From contig VGFU01000006.1 of the NCBI GenBank assembly GCA_016868755.1, positions 1 through 64,000 of the forward strand: DNA of 64,000 bases, in the 5' to 3' direction. Below are positions 1 to 64,000 of the stretch, piece after piece (positions within the stretch are counted from its first letter, which is position 1; each line of letters begins with the position of its first letter). Position numbers and translations under genes: made by a program. The notes under the pieces were generated by a model, which searched no databases, was not told the origin of the DNA, and saw only the letters and a program-made list of their open reading frames with translations. This DNA is from Bacteroidota bacterium (lineage in GTDB: Bacteria > Bacteroidota > Bacteroidia > Flavobacteriales > Schleiferiaceae).

Positions 1-1773
1 CTCTCCGCGCAAGTACTTGGCCGTCAGGCTGTCTGACGCGAGAAGTTCGGCGTAGTTGCCCTCGGCGACCACGCGTCCGCCGTGCACTCCAGCGCGTGGA
101 CCCATATCGACGATGTGGTCGGCGTGGCGCATCAGCTCTTCGTCGTGCTCCACGACCACCACGCTGTTGCCGAGGTCTCGCAGCCGCTCAAGGCTGCGAA
201 TGAGGCGGTCGTTGTCGCGCGGATGAAGTCCGATGGACGGCTCGTCGAGAATGTAGAGCACGTTGACCAGCTGCGAACCGATTTGGGTCGCCAGGCGAAT
301 TCTTTGGGCTTCACCGCCACTCAAGGTGCGCGCCGAACGGCTGAGGGACAGGTAGCTTAGCCCGACGTCGTTTAAAAAACCAACCCGCGTGGCGAGTTCT
401 TTAAGGATTTCTCCTCCGATGCGCTGCTGGGCGGGGGGCAGGCTTTGGTGCACCCCCTCGAGCCACTGCGACAGCTCGTGCAGCGGCAGGGCCGCTACCT
501 CAGCGATTGACCTGCCCGAAATGCGGAACATCAGCGACTCGGGCTTCAGGCGTCCGCCCGAGCATTGGCCGCACATTCCGTCTTCGAGGTAGTCGTCGGC
601 CCAGCGCTGCAGGCTCTTGCTGCCGTCGCGCCCTTGAGCTTCAATGAACGGTTTCAGTCCTTCGTACTTGATACTGATTTTGCGCGAAATTCCTGCGGCT
701 TTTTGGGTGTGCGTGAAGTCCTCACTGCAGCCGTGGATGATCGCGTGGCGACCTTCTTCGGGCAGATCCTTCCATGGGGTGTCGAGCGTGTACCCGTAGC
801 GCCAGCCAATGTGCTCCAGCTGCTGAAAAATCCAGGAGGCCTTGTAGGACCCGAGCGGAGCGAGGGCGCCGTCGCGCAAACTCAATCGGGCGTTTGCCAC
901 TACCTTTTCTAGGGCCAACTCGCGCACCGTTCCGAGGCCGTCGCAGTGCGGACACGCGCCCTTGGGCGAGTTGAAGCTGAAGGTGTTGGGCTCGGGCTCG
1001 GGGTAGGACAACCCGGTGGTCGGACACATCAAGTTGCGGCTAAAGTGCTTCTGGGATTGGCGTTCCCATTCCACCACGGTGATGCTGCCGTGCCCCAGGC
1101 GCATGGCTATGGCGATGCTTCGCTTGAGGCGGTCTTCGTCGTCGGTTCCCGGGCTTAGGCGGTCGACCACCACGTCGATGTCGTGGGTTTTGTAGCGGTC
1201 CAGTTTGAGTCCGCGGTCAATGTCAACCCACACGCCGTCGACGCGGGCCTTGAGGTAGCCTTGCTTGGCGAGTCCCTCAAACAGCTCGCGGTAGTGGCCT
1301 TTGCGCGCCCGAACCACCGGGGCCAAGATGGCCACGCGCGCCCCGTTAAAGTCGCGAAGCACGCGCTCGAGAATGGCGTCGTCGGTGTAGCTCACCATTT
1401 CTTCGCCGGTCGCCAGAGAATACGCGGTGGCGGTGCGGGCATAAAGGAGCCGCAAAAAATCGTAAACCTCGGTCACCGTGCCTACGGTCGAGCGCGGATT
1501 TCGGTTGGTCGTTTTTTGCTCGATGGCGACCACGGGCGAAAGTCCTTCGATGCGGTCGACGTCGGGGCGTTCCATGGTTCCCAAGAATTGACGGGCGTAG
1601 CTACTAAACGTTTCCATGTAGCGGCGCTGGCCCTCGGCAAATAGCGTATCAAACGCTAGCGACGACTTGCCGCTTCCGCTGAGCCCGGTGACGACCACGA
1701 GCTTGCGGCGCGGCAGCTCTACGTCGATGTTTTTTAGGTTGTGGGCACGGGCACCCAGAATGCGCAGGTTCAT
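1..1773 (-). CDS. uvrA: UvrA excinuclease ABC subunit A, paralog 1 (C-terminus cut by window edge)
   Basis: DNA damage recognition ATPase of nucleotide excision repair, acting with UvrB and UvrC. The frame is open from the ATG at 1773 to position 1, so 591 residues are visible and about a third of the protein lies outside. Seen: an N-terminal start [16 protein letters not shown], Walker [10 protein letters not shown], the YARQFLG and AIEQK segments typical of UvrA, CPHC and CGQC cysteine pairs, the ABC signature [13 protein letters not shown] and Walker [14 protein letters not shown]. It is the last visible gene of the mtaB-suhB-rfbC-mltD-uvrA run and starts 9 nt after the mltD stop. A second, complete UvrA is encoded at 17339-20071; the two differ clearly in sequence, so this is a paralog pair and not a recent duplication. 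Confidence 0.95.
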
Positions 1774-1782
1774 CAACTAAGG

Positions 1783-2694
1783 TTAACGCCGTTCGGGGAG
1801 TTCGAGTTCGAACGCGGTGGAGTCGGGATTGTCGAGCAGGGCCTCCCGCAGCCAGGGGTTGCGGCGCTTGAGCTCGCGGTAGCTGAGGCCTTCGCGCTGC
1901 GCCCATCGCCCCCAATGGGCCACGCTGCTGTCGATAACGATGCGGCGGCCGGGTTCTTCGCGCCAAAGTTCTTCAGAGCGCACGTGGTAGCCGTAGTGTT
2001 CTGGGTGCTCCAGAATGAGCTTAAGGGCGGTGATGCGAAACGCGTAGCGGCCGGTCTCTTCGTTCCAGGTCATGCGAAAGTAGCTGCGTTCGCCTTGGCG
2101 TTCCGTTTGGCGGAGTACCCCGTTGAGCCCCATGTTGTAGGCGGCGGCAGCCAAAAACCATGATCCCGTTTGGGCGTAGGCATTTTTAAGGTAGGCGGCC
2201 GCGGTTCGCGTGGCCTTCTCAGCATGGTAGCGTTCGTCAATTTGGGCATCGACTCGGAGTCCGTGTTCCCGCGCCGTGGCCGGCATAAACTGCCACAAAC
2301 CCGCAGCGCCCGACGACGAGTAGGCCGTAGGCTGAAATCCGCTCTCGGCTGCCAAGAGGTAGACGAAATCTTCAGGAACCCCCTCTTCGCGTAGCCATCC
2401 GCGCACCCGGGCCTCCCAGCGCGGACGCCGCTGCAGCATGAGCAGGGTGTTGGAATGCCAGTAGGTGTTGGCGTGAAGCTCGCGGCTCAAGGCTTCGGCA
2501 ATATCGGCATCGCCCAGGGGCACCAGTTCGCCAAAAACCTCGAGCTTTTGGGGGAGCGGAACCACTACGGTTTCGTTGGTGGAGGCCACTCGGCTCAATG
2601 CATCGAGTACGGCGTCACTTCGGCTGCCAAGTAGCACGCCTCCCGCAAAGATGACCAGAGCCAGAAGCCAGCTGCGATGAATTTTATTCACCAC
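1783..2694 (-). CDS. Membrane-anchored lytic transglycosylase (SLT domain, MltD-like)
   Basis: Predicted murein lytic transglycosylase that cleaves glycan strands of peptidoglycan in the periplasm. The 303-residue protein starts with a short basic stretch and one hydrophobic segment (about residues 9-25), suggesting a signal anchor. The catalytic SLT domain is clear: AAESGFQPTAYSSSGAAGLW holds the catalytic Glu, followed by QFMPATAREHGL and AAAAYNMG. No LysM repeats are visible, so it is shorter than E. coli MltD. It overlaps the 3' end of rfbC by 7 nt and is followed 9 nt later by uvrA, so co-transcription is likely. The family call is firm; the exact subfamily is an inference. Confidence 0.88.
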   Translation of the reverse strand: MVNKIHRSWLLALVIFAGGVLLGSRSDAVLDALSRVASTNETVVVPLPQKLEVFGELVPLGDADIAEALSRELHANTYWHSNTLLMLQRRPRWEARVRGWLREEGVPEDFVYLLAAESGFQPTAYSSSGAAGLWQFMPATAREHGLRVDAQIDERYHAEKATRTAAAYLKNAYAQTGSWFLAAAAYNMGLNGVLRQTERQGERSYFRMTWNEETGRYAFRITALKLILEHPEHYGYHVRSEELWREEPGRRIVIDSSVAHWGRWAQREGLSYRELKRRNPWLREALLDNPDSTAFELELPERR

Positions 2695-3245
2695 GAGAAG
2701 GGGCTTTGAAACGTTTGAAACGCTTGACCAACCTGGTCTTTCGCGCTTACGGTAAAGGGTTCAGGCGAATTCCAAATTCCGCTCCAATCAATGCCCAAGT
2801 CGGCGTCGGCGTAGCTGATGCAGCCCTCGGCCTCGGGCGCGTAGCAGTCGGTGCAGAGGTACTGAAATACGGTATCGTCCTCGAGCGTCAAGAATCCGTG
2901 GGCAAACCCCGGCGGAATGTAAAGTCGGTGCTTGGTCACGGTGTCGAGTACCAACCCAACGTGCTGTCCGTAGGTCGGCGAACCGACGCGAAGGTCGACG
3001 GCGACGTCGTAGACGGATCCGCGCACCACCGAAACCAATTTGCCCTGAGCACGAGGCGGAACCTGAAAGTGGAGGCCGCGAAGGACTCCGCGCTTGCTCA
3101 TGCTCTCGTTGTGCTGCACGAATTCGGGCACGCCGGCCGGGAGCACGTCGCGGCGCAGCGACTCAAAAAAGTAGCCGCGCTCGTCACCGAACACGCGGGG
3201 TTGCATGAGGATGAGGCCAGGAATCGGGGTTTCGAGCAGCGTCAT
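2688..3245 (-). CDS. rfbC: dTDP-4-dehydrorhamnose 3,5-epimerase
   Basis: Epimerises dTDP-4-keto-6-deoxyglucose at C3 and C5 in dTDP-L-rhamnose synthesis. The start at 3245 overlaps the suhB stop as ATGA and gives 185 residues, the usual family length. A longer reading from 3419 would add 58 residues that only shadow suhB. Family motifs are present: PRVFGDERGYFFES, HNESMSKRGVLRGLHFQ (catalytic His), YDVAVDLR and YIPPGFAHGF. The other rhamnose genes (rfbA, rfbB, rfbD) are not in this window, so here it is an orphan inside an operon of unrelated housekeeping genes. Confidence 0.95.
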   Translation of the reverse strand: MTLLETPIPGLILMQPRVFGDERGYFFESLRRDVLPAGVPEFVQHNESMSKRGVLRGLHFQVPPRAQGKLVSVVRGSVYDVAVDLRVGSPTYGQHVGLVLDTVTKHRLYIPPGFAHGFLTLEDDTVFQYLCTDCYAPEAEGCISYADADLGIDWSGIWNSPEPFTVSAKDQVGQAFQTFQSPFSW

Positions 3246-4039
3246 GGTCGGGTAAAAGCGTCTGAGGTGAGTTGAATGAGGTCGCGGTAGGATTGGGGGT
3301 TTCCGGCGGCTATGCTGCCGCAGCGCACGAGGTCGTAGTCGTCCAATTCCGTGCCGAAAAAGTCCGTGGAAATCCCACCGGATTCGCGCACCAAGAGGAT
3401 TCCGGCGGCGACGTCCCATGCTGCGAGTCCGTGCTCAAAAAAGCCTTGAAAGCGTCCGTCGGCAACCCAAGCCAGGTCGGTGGCTGCGGAACCGAAGCGG
3501 CGCACGCCCCGAGAAGCGCGAAAGCAGGCCTGCAGGGCGTCGAGGTACTGCGGCATTTGCGAAAATTCGTGGTAGGGGAAGCCCGTGGCGACCAAACCGT
3601 CGCGCAGCGGCGCTCCGTGGCGCAGGTCGAGGGCTCGTCCGTCGCAAAAGGCTCCGAGGCCGCGCTCGGCGGTGAACATGCGCGCCTGCCCCAGCTCATA
3701 CACGGCGGCCCACACCAGGTCGCGGCCCTGCATCAGCGCCACCGACACGGCATAAGGCGGCAGGTCGTGGATGAAGTTGGTGGTGCCGTCCAGCGGATCG
3801 ATGATCCAGTTGAACCCGCCGTCGATCCAGGACTCGCCGCCCTCTTCGCCAAGCACCCCGCTGCCCGGCAGCAGTGCCGTGAGGCGCTCGATAAGCATCT
3901 GCTCGGCCTGCTGGTCGACGTAGCTCACCAGGGAATTCAGCGATTTGGTTTCGACGCGGTTGGCGGCGAATTCGCGGCGTTCGCTGCGGATCCAGTCGCC
4001 GACGGCGCGAACGGCTTCGGTGTACGCCAGCGTATTCAT
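3242..4039 (-). CDS. suhB: Inositol monophosphatase family protein (SuhB-like)
   Basis: Mg-dependent phosphatase of the inositol monophosphatase fold; the physiological substrate in Bacteroidota is uncertain (inositol phosphate, another sugar phosphate or a nucleotide phosphate). The 265 residues carry all metal-site motifs in order: LGEEGG (about residue 70), WIIDPLDGTTNFIH (about 87) and AAWDVAAG near residue 215. The ATG at 4039 overlaps the mtaB stop by ATGA, and the gene ends overlapping rfbC, so it is translated within a tight operon. Family assignment is secure, gene symbol less so. Confidence 0.9.
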   Translation of the reverse strand: MNTLAYTEAVRAVGDWIRSERREFAANRVETKSLNSLVSYVDQQAEQMLIERLTALLPGSGVLGEEGGESWIDGGFNWIIDPLDGTTNFIHDLPPYAVSVALMQGRDLVWAAVYELGQARMFTAERGLGAFCDGRALDLRHGAPLRDGLVATGFPYHEFSQMPQYLDALQACFRASRGVRRFGSAATDLAWVADGRFQGFFEHGLAAWDVAAGILLVRESGGISTDFFGTELDDYDLVRCGSIAAGNPQSYRDLIQLTSDAFTRP

Positions 4040-5382
4040 ACGGCCGAGGTTTGGGCGGGATCCGCAGCCGGCCGGGTGGCCACCGTGTCGCGCGGCGTGA
4101 GTTCGGTGAGTTCGACCCAGGCGCGGGTTCCGGCAAGCGCCGCATCGTAGTCGGCCTCGACCCGAATGTAGTTGTCGGTGTAGCCCAGCATGCGGCCGTC
4201 GCGCTCAGAATGCTCCCAGACCACGCGGCGCACGCTGCCCAGGTGCCGCTCGCAAAATTCGCGCTGCTTGATGGCGCTCAAGAGGCGCAGACGTCGGTTG
4301 CGCGCCTTGCGTTCGGTTTGCCGCACGACGCCTTCGAGGTGAACGGCCTCGGTTCCGGGCCGCTCCGAGTAGGTGAACACGTGGAGGTAGGCGATGGGGA
4401 GCGCCTCCAAAAAGCGGTAGGTATCGAGAAAGTGGTCTTCGGTTTCGCCCGGAAAGCCTACGATCACGTCAACCCCGATGGCCGCGTCGGGCATGCGGTC
4501 GATGATGCGGGCCACCCGCTCGGCGTACAGCTCGCGGCGGTAGCGGCGCTTCATCCAGCCCAGCACCTCGTTGTTGCCGCTCTGCAGCGGAATATGGAAG
4601 TGCGGAACCCAGCGCGCGCTCTGCGCCGTGAAGTCGATGATTTCGTCGCGAAGCAGGTTGGGTTCGATGCTCGAAATCCGAAGCCGGTCCAGCCCGTCCA
4701 CCTGGTCAAGCGCCTGCACGAGCTCGCTGAAGGTGTGGTCGTGGCGCTTGTTGCCGTGTTCGCCTTTGCCGTAGTCACCGACGTTGACCCCGGTCAGCAC
4801 CACCTCGAGCACGCCTTGTGCGGCCAGTTCGCGGGCCTGCGCCACCACCTGGTCAAGTGGGGCGGAGCGGCTCACGCCGCGGGCCATCGGTATCGTGCAG
4901 TAGGTGCAGACGTAGTCGCATCCGTCCTGTACCTTTAAGAAGGCGCGGGTGCGGTCGCCCATGCTGTAGGCGGCGTGGTACTGGTCGACGTCGTGGATTT
5001 CGCAGGCGTGGACCTCGGCCTCGGGCCGCTTGCGCAGGTCGCTCAAAAACTGCCTGAGAAAAGGTTTTTCTTTAGCACCAAGCACCAAATCTACCCCCTC
5101 CATGGCTGCGATTTCGCTGGGGCGCAGCTGGGCGTAGCATCCCGTAATCACGATAAAGCACTCGGGGTTGGCGCGCAGAGCTTGGCGCACGAGTCCGCGG
5201 GTCTCCTTGTCCGCTTCTTGGGTCACCGAGCAGGTGTTGATCACGGCTACGTCAGCGGCCTCCTCAAAGTCGGTGCGCACGAAGCCGGCGGCATATAAAT
5301 CGCGGGCCAGCGTGCTGGTTTCGGCAAAATTGAGCTTGCACCCAAGGGTGTGAAACGAAGCGCGAAGTCCGGCGGGATGCAT
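4036..5382 (-). CDS. mtaB: tRNA (t6A37) methylthiotransferase MtaB
   Basis: Radical SAM enzyme that converts t6A to ms2t6A at position 37 of ANN-decoding tRNAs. The 448-residue protein has the N-terminal UPF0004 domain with its three cluster cysteines (TLGCKLN with Cys15, NTCSVT, GCYAQL), then the radical-SAM cluster motif GCDYVCTYCTIPMARG, then a C-terminal TRAM-like region ending near ELTPRD. It heads the mtaB-suhB-rfbC-mltD-uvrA run. A near-match -7 box (TATTTTCG) sits 4 nt upstream of the ATG, supporting this start. The substrate t6A depends on TsaC, encoded at 24790-25743. Confidence 0.93.
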   Translation of the reverse strand: MHPAGLRASFHTLGCKLNFAETSTLARDLYAAGFVRTDFEEAADVAVINTCSVTQEADKETRGLVRQALRANPECFIVITGCYAQLRPSEIAAMEGVDLVLGAKEKPFLRQFLSDLRKRPEAEVHACEIHDVDQYHAAYSMGDRTRAFLKVQDGCDYVCTYCTIPMARGVSRSAPLDQVVAQARELAAQGVLEVVLTGVNVGDYGKGEHGNKRHDHTFSELVQALDQVDGLDRLRISSIEPNLLRDEIIDFTAQSARWVPHFHIPLQSGNNEVLGWMKRRYRRELYAERVARIIDRMPDAAIGVDVIVGFPGETEDHFLDTYRFLEALPIAYLHVFTYSERPGTEAVHLEGVVRQTERKARNRRLRLLSAIKQREFCERHLGSVRRVVWEHSERDGRMLGYTDNYIRVEADYDAALAGTRAWVELTELTPRDTVATRPAADPAQTSAV

Positions 5383-5386
5383 CCTG

Positions 5387-5394
5387 CGAAAATA
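5387..5394 (-). promoter_or_regulatory. Near-match -7 box for mtaB
   Basis: Minus-strand TATTTTCG, one mismatch to TAnnTTTG, ending 4 nt before the mtaB ATG. It faces the SBP promoter across a 15-nt gap. Confidence 0.4.
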
Positions 5395-5406
5395 GCGAAT
5401 TTTCGC
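5395..5406. promoter_or_regulatory. Short dyad between divergent promoters
   Basis: GCGAA-TT-TTCGC, a perfect 5-bp dyad exactly between the two divergent -7 boxes of mtaB and the binding-protein gene. It could be an operator or chance. Confidence 0.25.
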
Positions 5407-5409
5407 GGC

Positions 5410-5417
5410 TATCTTTG
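5410..5417 (+). promoter_or_regulatory. -7 promoter box of the binding-protein gene
   Basis: TATCTTTG matches the Bacteroidota -7 consensus TAnnTTTG and ends 7 nt before the ATG at 5425. This selects that start over the upstream in-frame codons. Confidence 0.55.
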
Positions 5418-5424
5418 GCTCGAA

Positions 5425-7059
5425 ATGCTTCGTTTTGCTCGGAATTCTGCGCGCCTAGTGCGCCATCTCGCGGTCGGCGCGTTGGCCCTGGTTGCCCTGC
5501 AGTGCCGAACCGAGCCTAAGGAGGACGAGGGACTGCTCTTTCGCTACAACGAGGCCAGCGGAATTTCGTCGCTCGACCCCGCCTTTGCCCGCGATCAAGC
5601 CCACAACTGGGTCATTCGCCAGCTCTACACCACGTTGTTTGAGACCGACTCTTCGGGCCAGCTGCGCGGACTCCTCGCCGAGGCCTGGGGCAGCGCCGCC
5701 GACGGACGAAGCGCGGGAATCCGCATTCGCCGCGACTTTGCCGCCCACGACGACCCCTGCTTTGAAGGCCAAACGCACTACCTCGACGCCCACGACGTCG
5801 CCAGCAGCCTGCAGCGCCTCAAAAGCCCGGCAACGGCTTCGCCCGGAGCGTGGCTGCTCGAAACCGTCGATTCGGTCTGGGCTGCGTCGACCGATTCGCT
5901 CGTGCTCACCTTGACGGCGCCCGATCCGGCGCTGTGGAGCAAGCTGAGCGTGCCCTACACGGCGGTGGTTCCGCGCCAAGCCATCGCCCGCTACGGCGCG
6001 GACCTCAGCGAGCACCCCGTGGGTTCCGGCCCATTTCAGTTCAAAGCGTGGCAGCGCGGCCAAAAGCTGGTCTTGCGGCGCCATCCCAACTACGCGGAGC
6101 GCGATGCCCAAGGGCAGCAATTGCCCTACCTCGAAGCGGTGAGCATTACGTTTACGCCTGACCGGCAGTCCGCGTTCATGGCATTTGTGCAGGGAGAACT
6201 CGACTTTTTGACGGGCATCGACCCCACGTACAAAGACCAATGGCTCGAGGCCGACGGCAGCCTGAAGGCCCAGTGGCGCGACCAATTCACGCAACGCACC
6301 GCCCCCTTTCTCAACACGGAATTTCTGGTGGTGCGCTACGGTCCCTGCAATCCGAGCTACCTCGCCGACGTAAGGGTGCGGCGGGCCCTCAACTGGGCGG
6401 TGGACCGCGACGGAATCATTGGCTACCTCAAAAACGGCATGGGCGTTCCCGCTCATGGCGGAATTTTACCCGCCGGCATGCCCGGCTATCGACCCGCGGC
6501 GGATTGGGCAACGCCCTGGAGCTACCGACCTGATTCTGCCCGCATTCTGCTTCAGCAGGCCGGCATTCTAACCCCCGACGGGCGCCCCAAGCCCGGAATC
6601 CAACCCCTCGTCTTGAGCACCACCGCCTCGTACCGCGACGTCGCTGAATTTTTGCAAAGTTCTTGGACCCAACTTGGGTTACCCGTCGAAGTGCAGGTGC
6701 TGCCGTCGGCCACCTTTCGCGAAGACAAAGCCCAGGGACGCCTCGGACTCTACCGGGCGAGCTGGATTGCCGACTACCCCGACCCGAGCAACTACCTCAT
6801 GCTCTACGGCGAATCGGGCGGCCCCAACGTTAGCGGATTCAGCGGGTTAACCGGTTACAACACTTTTCGCGCGGAATCTGATCCCTCCAAACGCACCCAG
6901 CAGGCCGCCCAGCTCGACGCCGAGCTTCACCGTCAGGCCGTCCTTATTCCGCTCTTTTACGACGTCAGCCTCAGGGCTTGGCCCAAGGAGTGGGGGGGTC
7001 CGCCGCCGCACCCCATGAATGAATTGGATTTGCGCAGGGTGCGCAAAAGCAGTAACTAG
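5425..7059 (+). CDS. ABC transporter substrate-binding protein, family 5 (DppA/OppA type)
   Basis: Predicted periplasmic or membrane-anchored binding protein for peptides or similar solutes. From the ATG at 5425 it has 544 residues: a basic N-terminus, a hydrophobic segment ending in LVALQC (a poor lipobox, so lipoprotein status is uncertain), then SBP family 5 features such as SSLDPAFA, the GSGPFQFKAW segment, RVRRALNWAVDRDGII and a C-terminal DYPDPSNYL stretch. No permease or ATPase genes lie beside it, so it is an orphan here. An upstream in-frame start at 5350 would overlap mtaB and place the promoter inside the gene. Its TAG stop (7057-7059) lies in a heptad repeat. Confidence 0.88.
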   Translation: MLRFARNSARLVRHLAVGALALVALQCRTEPKEDEGLLFRYNEASGISSLDPAFARDQAHNWVIRQLYTTLFETDSSGQLRGLLAEAWGSAADGRSAGIRIRRDFAAHDDPCFEGQTHYLDAHDVASSLQRLKSPATASPGAWLLETVDSVWAASTDSLVLTLTAPDPALWSKLSVPYTAVVPRQAIARYGADLSEHPVGSGPFQFKAWQRGQKLVLRRHPNYAERDAQGQQLPYLEAVSITFTPDRQSAFMAFVQGELDFLTGIDPTYKDQWLEADGSLKAQWRDQFTQRTAPFLNTEFLVVRYGPCNPSYLADVRVRRALNWAVDRDGIIGYLKNGMGVPAHGGILPAGMPGYRPAADWATPWSYRPDSARILLQQAGILTPDGRPKPGIQPLVLSTTASYRDVAEFLQSSWTQLGLPVEVQVLPSATFREDKAQGRLGLYRASWIADYPDPSNYLMLYGESGGPNVSGFSGLTGYNTFRAESDPSKRTQQAAQLDAELHRQAVLIPLFYDVSLRAWPKEWGGPPPHPMNELDLRRVRKSSN

Positions 7060-7073
7060 CAGCTAGCAACTAG
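7053..7073. repeat. CTAG heptad repeat, three units (TAACTAG CAGCTAG CAACTAG)
   Basis: Three tandem 7-mers at 7053, 7060 and 7067 between convergent genes. CTAG reads the same on both strands and the period of 7 shifts frame each time, so TAG occurs in all three frames on both strands. The stops of the SBP gene (7057-7059) and of the minus-strand EEP gene (7072-7070) are both inside it. Confidence 0.85.
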
Positions 7074-8113
7074 TTGCCTGAAATGGCCACCCGCACCGGG
7101 TTGTGGTCGCTCCACTTTTGCTTGACCACCTGGTGTTCGAGGGCAACCCAGGGTCCGCTGGTCCAAACCCAGTCAATTCGCAGCGGAACGACGCGCAGTC
7201 CCCGGTAGGTACTGCCCCAGCCGGCGCCCGACTGCACGAAGCTGTCGCGGCCCAGCTCTCGGAGCCTTCGGTGGCTCGCTGAGGTGGGGCTGTCGTTGAA
7301 ATCGCCGAGCACCACGACCGGCCGAGGGCTGGCGGACCACCATTCGGCAAGCGCTTCGACTTGAACGGAACGGGGCTCCGCCCGCCGAACCATGCGGCGG
7401 AGCAAGAGCTTGGCGCTTTGCCACCATCCAGCTTTGGCCTGTTCTGACTGGGCCTCACGCAGGTCTACGTCGGTGCTCACCAAGTGCACGTTCACGACCC
7501 GCACGGTGTCGCCCGCGGGCAGGAGCAGGTCGGCCCAAAGAAACCCAATGCGACCCGAATCCCCGGGGTAATCCACTTGGTCCCACTGCACGATGGGGTA
7601 GCGGCTGTACAGCGCTAAATCGTAGGCCTCTACGCGGTGCGTGAACTCAGCCCTAAGGAACGATTCGGCAGCGGTGCCGCGGCGCACGTCCTGCAGCGCC
7701 AGTACGTCGACGTCAAGATCCACCGCAAACTGTGCCATTTCGTGCACGGTTGCCGAATCGTCGGTCCACGTGCGGTTGCGCCAGTGGTGCACGTTCCACG
7801 ACGCCATCGAAACCTGCGGGTCGCGGGTCGGAGCAGCCGGTCGCCGCACCTGCATCCAGCTGCCCATCGGAGTCCAGAGGAGGGCGAGCAAGGTTCCGCC
7901 CAAAAGGGCCGAGGGGTGAAGGTGGGCGGTGGCCATCATGCCCCAGCCCACATGGTACAGTACTAGATAGGGCAGCAGCAGGCTAAGCGGAGCCAGCAAC
8001 GCAACGTCCGTAGCCATGCCCAACCAAGCCAGCCCCGTTATGGGCAGGGCGAGCAGCTGCGGAATCCACCACAATCGGCGGCCCCACTTACTTTTTTTGG
8101 CTGTGGCGCGCAA
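7070..8113 (-). CDS. Membrane-anchored endonuclease/exonuclease/phosphatase family protein
   Basis: The 347-residue protein has about three N-terminal hydrophobic segments (residues 15-85) and then an EEP phosphodiesterase domain: MASWNVHHW, VLALQDVR (Asp where Glu is more usual), VRVVNVHLVS, VVLGDFND and a terminal KWSDHNPV. These are the metal and catalytic motifs of the DNase I/exonuclease III/sphingomyelinase fold; the substrate is unknown. The start at 8113 is a TTG inside the rhomboid 3' end (26-nt overlap), so the precise start is uncertain. It ends the mutL-rhomboid-rhomboid-EEP run, and its last residues GN and stop are written by the heptad repeat. Confidence 0.85.
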   Translation of the reverse strand: MRATAKKSKWGRRLWWIPQLLALPITGLAWLGMATDVALLAPLSLLLPYLVLYHVGWGMMATAHLHPSALLGGTLLALLWTPMGSWMQVRRPAAPTRDPQVSMASWNVHHWRNRTWTDDSATVHEMAQFAVDLDVDVLALQDVRRGTAAESFLRAEFTHRVEAYDLALYSRYPIVQWDQVDYPGDSGRIGFLWADLLLPAGDTVRVVNVHLVSTDVDLREAQSEQAKAGWWQSAKLLLRRMVRRAEPRSVQVEALAEWWSASPRPVVVLGDFNDSPTSASHRRLRELGRDSFVQSGAGWGSTYRGLRVVPLRIDWVWTSGPWVALEHQVVKQKWSDHNPVRVAISGN

Positions 8114-8876
8114 GGATTTTTCGTTCGTTAGCGGTCAAGGCATCGTAGCCTTTGGCCGAAATCTTGTCTAAAAGTTGGTCTAGGCTGGGCTCCTTTGGGC
8201 GGACTACTTCAAGCGGACTCGCCGAACGCCGTGCCGAGCGCCTACCTAGGCGCAGGTCGAGCAGGTGGGGCCGGTAGGCCATAAACCACCCGGCAGCGGC
8301 CCCCGCAAGGTGTGCAGCCCTCGCCGTCGTGTCGGGCGAAAATAGTCCGACCAGATCCATGCCCAGCAGCACCGCGAGCACGACCCAAAGCTTGAGCTCC
8401 AGGACCATAAACAGCCGAACCTTAAAGTCGGGAATGCGCACCGCTGCCGCGGTAAACACCGCATAAACCCCAGCTGATGCGCCGACTACCCAGGCGGGCC
8501 GCCAGATGCCGGCCAGCCAGGCGCCGAGTCCGCCCACGACCACGCCAACGACAAAAAGCTTGAGGATGCGCGTTGCCGGCCACAGTGTTTCGAGGAGGGA
8601 GGCGGTGAAGTACAGGGTCAGCGCGTTGAACACCAAGTGAAGGAGTCCGTGGTGCAGCGCACCGTAGGTCAGCAGCGTCCAGGGCTGGTACAACGGACTC
8701 AGGCCCTCCGTGTCGAGCGATAGGTAGCGCAAGATTCCGGCCTCGGCAGGCCATCCGACCAGCCAACCGACGACTTCGAGCACGGTTTGGATACCAAAAA
8801 CGAGCACAAGCCCCGCGATCAGCCGGTTGATGGGGCTGTGCTGGGTCCACATGCGAAACTGGTCCAACGGGCTCAC
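8088..8876 (-). CDS. Rhomboid family intramembrane serine protease (second copy)
   Basis: Predicted intramembrane protease with six or so hydrophobic segments. The catalytic Ser lies in VVGASAGVYAV (about residue 130) and the catalytic His in RAAHLAGAAAGW; HGLLHLVFN matches the conserved His-containing segment. A soluble C-terminal tail with SLDQLLDKISAKGYDALT is typical of Bacteroidota rhomboids of this type. The listed start is a GTG at 8876; an ATG at 8852 is an alternative. It begins 13 nt after the first rhomboid and overlaps the following EEP gene by 26 nt. Substrates are unknown. Confidence 0.9.
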   Translation of the reverse strand: MSPLDQFRMWTQHSPINRLIAGLVLVFGIQTVLEVVGWLVGWPAEAGILRYLSLDTEGLSPLYQPWTLLTYGALHHGLLHLVFNALTLYFTASLLETLWPATRILKLFVVGVVVGGLGAWLAGIWRPAWVVGASAGVYAVFTAAAVRIPDFKVRLFMVLELKLWVVLAVLLGMDLVGLFSPDTTARAAHLAGAAAGWFMAYRPHLLDLRLGRRSARRSASPLEVVRPKEPSLDQLLDKISAKGYDALTANERKILARHSQKK

Positions 8877-8889
8877 GGCGTGGGCTGGT

Positions 8890-9576
8890 TTAGAAACGGG
8901 TGCGGCTCGACTGCCATTTGCGAATCAACAGGTAGCCAAACAGCATTCCGCCGACGTGGGCAAAGTGCGCGATGCTCGACCCCGACGAAGCGACGCCGTT
9001 GAACAGTTCAAAGAGTCCGTAGATGGCCACAAAGTACTTGGCCTTGATGGGCAGCAAGAAGTAGAGGTAAATCTGCTGGTTGGGGTACATCATTCCAAAT
9101 CCCAGCAGCAGTCCAAACACAGCGCCTGAGGCCCCAACCGTCGGTGTTAGCGCGAGTGACTGCATCTGGTACAGGGCCTCGACGCTGCCGCTGAACTGGT
9201 GCAGGTTCGACGCCTGAAGGTATTCCCAGTAGTTCACGCCTAGGTGCAGCGCGGCGGCGCCAAATCCGGTCGCAAAGTAGTAGGTCAAAAAGCGCTGGCT
9301 TCCCCAGCGGTTTTCGAGCGGAGTTCCAAACATCCAGAGGGCAAACATGTTGCCCAATATGTGACCCAAGTTGCTGGTATCATGCAAGAAAAGATGGGTA
9401 ACCAGCTGGAACGGTTTAAACAGTTCGCTTACGGGCAAGTAGAGCCCAAACTGCCTCACGACGTCAAAGCCCATGCGGCCAAAAACGATGCTAGCAAAAA
9501 AGGCGAGTCCGTTGATGATCAACAAGTTCTTCACCACGGGCGGAAGAAAGCTGAATCCAGAAGGTCGGTAGTGCAT
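8890..9576 (-). CDS. Rhomboid family intramembrane serine protease (first copy)
   Basis: A 228-residue rhomboid protease. Seen: LVTHLFLHD and HILGNMFALWMFG (membrane segment with conserved His/Asn), the catalytic Ser in TVGASGAVFGLLLGF and the catalytic His in SIAHFAHVGGMLFGYL. Six hydrophobic segments fit the family core. The ATG at 9576 is 2 nt from the mutL stop, which argues for translational coupling and against the longer reading from 9723. It is less similar to the second rhomboid than tandem duplication alone would suggest, so the two probably have different roles. Confidence 0.92.
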   Translation of the reverse strand: MHYRPSGFSFLPPVVKNLLIINGLAFFASIVFGRMGFDVVRQFGLYLPVSELFKPFQLVTHLFLHDTSNLGHILGNMFALWMFGTPLENRWGSQRFLTYYFATGFGAAALHLGVNYWEYLQASNLHQFSGSVEALYQMQSLALTPTVGASGAVFGLLLGFGMMYPNQQIYLYFLLPIKAKYFVAIYGLFELFNGVASSGSSIAHFAHVGGMLFGYLLIRKWQSSRTRF

Positions 9577-9578
9577 GC

Positions 9579-11372
9579 TTAAAAGAATCGGGCCAGTTCG
9601 TCGGCGTTCAAAAGTCGGGCCGTGGGGCGGCCCAGGTCGTCGGTCCAGGGGTCGCTGCAGGCAAAAAGTCGGTCGATGATGTCTTGGGTTTCGCCCCGCC
9701 GCCGCGGGTGCGCGCTGAGCCATTGGCTAACCCAGGTGCGGAGTTCGCTTGGGTCATCCGGGTCGACGTGCGCCAGCCCTTGAAGCCAATCGATGGTCGA
9801 TTCCGGGGCGCAGTGCCCGGGGCCGGCGGTCCAGGTCCAGCCCTCAGCATCGGTTTGCCACGCAAATCCCCAGGCGGCAAGGCGGTCTTGCCAGGCGTCG
9901 ATCAGCCCGGGGTTGGGGGTCCATTCCAGCGGAAAGAGCCAGTTCTGCCCCGAGTGGGGGTGGGCATCGAGCCAGCGTTCGAGGTCAATGCGGCGCTGCG
10001 CCCGATCCAAGTGGACCACAACGAGCTTGTCGGGCATGGGCACGAGCGCAAACGTTCCAGCAATGCTTAGGGCCGCGGCCGCCGGGTTGGGTCGGCGCAT
10101 ACCGGAGTCGAGAACTTCTTCGTTCCAACCGGAACTGGGCAGTTCGAGCTCGTGCTGCACTCCGTGGCCCTCGACCGCGGGCGGAGCCAAAAATTCCAAG
10201 CTGCGGGCGGCTGCAGCGGCGCTGCTACCGTTGCCGTTGCCGTTGCCGCGGGGGGCCGACTCCGCCAAAAACGGATTGTAGTTCGGATTTACGTAAATGC
10301 CTGGGGCTTCGGGCCTGCTGCGGGTGCTCCAGTCGATGTGTTCGCCGACGGGAACCTCAAAGTCTAGGGTGGGCGCAATTTGGTGGATGCCGAGGGCGCG
10401 CCGCACGGCGCTCCGCACCACCGCATACACCCCGCGCTCGTCGTCAAACTTCACCTCGGTTTTGGCAGGATGCACGTTGACATCAATGCGCTCGGGATCG
10501 AGGTTCAGGTACAGCACGTAGGCTGGATGCTGGTCGCCCGAAATCAGGCCTTCAAAAGCCTCGAGCACCGCACGATGGATGTAAGGACTGCGCACCGTTC
10601 GGCGGTTGACAAACAAAAACTGGTCGCCGCGGGTCTTGCGGGCGGCCTCGGGCCGTAGCACAAAACCGTGCACGTGCACCAGGTCGGTCGTTTCGTCGAC
10701 GGGCACGAGTTTTTCGTTGCTTCGCCGGCCGAGTACGGCGGTGGTCCGCTGCCGGAGGTTGCCGGGCTCAAATACGCGTTCGTCGGCATTTTGGTGGCGG
10801 AGCACCATGCGGACCTCGGGGTGGGCGAGGGCCAGCGCGTCAAACGTTTCAAGGACGTGCTTGAACTCTACGGGGTCCGACTTCAAAAACTGGCGCCGCG
10901 CCGGAACGTTAAAAAACAGGTTGTCCAGGCTGACGCTCGTTCCCACGGGGCCGGGGCTGGGCATGCTGCCTTCGTGCTGTCCGCCGGAGCAGCGCAGCTC
11001 AATGCCCACTTCGTGTTCGGCGGTTCGCGACCGAAGCTTGACGTGGCCCACGGCCGCCATCGAGGCGAGGGCTTCGCCGCGAAAACCCATGGTCGTCAGG
11101 GCAAAAAGGTCGTCGGGCTCGCGGAGCTTTGACGTCGCATGGCGGACCAACGCCATGGGCAGGTCTTCGGGCGCAATACCGTGGCCGTTGTCGCGCACCT
11201 GAATGCGGGTGCGTCCGGCGTCGAGCAACGCAACTTCGATTTCGGTGGCCCCAGCGTCGAGGGCGTTTTCTACCAATTCCTTGACGACCGACGAAGGCCG
11301 CTGCACGACTTCGCCGGCGGCGACGAGGTTGGCCACCGACTCGGGGAGCGCGAGAATGGGGGCCAGGCTCAT
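9579..11372 (-). CDS. mutL: DNA mismatch repair protein MutL
   Basis: Mismatch repair ATPase that couples MutS recognition to downstream incision. The ATG at 11372 overlaps the stop of the small upstream gene by ATGA and gives 597 residues. GHKL ATPase motifs are clear: ELVENALDAGAT, DNGHGI, FRGEALASM and TSVSLDNLFFNVPARR. A low-complexity Gly-Asn/Ala linker near residues 370-385 (hexanucleotide repeat GGCAAC, about 10225-10256) separates the ATPase and dimerisation domains. The C-terminal part ends with LFACSDPW and TARLLNADELARFF. I did not recognise the DQHAxxE endonuclease motif in the C-terminal domain. Confidence 0.95.
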   Translation of the reverse strand: MSLAPILALPESVANLVAAGEVVQRPSSVVKELVENALDAGATEIEVALLDAGRTRIQVRDNGHGIAPEDLPMALVRHATSKLREPDDLFALTTMGFRGEALASMAAVGHVKLRSRTAEHEVGIELRCSGGQHEGSMPSPGPVGTSVSLDNLFFNVPARRQFLKSDPVEFKHVLETFDALALAHPEVRMVLRHQNADERVFEPGNLRQRTTAVLGRRSNEKLVPVDETTDLVHVHGFVLRPEAARKTRGDQFLFVNRRTVRSPYIHRAVLEAFEGLISGDQHPAYVLYLNLDPERIDVNVHPAKTEVKFDDERGVYAVVRSAVRRALGIHQIAPTLDFEVPVGEHIDWSTRSRPEAPGIYVNPNYNPFLAESAPRGNGNGNGSSAAAAARSLEFLAPPAVEGHGVQHELELPSSGWNEEVLDSGMRRPNPAAAALSIAGTFALVPMPDKLVVVHLDRAQRRIDLERWLDAHPHSGQNWLFPLEWTPNPGLIDAWQDRLAAWGFAWQTDAEGWTWTAGPGHCAPESTIDWLQGLAHVDPDDPSELRTWVSQWLSAHPRRRGETQDIIDRLFACSDPWTDDLGRPTARLLNADELARFF

Positions 11373-11626
11373 CTCAGGAGCAGCGAAGCCAAAACCAACA
11401 ATGCGCCAAAAATGCCGGCCATGCGCAAAAATTGGCTGCTGCCAGCTGATCGGGTGGTCCGCTTCGCCGACCACGCCTCGTGCAGCCGCTCTTTACGCGA
11501 CGCAGGATCGCTACCTGCGTCTTGGCCGAGTTGAGCAAGGCGTTCCTTGCGTTCGTCGTAGTAGCGGTGCTGCAGCTGAAAACCGCGGGGTTTGCTCTGG
11601 TTTTTAAACAGGGAAAAAAGCGCCAT
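11369..11626 (-). CDS. Small conserved protein with C-terminal membrane segment
   Basis: An 85-residue protein from the ATG at 11626 (MALFSLFKN...). The middle is charged (YYDERKERLAQLGQD) and the end is hydrophobic (GIFGALLVLASLLLR), so it is probably a tail-anchored membrane protein. The start is supported by a TACCTTTG box 6 nt upstream; the reading from 11635 lies within the gap and box. Its TGA overlaps the mutL ATG. Similar small genes occur in Bacteroidota and are often given unreliable names; no function can be assigned from sequence. Confidence 0.75.
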   Translation of the reverse strand: MALFSLFKNQSKPRGFQLQHRYYDERKERLAQLGQDAGSDPASRKERLHEAWSAKRTTRSAGSSQFLRMAGIFGALLVLASLLLR

Positions 11627-11632
11627 ACCCCC

Positions 11633-11640
11633 CAAAGGTA
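11633..11640 (-). promoter_or_regulatory. -7 promoter box of the mutL operon
   Basis: Minus-strand TACCTTTG ending 6 nt before the ATG at 11626. Confidence 0.6.
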
Positions 11641-11655
11641 CCGCGATTTTTGGCC

Positions 11656-11662
11656 TACTTTG
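11656..11662 (+). promoter_or_regulatory. Possible -7 box of the GH3/beta-lactamase gene
   Basis: TACTTTG, one base shorter than TAnnTTTG, 5 nt before the ATG at 11668 and back to back with the mutL-operon box. Confidence 0.3.
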
Positions 11663-11667
11663 GGGCT

Positions 11668-14367
11668 ATGAAAGCCAAATGGATCCTCGGTGCCGCATTT
11701 TTATGCAGCCCTTTGATACACAGCGTACTGCGTGCGCAATCCCTCGAACAGCAACTGGGTCAGCTCATCATGGTGGCGGGCTACAGCAACAAAGGCTCGG
11801 CGGAACTCGACCGCCTCGAGGACCTGGTTCGCCGCGGTGAGGTGGGCGGAATCATTTGGATGCAGGGCGGCCCCGAGCGCCAGCGGGCGGCCATTCAGCG
11901 CCTGCAAACGATTGCACTGAAGAAGATTCCGTTGATGATGGCCCAAGACGCCGAATGGGGTGCGGAGATGCGGCTTGACAGTGTGCCGCGCCTGCCGTGG
12001 CCGCTGACCTTGGGGGCCACGGGCGACACCGGGCTCGCTCGCCGTTACGGCCGTGCGTTGGCTACCGAATCGCGCATGCTGGGCATTCACGTCAACTTTT
12101 CGCCGGTCGTCGACGTCAACACCAACCCGCGCAACCCCATCATCGGACAGCGCGCCCTGGGGAGCGATCCGCACCGCGTCGCGCTGCTCGCGAAGGCCCA
12201 AATTCGCGGAATGGAGCAGGCCGGAATCATGGCCTGCGTCAAGCACTTCCCCGGCCACGGCGACACGGAGTCCGACAGCCACCACACGCTGCCCACGGTG
12301 GGTCGTCCGATTCGAGAGCTCCGTCGCCTGGACCTGGCTCCGTTTGCCGCAACCTTTGATGCGGGTGTTGGCTCGGTCATGGTGGCGCACGTGAACGTTC
12401 CGGCGCTTGATCCGAGCGGAACCCCGGCCTCGCTCAGCAAGGCCGTGGTCACCCACTGGATGCGCGACAGCCTGAAGTACGAGGGGCTCAGCTTTACGGA
12501 CGCCCTCAACATGAAGGGGGTGGCGCAGGACCTCGCCCCGGGTGAACTTGAGGTTCGCGCGTTTGAGGCGGGCCACGACGTGCTGCTTTTTGTTGGGAAC
12601 CCACGGGCCGCTATCAACGCCCTAAAAGCCGCGGTGCGCAGCGGACGCATTGATTCGGCCGAGGTCCACCGCCGCTACCTGCGCATCATCGACGCCAAAA
12701 TGCGTTGGAACTGTGCCGCGCCCCTACCGCCCGCCGACTACGAAGCCCAAAGGGCCGAATGGGATGCCTTGCGCCGCGAAATCTACGCCCAGGCGTTTAC
12801 CGCGGTAAAGGCAGCACCCGCCTGCGACGCGGTGGAGTTTGTGGGTGAAGGAACCTCGCCCGAAGGGCTCCGAGCTGCAACCGCCGCAGACCAACGCGTG
12901 GTCCTGATTTTTGGTCCGTCGACCTCCACCGCCTGGAAAAAGGGAGCCTGGACCGAAGAAATGAAGTCCGCCCTAGCTAAGCACCGCACAGCAGGACGCC
13001 GCGTCGCGGTGGTGCACCTGGGCAACCCCTATGGCCTGCGCGGGCAGCCCGTCGAAGACCTAGAAGGCCTTTGGGTGGGCTACGAAAACACGCCGGAGAC
13101 TCGGGAAGTTGCGGTGCGTGTGGCCAAAGGCCAGCACGTGGCCCCTGGAACCCTGCCGGTCAGCGGAATTCCTGCGCCCCGTCAGCTGCAACCCCTCAGC
13201 GCGGCTGACGCCGGATTTGCGCCCGATCTCGAGCGACGCATCGCCGACGTGGTGCAGCGCGGCCTAGACGCTAACGCCTACCCGGGATGCCAGGTGGTGG
13301 TGGCCCGCCACGGTTCGCTGGTCGTTAACAAGGGCTACGGAACGCTAGACGGCAGCCAAAAAGTGAAGCCCGAAACGATTTATGACTTGGCTTCGGTGAC
13401 CAAAATCATGGCGAGCGTGCCGCTCCTGCTCAAAGTCTACGACGAAGAAGGTCCGGGCTTTTTGACGCGTACGATGGACCAACTGCTGCCGGAGCTTAAT
13501 GGGTCCGCCATCGGTCGCGCCAAGGTGCAGGATGTGCTCGCCCACCAGTCGGGACTGCCCGCCTGGCTGCCGTTTTATACTTCGATGCTCCGACAAGACG
13601 GCGGGTACGATCACCGCTACCTGCGCACCGTGCGCGACACCGTGTACCGCCTACCGGTGGCTCCCGGAATCTGGGCCGCCCACTGGATGCACGACACCCT
13701 CATCGCCCGAATTTCTAGGGCGCCGCTCGGCCCTAAGGTCTATGAGTACTCCGACCTCGGATACTACCTTTTTCAGCGCTTTTTGGAGCGCCGCGATGGG
13801 CGCAGCATCGAGCGCCAGCTTGAAGACGACTGGTACGGACTGCTGGGCGCGGAACTTTGCTTTAACCCGGCGCCCTCCGACCGAATCGCTCCGACCGAAA
13901 ACGACCGGCGGTTTCGCAAGCAGCAGCTGCGCGGAACGGTGCACGATCAAGGAGCCGCGCTGCTCGGAGGGGTCGCCGGCCACGCGGGCGTTTTTGGGAC
14001 CGCCGAAGGGGTCGCCCAAATGATGCAGCTTTTTCTCGATGGAGGGCGCGCTAACGGGCTGCGTTTTGCGAGCAGCGAGGCGCTCCAAAGGTTCACGGCC
14101 TGCTTGGCCTGCGATCAGGGCAACCGGCGCGGACTGGGTTTTGACAAGCGCCAGCTCTCGGGCGGCGGACCAGCCTGCCTTTGCGCGAGCCGCGAGAGCT
14201 TCGGCCACACCGGATTCACCGGTACCTTTGCCTGGGCCGATCCGCAAACGGGCATTGTGCTCGTATTTCTTTCGAACCGCGTTTATCCTGATGCCAGTGT
14301 CAACAAACTCGCCCAAATGGGCATTCGCACCGACCTTCAGCAGGTGGTGTACAGCGCTTTGCTTTAG
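11668..14367 (+). CDS. Secreted GH3 beta-N-acetylhexosaminidase fused to a class C beta-lactamase-type serine hydrolase
   Basis: An 899-residue, two-domain periplasmic enzyme. After a signal peptide (cleavage likely after VLRAQ) comes a NagZ-like GH3 domain: KHFPGHGDTESDSHHTLP with the catalytic His dyad, and FTDALNMKGV with the nucleophile Asp. From about residue 520 follows a beta-lactamase/transpeptidase-like domain: SVTK with Ser576 and Lys579, YSDLGY as the YxN equivalent, and HTGFTGT as the KTG equivalent. The architecture suggests cleavage of both glycan and peptide parts of murein fragments; that is inference. Such fusions are known in Bacteroidota. It starts the plus-strand run to 17124. 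Confidence 0.92.
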   Translation: MKAKWILGAAFLCSPLIHSVLRAQSLEQQLGQLIMVAGYSNKGSAELDRLEDLVRRGEVGGIIWMQGGPERQRAAIQRLQTIALKKIPLMMAQDAEWGAEMRLDSVPRLPWPLTLGATGDTGLARRYGRALATESRMLGIHVNFSPVVDVNTNPRNPIIGQRALGSDPHRVALLAKAQIRGMEQAGIMACVKHFPGHGDTESDSHHTLPTVGRPIRELRRLDLAPFAATFDAGVGSVMVAHVNVPALDPSGTPASLSKAVVTHWMRDSLKYEGLSFTDALNMKGVAQDLAPGELEVRAFEAGHDVLLFVGNPRAAINALKAAVRSGRIDSAEVHRRYLRIIDAKMRWNCAAPLPPADYEAQRAEWDALRREIYAQAFTAVKAAPACDAVEFVGEGTSPEGLRAATAADQRVVLIFGPSTSTAWKKGAWTEEMKSALAKHRTAGRRVAVVHLGNPYGLRGQPVEDLEGLWVGYENTPETREVAVRVAKGQHVAPGTLPVSGIPAPRQLQPLSAADAGFAPDLERRIADVVQRGLDANAYPGCQVVVARHGSLVVNKGYGTLDGSQKVKPETIYDLASVTKIMASVPLLLKVYDEEGPGFLTRTMDQLLPELNGSAIGRAKVQDVLAHQSGLPAWLPFYTSMLRQDGGYDHRYLRTVRDTVYRLPVAPGIWAAHWMHDTLIARISRAPLGPKVYEYSDLGYYLFQRFLERRDGRSIERQLEDDWYGLLGAELCFNPAPSDRIAPTENDRRFRKQQLRGTVHDQGAALLGGVAGHAGVFGTAEGVAQMMQLFLDGGRANGLRFASSEALQRFTACLACDQGNRRGLGFDKRQLSGGGPACLCASRESFGHTGFTGTFAWADPQTGIVLVFLSNRVYPDASVNKLAQMGIRTDLQQVVYSALL

Positions 14368-14851
14368 CCTGTTGGCGGCAGCAGTCGCTCCGCTCTGGGC
14401 TCAAGCGCAAATTGCCCATGAATTTAGCCCCGGCGACAGCCTTTCGGTGCACTACTTCGGAAACGGCAAGCCTCGCATCATTACGTCGTTCCGTCAAGGA
14501 TTTGCGCACGGACCGTCTTTTGAGTACCACGCCTCGGGCCAAATCAACTTCATCACGCATTTTTATGACGGCGAGAAGACTGGCGAACAAAAAATGTTTG
14601 ACCAGGCCGGTCGCCTAATGTGGGTGAAAACATGGCAAGCTAACCGCATGCACGGCGAGGAACGGCTATACTACACCGACGGACAAATTCAGTCCCGCAT
14701 CGATTGGCGCAACAACCAAAAGCACGGCAAAGCTACGTTTTACTTCGAACAGGGTGGAATCGCGGCCGAACTCCGCTACGAATTTGGCACCCAAATCAGC
14801 GCCACCTACTACGACGAAGAGGGCAAGGTCAAAACCCAAAAGCTCGACTGA
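14291..14851 (+). CDS. Secreted MORN-repeat (YwqK-like) protein
   Basis: A protein of about 186 residues with repeats of the type G-x-x-x-x-Y-x-x-G (for example HGPSFEYHASGQINF, HGEERLYYTDGQI, HGKATFYFEQGG), as in MORN and YwqK-type antitoxin families. The hydrophobic stretch CTALCFSLLAAAVAPLWAQAQ is a good signal peptide. To keep it, translation must start at ATG 14291 or GTG 14297 inside the end of the upstream gene, a 77-nt overlap; the only later candidate is a TTG at 14372 that leaves a very short signal. Its TGA overlaps the bshA ATG. Function unknown; calling it an antitoxin would go too far, since no toxin is adjacent. Confidence 0.75.
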   Translation: MPVSTNSPKWAFAPTFSRWCTALCFSLLAAAVAPLWAQAQIAHEFSPGDSLSVHYFGNGKPRIITSFRQGFAHGPSFEYHASGQINFITHFYDGEKTGEQKMFDQAGRLMWVKTWQANRMHGEERLYYTDGQIQSRIDWRNNQKHGKATFYFEQGGIAAELRYEFGTQISATYYDEEGKVKTQKLD

Positions 14852-15981
14852 TGCGCATCGGAATCGTCTGCCACCCGACGTTTGGCGGTTCGGGAGTGCT
14901 GGCCACTGAATTGGCCGCGTTTCTCGCCCAGCAGGGCCACAGCGTGCACGTGATCAGCTATGCCATGCCGGCTCGGCTCGACGAACTGCAGCCCGACCTC
15001 TACTTTCACGAGATTCAGGTTCAAGATTATCCGCTTTTTCAGTACCAGCCCTACGAACTGGCCCTTTCGAGCATGATGGTGCAGGTGGTTCAGCGCGAAA
15101 AACTTGACTTGCTTCACGTGCACTACGCCATTCCGCATGCCTACGCCGCCTACATGGCGCGTAAAATTTTGGAGGATCAAGGTGTTCATATTCCGGTAGT
15201 TACCACCTTGCACGGTACCGATATTACGTTGGTGGGCAAGCACCCTTCCTACAAACCGGCCGTGTGCTTTTCGATTGAGCATTCCAGTGCCGTCACCTCG
15301 GTTTCGGAGTCGCTTCGCCGCGATACCGAGCGGATTTTTGACATTCGCCGCCCGATCACGGTGATTCCCAACTTTGTCGACCTCGACCGCTACGGGCGCT
15401 GCGCCGCCGCCGACCGAAGCAAAGTGGCCCCTGACGGTGTTCCCATTTTGGTTCATGTGTCCAACTTCAGGCGGGTCAAGCGCATTCCTGACGTGATCGA
15501 TATTTTTGCGCGAGTACGGAGCCAAATTCCGGTGCGCCTCGTGCTGGTGGGCGATGGCCCCGAGCGTCCGCGGGCCGAAGAAGATGTTCAGCAGCGAGGA
15601 CTCCACGACGACGTGCGCTGGATGGGTAAGTCCACTGAAGTTGAGCGCATTTTGTCGATGTCTGATGTCTTTTTGCTTCCCTCTGAATCGGAGTCCTTTG
15701 GCTTGGCGGCCCTCGAGGCCATGGCCTCCTTCGTTCCAGTGGTGGCCACCCGGGCCGGCGGACTTCCTGAGGTGGTGGACCACGGCGACTCAGGCTACCT
15801 CGAGGCGGTTGGCGACACCGAGGCTATGGCGCGCGACGTGCTCGAACTCCTGACCACCCCGGGCAAGCGCGAAGCCATGGGCCAACGGGCCCGCGCAAAA
15901 GCTGAGGAATTTGCCATGGCGGCCGTCGGAAGCCAGTACATTAACCTATACCAAAAACTCGTTCATGAGCAAGCGCGGTGA
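14851..15981 (+). CDS. bshA: N-acetyl-alpha-D-glucosaminyl L-malate synthase
   Basis: First enzyme of bacillithiol synthesis: joins UDP-GlcNAc and L-malate. The 376-residue GT4 glycosyltransferase has the N-terminal MRIGIVCHPTFGGSGVLATE, the HVHYAIPHA segment, LHGTDITLVG, EHSSAVTSVSESLR and the nucleotide-binding SESFGLAALEAMA. All are characteristic of BshA. The ATG at 14851 overlaps the upstream stop (TGATG). A longer reading from 14704 would shadow the MORN gene. YtxJ, a bacilliredoxin candidate, is encoded at 42623-42946, which supports bacillithiol use by this organism; bshB and bshC are not in the window. Confidence 0.94.
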   Translation: MRIGIVCHPTFGGSGVLATELAAFLAQQGHSVHVISYAMPARLDELQPDLYFHEIQVQDYPLFQYQPYELALSSMMVQVVQREKLDLLHVHYAIPHAYAAYMARKILEDQGVHIPVVTTLHGTDITLVGKHPSYKPAVCFSIEHSSAVTSVSESLRRDTERIFDIRRPITVIPNFVDLDRYGRCAAADRSKVAPDGVPILVHVSNFRRVKRIPDVIDIFARVRSQIPVRLVLVGDGPERPRAEEDVQQRGLHDDVRWMGKSTEVERILSMSDVFLLPSESESFGLAALEAMASFVPVVATRAGGLPEVVDHGDSGYLEAVGDTEAMARDVLELLTTPGKREAMGQRARAKAEEFAMAAVGSQYINLYQKLVHEQAR

Positions 15982-16354
15982 TTTTTCGACCGGCGGGACG
16001 CCCGACAACCCGTTTGCGGCGGCCCTCGCGTCGGCGCTGCAATCCAAGGGCCTTGAACTGCCAACGCCTTCGGGCGAACCTTCGACGGAGCCGAGCTCCG
16101 ATACCCTAGCCCTTCGGCCCAAAGGCACGCTCGAGCTGCGCTTTGAGCGCCGCAATGGAAAACCAACGACCGTGGTGTTCACCGACACCGTCGAGCACGC
16201 AGAGCCCGCCACGTGGGCGAGCGAACTCAAAAAACGCTGCAGTGTGGGCGGAAGCGTCGTGGGTGCGTCCATCGTGCTGCAGGGCGACGTGCGCGCCAAG
16301 GTCGAAGATTGGGCGAAGACCAAAGGACTTAAAACCAAACGAATCGGCGGCTAA
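15965..16354 (+). CDS. SUI1/YciH-family translation factor
   Basis: A 129-residue protein with a variable N-terminus and a C-terminal SUI1 (eIF1-like) domain: LELRFERRNGKPTTVV, then LKKRCSVGGSVV, IVLQGDVRAKVEDW and a terminal KGLKTKRIGG. In bacteria the family (YciH) is thought to affect initiation fidelity. The ATG at 15965 lies in the last codons of bshA (17-nt overlap), and the stop overlaps the next start as TAATG, so it is translated inside the operon. The family call is secure; its role here is not known. Confidence 0.85.
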   Translation: MSKRGDFSTGGTPDNPFAAALASALQSKGLELPTPSGEPSTEPSSDTLALRPKGTLELRFERRNGKPTTVVFTDTVEHAEPATWASELKKRCSVGGSVVGASIVLQGDVRAKVEDWAKTKGLKTKRIGG

Positions 16355-17124
16355 TGCTTCAACTCGACTCCACCCAAAATCCCAAGGTCCGTCAACTGAT
16401 TCGGTACCGAGAAAAGTCTGCGCTGCGCCGCAAGGATTCTGTGGTCCTGGTCGAAGGGGTTCGCGAACTGGAACGCGCGGTCGCCGCGGGTTGGAACCTC
16501 CGCCAGACCTTTTGGGAGCCGGGAACCGCGCAGGTTCCGGCTTGGGCGCAGGGCCGCGGACAGCACTTTCGCTGCGCCGCTTCCGTGTACGATAAGCTGG
16601 TGTTGCGCGAAAACGGTGCCGTAGCTGTTGGCCTGTTGGACCAGCCCACCCAGCGCCTTGAAGACCTTCGGCTGCCCAGCAACCCGTGGATTTTGGTCGT
16701 CGACGGCCTCGAAAAACCAGGAAACGTCGGGGCCATACTGCGAACGGCCGACGCGGTAGGCGTAGATGCCGTCATTTTTAGCAGCCTCGACTGCGACCCC
16801 TACAGCCCGCAATCGGTTCGGAATTCTACCGGTGCCGTATTTCACCTGCCTACGGCGTCTGCGCCCCGAGAGTCCGTGCAAGAATGGTTGCGCCAGCAAG
16901 GCGTAACCCCGTTTGCCCTGCACCTTGAGGGCGCCACACCCCACCACCACATCGATTGGAAGCAGGCGTCGGCAATGGTTTTGGGACCGGAAGATCGTGG
17001 ACTTGAAGCCTCTTGGGCCCACGCGCTGCGGGTAAAAATTCCGATGCGCGGGCGGGTAGATTCCTTAAACGTGAGTGTGGCGGCGGCGGTGGTCTTGTAT
17101 GAGGGACTGCGCCAGCGATCCTGA
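16354..17124 (+). CDS. SpoU/TrmH-family RNA 2'-O-methyltransferase
   Basis: A 256-residue SPOUT methyltransferase acting on rRNA or tRNA ribose. The N-terminus (residues 1-90) is a substrate-binding domain. The knotted catalytic domain has VVDGLEKPGNVGAILRTADA, a central MVLGPEDRGL and a C-terminal IPMRGRVDSLNVSVAAAVVL. Those are motifs 1, 2 and 3. It closes the 11668-17124 run. A second SPOUT enzyme, closer to RlmB, is at 39699-40442; this one is more like the TsnR/AviRb type of SpoU protein, so the exact site methylated is open. Confidence 0.88.
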   Translation: MLQLDSTQNPKVRQLIRYREKSALRRKDSVVLVEGVRELERAVAAGWNLRQTFWEPGTAQVPAWAQGRGQHFRCAASVYDKLVLRENGAVAVGLLDQPTQRLEDLRLPSNPWILVVDGLEKPGNVGAILRTADAVGVDAVIFSSLDCDPYSPQSVRNSTGAVFHLPTASAPRESVQEWLRQQGVTPFALHLEGATPHHHIDWKQASAMVLGPEDRGLEASWAHALRVKIPMRGRVDSLNVSVAAAVVLYEGLRQRS

Positions 17125-17155
17125 GTCGGGAATTCTTGGACCACAAGGGGGTTGG

Positions 17156-17188
17156 TAAAAAAAGGAAGCCCGATCCGAAGACCGGGCC
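17156..17188 (-). terminator. Rho-independent terminator, minus strand
   Basis: Minus strand GCCCGGTC-TTCG-GATCGGGC (17187-17168): an 8-bp stem with one G-T pair and a stable UUCG loop, then TTCC and seven T. It can end transcription from uvrA (17339-20071) or from the candidate small RNA. Confidence 0.85.
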
Positions 17189-17240
17189 TCACACCAAACC
17201 AATAAACCTATTCCACTGAAGAATCAGTCTCGTAGATTCG
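17156..17240 (-). ncRNA. Candidate small RNA between spoU and uvrA
   Basis: A TATCTTTG box on the minus strand (17251-17244) stands about 80 nt upstream of the strong terminator at 17156-17188, with no ORF between. The predicted RNA of about 80 nt has a 5' hairpin GAATC-TACGAGACT-GATTC and the terminator hairpin. It could instead be the 3' UTR of uvrA, because uvrA ends 88 nt further up. The -33 region is weak, so confidence is moderate. Confidence 0.35.
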
Positions 17241-17243
17241 TTA

Positions 17244-17251
17244 CAAAGATA
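17244..17251 (-). promoter_or_regulatory. -7 box in the spoU-uvrA gap
   Basis: Minus-strand TATCTTTG in an AT-rich gap (about 17240-17345), with no coding sequence downstream before the terminator. The rest of the gap holds no gene that I can see. Confidence 0.4.
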
Positions 17252-17338
17252 ACCGCCTTAACGAAAAATAATAACCGAATCCGACGGAAGGTTAAGATTG
17301 CGTAAATTTTTCATAAAATCCATATAAAAGACTAAAAA

Positions 17339-20071
17339 TCAGCTTAATGCGATTGATGTCGGACTGCTGATTTTGCCCATTTCTCGCGGATCCCCGGCAA
17401 ACAAAAGGTGCCCACCGTCGGGTCCACCATCTGGACCCAATTCAATGAGCCAGTCTGCCGAGGCAAGCACGTCGCGGTGGTGCTCCACTACCAGCACCGT
17501 GTGGCCCAAATTTATCAGGGCATCAAAGGAGACCAGGAGTTTTTGCACGTCGTCCATGTGCAATCCGGTGGTCGGCTCGTCGAACACAAATAACACGGGA
17601 TCGGCCTGCTGTCCGCGCGTCAAAAACGAAGCAAGTTTGACGCGCTGGGCCTCTCCGCCCGAAAGCGTGCTTGACGACTGCCCCAGCTTAATGTAGCCGA
17701 GCCCCACGTCGGCTAGCGGCCGCAATTTGTCGGTAATTTTCTTCTGCTGGTGGGCGCTAAAGAACTCCATGGCCTCATCGACCGTCAGTTCGAGGATGTC
17801 GCTAATTGACTTGCCCTGAAATTCAACTTCGAGCACTTCGGCCATAAAGCGCTTGCCGTGGCACTGCTCGCAAGTCAAGTGAACGTCGGCCATGAACTGC
17901 ATCTCGACGGTGACGTACCCGTCACCTTGGCACACGCTGCAGCGTCCGCCATCGGTGTTAAACGAGAAGTGCTTGGCGGCGTAACCCCTTAGCTGCGCGG
18001 ACTTTTGCGCGGCGTACAGGTTGCGGATGTCGTCGTAGGCCTTTAAGTAGGTCACTGGATTTGACCGCGACGACTTGCCCATCGGGTTTTGGTCGACAAC
18101 CTCCACCGCGGTGAGGCGCCGCCAGTCTCCGGTCAATCCGTCGTGGGCTCCGGCGCGGCCGCCGTACTCGCCGAGCATCTTCTGCAGCGCGGGCACCAAA
18201 ATTCCGCGGACCAGTGTGGTTTTGCCCGATCCGCTCACGCCGCAGACCGCCGTCAGGCGCTCGAGCGGAATGCGCACTGTGACGTCTTTTAAGTTTTGGG
18301 CGCGGGCACCTTGGAGTTCAATCCAGAACTTAGCGTTGGCACCGAGCCCGGCGCGCTGTACCGATTTGCGTCCAGAGAGGTAGTCGCCGGTGAGGGTAGG
18401 GGCGTTGGGCAATTCAGCTCCCGGACCGCTGTACACCACGTGGCCACCAAGACGACCTGCGCCGGGCCCAATATCGATGACTGTGTCGGCGGCCCGCATG
18501 AACACGTCATCGTGTTCAACTACAATCACCGTGTTGCCGGCGTCTCGCAGGGCCTTAAGTACCCCGAGCAGTTGGTCGGCGTCGCGCGGATGCAGTCCGA
18601 CCGACGGTTCGTCCAAAATGTACATCGAGCCCACCAAGGCTGCGCTGAGGCTCGTGGCCAAGTGTATGCGTTGCGATTCACCGCCGCTCAGCGTGTTGGC
18701 GGGCCGGTTAAGCGTTAGGTAGTGCAGCCCGACGCGTTCCAACACGTCAAGCCGGTGCCGCAGTTCCTGGAGAAGTCGATCAGCTACCTGCGCGTCGTAG
18801 GCGCTGAGTACGAGGGCATCAAACCATAGCTTGGCGTCGCGCACTGTTAAATCGAGGAGCTCGGCCAGGTTTTTATCGCCCACGCGCACCGCCAAAGCCT
18901 CGCGGCGGAGCCGTGATCCGCCGCAGTCGGGGCAGGTCGTTTTGCCCCGGTACCGGGCCTGCAGCACGCGGTACTGAATTTTGTAGGTGCTTTCTTCGAC
19001 CATTTTGAAGAAGGCGTCGATACCCGAAAAGTGCGCGCAGCCCTTCCAAAGCATCGCTTGGTGCTCCGGGCTGAGTTGCTGAACGGCCCGGTGAATCGGA
19101 AAGCCCGCGCGCTCGGCGCCGCGCAGCAACTGCTCCTTCCATTCGCCCAGTTTTTCGCCCCGCCACGGCGCAACGGCGTCTTCAAAGACGCTCAATCCAG
19201 GGTTCGGAATGACCAACTCGGGGTCGATGCCCAGCACCGACCCAAAGCCCTCGCAGGTGGGGCAGGCGCCTTGGGGTGTGTTGAACGAGAACAGCCCTGG
19301 GGTTGGTTCTTCGAACCGCTCGCCCTCGGCCTCGAAGCGGTTTGAAAATCCAAGGCATTGGCCGTCGATGCGCAGGTGGCAGGTGCCGTTGCCCTCAAAA
19401 AAGGCCGTCTGTACGGAATCGGCGGCGCGGGCTTCCCACTCTTCATCGCGAGCCCCGGTCGGAATGCGGTCGACTACGAGCTCTACCCCGTCGGCGTCGG
19501 GCTGTTCGTCCAGCCGCACGATGCCTTGACGCGGATTCCACACGCGGGCGTAGCCCTGGCTGCTCAGCAGGTCCCAGTACGCCTTGGGCGTTCGGCCTGA
19601 AAGGTCCAGCGGGGCGGTGACCAGTGCGTGTTCGCCTTCGGGAAGGGAATCAAGAGCCTCGAGCACGTCAGCAATGCGGTGGCGCTTCACTTCAGCTCCG
19701 CTCGGAGCATAGGTTTTGCCAATGCGCGCAAACAGCAACTTGAGGTAGTCGTGGAGTTCGGTTGCCGTAGCCACCGTCGAACGCGGGTTGCGCGTGCTTA
19801 CTTTTTGCTCAATTGCGATGGCCGGCGCTAGGCCTTTGATGTCGTCGACCTCGGGCTTTTCGAGCTTGCCCAAGAACTGGCGGGCGTAGGCCGAAAGGGA
19901 CTCGACGTAGCGCCGCTGGCCTTCGGCATAAAGGGTGTCAAATGCGAGCGACGATTTGCCCGATCCGCTTACCCCGGTCACGACCACCAAATGCCCGTGC
20001 GGAAAAGACACGTGAATGTTCTTCAGGTTGTGCACCCGGGCACCTTCAACGCGTACTACTAAGTCTTCCAT
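17339..20071 (-). CDS. uvrA: UvrA excinuclease ABC subunit A, paralog 2 (complete)
   Basis: Complete 910-residue UvrA. Seen in order: [78 protein letters not shown], second Walker A GVSGSGKTTLVRG, the zinc finger RCSVCQGDGY with LTCEQCHGK, and [15 protein letters not shown]. The ATG at 20071 is preferred over an upstream TTG at 20077; a TAAATTTG box lies 10 nt upstream. It is transcribed alone, divergently from the ECF sigma gene, and ends at the terminator at 17156-17188. The paralog at 1-1773 is distinct in sequence. Which of the two does general excision repair is not visible. Confidence 0.97.
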   Translation of the reverse strand: MEDLVVRVEGARVHNLKNIHVSFPHGHLVVVTGVSGSGKSSLAFDTLYAEGQRRYVESLSAYARQFLGKLEKPEVDDIKGLAPAIAIEQKVSTRNPRSTVATATELHDYLKLLFARIGKTYAPSGAEVKRHRIADVLEALDSLPEGEHALVTAPLDLSGRTPKAYWDLLSSQGYARVWNPRQGIVRLDEQPDADGVELVVDRIPTGARDEEWEARAADSVQTAFFEGNGTCHLRIDGQCLGFSNRFEAEGERFEEPTPGLFSFNTPQGACPTCEGFGSVLGIDPELVIPNPGLSVFEDAVAPWRGEKLGEWKEQLLRGAERAGFPIHRAVQQLSPEHQAMLWKGCAHFSGIDAFFKMVEESTYKIQYRVLQARYRGKTTCPDCGGSRLRREALAVRVGDKNLAELLDLTVRDAKLWFDALVLSAYDAQVADRLLQELRHRLDVLERVGLHYLTLNRPANTLSGGESQRIHLATSLSAALVGSMYILDEPSVGLHPRDADQLLGVLKALRDAGNTVIVVEHDDVFMRAADTVIDIGPGAGRLGGHVVYSGPGAELPNAPTLTGDYLSGRKSVQRAGLGANAKFWIELQGARAQNLKDVTVRIPLERLTAVCGVSGSGKTTLVRGILVPALQKMLGEYGGRAGAHDGLTGDWRRLTAVEVVDQNPMGKSSRSNPVTYLKAYDDIRNLYAAQKSAQLRGYAAKHFSFNTDGGRCSVCQGDGYVTVEMQFMADVHLTCEQCHGKRFMAEVLEVEFQGKSISDILELTVDEAMEFFSAHQQKKITDKLRPLADVGLGYIKLGQSSSTLSGGEAQRVKLASFLTRGQQADPVLFVFDEPTTGLHMDDVQKLLVSFDALINLGHTVLVVEHHRDVLASADWLIELGPDGGPDGGHLLFAGDPREMGKISSPTSIALS

Positions 20072-20081
20072 GAGCAAGTTG

Positions 20082-20089
20082 CAAATTTA
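20082..20089 (-). promoter_or_regulatory. -7 promoter box of uvrA (paralog 2)
   Basis: Minus-strand TAAATTTG, a full consensus match, ending 10 nt before the ATG at 20071. Confidence 0.5.
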
Positions 20090-20093
20090 CCGC

Positions 20094-20122
20094 TTTGCAT
20101 TGCGAGAAAAAACTTATTTTTG
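20094..20122 (+). promoter_or_regulatory. Promoter of the ECF sigma gene (TTTG-N17-TATTTTTG)
   Basis: TTTG at 20094-20097, a 17-nt spacer and TATTTTTG at 20115-20122: both parts of the Bacteroidota consensus. It leaves a leader of about 90 nt before the ATG at 20219, unlike most promoters here. Single TAACTAG (20160) and CAACTAG (20210) words occur in that leader but not in tandem. Confidence 0.6.
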
Positions 20123-20218
20123 GATCGAATTCTGCCGCTCTGGCAGGGTTTGCAACCGTTAACTAGTCCGCCGCCTATCGAAGCACAGCTACGCCAATTG
20201 TCTTAATGCCAACTAGCT

Positions 20219-20794
20219 ATGCTGTACTCCCAAGTTCAGGATGCCGAGCTCATCGAGCGCTATGCATCCGGCGACGAACGCGCCTTTGAGGCGTTAATGC
20301 GCCGCCACGGTGACGCCGTCTTTGCGGCCATCCTCGGTAAAGTCAAAGACCAAGACGTCGCCGACGACCTCTTTCAGGAGGTTTGGATCAAGTTTATTCA
20401 TTCGGTTAAGTCTGGAGACTACGCGGAGTCAGGCAAGTTCGCGGCTTGGATTCACCGCGTGGCCCGCAACGCCACCATGGATTACTTTCGGCGGCAGCAG
20501 CGCAGTCCGCTTGCTCGCTTCGACCACCTGGAGTCGGTAGGAGATGGGGTGGCCGACGAGGCACTCAACGTTGAAGAACGGGCGGTGGCGCAGCAGTGGA
20601 TGCTCGACGCCCACGAAGCGGTGCAGCGCCTCCCCGCAGACCAAAAGCTCGTTCTTGAGCTGCGGCTGCATTCTGGTCTCAGCTTCAAAGAAATCGCCGA
20701 AGAGACGGGGGTTGGAATCAATACCGCCCTCGGCCGAATGCGCTACGCCGTGGCCAATTTGCGGCGAATGCTCCGCGTCGAAATACCAAACTAA
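20219..20794 (+). CDS. ECF-family RNA polymerase sigma factor
   Basis: A 191-residue sigma-70 family protein of the ECF type. Region 2 covers residues 10-85, with DQDVADDLFQEVWIKFI (core binding) and FAAWIHRVARNATMDYFRRQ. Region 4 covers about 130-185, with LPADQKLVLELRLHSGLSF and a helix-turn-helix KEIAEETGVGINTALGRMRYA. No anti-sigma factor with a membrane segment follows; only a 53-codon ORF (20824-20985) does, so the mode of control is unclear. The regulon cannot be told from the sequence. Confidence 0.93.
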   Translation: MLYSQVQDAELIERYASGDERAFEALMRRHGDAVFAAILGKVKDQDVADDLFQEVWIKFIHSVKSGDYAESGKFAAWIHRVARNATMDYFRRQQRSPLARFDHLESVGDGVADEALNVEERAVAQQWMLDAHEAVQRLPADQKLVLELRLHSGLSFKEIAEETGVGINTALGRMRYAVANLRRMLRVEIPN

Positions 20795-20823
20795 CGGGTT
20801 GGGCGTTAGGTAGCAAAACCCCT

Positions 20824-20985
20824 ATGCTGCCTATGGCCGAACCTACTCAACCTGCTGAATTTTCACATTCCGGACTCGTGCGCGAGTCGACCTACCAAAA
20901 ACTTGCAGCGTACTCTAGGGTGGTAATTGGGCTTGACGGCTACGAGGAATGGCCCACGGAAGCGCGGGTGATCGTCCTGAATTAG
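20824..20985 (+). CDS. Small hydrophilic ORF downstream of the sigma factor (53 residues)
   Basis: ATG at 20824 (second in-frame ATG at 20833) to TAG at 20983-20985. It encodes a hydrophilic peptide with segments GLVRESTYQKLAAYSRVV and GLDGYEEWPTEARVIVLN. It lies 29 nt after the sigma stop on the same strand and fills most of the gap before the convergent recQ gene. There is no membrane segment or motif I recognise. It may be a partner of the sigma factor or a chance ORF. Confidence 0.4.
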   Translation: MLPMAEPTQPAEFSHSGLVRESTYQKLAAYSRVVIGLDGYEEWPTEARVIVLN

Positions 20986-21001
20986 CTGCGCGAACGTCGC
21001 G

Positions 21002-23194
21002 CTACACCACGCTGCACAAAAACCGCAGCCGGGCAAGGCGGAGCTCCAGCGCTCCGTACTCCTGGTCAAAGTGCTTCACGGCGTGGTCGAGCGAACCGTC
21101 TTCGCTTTCGTCGGCAAAGTAGTCGGTGATTTCGTCGAGCGAGTCTTCGTCGAGGTACTCCTCGATCAGGTAATCAAGGCCGAGGCGCGTTCCGCTGCGC
21201 ACAATATTCTCCATCTCGGAGAGCAGGTCGTCGACCGAAATTTGCTTGCTGCGGGCAATTTCCTCGAGTCCGAGTTTGCGGTCCACCGACTGAATAACAT
21301 ACAGTTTGAGGTTTCCTTTTTGGCCGGCGCTGCGAATCGCAAAATCGCCGGGCCGCTCAATGCCGTGCGCGTCGACGTGATCTCGAACGGCGGCTACGAG
21401 CTCGGCGCCGAATCGTTTAGCCTTGGCTTCGCCCACCCCGGGAATCGTTTTTAGCTCCTCGACGCTCAGCGGATACGACGTTGCCATCTCGTTGAGTGAG
21501 GCCTCCGAAAAAAGGGCATAGGGCGGAATGCTGCGCGTCCGTGCCATTTTGCGGTTAAGTTCCTTGAGTACGGCGTACAGTTCGGGGTCGAGGGCGGCGG
21601 CGCGGCGCGGCGTTCCGGTTCCGCCCAACACAACTTCGTCTTCGTCAAAGGCGCGGTAGGGAACCGCGGCAAACGAACCGGACTCCGTTTGAAGGGCGCG
21701 CCCCGCAGCGGTTACCGACAAAATTCCATAGCGTTCAAGGTCTTTTTCGAGTAACCCCGCGAGCATCATCTGGCGAATCAAGTCGTCCCAGTAGCCGGCG
21801 GCCTGGCCGCTTCCCTTGCCCCAGGTCGCCAAACCGCGTGCGCCCAATGTTTTGAGAATCGCTGTTTCGTTGGCAATCAGCGTATTCACAACCTGGAGCG
21901 CGCGAAACTGACCGCGGCCCAGCTCAACCGTTTTGAGGATCAAGCGGGCGTGTTCCGTAGCGTCGTGCCCCATGTGCGGACTCTGGCAGTTGTCGCAGCT
22001 CCCGCAATTGGGCTCTTCGTAGGACTCGCCGAAGTAGTGGAGCAAGAACTTACGGCGGCAGCTCGACGTAAGGGCATAGGCGCGCGCGTCCAGAAGCAGC
22101 TGGCGTCCGATTTCTTGCTCGGCCACGGGCTTGCGCGACAAAAACTTGTCCATTTTTTCCAAGTCCTTCTCGGCATAATAGGTCACGCAACGCCCTTCGC
22201 CGCCGTCGCGCCCTGCCCGGCCGGTCTCTTGGTAGTAGCCCTCGAGGCTGCGCGGCATGTCGTGGTGCACCACGAGGCGCACGTCGGGCTTGTCTATTCC
22301 CATTCCGAAGGCGACCGTAGCTACAATGACGTCGACCTCTTCGTTCAAAAACGCGTCTTGGTGGCGGCTTCGCGACCCGGCGTCGAGCCCAGCGTGGTAG
22401 GGGAGGGCGGAGATTCCGTTGAGCTGTAGCACTTGGGCAAGCTCCTCGACTTTTTGACGGCTCAGGCAGTACACGATGGCGGAACGGCCCGCGTAGTCCC
22501 GCAGCAGTCGCACGACGTCACGCTCTACATTGACGGTTTTCACCTCGACCTCATAAGCTAGGTTGGGGCGGTTGAAGCTGGTGGTAATCACGGTGGCTTC
22601 GGGAATCTCGAGCGTCTTGAGGATGTCCGACATCACCTTGGGCGTCGCCGTTGCCGTCAGCGCCAAAATGGGGCGTCGGCCGATGGCATTCATCGCTTGG
22701 CGAAGCATGCGGTATTCCGGCCTAAAGTCGTGGCCCCATTCTGAAATGCAGTGGGCCTCGTCGATGGCATAAAACGAAACGTTTAGATCGCGCAAAAAGT
22801 CAATGTTCTCTTGCTTGTTCAGCGACTCGGGTGCCATGTACAGCAGCTTGGTGCGGCCCGCCGACAGGTCCTGGCGCACCACCACCATCTCGCGTTTGGT
22901 GAGCGACGAATTCCAAACGTGGGCCACGCCGTCTGAGTCAGCAAAACTCCGCAGGGCATCTACCTGATTTTTCATAAGCGCAATCAACGGCGAGACCACA
23001 ACCGCCACCCCCGGAAGGTCGAGCGCCGGCAGCTGGTAGCACAGTGATTTGCCGCCGCCCGTCGGCATCATGACAAACGTGTCGTGGCCACCCATTACCG
23101 AGGCAACTACCTCGCTTTGGCGGCCCCTAAAGTCGTCAAAACCAAAAAAGGACTTCAATAAGGCACGGCTCTTTGCCGCATCAAACGTGGCCAT
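21002..23194 (-). CDS. recQ: ATP-dependent DNA helicase RecQ
   Basis: A 3'-5' DNA helicase in recombination and repair, 730 residues from ATG 23194; the longer reading from 23278 would run through the tatC promoter. Seen: FRGRQSEVVASVMGG, Walker A MPTGGGKSLCYQLPA, the DEAH box AIDEAHCISEWGHDFRPEY, motif VI QETGRAGRDGG, the zinc-binding CRRKFLLHYF with CGSCDNC, and a C-terminal HRDC domain with YPLSVEELKTIPGVGEAKA. The last about 100 residues (Asp/Glu-rich, DEDSLDEITDYF) follow the HRDC domain, as in other Bacteroidota RecQ proteins. It is a single transcription unit, convergent with the sigma factor gene. Confidence 0.96.
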   Translation of the reverse strand: MATFDAAKSRALLKSFFGFDDFRGRQSEVVASVMGGHDTFVMMPTGGGKSLCYQLPALDLPGVAVVVSPLIALMKNQVDALRSFADSDGVAHVWNSSLTKREMVVVRQDLSAGRTKLLYMAPESLNKQENIDFLRDLNVSFYAIDEAHCISEWGHDFRPEYRMLRQAMNAIGRRPILALTATATPKVMSDILKTLEIPEATVITTSFNRPNLAYEVEVKTVNVERDVVRLLRDYAGRSAIVYCLSRQKVEELAQVLQLNGISALPYHAGLDAGSRSRHQDAFLNEEVDVIVATVAFGMGIDKPDVRLVVHHDMPRSLEGYYQETGRAGRDGGEGRCVTYYAEKDLEKMDKFLSRKPVAEQEIGRQLLLDARAYALTSSCRRKFLLHYFGESYEEPNCGSCDNCQSPHMGHDATEHARLILKTVELGRGQFRALQVVNTLIANETAILKTLGARGLATWGKGSGQAAGYWDDLIRQMMLAGLLEKDLERYGILSVTAAGRALQTESGSFAAVPYRAFDEDEVVLGGTGTPRRAAALDPELYAVLKELNRKMARTRSIPPYALFSEASLNEMATSYPLSVEELKTIPGVGEAKAKRFGAELVAAVRDHVDAHGIERPGDFAIRSAGQKGNLKLYVIQSVDRKLGLEEIARSKQISVDDLLSEMENIVRSGTRLGLDYLIEEYLDEDSLDEITDYFADESEDGSLDHAVKHFDQEYGALELRLARLRFLCSVV

Positions 23195-23250
23195 AGGCGG
23201 TGAAAAAAGCGGCGCAAATTTGCACCAAAACTTGAAGGTACGACCAATCC

Positions 23251-23258
23251 TACCTTTG
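23251..23258 (+). promoter_or_regulatory. -7 promoter box of tatC-lptB
   Basis: TACCTTTG ending 4 nt before the tatC ATG at 23263; a TTG lies 16 nt upstream of it (23232-23234). Confidence 0.6.
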
Positions 23259-23262
23259 CGGC

Positions 23263-24078
23263 ATGTCTGAAGGCTCAAGCATGCCGTTTTTGGCGCACCT
23301 TGCGGCGCTGCGCACCCACCTCATGCGGGCCTCGGGCTACATTTTGACGGGCGCGGTGGTGGCCTTCGTCTTCATGGACTGGATTTTTGCCCAGGTCTTG
23401 CTCGCCCCCAAAGAACCGCAGTTTATTACCTACCAGCTCTTTTGCCAGGCTGGCACCTACCTGGAACTGCCTTCGCTCTGCATCGGTGGCTTTGAACTCG
23501 AACTGCTCAATACCCAGATGGCCGGGCAATTCAGCCTTCACATGTGGCTTTCGCTGGTTGTCGGGCTAATCGGCGCGTTCCCGTTGGTGCTTTTTGAACT
23601 GTGGCGCTTTATCAGTCCGGGCCTCACGGCGCGCGAGCGCAGCCTCTCCGTGCTGTTCATTGGCTCGGCTTCCCTGCTCTTTTTTCTCGGAGCCCTATTC
23701 GGCTACTACGTAATTGTGCCCCTGAGCTTGCAGTTTCTGGCCACCTACACGGTGAGCGGTGAAATCCAGAACCTGTTTGAAATGGCGTCCTACCTGTCGA
23801 CGGTCACCAGTGTGGTGGTCGCGAGCGGACTCCTGTTCGAGCTTCCGGTTGCGGTCTACCTGCTGTCGCGCCTTGGAATCACTTCGCCCGAGGGCATGCG
23901 CACCTACCGCCGCCACGCGTGGATCGGAATTCTGGCCGTGTCTGCCGTCATCACGCCGCCCGACGTGTTCAGCCAAATTGTGGTGTCGCTCCCGGTGGCC
24001 CTGCTGTATGAACTTAGCATTGGACTCAGCCGTTTGGCACACGTTCAACGAAAAAACCGCGTTGATTCCAACGAATGA
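23263..24078 (+). CDS. tatC: Twin-arginine translocase subunit TatC
   Basis: Integral membrane receptor of the Tat pathway that exports folded proteins. It has 271 residues and six hydrophobic segments. Characteristic parts: [17 protein letters not shown] near the N-terminus (the E/H-LRxR-type cytoplasmic motif in modified form), [15 protein letters not shown], the [15 protein letters not shown] segment and [17 protein letters not shown]. No tatA gene is adjacent, so TatA must be encoded elsewhere. The stop overlaps the lptB start by ATGA, linking it to the ABC ATPase. Confidence 0.94.
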
Positions 24079-24833
24079 AAACCCTTCACGCCGAACACCT
24101 CGTGAAAACCTACCGCGGCCGCAAGGTGGTCGACGGGGCTAGCTTCACCGTAAACCAAGGTGAAATTGTGGGTCTGCTCGGTCCCAACGGCGCCGGCAAA
24201 ACCACGTCGTTCTACAGCGTCGTCGGCTTGGTCCGCCCTGACGAAGGACGCGTACTCCTCGACGGCCACGACGTGACCGACTTGCCCATGTACCGCCGTG
24301 CGCAACTCGGCATTGGCTACCTCGCGCAGGAGGCCTCTGTGTTCCGCAAACTGAGCGTCGAAGACAACCTTGCGGCGGTTTTGGAATGGCGCGGACTCGC
24401 TCGGGCCGAGGTCACCCGCCGTACCAACGAGCTCCTCGAAGAGTTCAGCCTCGGTAACGTACGCAAAAACCGTGGCGACCTACTTTCGGGCGGCGAACGC
24501 CGGCGCACCGAAATCGCACGCTGCCTGGCCTCCGACCCCAAGTTCATCTTGCTCGACGAGCCGTTTGCGGGCGTAGACCCCATCGCGGTCGAAGACATTC
24601 AGGCCATCGTGGCGCGCTTGGCCGACGAGCGCGGCATCGGCGTGCTCATCACCGACCATAACGTGCACGAAACGCTGGCCATCACCGACCGCACCTACCT
24701 AATGTTTGAGGGTAAAATCATCAAGAGCGGAACCGCCGAAGAGCTGGCGGACGACGAGGTTGTGCGCCGCGTGTACCTCGGACAAAACTTTAGCCTTCGG
24801 CGCGGTGGGCGGCGCGGCGCAGCCGGTCGTTAA
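24075..24833 (+). CDS. lptB: LPS export ABC transporter ATP-binding protein
   Basis: Cytoplasmic ATPase of the Lpt machine that extracts lipopolysaccharide from the inner membrane (with LptFG). The 252 residues show Walker [11 protein letters not shown]-loop [17 protein letters not shown], signature [16 protein letters not shown], Walker [17 protein letters not shown] and H-loop [16 protein letters not shown], with strong LptB character around [10 protein letters not shown]. The C-terminus is Arg/Gly-rich ([13 protein letters not shown]), and its last 44 nt overlap the antisense end of tsaC, so this tail is probably not part of the conserved core. Confidence 0.95.
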
Positions 24834-25743
24834 TCGCCCGACCCAAACCCTCTTCGGGAGCCAATTCCATCCACAGTTCTCGGTCGCTGCTGGCTGCAAA
24901 ATCGCGCAACGCCGCAAAAAGCCGCTGTGCGCCCTGCTGGCAGCTTCCCGAAGTCGTGAGGGCGTCTAGGCCGTGCGCCCCCGGCGTCCACGGAACGCAG
25001 CGAACGCCCTCCATGCGGTTTACCGTTGACCAATCCACTCCGTGGGGCAGCAGCTGCATCGGCTTGCCCGGAGCGTAGTGCGACTCGAGCATGCCCGGAG
25101 CCGTGGGTTGGCTCGACGACGGCTGCACTTCGGGCACGTAGCCCAGAACGTCGGAGAGGACCTCTACGGGAATTCCGCCCAAACGCAGCACCCCAGCGCG
25201 CCCGTTGGTCCACGAAACAATGGTCGATTCGACGCCCACCGCACAGGGTCCGCCGTCGAGAATGTAGTCCACGCGATCGGCGAGCTGGTCGGCCACATGC
25301 TGGGCCGTGGTGGGCGACACAAACCCAAACGGGTTCGCACTGGGCGCGGCCACCGGAACCCCCGCCGAGGCAATGAGTTGACGGGCTAGTTCGAGCTGCG
25401 GAATGCGAACGGCTACCGTGTCAAGCCCCGAGGTGACTAAGTCGGGCACTTCAGGGCGCTTGGGCAGAACGTACGTCAGCGCCGACGGCCCCAGTGCGCT
25501 CCACAGGGCACGTGCTTCGGCTGGCACGTCGGCGGCCACGCGGTCGACGTCGTTCCAGTCGGCCAAATGCACAATAAGCGGATCAAAATGCGGGCGGTTT
25601 TTGGCGTCAAAAATGCGGGCCACGGCAACCTCGTCGAGCGCATTCGCCGCCAGCCCATATACCGTCTCGGTGGGCATGCCGACGAGTCCGCCGGAACGCA
25701 GCACCGACGCGGCGCGAGCTAAATCGGTACCCAGGTGCTGCAT
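24790..25743 (-). CDS. tsaC: Threonylcarbamoyl-AMP synthase (Sua5/TsaC/YwlC type)
   Basis: Makes threonylcarbamoyl-AMP from threonine, bicarbonate and ATP for t6A37 of tRNA. From ATG 25743 it has 317 residues: an N-terminal YrdC domain ([53 protein letters not shown]) and a C-terminal Sua5 domain starting near [15 protein letters not shown]. So it is the long form. The start is set by a TACCTTTG box 5 nt upstream; the reading from 25770 would include the promoter and overlap the plug gene. It overlaps the convergent lptB gene by 44 nt. MtaB (4036-5382) uses its product. Confidence 0.95.
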
Positions 25744-25748
25744 GGGGG

Positions 25749-25756
25749 CAAAGGTA
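25749..25756 (-). promoter_or_regulatory. -7 promoter box of tsaC
   Basis: Minus-strand TACCTTTG, 5 nt before the ATG at 25743, lying in the 16-nt gap after the plug gene. Confidence 0.6.
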
Positions 25757-25759
25757 GCG

Positions 25760-27031
25760 CTATTGGCCAAGCTCCATGCGCAGCTGGGCCCCGTCGGTCA
25801 CGTCGACGCTGCGAAACGCAATCGCCCGATCGTAGCGTTCGCCCCAAAGCCGCGCATAAACGATGGCCGTATACTGGTTGGCGGAACGGCTGTGGCTTCC
25901 TTCGGTCCAGTCCAGCCCCTCGGCGCCGGCATTGAGGTCGCGGAACCGATATTCCAAGTACCCTTGCTTCACGAGCACACGGCCCACGTAGGCACCGCGG
26001 CCTTCGTCGAAGAGAAGTACGTGTTCCGGCCCCGGGCGGTACTGATTGAAGTCGCCCTCAAGCGCAATGCGCCGGCCACCCCATCCTTCGCTGTCTTTAA
26101 GTTCTAAATCTAGCCAAACGTAGTCGGCTTGGGTGTGGGCATCGCCGCGAGCGGACCGCGGAACAAAGGTTCCGCGCGCATCTTCCTGGCGCACGTAGGC
26201 GCCCAAACCGGCCGCGAGGTCCTGGCGAACGAAGCCTACCCAGCGATCACCAAGCTCGTATCTGGTGACGCGAAGCGAGGGCGAGGGCAGCGCCTTGGTG
26301 TCGACAAACCGAAACACGTTTCCGGCCAAAAACGCGTTTTCACCGCCGTTGTAGTCAAAATCCAACCGGTCGCCCTGCGCAAACCGGGGGGCGAGCAGGC
26401 GGTAGCTGTTCCAGTCGCGGTTCTGAAGCACGGCCAGGCGCACGTCGCTGAATGGATTTTGGGTGCGGCTGGCGTCCCACGGGAACCACGCATCGACTTC
26501 GTGGTAGCGGTCCGTCCACTTCGCCGCGACCGGGCGGCGCACTGCCACCTGAAGCGCGCTCGGACCCTCGGCAAACACCACGGGGAGCTGCAGCAGTAGC
26601 TGCTCATCGGCAAAAATCCGCAGGTAGTAGTTGCCCGACAGCACAGGCATGCTGCTCTCTTCGGGGAGCTGCATTTCGTAGTGGCTGTAGCCTTGGTAGG
26701 TATTGAACGCGAGGCGGCCTTCGGCGATTTGGCCTTCCCAAAATCCGCTTAAAAATTCAGAGGTAATAATGGGGGAGGGCTGCCAGTTTCGGTCGCAGTG
26801 CACCCATACGTAGCGCAAGGGGAGCACCGACTGGCTGAAGTCGTCAAAGCGGAGCTGTAGGGCACGGGGTTGCCCGAGGCCTACCACCGCCGGCGCGTCG
26901 ACGCGATCCACGGGGTGCAAAAGCACCGTTTGAATTAAGCTATCTTTCTTTATTTCAGGGGCTTGGCAAAGTAGCTGGCTCGGCGCCACGGCGAAGGCAA
27001 TCAGGGCCCAAGCCCAACTGGTTATTTGCAT
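25760..27031 (-). CDS. Type IX secretion system plug protein (DUF5103)
   Basis: Predicted periplasmic protein of the DUF5103 family; a member was identified as the plug that closes the SprA translocon of the type IX system. The 423 residues begin with a signal peptide (MQITSWAWALIAFAVAPSQLLCQ). Family features: LIQTVLLHP, SFLPLRYVWVHCD-like strand at SVLPLRYVWVHCDRNW, FLSGFWEG, NTYQGYSHYEMQLP, SGNYYLRIF, the central FPWDASRTQNPFSDV and C-terminal ALEGDFNQYRP. Its presence fits the T9SS cargo at 43886-47002. It is divergent from nqrA; I see no clear -7 box for it. Confidence 0.88.
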   Translation of the reverse strand: MQITSWAWALIAFAVAPSQLLCQAPEIKKDSLIQTVLLHPVDRVDAPAVVGLGQPRALQLRFDDFSQSVLPLRYVWVHCDRNWQPSPIITSEFLSGFWEGQIAEGRLAFNTYQGYSHYEMQLPEESSMPVLSGNYYLRIFADEQLLLQLPVVFAEGPSALQVAVRRPVAAKWTDRYHEVDAWFPWDASRTQNPFSDVRLAVLQNRDWNSYRLLAPRFAQGDRLDFDYNGGENAFLAGNVFRFVDTKALPSPSLRVTRYELGDRWVGFVRQDLAAGLGAYVRQEDARGTFVPRSARGDAHTQADYVWLDLELKDSEGWGGRRIALEGDFNQYRPGPEHVLLFDEGRGAYVGRVLVKQGYLEYRFRDLNAGAEGLDWTEGSHSRSANQYTAIVYARLWGERYDRAIAFRSVDVTDGAQLRMELGQ

Positions 27032-27087
27032 GGTTTAAAGGTGCTAAAAACATGTTAAATATTCACCTGTTTGCACAGCGACTAATG

Positions 27088-27095
27088 TACCTTTG
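27088..27095 (+). promoter_or_regulatory. -7 promoter box of the nqr operon
   Basis: TACCTTTG ending 19 nt before the ATG at 27115. It rules out the in-frame start at 27052 and supports MPNVHSVRNG as the true N-terminus. Confidence 0.6.
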
Positions 27096-27114
27096 CGCCG
27101 AAATTTTTGCAGTT

Positions 27115-28455
27115 ATGCCCAACGTACATTCTGTTCGGAACGGTCTCGACCTCCCGATCCTTGGTGCACCCGAAGCCATCGTCGATGGCCACCTCAGCGC
27201 CTCGGTTTATGCGGTTCGCCCGAGCGACTTCCGCGGCCTCGCCCCGAAACTCGCAGTAAAAGAAGGCGATCGCGTGCTAGCCGGCGACATTCTCTTCACC
27301 GACAAAGTCAACCCGCAGATTGCCATTGCTTCCCCAGTGAGCGGCGAAGTTGCCCGCATCGAGCGCGGCGAGAAGCGCAAAATTTTGGCTGTGGTTCTTT
27401 TGGCGGACTCGCAAACGAGCTACCGCAGCATGCCCGCAGGCACCCCTGCGAACCGCGAAGATGCGATTCAGTGGTTGCTGAGCGCCGGAGCGTGGTCCTT
27501 GATTGAGTCCCGCCCCTACGGACGCATTACGCACCCAGAAGCCCAGCCGAAAGCAGTATTTGTCAACGGAATGGCTACCGAGCCCCTGGCCGTGGCCCCG
27601 TCAGTCGCCCTGGCCGGCCGCGAAGAAGACTTCGCCAAGGGCCTTCAGGTGGTTGGCCTACTGAGTCCGCGCACCGTACTGTCCATTTCGGCAAACGAAA
27701 CCGCCCCCGCGCTCACCAAGGCCAGCGGCGTCGAAATTCACCAATTCAAAGGTCCGCACCCTGCCGGAACCACGAGCGTGCACATCAACCGCATTAGTCC
27801 GCTTAACAAGGGAGAGGTCGTTTGGACGCTCAACTATCAGGACGTCGTCGTGATCGGCCACCTGGCGCGCACCGGCAACCTCAAGCTCGAGCGCGTCGTT
27901 TCGCTGTGCGGAACGGGCATCGCCAAGCCCCGCGCCTTGACTGCGGTGGCGGGAGCGCACCTCGAGACCTTCTTGAGTGCCGAAATGAAGCCGGGCGCCT
28001 ACCGCGTGGTTTCTGGAAGCGTACTTACGGGTGCCAGCGTCGGCACGACGGGCTACCTGGGCTACTACGCGAGCCAAATCACGGTACTCCCTGAGGGACA
28101 AGGCACCGACTTTTTTGGTTGGGTGATTCCCAGCTTTGGCAAGTGGTCGATCAGCCGCACGCTGTTCAGCTGGCTGACCCCTTCTAAGAAGTATGACCTC
28201 AACACCAAGCAGCACGGCGAAGACCGAGCGTTTGTCGTGACTGGCTTGTACGAAAAAGTTTTTCCGTTCGACATTTTGCCCATGCCGCTGCTCAAGTCCA
28301 TGTGGTCCATGGACCTCGAAAAAATGGAGCAATTGGGTGCCTACGAAGTCGTCCCCGAAGATTTTGCCCTTTGCGAAGTCATCTGCCCCTCGAAGCAGGA
28401 GCTGCAGAAGCTCGCTGAAGAGGCGCTCGACCTCCTTTACACCGAAATGAATTAA
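27115..28455 (+). CDS. nqrA: Na+-translocating NADH:quinone reductase subunit A
   Basis: Peripheral cytoplasmic subunit of the six-subunit sodium pump that moves electrons from NADH to quinone. From ATG 27115 it has 446 residues. Recognisable parts: GLDLPILGAPEAIVDGHLS, KLAVKEGDRVLAGDILFTDK, IASPVSGEVARIERGEKR, a central HPAGTTSVHINRISPLNKGE and a C-terminal LPMPLLKSMWSMDLEKMEQLGAYEV. It is first in nqrABCDEF-apbE; the next gene starts 13 nt later. Length and motifs match the family well. Confidence 0.96.
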   Translation: MPNVHSVRNGLDLPILGAPEAIVDGHLSASVYAVRPSDFRGLAPKLAVKEGDRVLAGDILFTDKVNPQIAIASPVSGEVARIERGEKRKILAVVLLADSQTSYRSMPAGTPANREDAIQWLLSAGAWSLIESRPYGRITHPEAQPKAVFVNGMATEPLAVAPSVALAGREEDFAKGLQVVGLLSPRTVLSISANETAPALTKASGVEIHQFKGPHPAGTTSVHINRISPLNKGEVVWTLNYQDVVVIGHLARTGNLKLERVVSLCGTGIAKPRALTAVAGAHLETFLSAEMKPGAYRVVSGSVLTGASVGTTGYLGYYASQITVLPEGQGTDFFGWVIPSFGKWSISRTLFSWLTPSKKYDLNTKQHGEDRAFVVTGLYEKVFPFDILPMPLLKSMWSMDLEKMEQLGAYEVVPEDFALCEVICPSKQELQKLAEEALDLLYTEMN

Positions 28456-28468
28456 TCCCAAGAAACTG

Positions 28469-29650
28469 ATGAAATTCGTTCAAAATCTTTTTGACGCCAC
28501 CCGTCCTGCGGTGACGACGGGCAAGCTCAAGGGCTTGTACCCGCTGCACAACGCGCTTGAGACGATGTTCTTTGTTCCGAACCACAACGCCCACAGCGGC
28601 GCCCACGTTCGCGACGCCATCGACATGAAGCGCACCATGGTCACGGTAATTTTTGCCCTGGTTCCGGCCTTGATTTTTGGCTTGTTCAACGCGGGCTACC
28701 AACACCACTTAGCCATTGGCCAAATCGAGTCGGGTTGGGCCAACTTTTGGACCCTCGAGAACGCCATGTACGGCGCCCTCAAGGTGGTTCCCATGATCGC
28801 CGTGACCTACATAGCGGGCCTCGCCATCGAAATCTACTTCGCCTACCGCAACAAGCATGCGGTCAACGAGGGCTTTTTGGTGTCCGGACTTTTGATTCCG
28901 CTCATCATGCCCGTCGACATCCCCTTGTGGATGGTCGCCATTTCAACCGCTTTTGCCGTACTCATCGGTAAAGAGGTTTTTGGCGGAACCGGCATGAACA
29001 TTCTCAACCCCGCACTCACCGCGCGCGCCTTTGCGTTCTTTGCCTACCCGACCTACATGTCGGGCGACAAGGTCTGGGCAGGTCTCAGCAACGTAGACGG
29101 CGTTTCATCAGCTACAGCCCTCGGCCAGTACGCCACCACCGGGTCAACCGACTACAGTGCGTGGGACGCGTTCCTGGGAATCATTCCCGGTTCCATCGGC
29201 GAAACGAGCACGGTTGCCATTCTTATCGGCGCGGTCTACTTGATTTCTACCGGAGTTGGGTCGTGGAAGATTATGTTTTCTGCCGTACTCGGAGCGCTTG
29301 CCATGGGCCTAGTGTTCAACGGCGTGGCCGACCTCATGATTAGCCCAGAACAGCAGTCGTACTTGGCGGTTCCGTTTTACTACCACCTTGTCTTTGGCGG
29401 ATTTGCGTTCGGTGCCGTGTTCATGGCGACAGACCCCGTTTCGGCTGCCCACACCGAACGTGGCAAGTGGATCTATGGTTTTTTGGTGGGCGTCTTTTCC
29501 ATTATGATTCGCGTCTTTAATCCGGCCTACCCTGAAGGCGTGATGCTCGCGATTCTTCTGATGAACGTGATGGCTCCGCTCATTGACCATTACGTAGTCA
29601 ACGCCAACATCCAAAAGCGCCTCAAGCGCGCCCAAACAGTTCAAGCCTAA
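28469..29650 (+). CDS. nqrB: Na+-translocating NADH:quinone reductase subunit B
   Basis: Polytopic membrane subunit of Na+-NQR, 393 residues, about ten hydrophobic segments. It carries a covalent FMN on a threonine: DGVSSAT fits the ApbE flavinylation motif, with Thr216 as the acceptor. Other family signatures are FFVPNHNAHSGAHVRDAID, GKEVFGGTGMNILNPALTAR and FMATDPVSAAHTERGKW. It is separated by 13 nt from nqrA and 5 nt from nqrC. The flavin transferase it needs is encoded at the end of the operon. Confidence 0.97.
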   Translation: MKFVQNLFDATRPAVTTGKLKGLYPLHNALETMFFVPNHNAHSGAHVRDAIDMKRTMVTVIFALVPALIFGLFNAGYQHHLAIGQIESGWANFWTLENAMYGALKVVPMIAVTYIAGLAIEIYFAYRNKHAVNEGFLVSGLLIPLIMPVDIPLWMVAISTAFAVLIGKEVFGGTGMNILNPALTARAFAFFAYPTYMSGDKVWAGLSNVDGVSSATALGQYATTGSTDYSAWDAFLGIIPGSIGETSTVAILIGAVYLISTGVGSWKIMFSAVLGALAMGLVFNGVADLMISPEQQSYLAVPFYYHLVFGGFAFGAVFMATDPVSAAHTERGKWIYGFLVGVFSIMIRVFNPAYPEGVMLAILLMNVMAPLIDHYVVNANIQKRLKRAQTVQA

Positions 29651-29655
29651 GTACC

Positions 29656-30381
29656 ATGAACGTAAACAGTAATTCATACACCTACGCCTTTGCCATCGGA
29701 TTGGTCGTGGTAGTGGCAGCGGCGCTCGCTATTGCCGCCACGGGCCTCAAGCCCGCCCAAGATGCAAACATTGAGCTCGAGAAAAAGGCAAACATTCTTT
29801 CATCGATTGGACTACAGGCCGAAGACGCAGCGGCCATGTACGACGAAGTGATCAAGGAACAGCTCGTCCTCAAAAATGGTCAAGTGGTTTCAGGTAAGCA
29901 GCCAGGTTCAATTGACCTCGCTGCAGCCATTGCGCTGCCCGAAGCTGATCGTGAGGTGCCCCTTTATGTAGCGGAGCACAACGGACAAACCTACTACATC
30001 ATCCCGGTGCGCGGTAAAGGCCTTTGGGGCCCGATTTGGGGCTATATCAGCCTCCAGTCTGACGGCAAAACGGTGTACGGAGCCAAGTTTGACCACAAAT
30101 CCGAAACCCCGGGCCTGGGCGCCGAAATCGCAACCCCCATGTTTACCGACCAGTTTCCAAACAAGGTGGTCTTTAGCGATACCTACACCGGAATTGAAGT
30201 GCGCAAGGGTGATGCCAGTGGCAACCAACAGGTCGACGGCATTTCGGGAGGAACCATTACCTCAGTGGGCGTTCAGGCGATGCTAGAGAATTGCCTAAAA
30301 CCCTACCAAGCCTTCTTGGCCGCCCGGAACACTCCGGCACCCGAGGCAACTACCGATACGTTAACCGTAGCAGCACTGTGA
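29656..30381 (+). CDS. nqrC: Na+-translocating NADH:quinone reductase subunit C
   Basis: Membrane-anchored periplasmic subunit of Na+-NQR, 241 residues. One N-terminal hydrophobic segment (about residues 8-30) precedes an FMN-bind domain: [31 protein letters not shown] and the flavinylation motif [11 protein letters not shown], with Thr200 as the covalent FMN site. The C-terminal tail ([14 protein letters not shown]) is extra to the core. The nqrD start overlaps its stop as GTGA. Confident by motif, size and position. Confidence 0.97.
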
Positions 30382-31043
30382 GCACTGAAGTAAAACCCCA
30401 AGAAAAAGAGCGCCTGTTCTCCAAAAAGAACCGCAAGCTCCTCACTGATCCGTTCAACGAAAGCAACCCGATTACCGTTCAGGTTCTCGGTATTTGTTCG
30501 GCCCTCGCGATCACCGTTAAAATGAAGCCGGCGTTAGTTATGGGCTTGAGCGTAATAGTGGTTACGGCTTTTTCTAACCTCATCACCTCGCTGATTCGCA
30601 ACTACATTCCCAACCGAATCCGCATCATCGTTCAGCTGGTCGTCGTTGCCGCTTTGGTAATCATCGTGGACCAAATTTTGAAGGCCTACGTCTACGACGT
30701 CAGCAAGCAGCTTTCAGTATTTGTTGGTTTGATCATTACGAACTGCATCATCATGGGGCGCATCGAAGCGTTTTCGCTCGGTAATCCGCCATGGAAGTCC
30801 TTTCTCGACGGAATTGGCAACGGCGCAGGATACGGTGCTATCCTGATCGTAGTTGCCTTTTTTCGCGAGCTTTTAGGTAGCGGAACCCTGTTTGACGTAC
30901 CCATTCTTGAGCCCCTGGGCGTTTATGAGTTGGGATACAAAAACAACGGTATGATGCTGCTGCCTCCAATGGCGCTAATCATGCTGGCCCTCGTTATTTG
31001 GGCTCAGCGCTCGCGCACCAAATCCTTGATTGAAAAAGAATAA
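30378..31043 (+). CDS. nqrD: Na+-translocating NADH:quinone reductase subunit D
   Basis: Six-helix membrane subunit, 221 residues from a GTG start at 30378 that overlaps the nqrC stop (GTGA). This start gives [14 protein letters not shown], whereas the longer frame from 30291 only shadows nqrC. Family features: [20 protein letters not shown], the [19 protein letters not shown] helix, a half-helix [13 protein letters not shown] with the cysteine that binds the membrane iron-sulfur site in NqrD/E, and [21 protein letters not shown]. The N-terminal extension of about 25 charged residues is longer than in Vibrio. Confidence 0.95.
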
Positions 31044-31048
31044 CTGCC

Positions 31049-31666
31049 ATGCAAGAGTTGATTTCCCTCTTTTTTAAGAGCGTGTTCATTGAGAACATGA
31101 TCTTCGCCTACTTCTTGGGCATGTGTTCGTACCTCGCGGTTTCGAAGACCGTCAAAACAGCCATAGGGTTGGGCATTGCCGTGACCTTTGTGCTCGTGAT
31201 CACCCTCCCGGTGAACTACCTCCTTGAGAACTACGTGCTCAAGGCAGGGGCCCTCGAGTGGCTAGACCCAAGTTTTGCCGGCCTTGACCTCAGCTTTTTG
31301 AGCTTCATCATGTTTATCGCAATCATCGCGGCAATGGTTCAGCTCATCGAAATGGTGGTTGAAAAGTTTGCTCCGGCGCTTTACTCGGCGCTTGGGATTT
31401 TCTTGCCGCTCATCGCAGTAAACTGCTCGATCCTTGGTGCCTCGCTTTTCATGCAGGAGCGCGCCTACACCAGCGTGGGCCAAGCGACCGTCTACGGGCT
31501 TGGCTCTGGTATCGGTTGGCTGCTGGCCATCGTTGCGATCGCGGCCATCCGTGAGCGCCTTAAGTATTCGCACGTTCCGGCTCCGCTTCGTGGACTGGGA
31601 ATCACGTTCATCATTACCGGGCTTATGGGCATTGCGTTTATGAGCTTCATGGGTATCAAACTTTAA
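31049..31666 (+). CDS. nqrE: Na+-translocating NADH:quinone reductase subunit E
   Basis: Membrane subunit related to NqrD with inverted topology, 205 residues, six hydrophobic segments. Seen: [21 protein letters not shown], with the conserved cysteine of the first half-helix, then [38 protein letters not shown] (second cysteine region) and [20 protein letters not shown]. It starts 5 nt after nqrD. It could be confused with RsxA/RnfA, but the nqrA and nqrF neighbours settle the identity. Confidence 0.96.
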
Positions 31667-31681
31667 TTCGCACGCAGTCCA

Positions 31682-32986
31682 ATGTTACTAGCAGCATCAA
31701 CGGTTACCATCATCAGTGTGGTGGTATTTACCCTGGTCATCTTGGCCTTGGTTACCATCCTTTTGCAGGCCAAAGCTCGCTTGAGCCCGTCTGGTCCAGT
31801 GAAGCTCGAGATCAACGGCGACGTCGTTGAAGTAGAATCGGGCAGCACCCTTTTGGGCACGCTGGGCGCCCAAAAAATCTTCCTTCCTTCTGCCTGCGGC
31901 GGGGGCGGAACCTGCGGCATGTGCAAGTGCCAAGTCCTCGAGGGCGGCGGCGAAATCCTTCCGACCGAAACGGGCTTCTTTAACCGCAAGCAGATTGCCG
32001 ACAACTGGCGCTTGGGTTGCCAGGTGAAGATTAAGAACGACATGAAAATCCGCGTGCCCGACGAGATTTTTGGCATCAAGAAGTGGGAGTGCGAAGTCGT
32101 TTCAAACTACAACGTGGCCTCGTTCATCAAGGAGTTCGTCGTGAAGCTCCCCGAGGGCGAAAACCTCGACTTCTTGGCGGGTGGCTACATCCAGATTGAC
32201 GTTCCTGCGATTGAGGTCGAATACAAGAACATGGACATCACCGCGCACCCGCGCCTTGGCAAAAAGGCTGATGAGTTCCAGGGTGAATGGGACAAGTTCA
32301 AGCTGTGGGACCTCAAGATGAAGAATCCTGAGCCCCTCTTCCGTGCCTACTCTATGGCCAACCACCCCGCTGAAGGCAACATTGTGATGCTCAACATCCG
32401 CATTGCTACGCCGCCGTGGGACCGCGCCAAGGGCGGTTGGATGGACGTGAATCCCGGTGTGTGTTCCTCGTACATCTTTAACCTCAAGCCGGGCGATAAG
32501 GTTACGGTTTCGGGCCCCTACGGCGAATTCCACATCAAAGAAACCGACGCTGAGATGATTTACATCGGCGGCGGAGCCGGAATGGCCCCGATGCGTTCGC
32601 ACCTGTTCCACCTATTCCACACGCTCAAAACGGGCCGCAAGGTGTCGTACTGGTACGGAGGCCGTTCGCGCCGCGAGCTATTTTACATCGACGACTTCCG
32701 TCAGATTGAAAAAGAGTTCCCCAACTTCAAGTTCCACTTGGTTTTGAGTGAGCCTCTTCCCGAAGACAACTGGACGGCCAAGACGAGTATGGAAAGCGAC
32801 GGCGACGGATTTGTTGGTTTTGTGCACCAGGCACTCATCGACAACTACCTGTCAAAGCACGACACGCCCGAAGACATTGAGTTTTACTTCTGCGGACCGC
32901 CCATGATGAACGCGGCCGTTTTGAAGATGGTCGACGACTTCGGCGTTCCCCCCGAAAACGTTGCATTCGATGATTTTGGAGGTTAA
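31682..32986 (+). CDS. nqrF: Na+-translocating NADH:quinone reductase subunit F
   Basis: NADH-oxidising subunit that feeds electrons into the pump, 434 residues. One N-terminal membrane helix (about residues 3-27) is followed by a 2Fe-2S ferredoxin domain with [14 protein letters not shown] and a later LGCQV cysteine, then the FAD domain ([12 protein letters not shown]) and the NADH domain ([32 protein letters not shown]), ending in AFDDFGG. A terminator hairpin follows the stop at once (32999-33022), inside the start of apbE. Confidence 0.97.
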
Positions 32987-33995
32987 TACCTTCCTTAAGG
33001 GCGCCTCAGGGCGCCTTTTTTTGGCGTGTGCCGCCGCGGCCAGCGCGGCGTGCGCGCCTGACACCATCGAGCTGTTTGCCGAGGGCGAAGCCCAGGGTAC
33101 CATGTTTGTCGTTCGTGCCTACGGCGATTCGCTAGACGCCACCCAAGACGACATCGCCCGTTGGCTCGCCACCTACAACCGGGCGGCTTCGGCTTGGGAT
33201 CCTCATTCCGAACTTTCGGTGCTGAATGCTGGGGGCGAAGTCCAGCCGTCCGCGATCATTAGCGACCTTTTGCTTGTTGCCGAAGCCGTGCGGACTGCGA
33301 CCGACTCCGTCGTCGAGCCCGCGCTGGAACCCGTGCTTCGGGCCTGGGGATTCTCGGTGGGCACCAACGTGCTCCCGACTGCGGCGGGGCCTGTCCGCGA
33401 CTCAGCGATCGTGGATTCCATACGTGCGTTGGTGCGCTGGGAAGCACCGGTTCGCGGAACGCAGGGCGCAGTCCGCTTGCCCCGCCCGATCAACGTCAAT
33501 GCCTTTGCCCAAGGCCATTCGGTGGATCTGCTTTTGGATTCCCTTCGCGCGCATGGGGCCACCGCAGCCTTTGTTGAGGTGGGCGGAGAAGTCCGCGCTT
33601 TTGGGCGCAAACCCAACGGCGATGCGTTTACCGTGGGCATCGAAAAACCCTTGACCTCGGGCGATCGAAACCTCCAGGTTACCCTAGAACTCGAGGACCG
33701 TGCGCTCGCTACCTCGGGCAACTACCGCAAGTTTCAAATTGATCCGGTCACCGGCGAAAAGTACGGGCACAGCCTGAACCCCCGAACTGGATGGCCAGCG
33801 CGCACCGATTTACTCAGCGCGACACTTATGGGGCCTACCTGCGCTGAGGCAGACGCGTTTGCCACAATGGCCATGGTTCTTGGCCTCGAAGCGACCAAAG
33901 ATTGGCTAGCGCAGCACCCCGAGTGGGACGCCATACTCATCTACAGCGACTCCCAGGGAGCATTTAAGGTGTTTGATTCTCGCAGCGCCTACTGA
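32970..33995 (+). CDS. apbE: FAD:protein FMN transferase (ApbE), lipoprotein
   Basis: Transfers FMN from FAD onto threonines of NqrB and NqrC; expected on the periplasmic side. From ATG 32970 it has 341 residues and overlaps nqrF by 17 nt. The N-terminus forms a lipoprotein signal ending ASAAC (Cys at about residue 28). ApbE features: [16 protein letters not shown], the [18 protein letters not shown] helix, [32 protein letters not shown] and [15 protein letters not shown]. The signal-peptide codons contain a terminator-like hairpin, so expression may be attenuated relative to nqr. Confidence 0.93.
32999..33022 (+). terminator. Terminator hairpin after nqrF, within apbE signal-peptide codons
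   Basis: GGCGCC-TCAG-GGCGCC (33000-33015) followed by seven T (33016-33022). It sits 13 nt past the nqrF stop and is translated in apbE as part of its signal peptide. Confidence 0.7.
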
Positions 33996-34186
33996 TTGGC
34001 ACACTGCTCGTCGGGCATTTTGCCGCAGTAGGAGCAAGGCTCGCCTTCTTTGTTGAGAAAAGGACTATTTGAGGCGCAGGTGCCGGCGAATTCGCCATTT
34101 TTCTTGCCCCAAATTTTTACCGCCATTCCGAGGACTCCAAGGCCCAGGAGGCAGGCAACCAGGAGGAAGAGTTTAAGAAGTGCCAT
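33989..34186 (-). CDS. Small membrane or secreted protein with Cys-rich tail
   Basis: A 65-residue protein: hydrophobic N-terminus (LLKLFLLVACLLGLGVLGMAV), then a short soluble part with cysteines at FAGTCASNSPF and CSYCGKMPDEQC. The CxxC followed by a third Cys suggests metal binding or redox chemistry. A TACCTTTG box 8 nt upstream of the ATG supports expression. It overlaps the convergent apbE 3' end by 7 nt. Similar short proteins are found in Bacteroidota genomes, usually labelled as membrane or secreted protein of unknown function. Confidence 0.75.
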   Translation of the reverse strand: MALLKLFLLVACLLGLGVLGMAVKIWGKKNGEFAGTCASNSPFLNKEGEPCSYCGKMPDEQCANQ

Positions 34187-34194
34187 GCTGGGTG

Positions 34195-34202
34195 CAAAGG
34201 TA
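34195..34202 (-). promoter_or_regulatory. -7 promoter box of the small Cys-rich gene
   Basis: Minus-strand TACCTTTG ending 8 nt before the ATG at 34186. Confidence 0.55.
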
Positions 34203-34241
34203 CAAAAACCGACCCGTGACTTCGGTTACCGAGCGCTCGGT

Positions 34242-35264
34242 TTAGCGCCCAATCAGGTTGACTTCCATCTCCAGCGAAACGCCAAACCGGGTGAACACGT
34301 CAGCCTGAACCTGCGTAGCGACGCCAACCAATTCTGCCGCGGTGGCGCCGCCGTAGTTCACTAGAACTAATGCTTGCTTGGCGTGCATTCCGGCGTTGCC
34401 GACGCGCGTTCCCTTCCAGCCGGCGTGCTCGATCAGCCAACCTGCGGCGAGCTTCACCCGACCGTCGGCTTGCGGGTACTGCGGCAGGCTGGGGTGCTCA
34501 GAGGCTAAGGCGGCGGCAACCGACCCTTCGACCGTGGGATTTTTGAAAAACGAACCGGAATTGCCCAATTCTGCCGGATTCGGCAGCTTACTCTGGCGGA
34601 TGGCGATTACCGCGTCGGCAATGCTCCGAAGCGAAGGCTCTTGGCCTGCGGCCGCCAATTCTTCGGCCACCGAACCGTAGTGTGTGAGCAGTGCGTGGTC
34701 TCGGGTCGTCAGCCGGAACTGAACCGACAGGATCACGCCTTGGTCTTTGAGCGCGCCTTTGAAGACGCTCTCGCGGTACCCAAAGGCGCATTCGGCGTTG
34801 GTAAATTCTTCGACTTCGCCGTCGTTCCATCGCATCCAGCGCAGCGAGTGCAACGTGTCCTTGGTTTCTACCCCATAGGCGCCCACATTTTGCACGGGCG
34901 CCGTGCCAACGAGACCCGGAATCAGCGACATGTTTTGCAGACCGCCCCAGCCTTGGTCGACCGTCCACTGTACGAATTCGTGCCAGTTTTCGCCCGCTGC
35001 GGCCTCAACTACCACATAGCCGTCGCCTTCTTCGACGACGCGCCGGCCGGACCATGCCACGCGCGCCACCGATCCCTTGAGGTTGCCGGCGAGCAGCATA
35101 TTGGATCCGCCGCCGAGCAACAGGGTGTGCTTGGCATAACCTTGTGGATCGTCGAGGTATTCCACCACGTCCATTTCAGACTCCAGGTGGTACAGCCGTT
35201 CGGCCGTGACGTCGAGCCCAAACGTGTTGTAGGGCTTCAGCGATGCATTTCGTTCGAGGCGCAC
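34242..35264 (-). CDS. murB: UDP-N-acetylenolpyruvoylglucosamine reductase
   Basis: NADPH- and FAD-dependent enzyme that makes UDP-MurNAc in peptidoglycan synthesis. It has 340 residues from a GTG start at 35264, 3 nt after the aminotransferase stop. Motifs: NASLKPYNTFGLDV, the FAD-binding LLLGGGSNMLL, LIPGLVGTAPVQNVGAYG, AFGYRESVFKG, the catalytic Ser region ELGNSGSFFKNP and IEHAGWKGTRVGNAGMHAKQ. The length matches the E. coli type I enzyme. It forms a two-gene unit with the aminotransferase. Confidence 0.96.
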   Translation of the reverse strand: MRLERNASLKPYNTFGLDVTAERLYHLESEMDVVEYLDDPQGYAKHTLLLGGGSNMLLAGNLKGSVARVAWSGRRVVEEGDGYVVVEAAAGENWHEFVQWTVDQGWGGLQNMSLIPGLVGTAPVQNVGAYGVETKDTLHSLRWMRWNDGEVEEFTNAECAFGYRESVFKGALKDQGVILSVQFRLTTRDHALLTHYGSVAEELAAAGQEPSLRSIADAVIAIRQSKLPNPAELGNSGSFFKNPTVEGSVAAALASEHPSLPQYPQADGRVKLAAGWLIEHAGWKGTRVGNAGMHAKQALVLVNYGGATAAELVGVATQVQADVFTRFGVSLEMEVNLIGR

Positions 35265-35267
35265 GGA

Positions 35268-36467
35268 CTAGGCAGTTCGGCCCGGGTAGGCAGCTAAACC
35301 ATGCTCGATTACGTCCATGGCGCGCTCGAGGTCGCTTTGCTTCAGCACATAAGCGAGGCGCACTTGGCACTTGCCCAGCGACCGCTCTGCATAAAAACCG
35401 GCTGCGGGCGCCATCATCACGGTTTCGCCTTGGTGGGCGAAATCTTCGAGCATCCACCGGCAAAAAGTTTCGGCGTCGTCGACCGGAAGTTGGGCTACTG
35501 CATAAAAAGCACCGCGTGGGGTAGGGCAAAACACCCCCGGAATTGCGTTGAGGCGCGAAACCAGCGTGTCGCGGCGTGCGCGGTACTCGGCATTCACCGA
35601 CTCAAAGTAGCTCGCGGGCGTAGACAAGGCCGCTTCGGCTGCAATCTGCTCGTAGGTCGGCGGAGAAAGCCGCGCTTGCGCAAACTTTAGGGCTGTGGCC
35701 ATGAGCTCGGCGTTCTTGCTAACCATGCAGCCGATGCGGGCGCCGCACATGCTGTAGCGCTTCGAAACGCTGTCAATAAGCACAGCGTGCTGTTCGAGTC
35801 CGGCAAGCGAAAGCACAGAAATCGCTTCGGCTCCGTCGTACACAAACTCGCGGTATACTTCGTCGGCAATTACGAACAAATCGTGCTTGAGGGCCATGTC
35901 GCGCAGCGCTTCAAGCTCGTCGCGGCGGTAGACATACCCAGTCGGATTCCCAGGATTGCACACCAAAACGGCCTTGGTCCGCGGCGTGATCACGGCCTCT
36001 AGGGCCGAAATAGCAGGTAGGGCAAAGCCCGACTCGATGCTGCTGGGCACCGACACCACCCTGGCCCCGAGGGCTTGGGCAAAACCAAAGTAGTTGGCGT
36101 AGTAGGGTTCGGGAATGATGACCTCGTCGCCTGGATCAAGCATGCTGCCCATCGCGAACGAAAGGGCTTCAGAACCACCAGTGGTCACGATCACGTCGCT
36201 GGCCTTCACGTCGAGTCCAAGGTTCTGGTAGTAACCCGCTAAACCGTTTCGGTAGCTGGCGAAGCCCGGCGAAGGGCTGTACTCCAAGACGCGAAGATCG
36301 CTGCGCTTGACGGCGTCGAGGGCGGCTGACGGACTCTCAATGTCGGGTTGCCCGATGTTGAGGTAGAAAATTTTGGTTCCGCGCTGTACTGCGGCGTCGG
36401 CGAGGGGAGCCAGCTTACGAATCGGCGATTCAGGCATTTGCTGCCCGCGAGAAGAAATCTTCGGCAT
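35268..36467 (-). CDS. PLP-dependent class I/II aminotransferase
   Basis: A 399-residue fold-type I aminotransferase, probably aspartate-type. Seen: LNIGQPDIESPSAA, VTTGGSEALSFAM (PLP phosphate region), VCNPGNPTGYVYRRDELEAL with the conserved Asn, FVIADEVYREFVYDG with Asp and Tyr, and the Schiff-base lysine in SVSKRYSMCGARIG. The start at 36467 is chosen because GACCTTTG, a near-match -7 box, lies 8 nt upstream; the reading from 36485 would begin inside the box. The substrate (aspartate, alanine or another amino acid) is not settled by sequence alone. It pairs with murB. Confidence 0.9.
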   Translation of the reverse strand: MPKISSRGQQMPESPIRKLAPLADAAVQRGTKIFYLNIGQPDIESPSAALDAVKRSDLRVLEYSPSPGFASYRNGLAGYYQNLGLDVKASDVIVTTGGSEALSFAMGSMLDPGDEVIIPEPYYANYFGFAQALGARVVSVPSSIESGFALPAISALEAVITPRTKAVLVCNPGNPTGYVYRRDELEALRDMALKHDLFVIADEVYREFVYDGAEAISVLSLAGLEQHAVLIDSVSKRYSMCGARIGCMVSKNAELMATALKFAQARLSPPTYEQIAAEAALSTPASYFESVNAEYRARRDTLVSRLNAIPGVFCPTPRGAFYAVAQLPVDDAETFCRWMLEDFAHQGETVMMAPAAGFYAERSLGKCQVRLAYVLKQSDLERAMDVIEHGLAAYPGRTA

Positions 36468-36475
36468 AATGGAGG

Positions 36476-36483
36476 CAAAGGTC
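36476..36483 (-). promoter_or_regulatory. Near-match -7 box of the aminotransferase-murB unit
   Basis: Minus-strand GACCTTTG (one mismatch), 8 nt before the ATG at 36467, directly after the terminator of the upstream gene. Confidence 0.35.
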
Positions 36484-36485
36484 AC

Positions 36486-36516
36486 AAAAAAAACCCGCAG
36501 CGGCGGGCTGCGGGTT
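36486..36516 (-). terminator. Rho-independent terminator of the DUF1573 gene
   Basis: Minus strand CCCGCAGC-CCGCC-GCTGCGGG (36514-36494), an 8-bp stem, then eight T (36493-36486). It starts 24 nt after the gene's stop. Confidence 0.85.
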
Positions 36517-36539
36517 GAAAACTTTAGCGGAACGTGGGC

Positions 36540-36974
36540 TTACTTGCTCACCTTGGAACCGCCCGTCGTGTTGACCGGGGTAGTGGGCTGAGCCGGCGCG
36601 TCTTCGACGTTGCCTTTGATCGTCAAAACCTTGGTGGGGGTGGCCGCATTGCTGGTCACCGTTACCGTCTTTTGAAAGCCGCCCACGCGCTGCGTGTCGT
36701 ACTTAACCTTGATCGAGGCTTTTTCGCCCGGAGAAATTGGAGTTTTGGGCCAAACGGGCACCGTGCACCCGCACGATCCGACGCAGTTGGTGATGATCAA
36801 CGGCTCTTTACCGGTGTTTTTGAAAACGAACTCGCGCTCTCCGTTGGCGGCCTTCTTAATCGTACCGTAGTCAATCGTTTCTTGACTGAACGTGATTTGA
36901 GGGGCGTTGGCGTCTTGACCGAAGGCAAACGTGCTGGCCAGAACGACGGCGGCGGCGGTGAAAAAGTGCTTCAT
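36540..36974 (-). CDS. Secreted DUF1573 domain protein
   Basis: A 144-residue secreted protein of the DUF1573 family, an immunoglobulin-like fold related to ASPM/SPD-2/Hydin domains. The signal peptide is MKHFFTAAAVVLASTFAFGQ. Next come FSQETIDYGTIKKAANGE, FKNTGKEPLIITNCVGSCGC, which holds the conserved CGC motif, and PGEKASIKVKYDTQRVGGF. The role is unknown. The longer reading from 37649 shadows valS. It has its own promoter (37015-37047), a leader of about 35 nt and a strong terminator, so it is monocistronic. Confidence 0.88.
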   Translation of the reverse strand: MKHFFTAAAVVLASTFAFGQDANAPQITFSQETIDYGTIKKAANGEREFVFKNTGKEPLIITNCVGSCGCTVPVWPKTPISPGEKASIKVKYDTQRVGGFQKTVTVTSNAATPTKVLTIKGNVEDAPAQPTTPVNTTGGSKVSK

Positions 36975-37014
36975 TTTGGATTTAATTTTTTGGTGTTGAC
37001 GAATCAAGCAGGGG

Positions 37015-37047
37015 CAAATGTAACCGATGCAGCCGAACGAACGCAAA
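37015..37047 (-). promoter_or_regulatory. Promoter of the DUF1573 gene (TTTG-N21-TACATTTG)
   Basis: Minus-strand TTTG (37047-37044), 21-nt spacer, TACATTTG (37022-37015). Both consensus parts are present; the leader is about 35-40 nt. Confidence 0.6.
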
Positions 37048-37063
37048 AAAAATGCCACAAGGT

Positions 37064-37071
37064 TACCTTTG
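37064..37071 (+). promoter_or_regulatory. -7 promoter box of valS
   Basis: TACCTTTG ending 8 nt before the ATG at 37080, which fixes the valS start well inside a longer open frame. Confidence 0.6.
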
Positions 37072-37079
37072 AGGTCCCT

Positions 37080-39695
37080 ATGGAAATTCCTTCGCAGTAC
37101 GCTCCGCGCCAGGTTGAACAACGCTGGTACCAAACATGGCTTAAGCACAGGGCTTTTGCTTCGACACCTGACCACCGTCCGGCCTACACGATTGTGATTC
37201 CACCGCCGAACGTTACGGGGGTGCTGCACATGGGCCACATGCTCAACAACACCATTCAGGACGTGCTGGTCCGCCGGGCCCGCATGCGCGGATTCAATGC
37301 CTGCTGGGTTCCGGGAACGGACCATGCGTCGATCGCCACCGAGGCCAAGGTGGTGCAAAAGCTCCGCGCCGAAGGCATTAAAAAGTCGGACCTCAGCCGC
37401 GACGCCTTTTTGGAGCACGCTTGGGAGTGGACGCACAAGCACGGCGGAATCATTCTCGAGCAGCTCAAAGAGCTTGGCGCCAGCTGCGATTGGGACCGCA
37501 ACGCCTTCACTATGGACGAAGTGCGCAGCGACAGCGTCTACCACGTCTTTGCAGACCTTCACGCCAAGGGCTACATCTACCGCGGACTCCGCATGGTTCA
37601 CTGGGACCCCGAGGCGAAAACCTCGCTTTCCGACGAAGAGGTCATCCACAAGGACATCAATGCGACCCTGTACTACGTGAAGTACGAGGTGGTCGAACAG
37701 CCCGGAACGTTTTTAACCGTCGCCACCTCTCGCCCTGAAACCATCATGGGCGACGTGGCCGTGGCCATTAACCCCAAGGATGCGCGCTACACCGAGCTGC
37801 ACGGAAAGCACGTTCGGGTTCCGGTGGGCGGACGCGAGGTGCCCATCATCCTCGACGACTACGTCACCACGGAATTTGGAACCGGCTGCCTCAAAGTGAC
37901 GCCGGCCCACGACTGGAACGACTACGCGATCGGCCAAAAGCACGGCCTCGAGGTGCTCGACGTGCTCAACGAAGACGGAACCCTCAGCGCCCACGGCCTC
38001 GAATACGCGGGTATGGAGCGCTTTGCCGCCCGCAAGAAGGTCGCCGAAGACCTTAAAGCCAGCGGATTCTTGGCCAAAACCGAAGAATACGCCTCTACAG
38101 TGGGAACCAGCGAGCGCACCGGCGCGGTGGTAGAACCCCGCCTTTCGCTGCAGTGGTGGGTGCGCATGCCCGAGCTGGCCAAGCCCGCGCTCGATGCGGT
38201 GATGACCGACGAGATTCAGCTCATCCCCGAGAAGTTCAAGAACACCTACCGCCACTGGATGGAGAACGTGAAGGACTGGTGCATTTCGCGCCAGCTCTGG
38301 TGGGGACACCGCATTCCGGCCTACTTCTACGGTCCCGGGGAGCACGATTATGTGGTTGCCTTGAGCGCCGAAGAGGCGCTCGAGAAGGCCCGCGCGGCCG
38401 CAGGGCGCGCGGATTTGACCGCCGCCGACCTTCAGCAAGACCCCGACTGCCTTGATACCTGGTTTTCTAGCTGGCTCTGGCCGCTGAGCGTCTTCGACGG
38501 CATCCGTAACCCCGAAAACCCAGAAATTCAGTACTACTACCCAACCCAGGACCTGGTCACGGCCCCCGAAATCCTCTTCTTTTGGGTGGCCCGCATGGCT
38601 ATGGCCGGCTACGAGTACGCCGGCAAACGTCCGTTCGAACGCGTCTACCTCACCGGCATCGTGCGCGACAAACTCGGGCGCAAAATGTCCAAGTCCCTGG
38701 GAAATTCGCCCGACCCCATCGGCCTCATGGAAACCTACGGGGCCGACGGCGTGCGCATGGGCATGCTCTTTACCTCTCCGGCGGGCAACGACCTCCCGTT
38801 TGACGAATCGCTGTGCGAGCAGGGCCGCAACTTCACCAACAAGGTTTGGAACGCCCTCCGCCTGGTCAAAGGCTGGAACGTGTCCGACGACGCCCCCGCC
38901 GACGAAGCCGCAGAATGGGCCGTAGCCTGGTTCCGCAGCCTGCTCGACGCCGAGCTGGCCGAGCTGCAGCGCGACTTTGACCGCTACGCCCTATCGGAGG
39001 CTTTAATGCGCCTCTACAAGCTCACCTGGAACAGCTTCTGCGCCTGGTACCTCGAGCTCGTGAAGCCCGCCTACGGCCAACCGATCTCGCCCCGCATCTA
39101 CCAAGCGACCGTCGGGTACTTCGAAACGCTCATGACGGCCCTGCATCCCTTCATGCCCTTCCTCACCGAAGAGGTTTGGCACCTGCTGTCGGAGCGCTTG
39201 GAGTCCGACTTCCTCGACTTTGCCGCGTATCCAACTTCGGGCGGAACCGCCCACGACCCCTCCACCTTCGCCATCATGGAGGAGCACGTGGTCGCCCTGC
39301 GCACCTTTAGGGCCGAGAAAAACATCGCCTTCAAGTCGCCCCTCACCGCCGACGCGGCCACCAAGCCTTCAGCGTGGTCCGCCATTGCCAAACTCACCAA
39401 CACCCAGTGGGGTGATGCCCAGGGCGGACTCCCGCTGCGCGCCGGCACCGCCGAGCTGCGCGTGCTCGTAGCCGCTGACGACATCGACGTCAAAGCCGAA
39501 ATCACCAAGGCCCAAAAGGAAATCGAGTACTACAGCGGCTTTAAGCGAAGCGTGGAGGCCAAGCTGTCCAACGAAAAATTCGTGAGTGGAGCGCCCGCTT
39601 CGGTCGTCGACGCCGAGCGCAAAAAACTCGCCGACGCCGAGGCTAAAATTGAAATCGCGCAGAAGCTGATTAGCCAACTGGCAGCTAGCAACTAG
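37080..39695 (+). CDS. valS: Valine--tRNA ligase
   Basis: Class I aminoacyl-tRNA synthetase charging tRNA-Val, 871 residues from ATG 37080. Seen: MEIPSQYAPRQVEQRWYQTW, the HIGH-type motif NVTGVLHMGHMLNN, the CP1 editing domain with TSRPETIMGDVAVAI and HDWNDYAIG, CLDTWFSSWLWPLSVF, KMSKSLGNSPDPIG (KMSKS), the anticodon-binding domain and a C-terminal coiled-coil arm (EIEYYSGFKRSVEAKL). The frame is open upstream to 36534, but that part shadows the DUF1573 gene. The last residues AASN and the stop are encoded by the heptad repeat at 39682. Confidence 0.97.
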   Translation: MEIPSQYAPRQVEQRWYQTWLKHRAFASTPDHRPAYTIVIPPPNVTGVLHMGHMLNNTIQDVLVRRARMRGFNACWVPGTDHASIATEAKVVQKLRAEGIKKSDLSRDAFLEHAWEWTHKHGGIILEQLKELGASCDWDRNAFTMDEVRSDSVYHVFADLHAKGYIYRGLRMVHWDPEAKTSLSDEEVIHKDINATLYYVKYEVVEQPGTFLTVATSRPETIMGDVAVAINPKDARYTELHGKHVRVPVGGREVPIILDDYVTTEFGTGCLKVTPAHDWNDYAIGQKHGLEVLDVLNEDGTLSAHGLEYAGMERFAARKKVAEDLKASGFLAKTEEYASTVGTSERTGAVVEPRLSLQWWVRMPELAKPALDAVMTDEIQLIPEKFKNTYRHWMENVKDWCISRQLWWGHRIPAYFYGPGEHDYVVALSAEEALEKARAAAGRADLTAADLQQDPDCLDTWFSSWLWPLSVFDGIRNPENPEIQYYYPTQDLVTAPEILFFWVARMAMAGYEYAGKRPFERVYLTGIVRDKLGRKMSKSLGNSPDPIGLMETYGADGVRMGMLFTSPAGNDLPFDESLCEQGRNFTNKVWNALRLVKGWNVSDDAPADEAAEWAVAWFRSLLDAELAELQRDFDRYALSEALMRLYKLTWNSFCAWYLELVKPAYGQPISPRIYQATVGYFETLMTALHPFMPFLTEEVWHLLSERLESDFLDFAAYPTSGGTAHDPSTFAIMEEHVVALRTFRAEKNIAFKSPLTADAATKPSAWSAIAKLTNTQWGDAQGGLPLRAGTAELRVLVAADDIDVKAEITKAQKEIEYYSGFKRSVEAKLSNEKFVSGAPASVVDAERKKLADAEAKIEIAQKLISQLAASN

Positions 39696-39702
39696 CTGCT
39701 AG
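39682..39702. repeat. CTAG heptad repeat, three units (CAGCTAG CAACTAG CTGCTAG)
   Basis: Tandem 7-mers at 39682, 39689 and 39696 between convergent valS and rlmB. TAG falls in all three frames on both strands. The valS stop (39693-39695) and the rlmB stop on the minus strand (39701-39699) are both inside. Confidence 0.85.
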
Positions 39703-40442
39703 CCCCTCCGCTGCATCGACGCCTCATACAGCGCAATACCGGCGGCCACCGACACGTTGAGTGAGGCGGTTTCGCCGCTGGTTGGAATTTTCGCGGTGGC
39801 GTTGCAGGCCTTCCAGAGGGCAGGGGAGATTCCGTCTTCTTCAGAACCCATTATGAGGGCGGCAGGTCCGCGCAGATCGCAATCGGCGAGGGTTCCGGTA
39901 CCTTTTTCAGAAATGCCTACGATTTGGCAGCCGCTCATTTCGAGCGAGGTCAGTGCGATGGGCAGGGATCGCACACGGCAAATGGGCATGCGCAAAAGGG
40001 CGCCGGCCGAGGACTTCACCGCGTCGGCGTTCATGGGGGCGCTGCCTTCAGAAAGCACAATTGTGTGGGCGCCAAAACTCTCGCAGGAGCGGGCGATGGC
40101 CCCGACATTCCGCACGTCGGTGACGCGGTCGAGAATCACAACGAGGGGGGCAACTCCGCGCTCAGCAAGCCCGGCCATAACCTCAGAAAGGTCGGCGTAG
40201 GCCACGCTCGAGGCCCAACTCACCACGCCTTGGTGGTTGGCGCGGGTGAAGCGCTGCATGCGCTCAGCTGGAACGAACTTGACAAAAATCCCCTTTTTGC
40301 GGGCCTTGGCGGCGATCGCCATCAGTGCGGGGTTGCGCGATTCCTGCGAAATGAAGACGCGGTCGAGCACCACCTCAGACTCGAGGGCCTCTTCGATGGG
40401 GCGAATGCCATAAATAAGTTGGTCGTTCAGTTGCTCGCTCAT
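39699..40442 (-). CDS. rlmB: 23S rRNA (guanosine-2'-O-) methyltransferase RlmB-type
   Basis: SPOUT methyltransferase, 247 residues. The N-terminal substrate domain (IYGIRPIEEALES, FVKFVPAERMQRFTRANHQG) is typical of RlmB. Catalytic motifs follow: LDRVTDVRNVGAIARSCESF, LIMGSEEDGISPAL and IPTSGETASLNVSVAAGIAL. RlmB methylates G2251 of 23S rRNA in E. coli. The start overlaps the rmuC stop by ATGA, so it is the last gene of ung-rmuC-rlmB. Its stop codon comes from the heptad repeat. Related to, but distinct from, the SpoU protein at 16354-17124. Confidence 0.93.
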   Translation of the reverse strand: MSEQLNDQLIYGIRPIEEALESEVVLDRVFISQESRNPALMAIAAKARKKGIFVKFVPAERMQRFTRANHQGVVSWASSVAYADLSEVMAGLAERGVAPLVVILDRVTDVRNVGAIARSCESFGAHTIVLSEGSAPMNADAVKSSAGALLRMPICRVRSLPIALTSLEMSGCQIVGISEKGTGTLADCDLRGPAALIMGSEEDGISPALWKACNATAKIPTSGETASLNVSVAAGIALYEASMQRRG

Positions 40443-41770
40443 GCGGATTCGTCGTTTTCGTCTTCTTCGGACTCGCCTTGAAGGGCGCGGTCAACGAGCG
40501 AAGGGTTGGTGGATTTGCTATTTTTCAGGCCCAGTTGGCGAAGCTGTTCGGCGCGCCGCACCAAGTTGCCCTTGCCTTGGCTGAGCTGCTTCATCGCGTT
40601 TTCGTACGTGTTGGTGGTCGTCTTCATTTGGTTGCCCACCTTGATCATTTCTTCTGAAAATCCCACAAACTTGTCGTACAAGTCTGAGGCTTGGCGAATG
40701 ATCTCGCCCACGTTTCGGTTCTGGCGTTCCTGGCGCCACAGCGTGCCCACTGTGCGCAACGTAGTCCACAGCGTGGTGGTGCTGACCAGCGCAATGTTGC
40801 GGTCAAACGCCTCTTGGTACAGCTCGGGCTGGGCCTGAAGGGCCGTGCTGAACGCGCCCTCGATGGGCACAAAGAGCAGCACAAAGTCCAGCGATACGTC
40901 GTACAGGTTTTGGTAGTTCTTCTCAGACAGTCCGCGAATGTGGGCGCGGAGCGACGCAATGTGCTCCTTCATCGCGATCGCCTGGTCCTCAGGCGTTTCG
41001 GCGTTCACGAAGCGCTCGTAGGCCACCAAGCTCACCTTAGAATCAATCACGAGGTGCTTGCCTTCGGGCAGGTTGAGCACTACGTCGGGCTGCAGCCTTC
41101 GGCCGTCTGAATCGGTGGTCGACGCCTGCACGCTGTATTCGAGGTCGCGGGTGAGACCGCTGCGTTCGAGCAGCTTCTCGAGCACCATTTCGCCCCAATT
41201 ACCTTGGGCCTTGCTGTCGCTGCGCAGCGCCTTGGTCAGCGCGTTGGCCTCGTTGCGGAGTTTTTCGGATTGCTCCATCAGGTTGCGCACTTCGGCTTTG
41301 AGTTCGCTGCGTTCCTGCACGCCCTGATGGTGCGTTTTCTCTACACGTTCGCCAAACTGCTCGAGCTTGGCGCGGAACGGAGCCAGCAAAACGTCGAGCT
41401 CAGCCTTGTTGCCTTGCTTGAGCTGTTCCTGAAGCATGCGCGACTGCTGTCCTAGGGCCTCTTGGGCCACAACCTTGAATTCATTTTTGAGCTGCTCGCG
41501 TTGGGCCTCAACCTCACTTCGCGCGGAATCGGAAGCGGCTAAGCGTTCCTGGGCTCGGGCGAGCGCCATATCGGTTTCGCGCTGGGCGTTTTGGGCGGCC
41601 ACGAGGGCGGACTCCAACTCGCGCACCCGCTGATTGGCGGCTTCATAAAGTCCTTGAATTCGAGCAAGTTCACCCGAATCAGAACCGACGCTTGCACCGC
41701 GGCGCACCTGAAGCAAAATCAGCCCCGCCAAGAGCACCACCGTAAGGACTAAAAGACCGATCGTAATCAC
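40439..41770 (-). CDS. rmuC: DNA recombination protein RmuC
   Basis: RmuC family protein implicated in limiting inversions and in phage defence; nuclease-like fold inferred in the family. The 443 residues show an N-terminal membrane helix (ITIGLLVLTVVLLAGLILLQV), a long coiled coil (about residues 35-190) and the RmuC domain: SDSKAQGNWGEMVLEKLLE, RLQPDVVLNLPEGKHLVIDSK in part, and LLFVPIEGAFSTALQ. It starts with GTG at 41770, overlapping the ung stop, and a TACCTTTG box lies 4 nt upstream inside ung, so it can be transcribed alone. The C-terminus is acidic (GESEEDENDESA). Confidence 0.94.
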   Translation of the reverse strand: MITIGLLVLTVVLLAGLILLQVRRGASVGSDSGELARIQGLYEAANQRVRELESALVAAQNAQRETDMALARAQERLAASDSARSEVEAQREQLKNEFKVVAQEALGQQSRMLQEQLKQGNKAELDVLLAPFRAKLEQFGERVEKTHHQGVQERSELKAEVRNLMEQSEKLRNEANALTKALRSDSKAQGNWGEMVLEKLLERSGLTRDLEYSVQASTTDSDGRRLQPDVVLNLPEGKHLVIDSKVSLVAYERFVNAETPEDQAIAMKEHIASLRAHIRGLSEKNYQNLYDVSLDFVLLFVPIEGAFSTALQAQPELYQEAFDRNIALVSTTTLWTTLRTVGTLWRQERQNRNVGEIIRQASDLYDKFVGFSEEMIKVGNQMKTTTNTYENAMKQLSQGKGNLVRRAEQLRQLGLKNSKSTNPSLVDRALQGESEEDENDESA

Positions 41771-42462
41771 CCCTCAAAGGTAGATTGGTCGGTCGTCCAT
41801 TTCGGACTCGCGACCCCGTGAGTTTTGAACCATTCCGCCGTCGTAGAAAACGGTTTGCTCCCCCAAAAGCCGCGGTAGGCGCCTAGGGGAGAAGGGTGGG
41901 CCGACCGAATCACGAGGTGGTTTGTATTAGACAACTGGCGTCCGCGCTGCTGGGCATGTGCGCCCCAAAGCCAAAACGCGATGGGCCTATTCTGGGCGTT
42001 TAGGTAGGTCAAAATTGCCGAAATAAGCGGGTCCCAGCGACCGTCGGCATGGCTCCCTGGGGCCCCGGCGCGCACCGTCAGGCTGGTATTCAACAAGAGT
42101 ACGCCCTGCTTAGCCCATGCCGTTAAGTCACCCTGCGCGGGCGGCGTGGCGCCTAAATCCGCCGTTAGCTCCTTAAAAATGTTGCGCAGCGAGGGAGGAA
42201 GGGGCTGACCCTCTGGCACCGAAAAGGCCAATCCGTCGGCCTGGCCGGGCCCGTGGTAGGGGTCTTGGCCCAAAATCACCACCTTCACCTCGTCGGGAGG
42301 GCATGACTCCAGGGCCCGCCATACATAGCTCGCGGGGGGAAACGTGGTCCCCGATTGGTAGGACGCGCGCAAAACCGGAAGCACCGCGTCCACGGCGAGG
42401 GGCCCGCCCCACGGGGTTAGCGCCGAGTGCCATGCTGCGGGAAAAAGGGGGATGTCGTGCAC
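41767..42462 (-). CDS. ung: Uracil-DNA glycosylase
   Basis: Family 1 UDG removing uracil from DNA, 231 residues. Motifs: VILGQDPYHGPGQADGLAF (catalytic Asp and water-activating loop), GVLLLNTSLTVRAGAPGSH and the Leu-intercalation loop HPSPLGAYRGFWGSKPFS. The start is a GTG at 42462, 26 nt from the divergent small lipoprotein gene; the minus strand shows only GAAGTTTG as a weak -7-like word upstream. It heads ung-rmuC-rlmB, a set concerned with nucleic acid repair and modification. Confidence 0.95.
   Translation of the reverse strand: MHDIPLFPAAWHSALTPWGGPLAVDAVLPVLRASYQSGTTFPPASYVWRALESCPPDEVKVVILGQDPYHGPGQADGLAFSVPEGQPLPPSLRNIFKELTADLGATPPAQGDLTAWAKQGVLLLNTSLTVRAGAPGSHADGRWDPLISAILTYLNAQNRPIAFWLWGAHAQQRGRQLSNTNHLVIRSAHPSPLGAYRGFWGSKPFSTTAEWFKTHGVASPKWTTDQSTFEG
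41775..41782 (-). promoter_or_regulatory. -7 promoter box of rmuC, inside ung
   Basis: Minus-strand TACCTTTG ending 4 nt before the GTG at 41770 and lying in the last codons of ung. Confidence 0.5.
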
Positions 42463-42475
42463 ACTGCAAACTTCG

Positions 42476-42483
42476 TATTTTTG
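42476..42483 (+). promoter_or_regulatory. -7 promoter box of the small lipoprotein-ytxJ-lipA unit
   Basis: TATTTTTG ending 5 nt before the ATG at 42489. Confidence 0.55.
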
Positions 42484-42488
42484 TGGCT

Positions 42489-42626
42489 ATGCGTGCGCTA
42501 AAAACCTTCATCGCGGCCCTCATTTTAGGAGCCGCCCTCACGGCAACCTCTTCGTGCAAATCGGCCGACACGTGCCCATCGTTCATCGGCGCTGCGCCGA
42601 CGGCCGACGCCACGGCTCGGGTATGA
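42489..42626 (+). CDS. Tiny predicted lipoprotein (45 residues)
   Basis: ATG at 42489, directly after a -7 box, encodes a basic start (MRALK), a hydrophobic stretch FIAALILGAALTATSS and a Cys in a plausible lipobox (TSSC, residue 23), then only about 22 further residues with one more Cys (KSADTCPSFIGAAPT). The TGA overlaps the ytxJ ATG as ATGA. Expression with ytxJ and lipA hints at a role near thiol chemistry, but nothing in the sequence proves it. Too short for many gene callers. Confidence 0.65.
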   Translation: MRALKTFIAALILGAALTATSSCKSADTCPSFIGAAPTADATARV

Positions 42627-42946
42627 GGTTCGTTTCGGTCGCCAGCCTCGACGACCTTCGCCACCTTGAACGGTTTCGAGGCGGAGTCCTCGTGCTCAAG
42701 CACAGTCCGCGCTGCAGCATTTCGCAGGCGGCGCACCACCGCGTGCAAAAGTGGATGGAATCCCAGTCCGCAGGCCAAGTTGGCTTGATTAATGTGCTCA
42801 CCGAACGCGAACTCAGCCGCCAGCTAGCCGCCGAATGGAGTGTCGAGCACGAGAGTCCGCAAGTGCTGTGGCAAAATGCCGACGGAAGTGTGCACCACAC
42901 TAGCCATTTTGGAATTACCGCTGAATGGCTCAATTCCCTGAACTGA
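42623..42946 (+). CDS. ytxJ: Bacilliredoxin-like protein YtxJ (BrxC family)
   Basis: A 107-residue thioredoxin-fold protein of the YtxJ family (DUF2847), which removes bacillithiol from protein thiols. The single catalytic Cys is in VLKHSPRCSISQAA (about residue 31). GLINVLTERELSRQLAAEW, HESPQVLWQNADG and the C-terminal HHTSHFGITAEWL match the family. The ATG overlaps the lipoprotein stop. BshA at 14851-15981 supplies the pathway context. A lipA gene follows 29 nt later. Confidence 0.88.
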   Translation: MRFVSVASLDDLRHLERFRGGVLVLKHSPRCSISQAAHHRVQKWMESQSAGQVGLINVLTERELSRQLAAEWSVEHESPQVLWQNADGSVHHTSHFGITAEWLNSLN

Positions 42947-42975
42947 ACGCCACCTTGCTGCGTTAACAATCAACC

Positions 42976-43845
42976 ATGGAACCCACCAATACAAATTCGA
43001 CACCGGTTCGCAAGCCCAACTGGCTGCGGGTCAAGCTCCCAACTGGGGAGAACTACCGCGCAGTGCGCAATGTGGTCGATCAGTACAAGCTCCACACGAT
43101 TTGCGAGTCGGGACGCTGTCCCAATATGGGCGAATGCTGGGGCGAAGGCACCGCAACGTTCATGATCTTGGGCAACATTTGCACGCGGTCCTGCGGGTTT
43201 TGCAACGTGGCCACTGGCCGCCCGCTGCCGGTTGACTGGGACGAGCCCGACCGCGTGGCGCGCTCCATTCAGCGCATGAAAATCAAGCACGCGGTGCTGA
43301 CGAGCGTAGACCGCGACGACCTTCCCGACGGCGGTTCGATCATTTGGGGCGAGACGGTGCGCGCGGTGCGTCGCCTGTCGCCCGGAACAACGATGGAGAC
43401 GTTGATTCCCGACTTCCGTGGAATCACCGACCAAATTGACCGCATCGTCGAGGCCGCGCCTGAAGTGGTCAGCCACAACATGGAGACCGTCCGTCGCCTT
43501 ACGCGGCAGGTGCGCATTCAAGCCCAGTACGACCGTTCGCTCGAAGTTTTGCGCTACCTCAAGGCGAGCGGCGTGAACCGCACCAAAACGGGCATCATGC
43601 TGGGGTTGGGTGAGACCGAAGACGAACTCTACCAAGCCTTGGATGATGTGCGTTCCGTAGGCGTAGATGTCGTTACGCTCGGTCAGTACTTGCAGCCCTC
43701 TCCGCGCCACTTGCCGGTGCAGCGCTTCGTGGAACCCGAGGAGTTTGAGCGCCTTGGTGCCTATGCCCGCACCCTTGGATTTCGCCACGTTGAGAGCAGT
43801 CCGCTCGTTCGATCGTCGTACCATGCAGAAAGGCATGTGCACTAA
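42976..43845 (+). CDS. lipA: Lipoyl synthase
   Basis: Radical SAM enzyme inserting two sulfurs into octanoyl groups of lipoyl domains, 289 residues. The auxiliary cluster Cys are in CESGRCPNMGEC, the radical-SAM cluster in CTRSCGFC, and the C-terminal serine ligand in LVRSSYHAE. Also present: LTSVDRDDLPDGGS, HNMETVRRL, KTGIMLGLGET and VTLGQYLQPS. The length is usual. Its place behind ytxJ suggests thiol homeostasis and iron-sulfur chemistry share a transcript. Confidence 0.97.
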   Translation: MEPTNTNSTPVRKPNWLRVKLPTGENYRAVRNVVDQYKLHTICESGRCPNMGECWGEGTATFMILGNICTRSCGFCNVATGRPLPVDWDEPDRVARSIQRMKIKHAVLTSVDRDDLPDGGSIIWGETVRAVRRLSPGTTMETLIPDFRGITDQIDRIVEAAPEVVSHNMETVRRLTRQVRIQAQYDRSLEVLRYLKASGVNRTKTGIMLGLGETEDELYQALDDVRSVGVDVVTLGQYLQPSPRHLPVQRFVEPEEFERLGAYARTLGFRHVESSPLVRSSYHAERHVH

Positions 43846-43885
43846 GCCTTCTTTACCTTATTTTTAGCCAATTGTTACGAAACGT

Positions 43886-46800
43886 ATGAAAATGAACCGT
43901 ACCCGTCTTTTTGCGATCCTTGGTGGATCGGGAGCGTTGCTCGCTGGAGCCGCTGCCTTTTTAACGCTCAACACCGGAACTGACCGTCAGTACCAGTTCC
44001 GCGGCGAAGGAGCTCAGGCCTCCTTTGCTGGATACAACGACTACATGAACATGCTTCGGGTTAACCAGGTAACGGGCGAAATCGATCCGGCTGCCGTGCA
44101 AGCAGCATGGACCCAGTTGCTCCAAACGGCGCAAAAGACCAATACCCTCAACTGGGAAACGCGCGGACCGGACAACCACGGTGGCCGTACTCGTTCGCTT
44201 CTGGTGAGCCGTGCCAACTCCAACATCGTGTACGCGGGTTCGGTAGGCGGCGGACTTTATCGCTCGACCAACGGCGGTGCCAGCTGGACGGTCGTGAGTG
44301 ATCCGGGAGCAAACCAATCGGTGGCCAGCATTTGCCAGGCGGCCAACGGAGATATCTACTACGGAACCGGTGAAATTTGGATGGGGTATGGCGGTACGGG
44401 CCAAAACACCACGCCGAATTTTGCGGGCCGCGGAGTCTACAAGTCGACCGACGGAATCAACTTTGTGCAGCTTCCCAGCACGCTTCCGGTGAACAACTCC
44501 GGTAGCGCCGCATGGACAGCCGTTGCCGATCTCGAGGCGCACCCGACCGATGCAGGTACGCTCTACGCGGCCACCAACAACGGGTTAATGAAGACGACCG
44601 ACGGCGGAACCACCTGGACGCAGCTGCTCAGCGGCGGCATCACCGACTTCGCTATTTCAAAGACGGGAACGCTTTACGTTAACCAAGCTGGCCGCACGAT
44701 GAAGTCCGTGGACGGCTCTACGTTCACTGAGGTTTCGCAAGCGGTGCAATCACCCACGGCGCTTCCGCGTCGTTCGGGAGGCCGCATTCGCTACACCGTG
44801 AGCCCCCAAGACGAGAACTACGTGTACTGCGTTCAGACCAGCGGCAGCCAGCTCGCCGGAGTGTACCGTACCACCGACGGTGGAGCGACGTGGTCGCGCA
44901 TCGGCCAACGCAGCAACAACTTTGACCCCTTGTGTAACGGCGTGGGTGCTGGCCGCTACTGCCAGGGCATTTGGGACCTCCTCCTCACGGTGAGTGCCAA
45001 AGACAAAGACAAGATTTGGTTGGGCGGAATCACCGTTTGGTCGTGGTCAACATCTGAAGGTTGGGTTCAAGCCTCTACCCTCAACGACTTCGCTCAAAAT
45101 CCGTTCTACCTCCATGCCGACAGCCACGAGCTTCTTGTTGACCCAAAAAATCCAGATGTAATTTTTACATCAAACGATGGTGGCGTGTTCAAGTCAAACA
45201 ACCACGGTGCAACATGGTTTGAGCGCAATTTGGGCTACAATACCTACCAGTACTTTGGGTTTGGTGTCGGCAAGGACCGCAAGCTTTTGGGCGGTTGCCA
45301 AGACAACGGTACCAGCTACTTAGACTACACGAGCGTCAGTCCGCATGGCGTCAAAAAAGTATTTGGCGGCGACGGCGGACACAGCGATATTTCGTGGCTT
45401 AACCCCAAAGTGATGTTTGCCGAGACCCAAAATGGCAACTTCTACCGCTCCGACGACGAAGGTGAGGGCTGGGCCACATTTAATAATGGATACATGAACT
45501 TAGCCAATCAGCAGGGACTTCAGCTATCTAGCTGGATGATGCCGTTTGAGCTTTGGGAAACCACCAACGATGCCCAGTCTCATGACACCGTTCGCTTTCA
45601 GTTGTTACCGGGGATTCGCTCGATGGGCTTTGGCGACGGCGTGAAGCGCACGTTCCGCGGCAAGATTACCCACCCCCAAGCGGCAGCGAAGTTCATTTCA
45701 AACAAGTTGCGTATTGTGGCCGGTCCGCTCACTGCGGTGGCTAACGCCAACGGCGTTGTTTCGGGCGATGCTACCGGCGTGTTTAACGCCGACTCGGGGT
45801 ACTTTGACATCACGTTCAGCACACCACCAATCGCCGAGGTGATTTTGACGTGCAACGTGTACCTGCCCGTGGGCTCCAAAGTGGCCCTTAAGTCGGCCAT
45901 TGGTTCGCTTCCAGTGCGTGCTACGACGACGAGCCGGCTGGACTCGGGTCAGGTGCTGAAGGTTCAAGACCCGATTCAGTCAATGTTCTTCGTGGGCTTG
46001 ACCTCGCACGTGACCGCTAGCTTCCCCAAAATTGGTGGCATCTTCATGACCCGCGATGTTCATGATTTCAGCAAGACCCCTGATTGGTGGCAGATTGCCC
46101 ACTTCGGTAACGGTATTACGCCGCACTACATGAAGATTTCAAACGACGGCAACCACCTGTTTGTGTCTACGTCGAACGGACGCTTGTACCGCATTTCCAA
46201 CTTGCAAGCGGTGCGCCGTGCGAACCAAGCCTTCATCGATTCGGCAAACTACGCGTTGACGGTAACCCAAATTGGCAACTGGACAGGCCGCGTGGTGACG
46301 GGCATAGATGTGGATCCAAACGACGCTAACCGTGTCGCGGTGAGCCTCGGTAACTACGGCAACTCTGCCTACGTATACCTGTCTACTAATGCCCTTTCGG
46401 GCACGCCATCGTTCCAGAGCAAGCAGGGCGACCTTCCTACAATGCCGTGCTACTCGGTTTCGTTTGACAAGGGCAACGCAAACCGCCTTCTTGTGGGCAG
46501 CGAGTGGGGTGTGTTCATGACCGACAACCTATCTTCGACTATGCCAACCTACAGCGAAGAGAATAACGGCATGGCACGCGTTCCCGTGTTCGAAATTGAG
46601 CAGTACCGTACCGATTTCTTGTACGACCCGAATAATCCGATTTCGTCTCCAACCGAGGGTGACATCTTTATCGCGACCCACGGACGCGGATGGTTCCAAA
46701 CCACCACGACCAGCGTAAACCGCCCGTTGGGCAACTCAAACGACGAGGTCGTGAAGACCAAGGAGTCGCTCGGAATTTACCCGAATCCTGCCACCGACGT

Positions 46801-47002
46801 GGTGCGCATTCCAGTTGGCGAAGGTGACGCGACGTTGACGCTGCGCAGCATGGACGGACGCCTCGTTCGTCGGATCGACTTCAAGAACACGGTAGGAGCC
46901 AAGGCAGTGCCGATGCAGCTCGAGGGCTTGCCCAAGGGCCAGTACATCTTGACCCGTTCGCAGGGCGGAACGGCCGTAAGCGAGGTCCTGATCAAGCGAT
47001 AA
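43886..47002 (+). CDS. Secreted VPS10/BNR-repeat protein with type IX sorting domain
   Basis: A 1038-residue cell-surface or secreted beta-propeller protein. The N-terminus has a signal-like segment (FAILGGSGALLAGAAAFLTL). BNR-type repeats recur, e.g. STNGGASWTVVS, TTDGGTTWTQLL, TTDGGATWSRIG, SNNHGATWFERN, SDDEGEGWATF, as in sortilin/VPS10 and photosystem assembly-type propellers. The last about 75 residues (SLGIYPNPATDVVRIP ... GLPKGQYILTRSQGG, ending LIKR) are a type A T9SS C-terminal signal. Substrate or ligand is unknown. It has a strong terminator and no co-directional neighbours downstream. ATG 43892 is an alternative start. Confidence 0.9.
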   Translation: MKMNRTRLFAILGGSGALLAGAAAFLTLNTGTDRQYQFRGEGAQASFAGYNDYMNMLRVNQVTGEIDPAAVQAAWTQLLQTAQKTNTLNWETRGPDNHGGRTRSLLVSRANSNIVYAGSVGGGLYRSTNGGASWTVVSDPGANQSVASICQAANGDIYYGTGEIWMGYGGTGQNTTPNFAGRGVYKSTDGINFVQLPSTLPVNNSGSAAWTAVADLEAHPTDAGTLYAATNNGLMKTTDGGTTWTQLLSGGITDFAISKTGTLYVNQAGRTMKSVDGSTFTEVSQAVQSPTALPRRSGGRIRYTVSPQDENYVYCVQTSGSQLAGVYRTTDGGATWSRIGQRSNNFDPLCNGVGAGRYCQGIWDLLLTVSAKDKDKIWLGGITVWSWSTSEGWVQASTLNDFAQNPFYLHADSHELLVDPKNPDVIFTSNDGGVFKSNNHGATWFERNLGYNTYQYFGFGVGKDRKLLGGCQDNGTSYLDYTSVSPHGVKKVFGGDGGHSDISWLNPKVMFAETQNGNFYRSDDEGEGWATFNNGYMNLANQQGLQLSSWMMPFELWETTNDAQSHDTVRFQLLPGIRSMGFGDGVKRTFRGKITHPQAAAKFISNKLRIVAGPLTAVANANGVVSGDATGVFNADSGYFDITFSTPPIAEVILTCNVYLPVGSKVALKSAIGSLPVRATTTSRLDSGQVLKVQDPIQSMFFVGLTSHVTASFPKIGGIFMTRDVHDFSKTPDWWQIAHFGNGITPHYMKISNDGNHLFVSTSNGRLYRISNLQAVRRANQAFIDSANYALTVTQIGNWTGRVVTGIDVDPNDANRVAVSLGNYGNSAYVYLSTNALSGTPSFQSKQGDLPTMPCYSVSFDKGNANRLLVGSEWGVFMTDNLSSTMPTYSEENNGMARVPVFEIEQYRTDFLYDPNNPISSPTEGDIFIATHGRGWFQTTTTSVNRPLGNSNDEVVKTKESLGIYPNPATDVVRIPVGEGDATLTLRSMDGRLVRRIDFKNTVGAKAVPMQLEGLPKGQYILTRSQGGTAVSEVLIKR

Positions 47003-47027
47003 GGTTTAGCGTACCGCTCGATATCTA

Positions 47028-47056
47028 AGGCCGCCCTTCTGGGGCGGTTTTTTTTT
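47028..47056 (+). terminator. Rho-independent terminator of the T9SS cargo gene
   Basis: CCGCCC-TTCTG-GGGCGG (47031-47047) with nine T following (47048-47056), 28 nt after the stop. Confidence 0.9.
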
Positions 47057-47071
47057 GCTTAAAGGTTTGCG

Positions 47072-47134
47072 AAACCAGCAACCAGCAGCCAGCAACCAGC
47101 AGCCAGCAACAAGCAGCCAGCAACAAGCAGCTCG
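47072..47134. repeat. Heptad repeat array, nine units (CAACCAG/CAGCCAG/CAACAAG)
   Basis: Nine 7-mers from 47072: AAACCAG, CAACCAG, CAGCCAG, CAACCAG, CAGCCAG, CAACAAG, CAGCCAG, CAACAAG, CAGCTCG. The units alternate CAAC and CAGC starts. They fit CARCNAG like the CTAG arrays, but carry C or A at position 5 and so lack stop codons. The array lies between two terminators facing each other. Confidence 0.85.
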
Positions 47135-47156
47135 TTGCCCGTCGATAGGTACTGGC

Positions 47157-47186
47157 AAAAAAAAAACCGCCCCAGGGGGCGGTTCC
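47157..47186 (-). terminator. Rho-independent terminator, minus strand, after the 47211-47903 gene
   Basis: Minus strand CCGCCC-CCTG-GGGCGG (47182-47167) followed by ten T (47166-47157), 25 nt past the stop at 47211. Confidence 0.9.
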
Positions 47187-47210
47187 TACCTACGGAAAAG
47201 GTTGCGGTCC

Positions 47211-47903
47211 TTAGCGGATCGCGCTTTGGATAAACACCTTGAGAATCGGGTGCTCCGGATGCGCCTCGCTCATCGCGTCGGCGGTGCTGCGGAACAGTGC
47301 CGAATCGCGCTGCGGGTCAAACAGGTAAAAATTGCCGGCCGACTGGTACAACGCAAAAATGTTGGCAAGTGAAGCAGGCTGCTCGTTGACCAACTTGATC
47401 AACTCTTCGCGGTGCTTGGCCACGCGAGCCTCGTAGCGCATAAACAGCTGGGCGTTTTGCTCGGCGGCGTCTTGCATTCCTTGGTGGGCCTTGGCTTCTT
47501 GCTCGAGCGTGTCCATCAGCAGCGCCGTATGGCGGAGCGGCAGGTAGTGCGCTAACAGGCGTTCCGAAAGCTGCGAACCGGTAACGCTGTAGTCGGTGAT
47601 TCCAGAACCAACAACCTTTACGCTGCCTTCGATGTCGTCGCCGCGCTCGATTCCGAGGCGCAGGCTGGCACCGTGCTTAAAGCTCAACGCATAAAACGTA
47701 GATCCTGAGCTGTCGAGCGGAAGCTCCGTTTCGAGCATACCGTCGCTCAACGCAAGGGTGTCCCAGGGCACGAGCTGCTCCGCGTCGATGCGGAACACCA
47801 CTGCCGTGTCGCAGTTCGGAACTTCGAGTGAAACGGGCACGAGGTCGCCGCCCGAGCAGGCAGCCAAGAAAAGCGCAGAGGCGCCCAGCAGAGATTTGTT
47901 CAT
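47211..47903 (-). CDS. Predicted lipoprotein of unknown function
   Basis: A 230-residue lipoprotein: MNKSLLGASALFLAAC gives a good lipobox (LAAC, Cys16). The first half resembles the beta-rich N-terminal domain seen in DUF4369-type proteins (VFRIDAEQLVPWDTLALSDG); the second half is helical and charged (LEQEAKAHQGMQDAAEQNAQ). There is no thioredoxin CxxC motif, so it is not a TlpA-type redox protein even though the N-terminus is of that class. The start at 47903, 13 nt after the gatB stop, is preferred to an upstream reading at 47951. Confidence 0.75.
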   Translation of the reverse strand: MNKSLLGASALFLAACSGGDLVPVSLEVPNCDTAVVFRIDAEQLVPWDTLALSDGMLETELPLDSSGSTFYALSFKHGASLRLGIERGDDIEGSVKVVGSGITDYSVTGSQLSERLLAHYLPLRHTALLMDTLEQEAKAHQGMQDAAEQNAQLFMRYEARVAKHREELIKLVNEQPASLANIFALYQSAGNFYLFDPQRDSALFRSTADAMSEAHPEHPILKVFIQSAIR

Positions 47904-47916
47904 GACATCAGGAGAA

Positions 47917-49356
47917 TTAATCGAGTCGACGGCGAAGGAGGTCCGTCGCAACTTTGGGGTCGGCTGAACCGCGGCTGCGCTTCATAACTTCTCCCATAAA
48001 CAACCCAATCAGGCCCTTCTTTCCTGACTGGTATTCGGCAACTTTTTCGGGCCAGTCGTGCAGCACGGCGTCGACTATGGCCAAAAGGGCGTCTGCGTCG
48101 CTTTGCTGAACTAAACCCAGCTCTTCGGCCAGGGCCAACGGTAGCGCGTTGGGCTGCTCGGCAAGGCGCACAAAAATCTGCTGAGCGGCGCTGTGGCTCA
48201 CCGTACGGTTTTCGATCAACGCAATCAACTCTGCCAGGTGCTCGGCGGTTACGGGCAAGCGTTCAATGCTGCTGGCGCGCTCGTTCAGCCATCCCGCTAC
48301 GGGGCCAGTGATCCAGTTGGCGGCGGTTTTGGGCGGAGCCCCCGCGGCGCAGAGTGCGTCAAAAAACGCGGCAGTCGCTTGGTCGTCGGTGAGTAGCTGA
48401 ACGTCGTACTCCGACAGTCCGAGCGCATTTTGGTAGCGGGCCTTGCGGGCGCGGGGAAGCTCGGGCAGCGTGCCGCGAAGCCCCTCAATCCATTCGGGGG
48501 TGAGGCGCACCGGAGCAAGATCGGGCTCGGTAAAGTAGCGGTAGTCGTTAGCGTCTTCTTTGATTCGGAGCACCGAGGTGCTTCCCTTCCCGGCGTCAAA
48601 CGTGCGCGTTTCTTGATAAATGACCTTGCCCGCTTCGACGGCGGCCACTTGGCGCTGAAACTCAAAATCAATCGCCTTTTGCACGTGTCGGAACGAGTTC
48701 AAGTTCTTAACCTCCACTTTGGTGCCGAAGGCTTCGCGGCCGACGGGGCGCACCGAAATATTGACGTCGCAGCGCAGCGAACCTTCTTCCATGTTGCCGT
48801 CTGAAATGCCGAGGTAGCGAACTAGTTGGCGGATTTCGGTCAAGTAGGCGTAGGCCTCTTCGCCGTTGCGCAAGTCGGGCTCCGAAACGATTTCAAGCAG
48901 CGGAACCCCAGCTCGGTTGAAGTCCAAAAGCGTGTGGAACGGGTCCAAATCGTGAATGGACTTGCCCGTGTCTTCTTCCATGTGAATGCGGGTGAGGCCA
49001 ATATCCTTGGTGCCGGCACTGGTTTCGATCCGCACGCTTCCGCCGTTGCAAATAGGCGTTTCGTGCTGCGTGATTTGGTAACCTTTGGTCAGGTCAGGGT
49101 AGAAGTAGTTCTTGCGGGCGTACTCGTTGTATTCGCGAATGCGGCAGCCCAAAGCGAGTCCGAGTCGGGTGGCGGCCCGAACGACGCCCCAGTTCGCGCG
49201 CGGCAGCGCCCCGGGCAGCCCAAGCGATACCGGACTTACCTGCGTGTTGGGTGCCTCGCCATACCCGTAGCCTTCGCCCGCATAGGCTTTGCTGCGCGTG
49301 CTTAACTGAACGTGAACCTCTAGGCCGATAACCGCCTCGTAGCCGTTGTGCGTCAT
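47917..49356 (-). CDS. gatB: Aspartyl/glutamyl-tRNA amidotransferase subunit B
   Basis: Kinase/tRNA-binding subunit of the GatCAB complex that makes Gln-tRNA (and Asn-tRNA) by transamidation. It has 479 residues from ATG 49356. Motifs: YEAVIGLEVHVQLSTRSKAY, YFYPDLTKGYQITQ, LTRIHMEEDTGKSIHD, DFNRAGVPLLEIVSEPD, GNMEEGSLRCDVNISVRP, FGTKVEVKNLNSFRHV; the C-terminal YqeY-like tail ends in GEVMKRSRGSADPKVA. The start is fixed by the ATGA overlap with lpxK and a TACCTTTG box 5 nt upstream. gatA and gatC are not in this window. Confidence 0.96.
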   Translation of the reverse strand: MTHNGYEAVIGLEVHVQLSTRSKAYAGEGYGYGEAPNTQVSPVSLGLPGALPRANWGVVRAATRLGLALGCRIREYNEYARKNYFYPDLTKGYQITQHETPICNGGSVRIETSAGTKDIGLTRIHMEEDTGKSIHDLDPFHTLLDFNRAGVPLLEIVSEPDLRNGEEAYAYLTEIRQLVRYLGISDGNMEEGSLRCDVNISVRPVGREAFGTKVEVKNLNSFRHVQKAIDFEFQRQVAAVEAGKVIYQETRTFDAGKGSTSVLRIKEDANDYRYFTEPDLAPVRLTPEWIEGLRGTLPELPRARKARYQNALGLSEYDVQLLTDDQATAAFFDALCAAGAPPKTAANWITGPVAGWLNERASSIERLPVTAEHLAELIALIENRTVSHSAAQQIFVRLAEQPNALPLALAEELGLVQQSDADALLAIVDAVLHDWPEKVAEYQSGKKGLIGLFMGEVMKRSRGSADPKVATDLLRRRLD

Positions 49357-50408
49357 GGGCGCAAAGGTACGCGGAACCCGTGGGCCTTCCATTCCTGTTC
49401 GAGCCACTTTAGCAGGCGCGGACCGTCGTCGTCGAGCACAATTTCGTGCGGAAGCACATAAACGTCGAGTCCCTTCCAGGCTTTGGGCTTAGAACCCATG
49501 CGGGCCCGGTCTTTTTTGGTCGTCACAATGCGGGTTACGCCGAGGTCCGCGCAGCGCTGGCGCACCGATTGAATAATGCCTTTGCGAAACGGTTCGTGGT
49601 CGGCTAGCACAACGGCCTCAGCCATCGGCACCAACCGACGCACCCCGGCGATGAAAACTTCGGGCTGCCCAATTCCGCAAAGAGCAATGGCACCACCCGT
49701 GGATTGGGAATCCCACTCGGGGGCTCCAAAATGGGCTTCGGGGGCCCCGTAGCGCTCCCAGGAACAAAACAGTTCTTGGTCGGGCCGAAGGGCGAGAATG
49801 CTGCGAATGTCGAGGCGGGTCAACGGATCAACCGGCCCCGGGCAGCGGGTAACCACCACGGCCTGGGCGCGGGCCGCTGCCGCCGGATGCTCGCGCAGCC
49901 GCCCGGCAGGCAGCACGTGGTCGGCCGTGTACCACTGGCCAAACGGACAGACCAGTAGGTTGAGGGCCGCGTGCACGCCGCGGTGCTGAAAGGCGTCGTC
50001 GAGCACGACCACGCCTTCGCGTCCTAAGTTTTTGAGGGCTTCGGCGCGCTGGTGCGCCACAATCACATGCACCTGATCGCTGTGGCCGAAGTGCTGCCGC
50101 ACCATGAGGGCCTCGTCGCCCACGTTTTCGGGGGCGTCTTCAAGCTGCACTTCGCGCACCTCCTTGGTTCGTCGTCCGTACCCCCGGCTGAGGTAGTAGA
50201 CGGGAGCGACGCGCAGGTGAAGCTGCTCCATGAGCCATAGGCTGAGCGGCGTTTTGCCGGTGCCGCCCACGTGGAGGTTGCCTACGGCCAGCGTCGCAAT
50301 GCTGGGCTGATAGGCCGTGCGAATGCGCCAGCGGTAGGCCGAGGCATGCAGCCATGCGCCCAGCGCATAAAGGGCCGAAAGGGGCAGGAGGAGCTTACGC
50401 ACCGACAT
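49353..50408 (-). CDS. lpxK: Tetraacyldisaccharide 4'-kinase
   Basis: Membrane-associated kinase that phosphorylates lipid A precursor to lipid IVA, 351 residues. After one N-terminal hydrophobic segment come the P-loop VGNLHVGGTGKTPLSLWL, YYLSRGYGRRTKEV, GDEALMVRQHF, VVLDDAFQHRGVHAALNLLV, PAGRLREHPAAAARA and TTKKDRARM. The ATG at 50408 lies inside the miaA 3' end (14-nt overlap). The stop overlaps the gatB ATG. It fits with lptB elsewhere in the window as evidence for LPS. Confidence 0.95.
   Translation of the reverse strand: MSVRKLLLPLSALYALGAWLHASAYRWRIRTAYQPSIATLAVGNLHVGGTGKTPLSLWLMEQLHLRVAPVYYLSRGYGRRTKEVREVQLEDAPENVGDEALMVRQHFGHSDQVHVIVAHQRAEALKNLGREGVVVLDDAFQHRGVHAALNLLVCPFGQWYTADHVLPAGRLREHPAAAARAQAVVVTRCPGPVDPLTRLDIRSILALRPDQELFCSWERYGAPEAHFGAPEWDSQSTGGAIALCGIGQPEVFIAGVRRLVPMAEAVVLADHEPFRKGIIQSVRQRCADLGVTRIVTTKKDRARMGSKPKAWKGLDVYVLPHEIVLDDDGPRLLKWLEQEWKAHGFRVPLRP
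49362..49369 (-). promoter_or_regulatory. -7 promoter box of gatB, inside lpxK
   Basis: Minus-strand TACCTTTG ending 5 nt before the gatB ATG, within the last codons of lpxK. It would allow gatB expression independent of miaA-lpxK. Confidence 0.5.
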
Positions 50409-51288
50409 AGCTGCGAAGGTAATTCCAGGCGTCGGTCGCGGGAACCCGTTGCGACACTTTGGCCAGCCAAGTTCGCTGGCGCTTGGCGTACTGCCGGGTT
50501 CGCAGCGCGAGCAAATTGGTCATCGCGTCGTCTCGGTCTACCGGAGCGTCGGGCGCATAAAATTCTTGGTAGCCCACCGTGCGCAGCGGACTTAGATCGG
50601 CAAACGCCCTTAACCCAATGGCCTCGGACTTGAGCCCTTCGGCCATCATGGCTTCACAGCGGCGCTGAATGCGTTCGTCGAGCCAGTCTGACGGCGCGTC
50701 GAGGGCCAGCTCTCGAACCGGAACCGGCCACGCACGCTGGGTTGTTCCCTGGCGCTGCTGCGAATAGGGAACCCCCGTTGCCTGCATCACTTCGAGGGCG
50801 CGGATCACCCGCCTCGAATTTTGCAGGTCCGCCGTAGCCGCATACTCTGGGTCGAGCTGGCGCAGGCGCTCAACCAGCTCTTGAGGGTACCGCAACCACA
50901 CCGCTTCGAGCTCAGAACGCAGTTCGGGCTGGGCCGCGGGCATGGGGTCGAGCCCGTAGAGCAGCGCGTGCGCATAAAGGCCTGATCCACCCACCACTAC
51001 GGCAGATCCGCAGCGCTCGAGCACGTCGCGCACCACCGGTTCTGACCAAGTAGCGTAGGAGGCAGCGGTAAGGGGCTCGTGAATGCTGTGGCTGGCGATT
51101 CCGTGGTGCGGAACCTCAGCCAATTCTTCGGGGCTCGGCCGGGCGACCCCGATGCGCATCTCGCGGTACACCTGGCGTGCGTCGCAGCTTACCACTTCGG
51201 TTCCCAGGTGGAGCGCCAGGTCGATGGCGAGCCGGGTTTTGCCCGAGGCGGTCGGACCGTGAATCATCCAAAGGGCGCCGTGGTTCAT
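50395..51288 (-). CDS. miaA: tRNA dimethylallyltransferase
   Basis: Adds the dimethylallyl group to A37 of UNN-decoding tRNAs, 297 residues. Seen: IHGPTASGKTRLAIDLAL (P-loop), VVSCDARQVYREMRIGVARP, VPHHGIASHSIHEPLTAASY, VVGGSGLYAHALLYGL, LQNSRRVIRALEV and TRQYAKRQRTWLAK. It starts at ATG 51288 after a TAACTTTG box and heads miaA-lpxK-gatB. Downstream ms2 modification would need MiaB, not seen here (MtaB acts on t6A instead). Confidence 0.95.
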   Translation of the reverse strand: MNHGALWMIHGPTASGKTRLAIDLALHLGTEVVSCDARQVYREMRIGVARPSPEELAEVPHHGIASHSIHEPLTAASYATWSEPVVRDVLERCGSAVVVGGSGLYAHALLYGLDPMPAAQPELRSELEAVWLRYPQELVERLRQLDPEYAATADLQNSRRVIRALEVMQATGVPYSQQRQGTTQRAWPVPVRELALDAPSDWLDERIQRRCEAMMAEGLKSEAIGLRAFADLSPLRTVGYQEFYAPDAPVDRDDAMTNLLALRTRQYAKRQRTWLAKVSQRVPATDAWNYLRSYVGA

Positions 51289-51292
51289 GCCG

Positions 51293-51300
51293 CAAAGTTA
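51293..51300 (-). promoter_or_regulatory. -7 promoter box of miaA
   Basis: Minus-strand TAACTTTG ending 4 nt before the ATG at 51288. Confidence 0.55.
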
Positions 51301-51316
51301 GGTTGCCAAAATTCCG

Positions 51317-51324
51317 TATATTTA
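51317..51324 (+). promoter_or_regulatory. Near-match -7 box of the 51328 gene
   Basis: TATATTTA (last base differs from consensus), 3 nt before the ATG at 51328 and divergent from the miaA box. Confidence 0.35.
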
Positions 51325-51327
51325 ATC

Positions 51328-51657
51328 ATGGCTTTTCCCGCGCAGCCCGATCAGCGATCTGCCTTTCGCCTCATTGAGCGCGGAGACTTGACCGCGTTAA
51401 CCTACAGCGCAAGCGACCAAGTTGCCGACCCTGAACTCCGCCAAGAGCGGTGGAAGGTGCTGCACTTGGCCACGTTTCAGGGCAACGTAGAAGAACGCAA
51501 GGTGACTCTGTACTTCACCGCAGAACAGGGGAGGTTTGCCCTGCACACCACCCTTTGGGCTTGCACCGAGCACGCGGTCGTCTTTAAAAATGCCGAGGAG
51601 CTCCCGATTCGCGCCATCGAGGCGCTGGAGTTTCACCAATCTTCAGAAGAAGAGTAG
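51328..51657 (+). CDS. Conserved-looking hypothetical protein (109 residues)
   Basis: Soluble protein without signal or membrane segment. It begins MAFPAQPDQRSAFRLIERGD, has a beta-rich middle (RKVTLYFTAEQGRFALHTTLW) and ends in Ser/Glu (EFHQSSEEE). No family recognised with certainty. The start at 51328 is chosen because the promoter-like word and the divergent miaA start exclude the longer frame from 51079, which shadows miaA. Its last 25 nt overlap the convergent gene at 51633-52154. Confidence 0.7.
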   Translation: MAFPAQPDQRSAFRLIERGDLTALTYSASDQVADPELRQERWKVLHLATFQGNVEERKVTLYFTAEQGRFALHTTLWACTEHAVVFKNAEELPIRAIEALEFHQSSEEE

Positions 51658-52154
51658 CCGTCGGCTAAATCCTCTTCGTCAAATCCAAATTCGTCGTCGT
51701 CGCCAAAATCGTCGTCGTCGAGGCCAGAACCCGTCGCGCCCTCACCGTACTGCAGTTCGGGGGCGGTTTCAGGGCGGACGCCGTAGCTCAATACCACCTC
51801 GTGACCGTCGAGGCTGCGGTCTTCGTGGCGCACAAATTCGACCAAAAAGCTCCACATTTCGAGAAAGTCGTACACAAACAGCAGGCGCTGACCGGGGGCG
51901 CCAAGCACCTCGCCGATGCTAAGGTCGGCCATGCTCGGTCCGGCGGCGGGGTCCATCGACAACAAGGGAATCTCGTCGCCTTGGTTCCATTCCGCGTCGG
52001 TACGGTAAAATGAAGCCATTTGGCCTTCGTTCAGCTCAAAAGCGGCCGCCAGGGCGCGGTGCGCCGTTTCAAGGTTGCTGGAGGTTGGTAGCGCGACATC
52101 GCGAAAGATGTCGTCTTCGGTATTCAAAATGACGCGTACAACTGTGGTGCTCAT
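51633..52154 (-). CDS. Plasmid pRiA4b ORF-3-like protein
   Basis: A 173-residue cytoplasmic protein. The body (VVRVILNTEDDIFRDVALP, LNEGQMASFYRTDAEWNQGD, MADLSIGEVLGAPGQRLLFV, FLEMWSFLVEFVRHEDRS) matches the pRiA4b ORF-3-like fold, whose members are also called IS1096 passenger TnpR-type. These proteins occur widely in chromosomes and the name is no sign of a transposon here. The C-terminal about 35 residues are highly acidic (DDDDFGDDDEFGFDEEDLADG), encoded by GAC/GAT-rich repeats. It follows the CCA gene by ATGA overlap. Function unknown. Confidence 0.82.
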   Translation of the reverse strand: MSTTVVRVILNTEDDIFRDVALPTSSNLETAHRALAAAFELNEGQMASFYRTDAEWNQGDEIPLLSMDPAAGPSMADLSIGEVLGAPGQRLLFVYDFLEMWSFLVEFVRHEDRSLDGHEVVLSYGVRPETAPELQYGEGATGSGLDDDDFGDDDEFGFDEEDLADGYSSSEDW

Positions 52155-53572
52155 GATTTGGCAGAAATTCCGTGTTCAGCAGCCCAGGCCGTGACAAAGG
52201 CGCGGGCGTCGTCAAAGGTATTGGGGATTACGCCATCTAAAATGGCCTCGCGCACCGCAGTTTTGAGCTGTCCCACGAGCGGACCCGGGGGCAAATCAAA
52301 CCACGCCATGAGTTGGCTTCCGTCGATCGGAGGCTGCCAGTTGCGCAGCTGGTCGCGGGCTTCCACTTCGGCCATCTTGGCTTTAAGGTGCTCGTAGTTA
52401 GCTTGGTACCGGGCTTTTTTGCGCGGATTTTTGGTGGTGATGTCGCTGGAGCACAGGATCATCAAGTCGTCGATGTCTTCGCCCGCATCAAAAAGAAGGC
52501 GGCGCACGGCGCTGTCGGTGGCCGTGTCGCTGACCACGGCGATGGGCCGCGAACTCATTTGGATGAGCTTCACCACGTACTCCATGCGGGCGTCGAGCGG
52601 CAGCGCCAGGCGGCGAAAGAGCTTTTTGGCCATTTTTCCGCCCAAAAACTCGTGCCCGTGAAAAGTCCAGCCGGTGCCCTTGATGAACTTTTTGGTTGGC
52701 GGTTTTCCGATGTCGTGCAGCAGCGCTGCGAGGCGCAGCCAAACGTTTTCAGACTGCTCAGCGGTGTTGTCGACCACCTCGAGCGTGTGCCAAAAATTGT
52801 CTTTGTGAAGGTGGCCTTCGACCTCGTCGACGCCGGCTAGGGCAGCCACTTCGGGCAGCAGCACGTCCATGGCGCCGCAGCGAAACATCAGGCCGAGGCC
52901 CACTGACGGCTTGGGGCTTGCCAAAATCTTGAGCAGCTCGGTTTGTATGCGTTCGGGCGACAAAATGCTCAAGCGATCGGCGGTGGCCGCCATTCCTTCG
53001 AGGCAGGCAGGGTCTACGTCAAAACCGAGTTGGCTGGCGAAGCGCAATCCGCGCAAAATGCGGAGCGGGTCGTCACTAAACGTTTCGGTCGGCTCCAGGG
53101 GAGTGCGAAGGACCTTGGACGCTAGGTCGGAGCGTCCACCAAACGGGTCGAGCAGCTCGCCCCAGGCGGCGCGGTGCACCCCAATGGCCATGGCGTTGAT
53201 GCTGAAGTCGCGGCGGCGCTGGTCGTCTTCGAGGGTTCCGGGCTGAACGCTGGGTTTGCGCGACTCGCTTCGGTAGCTCTCAGTGCGGGCTTGAACAAAT
53301 TCGATTTGCCAACTCTTCCAGGTGAATTGGGCGGTGCCAAAATTGGCGTAGACCGCGACCTTACCAGCCTTGAGGGCCCGGGCGGCGGACTCGGCTACCG
53401 CTAGCGCATTGCCCACCACGACGAAATCGACGTCTTTCGGAGTTCCGCGTACTAAAAAGTGGTCGCGGACCCAGCCGCCCACAACGTAGCAGGGCAGTCC
53501 GAGCTCGTCGGCCGCTGCGCCCACCGCGCGGAACAGCGCGTGGTCAATCCACTTCGAGTAGGGTTCTGCCAT
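52151..53572 (-). CDS. CCA tRNA nucleotidyltransferase with HD domain
   Basis: A 473-residue class II nucleotidyltransferase that adds or repairs the 3' CCA of tRNA, or a poly(A) polymerase of the same family. Seen: CYVVGGWVRDHFLVRGTPKD with VDFVVVG (catalytic Asp pair), DQRRRDFSINAMAIG, DPLRILRGLRFASQLGF (RRxxxR-type helix) and an HD domain with LAALLHDIGKPPTKKF. The HD domain suggests phosphohydrolase activity as in E. coli CCA enzyme. It abuts dapD (stop 53573, start 53572). CCA addition is the likelier role, given single-copy context. Confidence 0.9.
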   Translation of the reverse strand: MAEPYSKWIDHALFRAVGAAADELGLPCYVVGGWVRDHFLVRGTPKDVDFVVVGNALAVAESAARALKAGKVAVYANFGTAQFTWKSWQIEFVQARTESYRSESRKPSVQPGTLEDDQRRRDFSINAMAIGVHRAAWGELLDPFGGRSDLASKVLRTPLEPTETFSDDPLRILRGLRFASQLGFDVDPACLEGMAATADRLSILSPERIQTELLKILASPKPSVGLGLMFRCGAMDVLLPEVAALAGVDEVEGHLHKDNFWHTLEVVDNTAEQSENVWLRLAALLHDIGKPPTKKFIKGTGWTFHGHEFLGGKMAKKLFRRLALPLDARMEYVVKLIQMSSRPIAVVSDTATDSAVRRLLFDAGEDIDDLMILCSSDITTKNPRKKARYQANYEHLKAKMAEVEARDQLRNWQPPIDGSQLMAWFDLPPGPLVGQLKTAVREAILDGVIPNTFDDARAFVTAWAAEHGISAKS

Positions 53573-54400
53573 TTAAACGGCCACTTGAAACTCCCGCAGG
53601 GCGTCGTTTAACGAGGTTTTTTGGTCGGTGCTCTTCTTGCGGCGGCCGATGATGAGCGCGCAGGGCACGTGGTAGGTGCCGGCGGCAAAATCCTTGGGGA
53701 TGCTCCCAGGAATAACAACGCAGCGCTCGGGCACATACCCGCGGTACTCGACCGGTTCGGCGCCCGTCACGTCGATGATTTTGGTCGATGCAGTCAGGAC
53801 CACGTTGGCGCCCAGCACGGCTTCGCGGCCGATGCGCACGCCTTCGACCACGATGCAGCGCGAGCCGATGAACGCGCCGTCTTCGACAATAACGGGGGCC
53901 GCCTGCAGGGGTTCCAAAACGCCGCCGATTCCAACTCCGCCCGAAAGGTGCACGTCGGCGCCGATTTGGGCGCAGCTACCGACGGTCGCCCACGTGTCGA
54001 CCATGGTGCGCGGACCCACATAGGCCCCAATGTTGACGTAGGAAGGCATCATGATGACGCCCGGAGCCAGGTACGCGCCGTGCCGCGCCACCGCATGCGG
54101 AACCACGCGCACGCCCAAGGCCGCATAGTTGCGCTTCAGAGGCATTTTGTCGTGAAACTCGAGCGGTCCGGCTTCGAGGGTTTCCATTTTGCGCTGCGGA
54201 AAATAGAGCACCACCGCTTTTTTAATCCACTCGTTGACCTGCCAGCCACCGTCAACGGGCTCTGCGACGCGGTGTTCGCCGTGGTCCAACGCTGCAATTA
54301 CTTGGCCTACCGCGTAATGGGCCTCAGGGCTTTGCAATTCGTCGCGGTGTTCCCACACGCGCTCAACGGTAGCGCGGATTTCGGTCCAGTTGGGTGTCAT
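53573..54400 (-). CDS. dapD: 2,3,4,5-tetrahydropyridine-2,6-dicarboxylate N-succinyltransferase
   Basis: Acyltransferase of the succinylase route to diaminopimelate and lysine, 275 residues. The N-terminal helical part (VWEHRDELQSPEAHYAVGQV) is followed by a left-handed parallel beta helix of hexapeptides (VIMMPSYVNIGAYVGPRTMV, DTWATVGSCAQIGADVHLSG, GVGIGGVLEPLQAAPVIVED), ending in a domain with RKKSTDQKTSLNDALREF. The motifs fit DapD closely. It overlaps ruvX by 38 nt and directly precedes the CCA gene. Confidence 0.95.
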   Translation of the reverse strand: MTPNWTEIRATVERVWEHRDELQSPEAHYAVGQVIAALDHGEHRVAEPVDGGWQVNEWIKKAVVLYFPQRKMETLEAGPLEFHDKMPLKRNYAALGVRVVPHAVARHGAYLAPGVIMMPSYVNIGAYVGPRTMVDTWATVGSCAQIGADVHLSGGVGIGGVLEPLQAAPVIVEDGAFIGSRCIVVEGVRIGREAVLGANVVLTASTKIIDVTGAEPVEYRGYVPERCVVIPGSIPKDFAAGTYHVPCALIIGRRKKSTDQKTSLNDALREFQVAV

Positions 54401-54806
54401 TTTTTTGGTGTAAGTAGTTTTCTAATATCAGGCTTGCCGCGGCCGCGTCGAGTTGTCCTTTGTCTTTTTTAACCACCTTGGAGCGACCGAGCAGGGCGGC
54501 ACCCTGGGCAGCGAGTTTGGAGGTCAGGCGCTCGTCGACGAGGTGAACCGGTACCGAGGGCCAAAGGGCCGACAAGGTTTTGGCCACGAGGTCTCGGGCC
54601 TCAGCGCCCTGCGAGGGGGCGCCGTGGAGGCGCTGCGGACTTCCCAGCGCGATGCCGCGGATTCCAGACCCGTCGCCGTAGCGACGGGTGAGCTCGCCCG
54701 CGAGCTCGGTGGTCGACAAGGCGGCCACCGGGAACGCCATGACACCCAGCGCGTCGCTCTCTGCGAGGCCGGTTCGGCGAAGTCCAGGGTCAAGGCCTAT
54801 CCACAT
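54363..54806 (-). CDS. ruvX: Holliday junction resolvase-like protein RuvX/YqgF
   Basis: RNase H-fold nuclease family linked to 16S rRNA 5' end processing and resolution of junctions. From ATG 54806 it has 147 residues. Motifs: IGLDPGLRRTGLAESD (first acidic residue), GIALGSPQRL, VHLVDERLTSKLAAQG (second) and DAAAASLILENYL (third). The TTG start at 54839 would lie inside the -7 box, so 54806 is preferred, with a short leader. It shares a very compact divergent promoter with def. Confidence 0.9.
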   Translation of the reverse strand: MWIGLDPGLRRTGLAESDALGVMAFPVAALSTTELAGELTRRYGDGSGIRGIALGSPQRLHGAPSQGAEARDLVAKTLSALWPSVPVHLVDERLTSKLAAQGAALLGRSKVVKKDKGQLDAAAASLILENYLHQKNDTQLDRNPRYR

Positions 54807-54836
54807 GCTTTTTGGCGCGCGGTACTGCGCAGACCA

Positions 54837-54844
54837 CAAAGGTA
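54837..54844 (-). promoter_or_regulatory. -7 promoter box of the ruvX operon
   Basis: Minus-strand TACCTTTG, 30 nt before the ruvX ATG. Only 5 nt separate it from the def box on the other strand. Confidence 0.5.
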
Positions 54845-54849
54845 GGGGG

Positions 54850-54857
54850 TATCTTTG
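54850..54857 (+). promoter_or_regulatory. -7 promoter box of the def operon
   Basis: TATCTTTG ending 4 nt before the def ATG at 54862; back to back with the ruvX box. Confidence 0.6.
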
Positions 54858-54861
54858 CGGT

Positions 54862-55437
54862 ATGGTGTACCCAATTGTGGCCTACGGATCACCCATGCTC
54901 AAGCGCCGCGCCAAAAACGTGGAATGTCCGAGCGCGGAACTCACGGCGTTTGCCGCGTCGATGTTTGAAACAATGTATGCCTCAAAAGGCGTCGGCCTTG
55001 CCGCCCCCCAAATTGGATTCAGCACCCGGGTCTTTGTGGTCGACGGATCACCCTTTGCCGACGACCCCGACAACGCCGAAGACGCAGAGGTCCTCAAGTC
55101 GTTTAAAAAGATCTTCATCAACGCTGAAATTCTCGAAGAATCGGGCGAAGAGTGGGGCTTCGAAGAAGGCTGCTTGAGCATCCCTGACCTGCACGAGGCG
55201 GTGGTCCGCCGCGAAACCCTTCGCATCAAGTACCAGGACCTCGACGGTCAATGGCATGAAGAAACCCACACGGGCGTTCCGGCGCGCATCATCCAGCACG
55301 AGTACGACCACATTGAGGGCATTCTGTTTACCGACCGCCTGAGTCCGCTCAAAAAGCGACTGATTCAGGGCCGCCTCAAGGACATCGCGGCGGGCAAAGT
55401 CACGGCAAACTACCGCATGAAGTTTAACGTAGTATGA
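54862..55437 (+). CDS. def: Peptide deformylase
   Basis: Metalloenzyme removing formyl from nascent N-terminal Met, 191 residues from ATG 54862. The three motifs are complete: GVGLAAPQIG (about residue 44), EEGCLSIPDL with the metal-ligand Cys, and IQHEYDHIEGILF with the two metal His and catalytic Glu. The -7 box 4 nt upstream fixes the start; the frame from 54688 shadows ruvX. Its TGA overlaps the next gene's ATG, opening the tight plus-strand run to 57173. Confidence 0.97.
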   Translation: MVYPIVAYGSPMLKRRAKNVECPSAELTAFAASMFETMYASKGVGLAAPQIGFSTRVFVVDGSPFADDPDNAEDAEVLKSFKKIFINAEILEESGEEWGFEEGCLSIPDLHEAVVRRETLRIKYQDLDGQWHEETHTGVPARIIQHEYDHIEGILFTDRLSPLKKRLIQGRLKDIAAGKVTANYRMKFNVV

Positions 55438-55931
55438 AAAAGTACGCTCTAGCCTTCGGTGCCGCGGGTCTTCTGGCCGCGTGTACGGCCAAGGTAGACG
55501 GCGAAAAAGCCATTCAGGAACTCACTGCCAAGCAAAACTGGGCTGAAGACTCCACGGGTTCCTATGCCTTGGCCCAGCGCCTTGAGGAGGCCGCCAATCA
55601 GGCAGAAAGCGACTCGCTTTGGGCGCGCTACCAGCTGGCGGCGGGAGATTTGGAGTCGCAGATTCCGAGTCGGGCCTTGTTTGCGATTCGCTACTACATG
55701 CGGGTGGTCGACTCGCTGCCTCAGAGCTACGGTCCGCGGGCGCTTTTTGCCGTAGCTACCACGTTTGACGTAAACCTCAACGACCGCATGCGTGCGGGAC
55801 AGGCATACGAAATGTTCCTGCAGTACTACCCGCGGCACCCATGGGCTCCGCGCGTTGACACGCTTTTAACGATCACGCGCAGCGGCGCCGACACTCTTTT
55901 AATGCAGCAAATTCAAGCAAAAAAACCATGA
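55434..55931 (+). CDS. Predicted lipoprotein with TPR-like helices
   Basis: A 165-residue lipoprotein: signal MKKYALAFGAAGLLAAC (lipobox LAAC). The body is helical with pairs like YALAQRLEEAANQAES and AGQAYEMFLQYYPRHPWAPR, which resemble TPR repeats as in outer-membrane assembly or tol-pal accessory lipoproteins. No defined family. ATGA overlaps on both sides (def and the DUF5606 gene) mean it is translated with them. Confidence 0.75.
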   Translation: MKKYALAFGAAGLLAACTAKVDGEKAIQELTAKQNWAEDSTGSYALAQRLEEAANQAESDSLWARYQLAAGDLESQIPSRALFAIRYYMRVVDSLPQSYGPRALFAVATTFDVNLNDRMRAGQAYEMFLQYYPRHPWAPRVDTLLTITRSGADTLLMQQIQAKKP

Positions 55932-56392
55932 ACGACCTCAAGCATGTACTGGCCATTGCCGGCCGTCCCGGACTCTTTCAACTCGTAGCGTCAACCCGCA
56001 CGGGGCTCGTCGCCGAACCGCTGGGCGGGGGCGCACGAGTAAGCGCCTCGGCGCGCCAGCAGGTGCACGTGCTTGACGAGATGGCCCTGTACACGGTAGA
56101 AGGAGAGCGTCCGCTTCGCGAGGTGTTTGCCGCCGTAGGTGCCGCACTGAACGGCCAAGAGGCGGTCGCCCACAACGCCGACAGCGCCGTGGTAACCGCA
56201 GCCTTTGCCAAGCTCGTGCCCGACTACGACGACAGCCGCGTGTACGTCAGCGACATGCGCAAGTTTTTTCAGTGGTACAACGCCCTTGTTCGCTACCAGT
56301 TCTTTGCTGACGCCCCGGCGGTAGCAAACGACGAGCCCAAGGCCAAGCCCGCCAAGAAAAAGGCGGCGCCCAAAGCTGCCGATGGCGAATAA
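55928..56392 (+). CDS. DUF5606 domain protein
   Basis: A 154-residue cytoplasmic protein. The N-terminal part (LKHVLAIAGRPGLFQLVAST) fits the DUF5606 family found in Bacteroidota, where the start is similar to LSKVLSIAGKPGLYKL. The middle has DYDDSRVYVSDMRKFFQWYN. The C-terminus is Lys/Ala-rich (KAKPAKKKAAPKAADGE), possibly nucleic acid binding. Function unknown. It overlaps the lipoprotein stop (ATGA) and the mazG start (11 nt). Confidence 0.8.
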   Translation: MNDLKHVLAIAGRPGLFQLVASTRTGLVAEPLGGGARVSASARQQVHVLDEMALYTVEGERPLREVFAAVGAALNGQEAVAHNADSAVVTAAFAKLVPDYDDSRVYVSDMRKFFQWYNALVRYQFFADAPAVANDEPKAKPAKKKAAPKAADGE

Positions 56393-57173
56393 GCCCGACC
56401 GCGGTCCTGCGCTCGAGGCCTTTGAGCGCCTGCTCGGCATCATTGACGACCTGCGGGCCCAGTGCCCGTGGGACAAGGTTCAAACGGAGCAAACGCTTCG
56501 AATCTTGACCATCGAGGAGACCTATGAACTGGCCGATGCCATCGACGCGGGGGATTGGTCCGAATTGGGAAAGGAGCTCGGTGACTTGTTCCTTCACCTC
56601 GTGTTTTACAGCAAAATTGCAAGCGAACAGGGCCACTTTGACGTGGCGGATGTGCTGCACGGCGTGTGCGACAAGCTGGTGCGCCGGCATCCGCACATTT
56701 ACGGCGACGTGAACGCTGAAGACGCCGAGGCCGTCAAAGCCAACTGGGAAGCCATTAAGTTAGCTGAAAAAGGTTCCGCATCGGCCAAATCGGTGCTCGA
56801 CGGGGTTCCTAAAGCGCTGCCGGCGCTCGTGAAGGCCTACCGCATGCAAGACAAGGTGCGCGGAGTGGGTTTTGACTGGCCCTCGATCGACGGCGTTTGG
56901 GAAAAGGTCGAAGAAGAACTCGTGGAGCTGCGCACGGCGCCCAACGATGCGGCGGCCCTTGAAGAACTGGGCGACCTGCTTTTTGCCCTGGTGAACTACG
57001 CCCGCCACCGCGGCTGGGACCCCGAGCAGGCCTTGGCCCAAGCCAACGACAAATTTTTGCGCCGGTTTAAGGCCATGGAATCGCTGCTGGCTGAGCGCGG
57101 CGACGCCAACGCCAAACAGACCTTAGAGGTTTGGGATTCCCTTTGGAATCAGGTAAAACGGAACGAGAATTGA
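56382..57173 (+). CDS. mazG: Nucleoside triphosphate pyrophosphohydrolase MazG
   Basis: Hydrolyses NTPs to NMP and PPi, cleaning the pool of non-canonical nucleotides and affecting ppGpp responses. The 263 residues contain two MazG domains: the first with CPWDKVQTEQTLRILTIEET and ELGDLFLHLVFYSKIA, the second with GFDWPSIDGVWEKVEEELVE and LEELGDLLFALVNYARH. Both have EExxE-type Mg sites. Length as in E. coli MazG. Last gene of the def run before a 51-nt gap. Confidence 0.95.
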   Translation: MANKPDRGPALEAFERLLGIIDDLRAQCPWDKVQTEQTLRILTIEETYELADAIDAGDWSELGKELGDLFLHLVFYSKIASEQGHFDVADVLHGVCDKLVRRHPHIYGDVNAEDAEAVKANWEAIKLAEKGSASAKSVLDGVPKALPALVKAYRMQDKVRGVGFDWPSIDGVWEKVEEELVELRTAPNDAAALEELGDLLFALVNYARHRGWDPEQALAQANDKFLRRFKAMESLLAERGDANAKQTLEVWDSLWNQVKRNEN

Positions 57174-57182
57174 TTTGGGCGT

Positions 57183-57199
57183 AACGTGGCGGTCACGTT
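57183..57199. promoter_or_regulatory. Dyad upstream of sixA-ppk-ppx
   Basis: AACGTG-GCGGT-CACGTT, perfect 6-bp arms with a 5-nt spacer, 25 nt before the sixA ATG in the gap after mazG. It may be an operator for the polyphosphate genes; no known box was recognised. Confidence 0.3.
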
Positions 57200-57224
57200 G
57201 GCGCGCCATTTTTACGCACCAGGC

Positions 57225-57716
57225 ATGAAAACCGTATACCTCGTTCGCCACGCCAAGAGCTCGTGGGAGTACCTTGAGCTTCCCGACATGGACCGCCCAC
57301 TCAAGGGGCGCGGAATTCGCGACGCCCACCTCATGGCGGAATGGCTGCGGGACGTACTTCATCGCCGCCCAGCTGTTTATACATCGCCCGCTACGCGCAC
57401 CCTTCACACCGCCATGATTTTTGCCCGTGGGTTAGGCATTCCGCTGGACCAGGTGCACTTGGCCGACGAACTCTATGCCGCCTCGCACGACCAAATTGCG
57501 GGCTTTTTGCGCGGAATTCCCCACGACCCCGAAGCCGTAATGCTGTTTGGGCACAACCCCGGAATGAGCGAGTTCATTTCAGACTCCGTGCCGGGATTTG
57601 CCGAAAACATGCCGACCGCTGGAGTCGCGGTGCTCGAATTTGCAACTTCTTCGTGGAGCGGCTTGCAGGGAGGGGCAGAACTTCGGTACTTTGATTTTCC
57701 GAAAAACCTCAAGTAA
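57225..57716 (+). CDS. sixA: SixA-type histidine phosphatase
   Basis: A 163-residue phosphatase of the RHG/histidine phosphatase superfamily. The catalytic motif is LVRHAKSSW at the N-terminus; the second His is in LFGHNPGMSEF. Small size and the HAKSSW motif are typical for SixA-like proteins. The ATG at 57225 follows the dyad at 57183-57199. It is 12 nt upstream of ppk, so it probably shares a transcript with ppk and ppx. Its substrate (phosphohistidine or another phosphate) is not determined. Confidence 0.88.
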   Translation: MKTVYLVRHAKSSWEYLELPDMDRPLKGRGIRDAHLMAEWLRDVLHRRPAVYTSPATRTLHTAMIFARGLGIPLDQVHLADELYAASHDQIAGFLRGIPHDPEAVMLFGHNPGMSEFISDSVPGFAENMPTAGVAVLEFATSSWSGLQGGAELRYFDFPKNLK

Positions 57717-57728
57717 TACTTTCATAAT

Positions 57729-59816
57729 ATGGGCAAAATGAGTGATTTGCGCTCTCGATTTGTGAATCGAGACCTAAGCTGGCTGCAGTTCAATGCACGG
57801 GTACTGCAAGAGGCTGAAGATGAGCGCAATCCCTTGATTGAACGCCTCCGGTTTTTGGGTATATTCTCGAACAACCTCGACGAGTTCTTTCGGGTGCGCT
57901 ACGCGACGATCCAGCGCATGTCGGACTCAGACGACGTCAAAAAAGTCAAAGAAACCCTGGGCGGCTGGGATCCCAACGACCTGCTTCACGCGATTCAGTC
58001 CGAAGTCAATGTGCTCAACGACCGGGTAGAAACCACCTACGCCAAACTCATGCTGGCGCTCGAGCTCGAGGGCATCAAAATCATCGACGAACAGGACCTC
58101 ACCCAGGGCCAAAAAGACCACATTCGCAAGTATTACATCGATAAGGTCAGCCCGACCGTATTTGCGATGATTTTGCAGGACCACCTGCCTTTTCCTGAGC
58201 TTAACGACGCCTCGATTTACCTGGCTATTCGGCTGTGGCCCAAGCTGGGCGGAGAACCGGTGCTGTCCATGGTTGAAGTTCCGGCCGAAATCCACGGACG
58301 CTTCATCGAGCTTCCCAAATACGGCAAGAACTACCTCATGTTCCTCGACGATGTGCTGCGCCACAACTTACAGTACGCCTACTTTTTGTTTCCGTCGCAG
58401 CGCATCGAGGCCTTTACGTTTAAAATTTCGCGCGACGCAGAGCTCGATTTGGACCACCACGACGTGAGCAGCACGGTGCTCGACCGGGTTCGCCGCGGGC
58501 TTGAGGACCGCCAAGTGGGCGATCCGGTGCGCATGGTGTACGACCGCGATATGCCGGCTGATTTTTTGGCCTACCTCATGGGGCGCATTGGCATGCAAAA
58601 CAGCGACGCGGTGATTGCGGGCGGACGCTACCACAACAAAAAAGACCTGATGCGCTTTCCTAACATTGGCGGAGCGCACCTGGAACATCCGCGCCTTGAG
58701 CCGCTGCAGCACCCCGACCTCGATATGGAGAAGTCGCTGATGAACGTGGTGCGCCAGAAGGACGCGCTGCTGTTTTTGCCCTACCACAACTTTTTGAGCC
58801 TTGTGCGCTTTTTGCGCGAAGCCGCGATCGACCCCTCGGTGACCAAAATCAGCATTACGCTCTACCGGTTGGCAAGCCAATCGCGCATTGTTTCGGCACT
58901 CATAAACGCAGCCAAAAACGGCAAAAAAGTTCGCGTAGTCATTGAGCTTCAAGCGCGTTTTGACGAAGAAAACAACCTGCACTACCTCGAGAAAATGCGC
59001 AAAGAGGGCATTGAGGTGCAAACCGGCGTCGAGGGACTCAAGGTGCACAGCAAAGTTGTACACATTGAGCGCAACACGGCCGATGGGGACAAAGAGTACT
59101 TTGCGGTCGTGGGCACCGGCAACTTTCACGAGGGCTCGGCCAAGGTCTACACCGACTACCTTCTGCTCACCGCAAACCCCAGTATTTGTGCTGACGTGGC
59201 CCGCGTCTTTGAGTTCCTTTATGAGCCCTACAAGGTGATCAAGTACAAGGAACTGCTAGTGAGTCCGCACTACAGCCGAAACGGAATCATTAAGTGCATC
59301 GACCGCGAAATTGCCCACGCCAAAAAGGGCAAGAAGGCCGAGATCATCATGAAGTTCAACTCACTCAGTTCCTACGACATCGGCGAAAAGCTCTACGAGG
59401 CCAGCAAGGCCGGCGTCAAGGTGCGCCTCATCGTGCGCGGCGTGTGCTGCGTGCGCCCGGGCGTGAAGGGGCTTAGCGAGAACATTCACGTCGTGAGCAT
59501 TGTCGACCGGTTCTTGGAGCACAGCCGGGTGTACTACTTCGCCAACGACGGCGACCCCAAAATGTACCTGGCCTCGTTTGACATGATGACCCGAAACTTG
59601 GACCTGCGCGTCGAAGTCGGGGCGCCGGTGCTGGATTCGCGCATTCAGCGCGAAATCCTCGACCACCTTGACATTCAGTTTCGCGACAACGTCAAGGCAC
59701 GGGTGTACGACGCCGAGGGGCGCAGCGCGCACCGGGTTGCGCCGGGTCCGCGCATCCGCAGCCAAATGGAGCTGTATGAGTACGTGAAAAAGCAAGCCAA
59801 AAAGCGCAAGGCATGA
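57729..59816 (+). CDS. ppk: Polyphosphate kinase 1
   Basis: Makes polyphosphate from ATP, reversibly. 695 residues, the usual length. N-terminal domain: NRDLSWLQFNARVLQEAED and NNLDEFFRVRYA; the phospholipase D-like catalytic domains carry KISITLYRLASQS, VVIELQARFDEENN and GLKVHSKVVHIER, where the His is the autophosphorylated residue, then DYLLLTANPSICADVARVFE and NLDLRVEVGAPV. ATG 57729 or 57738 are both possible. The stop overlaps ppx by ATGA. Confidence 0.97.
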   Translation: MGKMSDLRSRFVNRDLSWLQFNARVLQEAEDERNPLIERLRFLGIFSNNLDEFFRVRYATIQRMSDSDDVKKVKETLGGWDPNDLLHAIQSEVNVLNDRVETTYAKLMLALELEGIKIIDEQDLTQGQKDHIRKYYIDKVSPTVFAMILQDHLPFPELNDASIYLAIRLWPKLGGEPVLSMVEVPAEIHGRFIELPKYGKNYLMFLDDVLRHNLQYAYFLFPSQRIEAFTFKISRDAELDLDHHDVSSTVLDRVRRGLEDRQVGDPVRMVYDRDMPADFLAYLMGRIGMQNSDAVIAGGRYHNKKDLMRFPNIGGAHLEHPRLEPLQHPDLDMEKSLMNVVRQKDALLFLPYHNFLSLVRFLREAAIDPSVTKISITLYRLASQSRIVSALINAAKNGKKVRVVIELQARFDEENNLHYLEKMRKEGIEVQTGVEGLKVHSKVVHIERNTADGDKEYFAVVGTGNFHEGSAKVYTDYLLLTANPSICADVARVFEFLYEPYKVIKYKELLVSPHYSRNGIIKCIDREIAHAKKGKKAEIIMKFNSLSSYDIGEKLYEASKAGVKVRLIVRGVCCVRPGVKGLSENIHVVSIVDRFLEHSRVYYFANDGDPKMYLASFDMMTRNLDLRVEVGAPVLDSRIQREILDHLDIQFRDNVKARVYDAEGRSAHRVAPGPRIRSQMELYEYVKKQAKKRKA

Positions 59817-60739
59817 GCATGAAGTTCCTCACGCTGGGCGCCATTGACATTGGGTCCAACTCGATTCGCTTGCTGATTAGCCACGTGATTCCGACGCCGA
59901 CCTACACCTACTACAAAAAGGTGTCGATCACGCGGCTCCCGGTGCGCTTGGGCGCCGACGTGTTCACCCAGGGCGAAATAAGTAAAGAAACCGGCTACCG
60001 CTTGGTCGACGCCATGCGGGCGTTCGTTGCCATCATGCGCGTCAACGGGGTGACCGACTACCGGGCCTGCGCCACCTCGGCGATGCGCGAGGCTAAAAAT
60101 TCCGCGCGCTGGATTCTCCGCGTGCGCCGCGCCGCTGACATCGACATCGAGGTCATTGACGGCGAAGAGGAGGCCAAGCTCGTGTTTCACGCCAAGCTTT
60201 TTGACCGCATTCACCCTGAGGAGCCCAACCTCTGCTTCGTCGACGTGGGCGGGGGCTCGACCGAGCTCACCTTCTTTCGCGACGGGCAGGCGCTGGCTTC
60301 GCGGTCTTTTCCGCTCGGAACCGTGCGCCTTCTCAGCGACGCCGACAGCGAGGCAGTATGGGACGACCTGCGCACCTGGCTCGAGTCGGAGGTTGCCCAG
60401 CTCGACGGCCCCGTGGCCCTAGTGGGGGCGGGCGGAAACATCAACAAAGCCCACAAAATCAGCGGACGCCCCGTCGAAGAACCCCTAAGCAAGCAGTACC
60501 TTGACCGCTTCAGCAAGCAGCTCGAGGCCATGACGCCCGACGAGCGCGTGCTGCAGCTCGGCCTCAACCTCGACCGGGCTGACGTCATTGTTCCGGCCTT
60601 GCGCATCTACCGCCGCGTGCTGCGCTGGACCCACGCGACCTGGGTTTATGTGCCCAAAATCGGCGTTTCTGACGGAATTGTGCGCGAACTGTACCACCGT
60701 AAACACCGTGCCCAATGGGAACCACGCCTCGAATCCTAA
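59813..60739 (+). CDS. ppx: Exopolyphosphatase / pppGpp phosphatase family (Ppx/GppA, short form)
   Basis: ASKHA-fold phosphatase that degrades polyphosphate or pppGpp. 308 residues, so only the two N-terminal actin-like domains and no C-terminal HD domain. Motifs: GAIDIGSNSIRLLISHV, YRACATSAMREAKNS, EVIDGEEEAKLVF, CFVDVGGGSTELTFF and ALVGAGGNINKAHK. Direct coupling to ppk through ATGA overlap suggests balanced synthesis and breakdown. ATG 59819 is an alternative start. It overlaps the esterase gene by 25 nt. Confidence 0.93.
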   Translation: MSMKFLTLGAIDIGSNSIRLLISHVIPTPTYTYYKKVSITRLPVRLGADVFTQGEISKETGYRLVDAMRAFVAIMRVNGVTDYRACATSAMREAKNSARWILRVRRAADIDIEVIDGEEEAKLVFHAKLFDRIHPEEPNLCFVDVGGGSTELTFFRDGQALASRSFPLGTVRLLSDADSEAVWDDLRTWLESEVAQLDGPVALVGAGGNINKAHKISGRPVEEPLSKQYLDRFSKQLEAMTPDERVLQLGLNLDRADVIVPALRIYRRVLRWTHATWVYVPKIGVSDGIVRELYHRKHRAQWEPRLES

Positions 60740-61887
60740 TCCTTCTGACTGCTGCGCTGCTGGCGGCGTCGTGCGGAATCAAGCCATCGGCGCCCGCGCC
60801 GGCCAAACCCACGCGGGTCACCTTGACTACCGCCGAGGCCTTGGACGCCTCAGACACCGTGTGGATCACGGGCTACAACCCCGAGCTCGGCGGCTGGAAC
60901 GGCCGCGGAATCGCCATGAAGCGCACCGCCAGCCACGAATGGCAGGCCCAGTTCACTACCCGCGACAGCGCCATGGCCTTTAAGTTCACCTTGGGGTCTT
61001 GGGCCAAAGAAGCTCGATTGGCTTCGGGAGTTCCGTTTCGCGACGTGGCGGGCTACCGCGGAATGGACACCTCGTTTCACGCCCTGGCCTTCAGTGCGCC
61101 CCAGCGGGTCAACGACGGCCAGGTTACCGGGGTGCTCCAAGAGTTTTTGACGCCACCAGACCCCAAAGGACGCTTCCCGCAGCGCCCCATGTGGGTGTGG
61201 ACCTCAGCGCCCCTGAAGCCCGGACAGAAGTACGACCTGCTGTTGCTGTCGGACGGCCAAAACTGCTTTGATCCGGCCCAAACCAGCTTTGGGGTCGACT
61301 GGGCGGTCGACGAAGCCCTGACCCAGCTCGAGGCCGAGGGAGCGATTCCGCCCACGCTCGCCGTAGGGCTGCAGTGCTCGTTTGAGCCCGACAACCAGCG
61401 CCGCAAAGAATACGGCCCGGGCGAGGTCGGCGACGCCTACGCCGAATACCTGACGCAGACGGTGCTGCCCTGGATCCAATCCCAGTACACCCTTACCGAC
61501 CGCCGCGTCTTTGCGGGTTCGTCGATGGGCGGAATTTTAGGCTTTCGCCTGATGCACAGCTACCCGGAGCTTTGGAGCGGAATCGTATCGTTTTCTCCGG
61601 CCATCTTTGTTGAGACCGGCAGCGGACTGGTGGTCGACGGGCTCACCCCGTGGAAGGCCAAAAACTACGTTTGGCCCCAGGGCAAGCGCGCCTACTTCTA
61701 CAACGGCGGAGTGGGCCTCGACGCGGCCCTTCAGCCCGGAATCGACCGAATGCTCGAACAGCTAAAGGCCAATGGCTTAAAGCTGGGTACCGACTACCAA
61801 TGGAAGCTCGACGCCAAGGCCAACCACGACGAAATCGCGTGGCGCCAGCACTTTCCTGAAGCCTACCGGTGGGTAACTAGCCACTAG
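60715..61887 (+). CDS. Lipoprotein esterase (esterase D-like alpha/beta hydrolase)
   Basis: A 390-residue lipoprotein: signal ILILLTAALLAASC (Cys at about 20). An N-terminal carbohydrate-binding-like beta domain (VWITGYNPELGGWNGRGIAM, starch-binding CBM20/E-set type) precedes an esterase D domain with YDLLLLSDGQNCFDP, VFAGSSMGGILGFRL (nucleophile Ser) and a terminal HDEIAWRQHFPEAYRW (catalytic His). Similar proteins act on siderophores or short esters; the substrate here is unknown. Its last codons and TAG stop (61885-61887) lie in the heptad repeat. Confidence 0.88.
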   Translation: MGTTPRILILLTAALLAASCGIKPSAPAPAKPTRVTLTTAEALDASDTVWITGYNPELGGWNGRGIAMKRTASHEWQAQFTTRDSAMAFKFTLGSWAKEARLASGVPFRDVAGYRGMDTSFHALAFSAPQRVNDGQVTGVLQEFLTPPDPKGRFPQRPMWVWTSAPLKPGQKYDLLLLSDGQNCFDPAQTSFGVDWAVDEALTQLEAEGAIPPTLAVGLQCSFEPDNQRRKEYGPGEVGDAYAEYLTQTVLPWIQSQYTLTDRRVFAGSSMGGILGFRLMHSYPELWSGIVSFSPAIFVETGSGLVVDGLTPWKAKNYVWPQGKRAYFYNGGVGLDAALQPGIDRMLEQLKANGLKLGTDYQWKLDAKANHDEIAWRQHFPEAYRWVTSH

Positions 61888-61894
61888 CAACTAG
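61874..61894. repeat. CTAG heptad repeat, three units (TAACTAG CCACTAG CAACTAG)
   Basis: Tandem 7-mers at 61874, 61881 and 61888 at the esterase 3' end, facing the convergent peroxiredoxin gene. TAG lies in all frames on both strands; the esterase stop is in unit 2. Confidence 0.85.
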
Positions 61895-61901
61895 TCACAC
61901 G

Positions 61902-61965
61902 TTTCTGGCTTCTGGCATCTGGCTTGCGCGGCTTGGCGCGGTAACCAGAAGCAAGCAACGAGTAG
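61902..61965. repeat. Degenerate heptads and inverted segment between esterase and peroxiredoxin
   Basis: TTTCTGG, CTTCTGG, CATCTGG in tandem (61902-61922), then, after about 22 nt, CCAGAAG (61945) followed by CAAGCAA and CGAGTAG. CTTCTGG can pair with CCAGAAG. The 61888-61969 gap holds no gene. Confidence 0.5.
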
Positions 61966-61969
61966 CTCT

Positions 61970-62548
61970 TTAGCTGCGCACGTAGTTGAGCGGGCACACC
62001 TCGCCGCGCTCTTCGAAGTACTGCCATGCATCGATTTCGCGCAGGATGTCGTCGACGTGGCGCATCACGGTAAAGAAGTTCACCGACTGGTAGCGCACGA
62101 TGCCTTGGCGGTCGATCAAAAAGGTTCCGCGCAGGGCAATGCGGTCGCCCTCTGCGTGCAGCTGGCCGTCTTCGTCGTAGGCCCATTCGCCGTTGAGCAC
62201 GTGGTAGTTATGGCTCACGGTCTTGTTGAGGTCGGCAAGAATGGGGTAGGTGATGCCTTTGATTCCGCTCTGTGCTTTGTCGAGGCTTAGCCAAGCTTTG
62301 TGCGACGCGTCGGTGTCGGTCGAGCAGGCGATGACCTGAACGTTGCGCTTCTCGAACTCGGCCAAGTTGGCCTGAAATTCGTGCATTTCGATTGGGCACA
62401 CGGCGCTAAAGTCTTTAGGGTAGAAAAATAGCAGCACGTACTTCTGACCTTCGAACTGGGCGAGGCTGTAGTCTTTGACGATTTCTCCGCCGTTGATCAC
62501 GGCAGTAAGGCTGAATTCTGGGGCTTTTTTGCCAACGAGGAGCGACAT
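61970..62548 (-). CDS. Typical 2-Cys peroxiredoxin (AhpC/TSA family)
   Basis: Thiol peroxidase reducing H2O2 and organic peroxides, 192 residues. The peroxidatic Cys is in FFYPKDFSAVCPIEMHEFQ (about residue 50) and the resolving Cys in GEVCPLNYVRS near the C-terminus. The start at 62548 is set by a TAAATTTG box 6 nt upstream; the frame from 62617 would read through the box. Could be called AhpC or Prx; no AhpF or thioredoxin reductase gene is adjacent. It stands alone as a transcription unit. Confidence 0.94.
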   Translation of the reverse strand: MSLLVGKKAPEFSLTAVINGGEIVKDYSLAQFEGQKYVLLFFYPKDFSAVCPIEMHEFQANLAEFEKRNVQVIACSTDTDASHKAWLSLDKAQSGIKGITYPILADLNKTVSHNYHVLNGEWAYDEDGQLHAEGDRIALRGTFLIDRQGIVRYQSVNFFTVMRHVDDILREIDAWQYFEERGEVCPLNYVRS

Positions 62549-62554
62549 GAGGTG

Positions 62555-62562
62555 CAAATTTA
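62555..62562 (-). promoter_or_regulatory. -7 promoter box of the peroxiredoxin gene
   Basis: Minus-strand TAAATTTG ending 6 nt before the ATG at 62548. A TACCTTTG-like CAAAGG word lies just upstream (62574). Confidence 0.55.
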
Positions 62563-62607
62563 ATTGATGGTCCAAAGGTAACCCTTGGGGCGCGCACGTT
62601 GTTCGGT

Positions 62608-62642
62608 CAGCTAGCAACTAGCAACTAGCCGCTAGCAACTTC
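62608..62642. repeat. CTAG heptad repeat, four units plus a partial (CAGCTAG CAACTAG CAACTAG CCGCTAG CAACTTC)
   Basis: Tandem 7-mers from 62608, right after the ZIP stop and upstream of the peroxiredoxin promoter on the minus strand. TAG lies in all frames on both strands. The last unit is degenerate and merges into the ZIP stop codon (62643-62641). Confidence 0.85.
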
Positions 62643-63360
62643 AGTGGCCGTGTCCCGCGTATCCGCTAAGAACAAAGCCTGCGGCGATACCGACGAGCAC
62701 TACGGCCCAGGTGCGCAGCGGAATCCGATGATCCTTTTGGGTCTCAAAAAGGATGGTGCTCGAGACGTGTAAAAAGATTCCGACCACGAGGCTGCCCACG
62801 ACGACGTCGACGTACGGATGTTCGGGAATTAAAAGGCTTGCCGCCGCACCCAGCGGGGCAGCGAGGCTTAGGGCGGCCATGGCGAAGGCTCCGCGTCGCG
62901 CATCCGTGCCCTCGTGCTGCAGCCAGTGGGCCACCAAGGCGGCGATGGGCAGGTTGTGCACGCCAAGCGACACGACAAAGGCGGTTTGGGCACCTTCGCT
63001 TAGGCCAAAAAGCGGAGCGGCCTCCGCAAACGAGTGTATCCAAAGTCCAATAAATGCGGGCCAGGGGTTGCCGTGGCCGTGGGTGTGCCCGTGTTCGAGG
63101 CCCTTGGACAGCCCGTCGAGCGCAAACTGCAAAAAGTAGCCGACCACGATCCACAGCCCCCAGGTGCTGCTCGGAACCAACACGTGGGCGCTTGCCTCGG
63201 CGAGCTCAGGCATCCATAAAAACACGGTGACGGCAAAGAGAAAAGCCCCCGAAAAGGCGTTGGTGGTCGCCAGCCACGTCTTCGGAACGATTTTGCGCCC
63301 CAGCCACGCGCCCAGCCCGAGGGGCAGCGCGAGTCCGATCAGCAGCAAAAGGTCGTTCAT
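62641..63360 (-). CDS. ZIP family metal transporter
   Basis: A 239-residue polytopic membrane protein, about seven or eight hydrophobic segments. The ZIP signatures are a His-rich loop (LEHGHTHGHGNPW), then IGLWIHSFAEAAPLFGLSEG and SLGVHNLPIAALVAHWLQHEG, with the His and Glu/Asn of the metal path. Zinc or another divalent metal is likely imported, or moved in the direction set by its gradient. The start at 63360 overlaps the upstream methyltransferase stop as ATGA, and a TACTTTTG box precedes it. It is followed by the heptad repeat. Confidence 0.9.
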   Translation of the reverse strand: MNDLLLLIGLALPLGLGAWLGRKIVPKTWLATTNAFSGAFLFAVTVFLWMPELAEASAHVLVPSSTWGLWIVVGYFLQFALDGLSKGLEHGHTHGHGNPWPAFIGLWIHSFAEAAPLFGLSEGAQTAFVVSLGVHNLPIAALVAHWLQHEGTDARRGAFAMAALSLAAPLGAAASLLIPEHPYVDVVVGSLVVGIFLHVSSTILFETQKDHRIPLRTWAVVLVGIAAGFVLSGYAGHGH

Positions 63361-64000
63361 GCCGCAAAAGTACGGCCGAGGGCGATGCAGCGAGGGCTTT
63401 GGGGTGTCCACGGACTGCCGTCGTAGTCGCCCAAAAACTGCACCGAGTGAAGGCCTGCAGCCGCAAAAAGTGCCTCAAAATCGCTCCGGTCGAGCAGCAT
63501 AACGCGCTCGCTGAACGCGGAACGGACGGCGCCGTCGTGAATCGCGATGGACTTGTGCACAAAGGGCTCTTCGATCCAGCGCCGCACGTGAAATTCGACC
63601 GCCCCAATTTGAAAATGGTCTTCAGGAACGAGGTTTGCGCGCACCTCAAGGGCATTCAAAAAGTCCATCACAAGCACGCCACCTGGGGTCAGCGCTTGGG
63701 CCATGTGGGCGATGGCGCGCTGGTGGGTGGCGAGGTCGTCAAAAAAGCCAAAGCTGGTAAACCAATTCACTACAGCATCGTAGGGCGGCTGGGGCAAGGG
63801 GTCGAGCATGCTGCCGACCAAGAGTTCAACGTTCAGACCTTTTTGGGCGGAATCGGTCCGCGCTTCGGCGACCCGGTGGGCGGCGAGGTCGATTCCAGAC
63901 ACGCGGTAGTCCAATTCAGCGAGGGGCCAAAGATGGCGTCCGCGCCCGCAGCCCACGTCAAGAATGCGCGCTCCCGGCTTAAGGTGGAGCAGCCCGACCA
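63357..64000 (-). CDS. Class I SAM-dependent methyltransferase (N-terminus outside the window)
   Basis: The frame is open to the window edge, so the N-terminus is missing; 214 residues are visible. Rossmann motif I is ARILDVGCGRGRHLWPLAE, then GIDLAAHRVAEARTDS (motif post I), LLVGSMLDPLPQPPYDAVVN and NWFTSFGFFDD, followed by ALTPGGVLVMDFLN. The family is broad (methyltransferase type 11/25) and the substrate cannot be given. The final codons contain the ZIP promoter box, and the TGA overlaps the ZIP ATG. Confidence 0.85.
   Translation of the reverse strand, partial: VGLLHLKPGARILDVGCGRGRHLWPLAELDYRVSGIDLAAHRVAEARTDSAQKGLNVELLVGSMLDPLPQPPYDAVVNWFTSFGFFDDLATHQRAIAHMAQALTPGGVLVMDFLNALEVRANLVPEDHFQIGAVEFHVRRWIEEPFVHKSIAIHDGAVRSAFSERVMLLDRSDFEALFAAAGLHSVQFLGDYDGSPWTPQSPRCIALGRTFAA
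63365..63372 (-). promoter_or_regulatory. -7 promoter box of the ZIP gene, inside the methyltransferase gene
   Basis: Minus-strand TACTTTTG ending 4 nt before the ATG at 63360, in the last codons of the upstream gene. Confidence 0.5.

Follow-up and report, generated by a model that had tools for sequence, protein, structure and literature searches.

Three tandem CTAG heptads occupy positions 7053 to 7073 of the window (the whole stretch of 64,000 nucleotides that was analysed), and such heptads really are enriched at gene ends in the host genome. These arrays are probably a lineage-specific heptanucleotide intergenic tandem repeat, of the class variously called LSSR, STRR or heptameric SSR, that arises by slippage and persists because the 3' ends of genes tolerate it. 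Three units can end translation in every frame of both strands, but this is most likely a side effect, not a designed device. The host itself appears to be a freshwater organism, judging from the lake names of some related Flavobacteriales/Cryomorphaceae MAGs.

CTAG heptad arrays in the window

By a codon model built for this analysis, which supplied the gene calls, 96% of the window is coding. Two genes meet within the array:

5458 to 7059, plus strand: gene for an extracellular solute-binding protein of family 5 (PF00496), with the array's first TAG (7057-7059) as its stop codon
7053 to 7073, no strand assigned: CTAG heptad array of 3 units (TAACTAG CAGCTAG CAACTAG), stopping six frames and containing the stop codons of both convergent genes
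7070 to 8074, minus strand: gene for an endonuclease/exonuclease/phosphatase-family protein (PF03372), with the array's last CTA (7070-7072) as its stop

The start of the solute-binding-protein gene at 5458 is the choice of the codon model, the longest open reading frame beginning at 5350. The earlier note on this DNA gave the coordinates and letters of the array exactly, but its consensus CARCTAG matches units 2 and 3 only, unit 1 being TAACTAG. It was right that three units stop all six frames: the TAG triplets starting at 7057, 7064 and 7071 each occupy a different frame, and no frame of the reverse strand stays open either. The note placed the array between two convergent genes; the pair is indeed convergent, but the array itself includes the stops of both.

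When all 21-mers of the window are scanned, six-frame stops within 21 bases are found at only 4 sites, namely 7053 and the three sites at which the note had reported recurrence (39682, 61874 and 62608). All three exist, with 3, 3 and 4 units, respectively, but the last lies between co-directional genes. Two further heptad arrays in the window are free of stops.

39682 to 39702, no strand assigned: CTAG heptad array, 3 units, containing the stops of a valyl-tRNA synthetase-like gene (plus strand) and a SpoU methylase gene (minus strand), with 3 bases between the two stops
47073 to 47129, no strand assigned: heptad array of about 8 CCAGCAR/CAAGCAG units in a convergent junction, stop-free in all six frames
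61874 to 61894, no strand assigned: CTAG heptad array, 3 units, whose second TAG ends an esterase-like gene (plus strand) converging with an AhpC/TSA gene (minus strand); only one gene's stop is included
61903 to 61925, no strand assigned: stop-free heptad array TTCTGGC x3, adjoining the CTAG array at 61874 to 61894 in one shared junction
62608 to 62635, no strand assigned: CTAG heptad array, 4 units, 5 bases after the TGA stop of a minus-strand gene and flanked by co-directional genes

At 47002-47210, between the convergent genes, a terminator-like hairpin stands on either side of the stop-free heptads; the two hairpins face each other and have long T and A runs.

Enrichment and position relative to genes

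Tandem 7-base units are present well above chance, mainly in intergenic DNA and at many dispersed loci. In the window, CTAGN3CTAG occurs 9 times against 0.21 expected, with none of 100 shuffles reaching this count, and no other combination of 4-mer and spacing (4 to 12) stands out as strongly as CTAG at 7; CTAG alone is depleted (65 against 103 expected). The whole genome (1.6 Mb in 70 contigs) holds 30 overlapping triple matches, against 0 for a reversed-pattern control.

The arrays lie close to stop codons, above all where convergent junctions are short, and are rare between divergent genes. Among 20 arrays of at least 3 CTAG units in DNA fetched from the host genome, part of which was fetched for its arrays, 13 are convergent and 7 co-directional, none being divergent or intragenic; most include the adjoining genes' own stop codons. 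The corresponding figures for sibling species are 23 convergent, 11 co-directional, 1 divergent and 1 at a contig end. The earlier note named, as grounds for giving up its claim, a lack of enrichment elsewhere in the genome and random location relative to gene ends and orientation; neither is what we found.

A fairer count is provided by the window and contiguous blocks, yet these blocks are on contigs known to carry arrays: convergent junctions with two or more CTAG heptads number 8 of 42, co-directional ones 6 of 211 and divergent ones 0 of 44 (convergent versus divergent, p = 0.002; convergent versus co-directional, p = 0.0004). Over the same stretches, convergent gaps have autocorrelation peaks at lags 7, 14, 21 and 28, and co-directional gaps have weaker ones at 7 and 21; divergent gaps and coding DNA have none. 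Coding DNA holds a single one of the 15 loci that have two or more CTAG units. In co-directional gaps, a count to which the sampling of array-bearing stretches also applies, all 14 of 14 CTAG arrays are closer to the upstream stop. By eye, the CAA/TTG orientation of the units has no consistent direction relative to the genes.

Unit composition and repeat period

In general, a unit consists of a CNAG or CTNG word, most often CTAG, and a spacer of 3 bases. The 7-base chains contain 194 CTAG, 46 CTGG, 45 CCAG, 22 CGAG, 16 CTTG, 13 CAAG and 10 CTCG units, i.e., CTAG makes up 57% in loci that were partly chosen for CTAG. The remaining 43% or so (CCAG, CTGG, CGAG and similar) carry no stop, and within a single array the unit drifts among CTAG, CTGG, CCAG, CGAG and other forms. 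Stop words are therefore not conserved across units, nor across arrays, two of those in the window being stop-free. Close to the stop, CTAG makes up about 0.6 of the units, and more than 50 bases away its share is down to 0.37.

Since 7 equals 1 modulo 3, any heptad with a stop word stops three frames after three units, and since CTAG is its own reverse complement, three CTAG heptads stop both strands, so that the six-frame property is automatic. Even a random heptad at 60% G+C is computed to stop six frames in 8% of cases and at least one strand in 36%, which means that the property needs no design; these figures alone leave the dominance of CTAG as the unit unexplained.

Four Flavobacteriales genomes have 24 intergenic tandem arrays of period 7 and 8 of period 8, compared with 1 for all other periods from 5 to 12, irrespective of the sequence: the units are as varied as CTAGCAT, TAGGGAT, TGAGATG and TGGTGGAT-like octads. 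Divergent gaps of these four genomes, pooled, contain 1 array against 7.4 expected (p = 0.005). Long, drifting intergenic arrays of period 7 or 8 and unrelated sequences are present at L192, L195 and L197 of genome G017 and at L250, L254 and L257 of G385, including telomere-like TAGGGAT and TGGTGGAT-like octads.

Distribution among relatives

CTAG heptads are found in 9 of 22 genomes of the genus (G000, which is the host genome, G041, G045, G047, G049, G050, G051, G055 and G056). Where the solute-binding protein is found in these genomes, it is 77-89% identical to that of the window, compared with near 50% in other genomes; the heptad-bearing clade A and its sister clade B are thus defined by protein identities and not by a tree. 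In part of clade B, the heptad is replaced by an octad (CTAGAGGG, CTAGGAAG), with 115 overlapping matches in G052, 26 in G048 and fewer in G043, G046 and G053. No genome of the genus combines heptads with octads. The octads, examined at loci L208-L222 of these five genomes, are likewise mostly close to stops. Several G052 contigs end inside CTAG octad arrays.

Order-wide, four tandem CTAG heptads are present in 31 of 396 Flavobacteriales genomes, with lineage-specific spacers. The earlier note knew of no such stop array in Bacteroidota, which for heptad arrays generally is incorrect, given that heptamer repeats have been reported from some Bacteroidetes (PMC4679880).

Orthologous junctions show how the arrays change. 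At the solute-binding-protein junction, the arrays of the window, L099 and L100 differ in 7-base steps; L101 has a decayed array, L102 an inverted repeat and L103 no array. In G041 (L118), a (TC)n dinucleotide run stands at this junction where the window has its CTAG array. Inverted repeats replace or accompany the heptads at some junctions, namely L102 (G050) and L139/L120 (the 61887 junction); examples are GTCAATAG...CTATTGAC and TTTCTGG units opposite CCAGAAA units, where one change looks compensatory by eye.

Terminators, TAG stops and alternative explanations

An unlikely explanation is that the arrays act at the level of transcription, as a 3'-end element in which a hairpin or the site of a putative CTAG-recognising protein would end or insulate converging transcripts. 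The placement at 3' ends and convergent junctions agrees with such a role, as do the inverted arrangements at some junctions (L099, L139, L102). Furthermore, among convergent gaps of at least 40 bases in the host genome, heptads are present in 2 of 14 with an intrinsic terminator versus 5 of 7 without one (p = 0.017); some of these stretches were fetched for their arrays, and the value falls to p = 0.07 once sibling loci, which were selected for arrays, are added, so that mutual exclusion of terminators and heptad arrays is only suggestive. Against a transcriptional element, the array at 7053-7073 is not a stable hairpin followed by a T run, the terminator scan found no terminator-like site at 6900-7300, Rfam has 0 matches in the window, and folding of array junctions, compared by z-scores, is no stronger than that of other convergent junctions (p = 0.29). 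Moreover, many arrays are direct repeats in a single orientation.

Rather unlikely, too, is the possibility that selection keeps CTAG and not the heptad, in which case the arrays would be a boundary, either translational on both strands or formed by a CTAG-binding protein, between converging genes in compact genomes. This reading draws on the persistence of CTAG while the period differs between sister lineages (7 versus 8), and on the strong enrichment of TAG stops at short convergent junctions, which holds outside the arrays too. In the host genome (window and L038-L051), TAG is the stop codon at 38 of 84 convergent ends (45%) versus 25 of 211 co-directional ends (12%), and without array loci at 28 of 71 versus 23 of 205. 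At short convergent junctions, the fraction is 28 of 48 in the host genome versus 6 of 38 in G053; three other Flavobacteriales genomes have a milder excess of TAG at convergent ends. Part of this excess may be remnants of decayed arrays.

We consider quite improbable the reading that the earlier note offered as one of two, a selected two-strand stop cassette that would halt readthrough or frameshifted ribosomes from converging genes before they enter antisense sequence. The TAG excess at short convergent junctions would fit, and so would the facts that the only six-frame-stopping 21-mers of the window are the four arrays and that arrays mostly include the stop of at least one flanking gene. 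The CTAG periods of the genus, 7 and 8, both shift the frame, and periods 6 and 9 are nearly absent from the family (2 and 4 matches, respectively, in 88 genomes). However, periods 10 and 11 would serve equally, yet CTAG at these periods is absent from the genus, and stop-free motifs use periods 7 and 8 too. A period of 7 is usual for intergenic repeats of bacteria, whichever sequence they have (PMC4692102, PMC4679880). The abundance of stop-free units, the stop-free arrays in like places, including the window, and the orthologous junctions that have a hairpin or nothing instead of an array further leave the device unsupported. Eubacteria have been found to lack selection for additional, back-up stops (PMC6764699); the cassette, if true, would be an exception.

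The other reading of the note, a mobile mini-repeat tolerated at 3' ends, survives in the tolerance but not in the mobility: insertion at many 3' ends is very improbable, for all the dispersal of the loci over the genome and their confinement to one lineage of the genus, given that the strong flank matches inspected between loci are further heptads and no longer element with defined ends is common to them, that orthologues differ in 7-base steps with no target duplication or other sign of insertion seen, and that the unit itself drifts.

Origin and persistence of the arrays

We thus return to slippage and tolerance as the probable explanation. Slippage or short tandem duplication would make and renew the arrays, and purifying selection would clear them from coding and promoter DNA, leaving survivors from the stop codon outwards. 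Six-frame stopping itself may aid survival, in that an array reaching into a reading frame would simply end it. In favour of this scenario are the period of 7 or 8 whatever the sequence, the drift of units, the 7-base steps between orthologues and the 3'-end position, as well as the heptad and octad clades and the order-wide CTAG heptads with lineage-specific spacers. The matching placement in Xanthomonas and Nostoc (PMC4692102) and the 7-base indels in cyanobacteria (PMC4679880) count in its favour too. We infer slippage from these patterns.

Three observations run counter to this explanation. Simple tolerance does not explain why CTAG is the dominant unit though it is depleted in the window; short convergent junctions have an excess of TAG stops even once array loci are set aside; and, weakly, the CTAG share declines away from the stop as a selected stop predicts. 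The difference of 7 versus 8 between sister lineages, together with the convergent TAG excess, makes a CTAG-based function testable.

Comparison with known repeats

REP/BIME palindromes also occupy 3' ends and the space between convergent genes, but their hairpins are longer and have fixed ends, and a transposase-like protein spreads them. The host arrays differ in having a 7-base tandem unit, with no shared longer element found. Spaced CTAG is also a feature of TrpR-type operators; this reading was dropped on account of the placement of the arrays at 3' ends.

The closest counterparts are the heptameric intergenic repeats GGGAATC of Xanthomonas and GGGGA(C/T)T of Nostoc, which lie near or overlap stop codons and are underrepresented both within coding sequence and in divergent intergenic regions (Rehm et al., 2015; PMC4692102). 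Like these, the host arrays are tandem 7-base intergenic units at or near stops, scarce in coding and divergent DNA, variable among close relatives and without a tie to mobile elements (PMC4692102). The Xanthomonas and Nostoc repeats are G-rich and quadruplex-capable, prefer four units and occur mainly at co-directional junctions (PMC4692102), whereas the host arrays have a CTAG-YWR unit without a G run, and favour convergent junctions.

The TAACTGA repeats, known also from some Bacteroidetes (MacGregor, 2015; PMC4679880), share with the host arrays a 7-base unit with stop words, 7-base indels between close strains and other heptamers intermixed. Most of those in Beggiatoaceae lie directly upstream of start codons (PMC4679880), whereas the host arrays follow stops and avoid divergent regions. 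The cyanobacterial STRR and long simple sequence repeats of 5-11 bases have other sequences and other hosts, but, as far as they are described in the accounts consulted, the heptanucleotide is likewise commonest and slippage has been proposed (PMC4679880, PMC4692102), the attribution of heptads to polymerase slippage going back to Mrazek et al. (2007), as cited in PMC4679880. A literature search on 7-bp repeats in Chryseobacterium and Flavobacterium found nothing.

With the present arrays, this known class of heptameric 3'-end repeats comes to include CTAG-based members from Flavobacteriales; new details are the 8-base CTAG repeat of the sister clade and the enrichment of TAG stops at short convergent junctions of the host genome. 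Xanthomonas, Nostoc and several Flavobacteriales genera are now seen to share one position rule, and the period of 7-8 regardless of sequence points to a mutational mechanism at gene ends.
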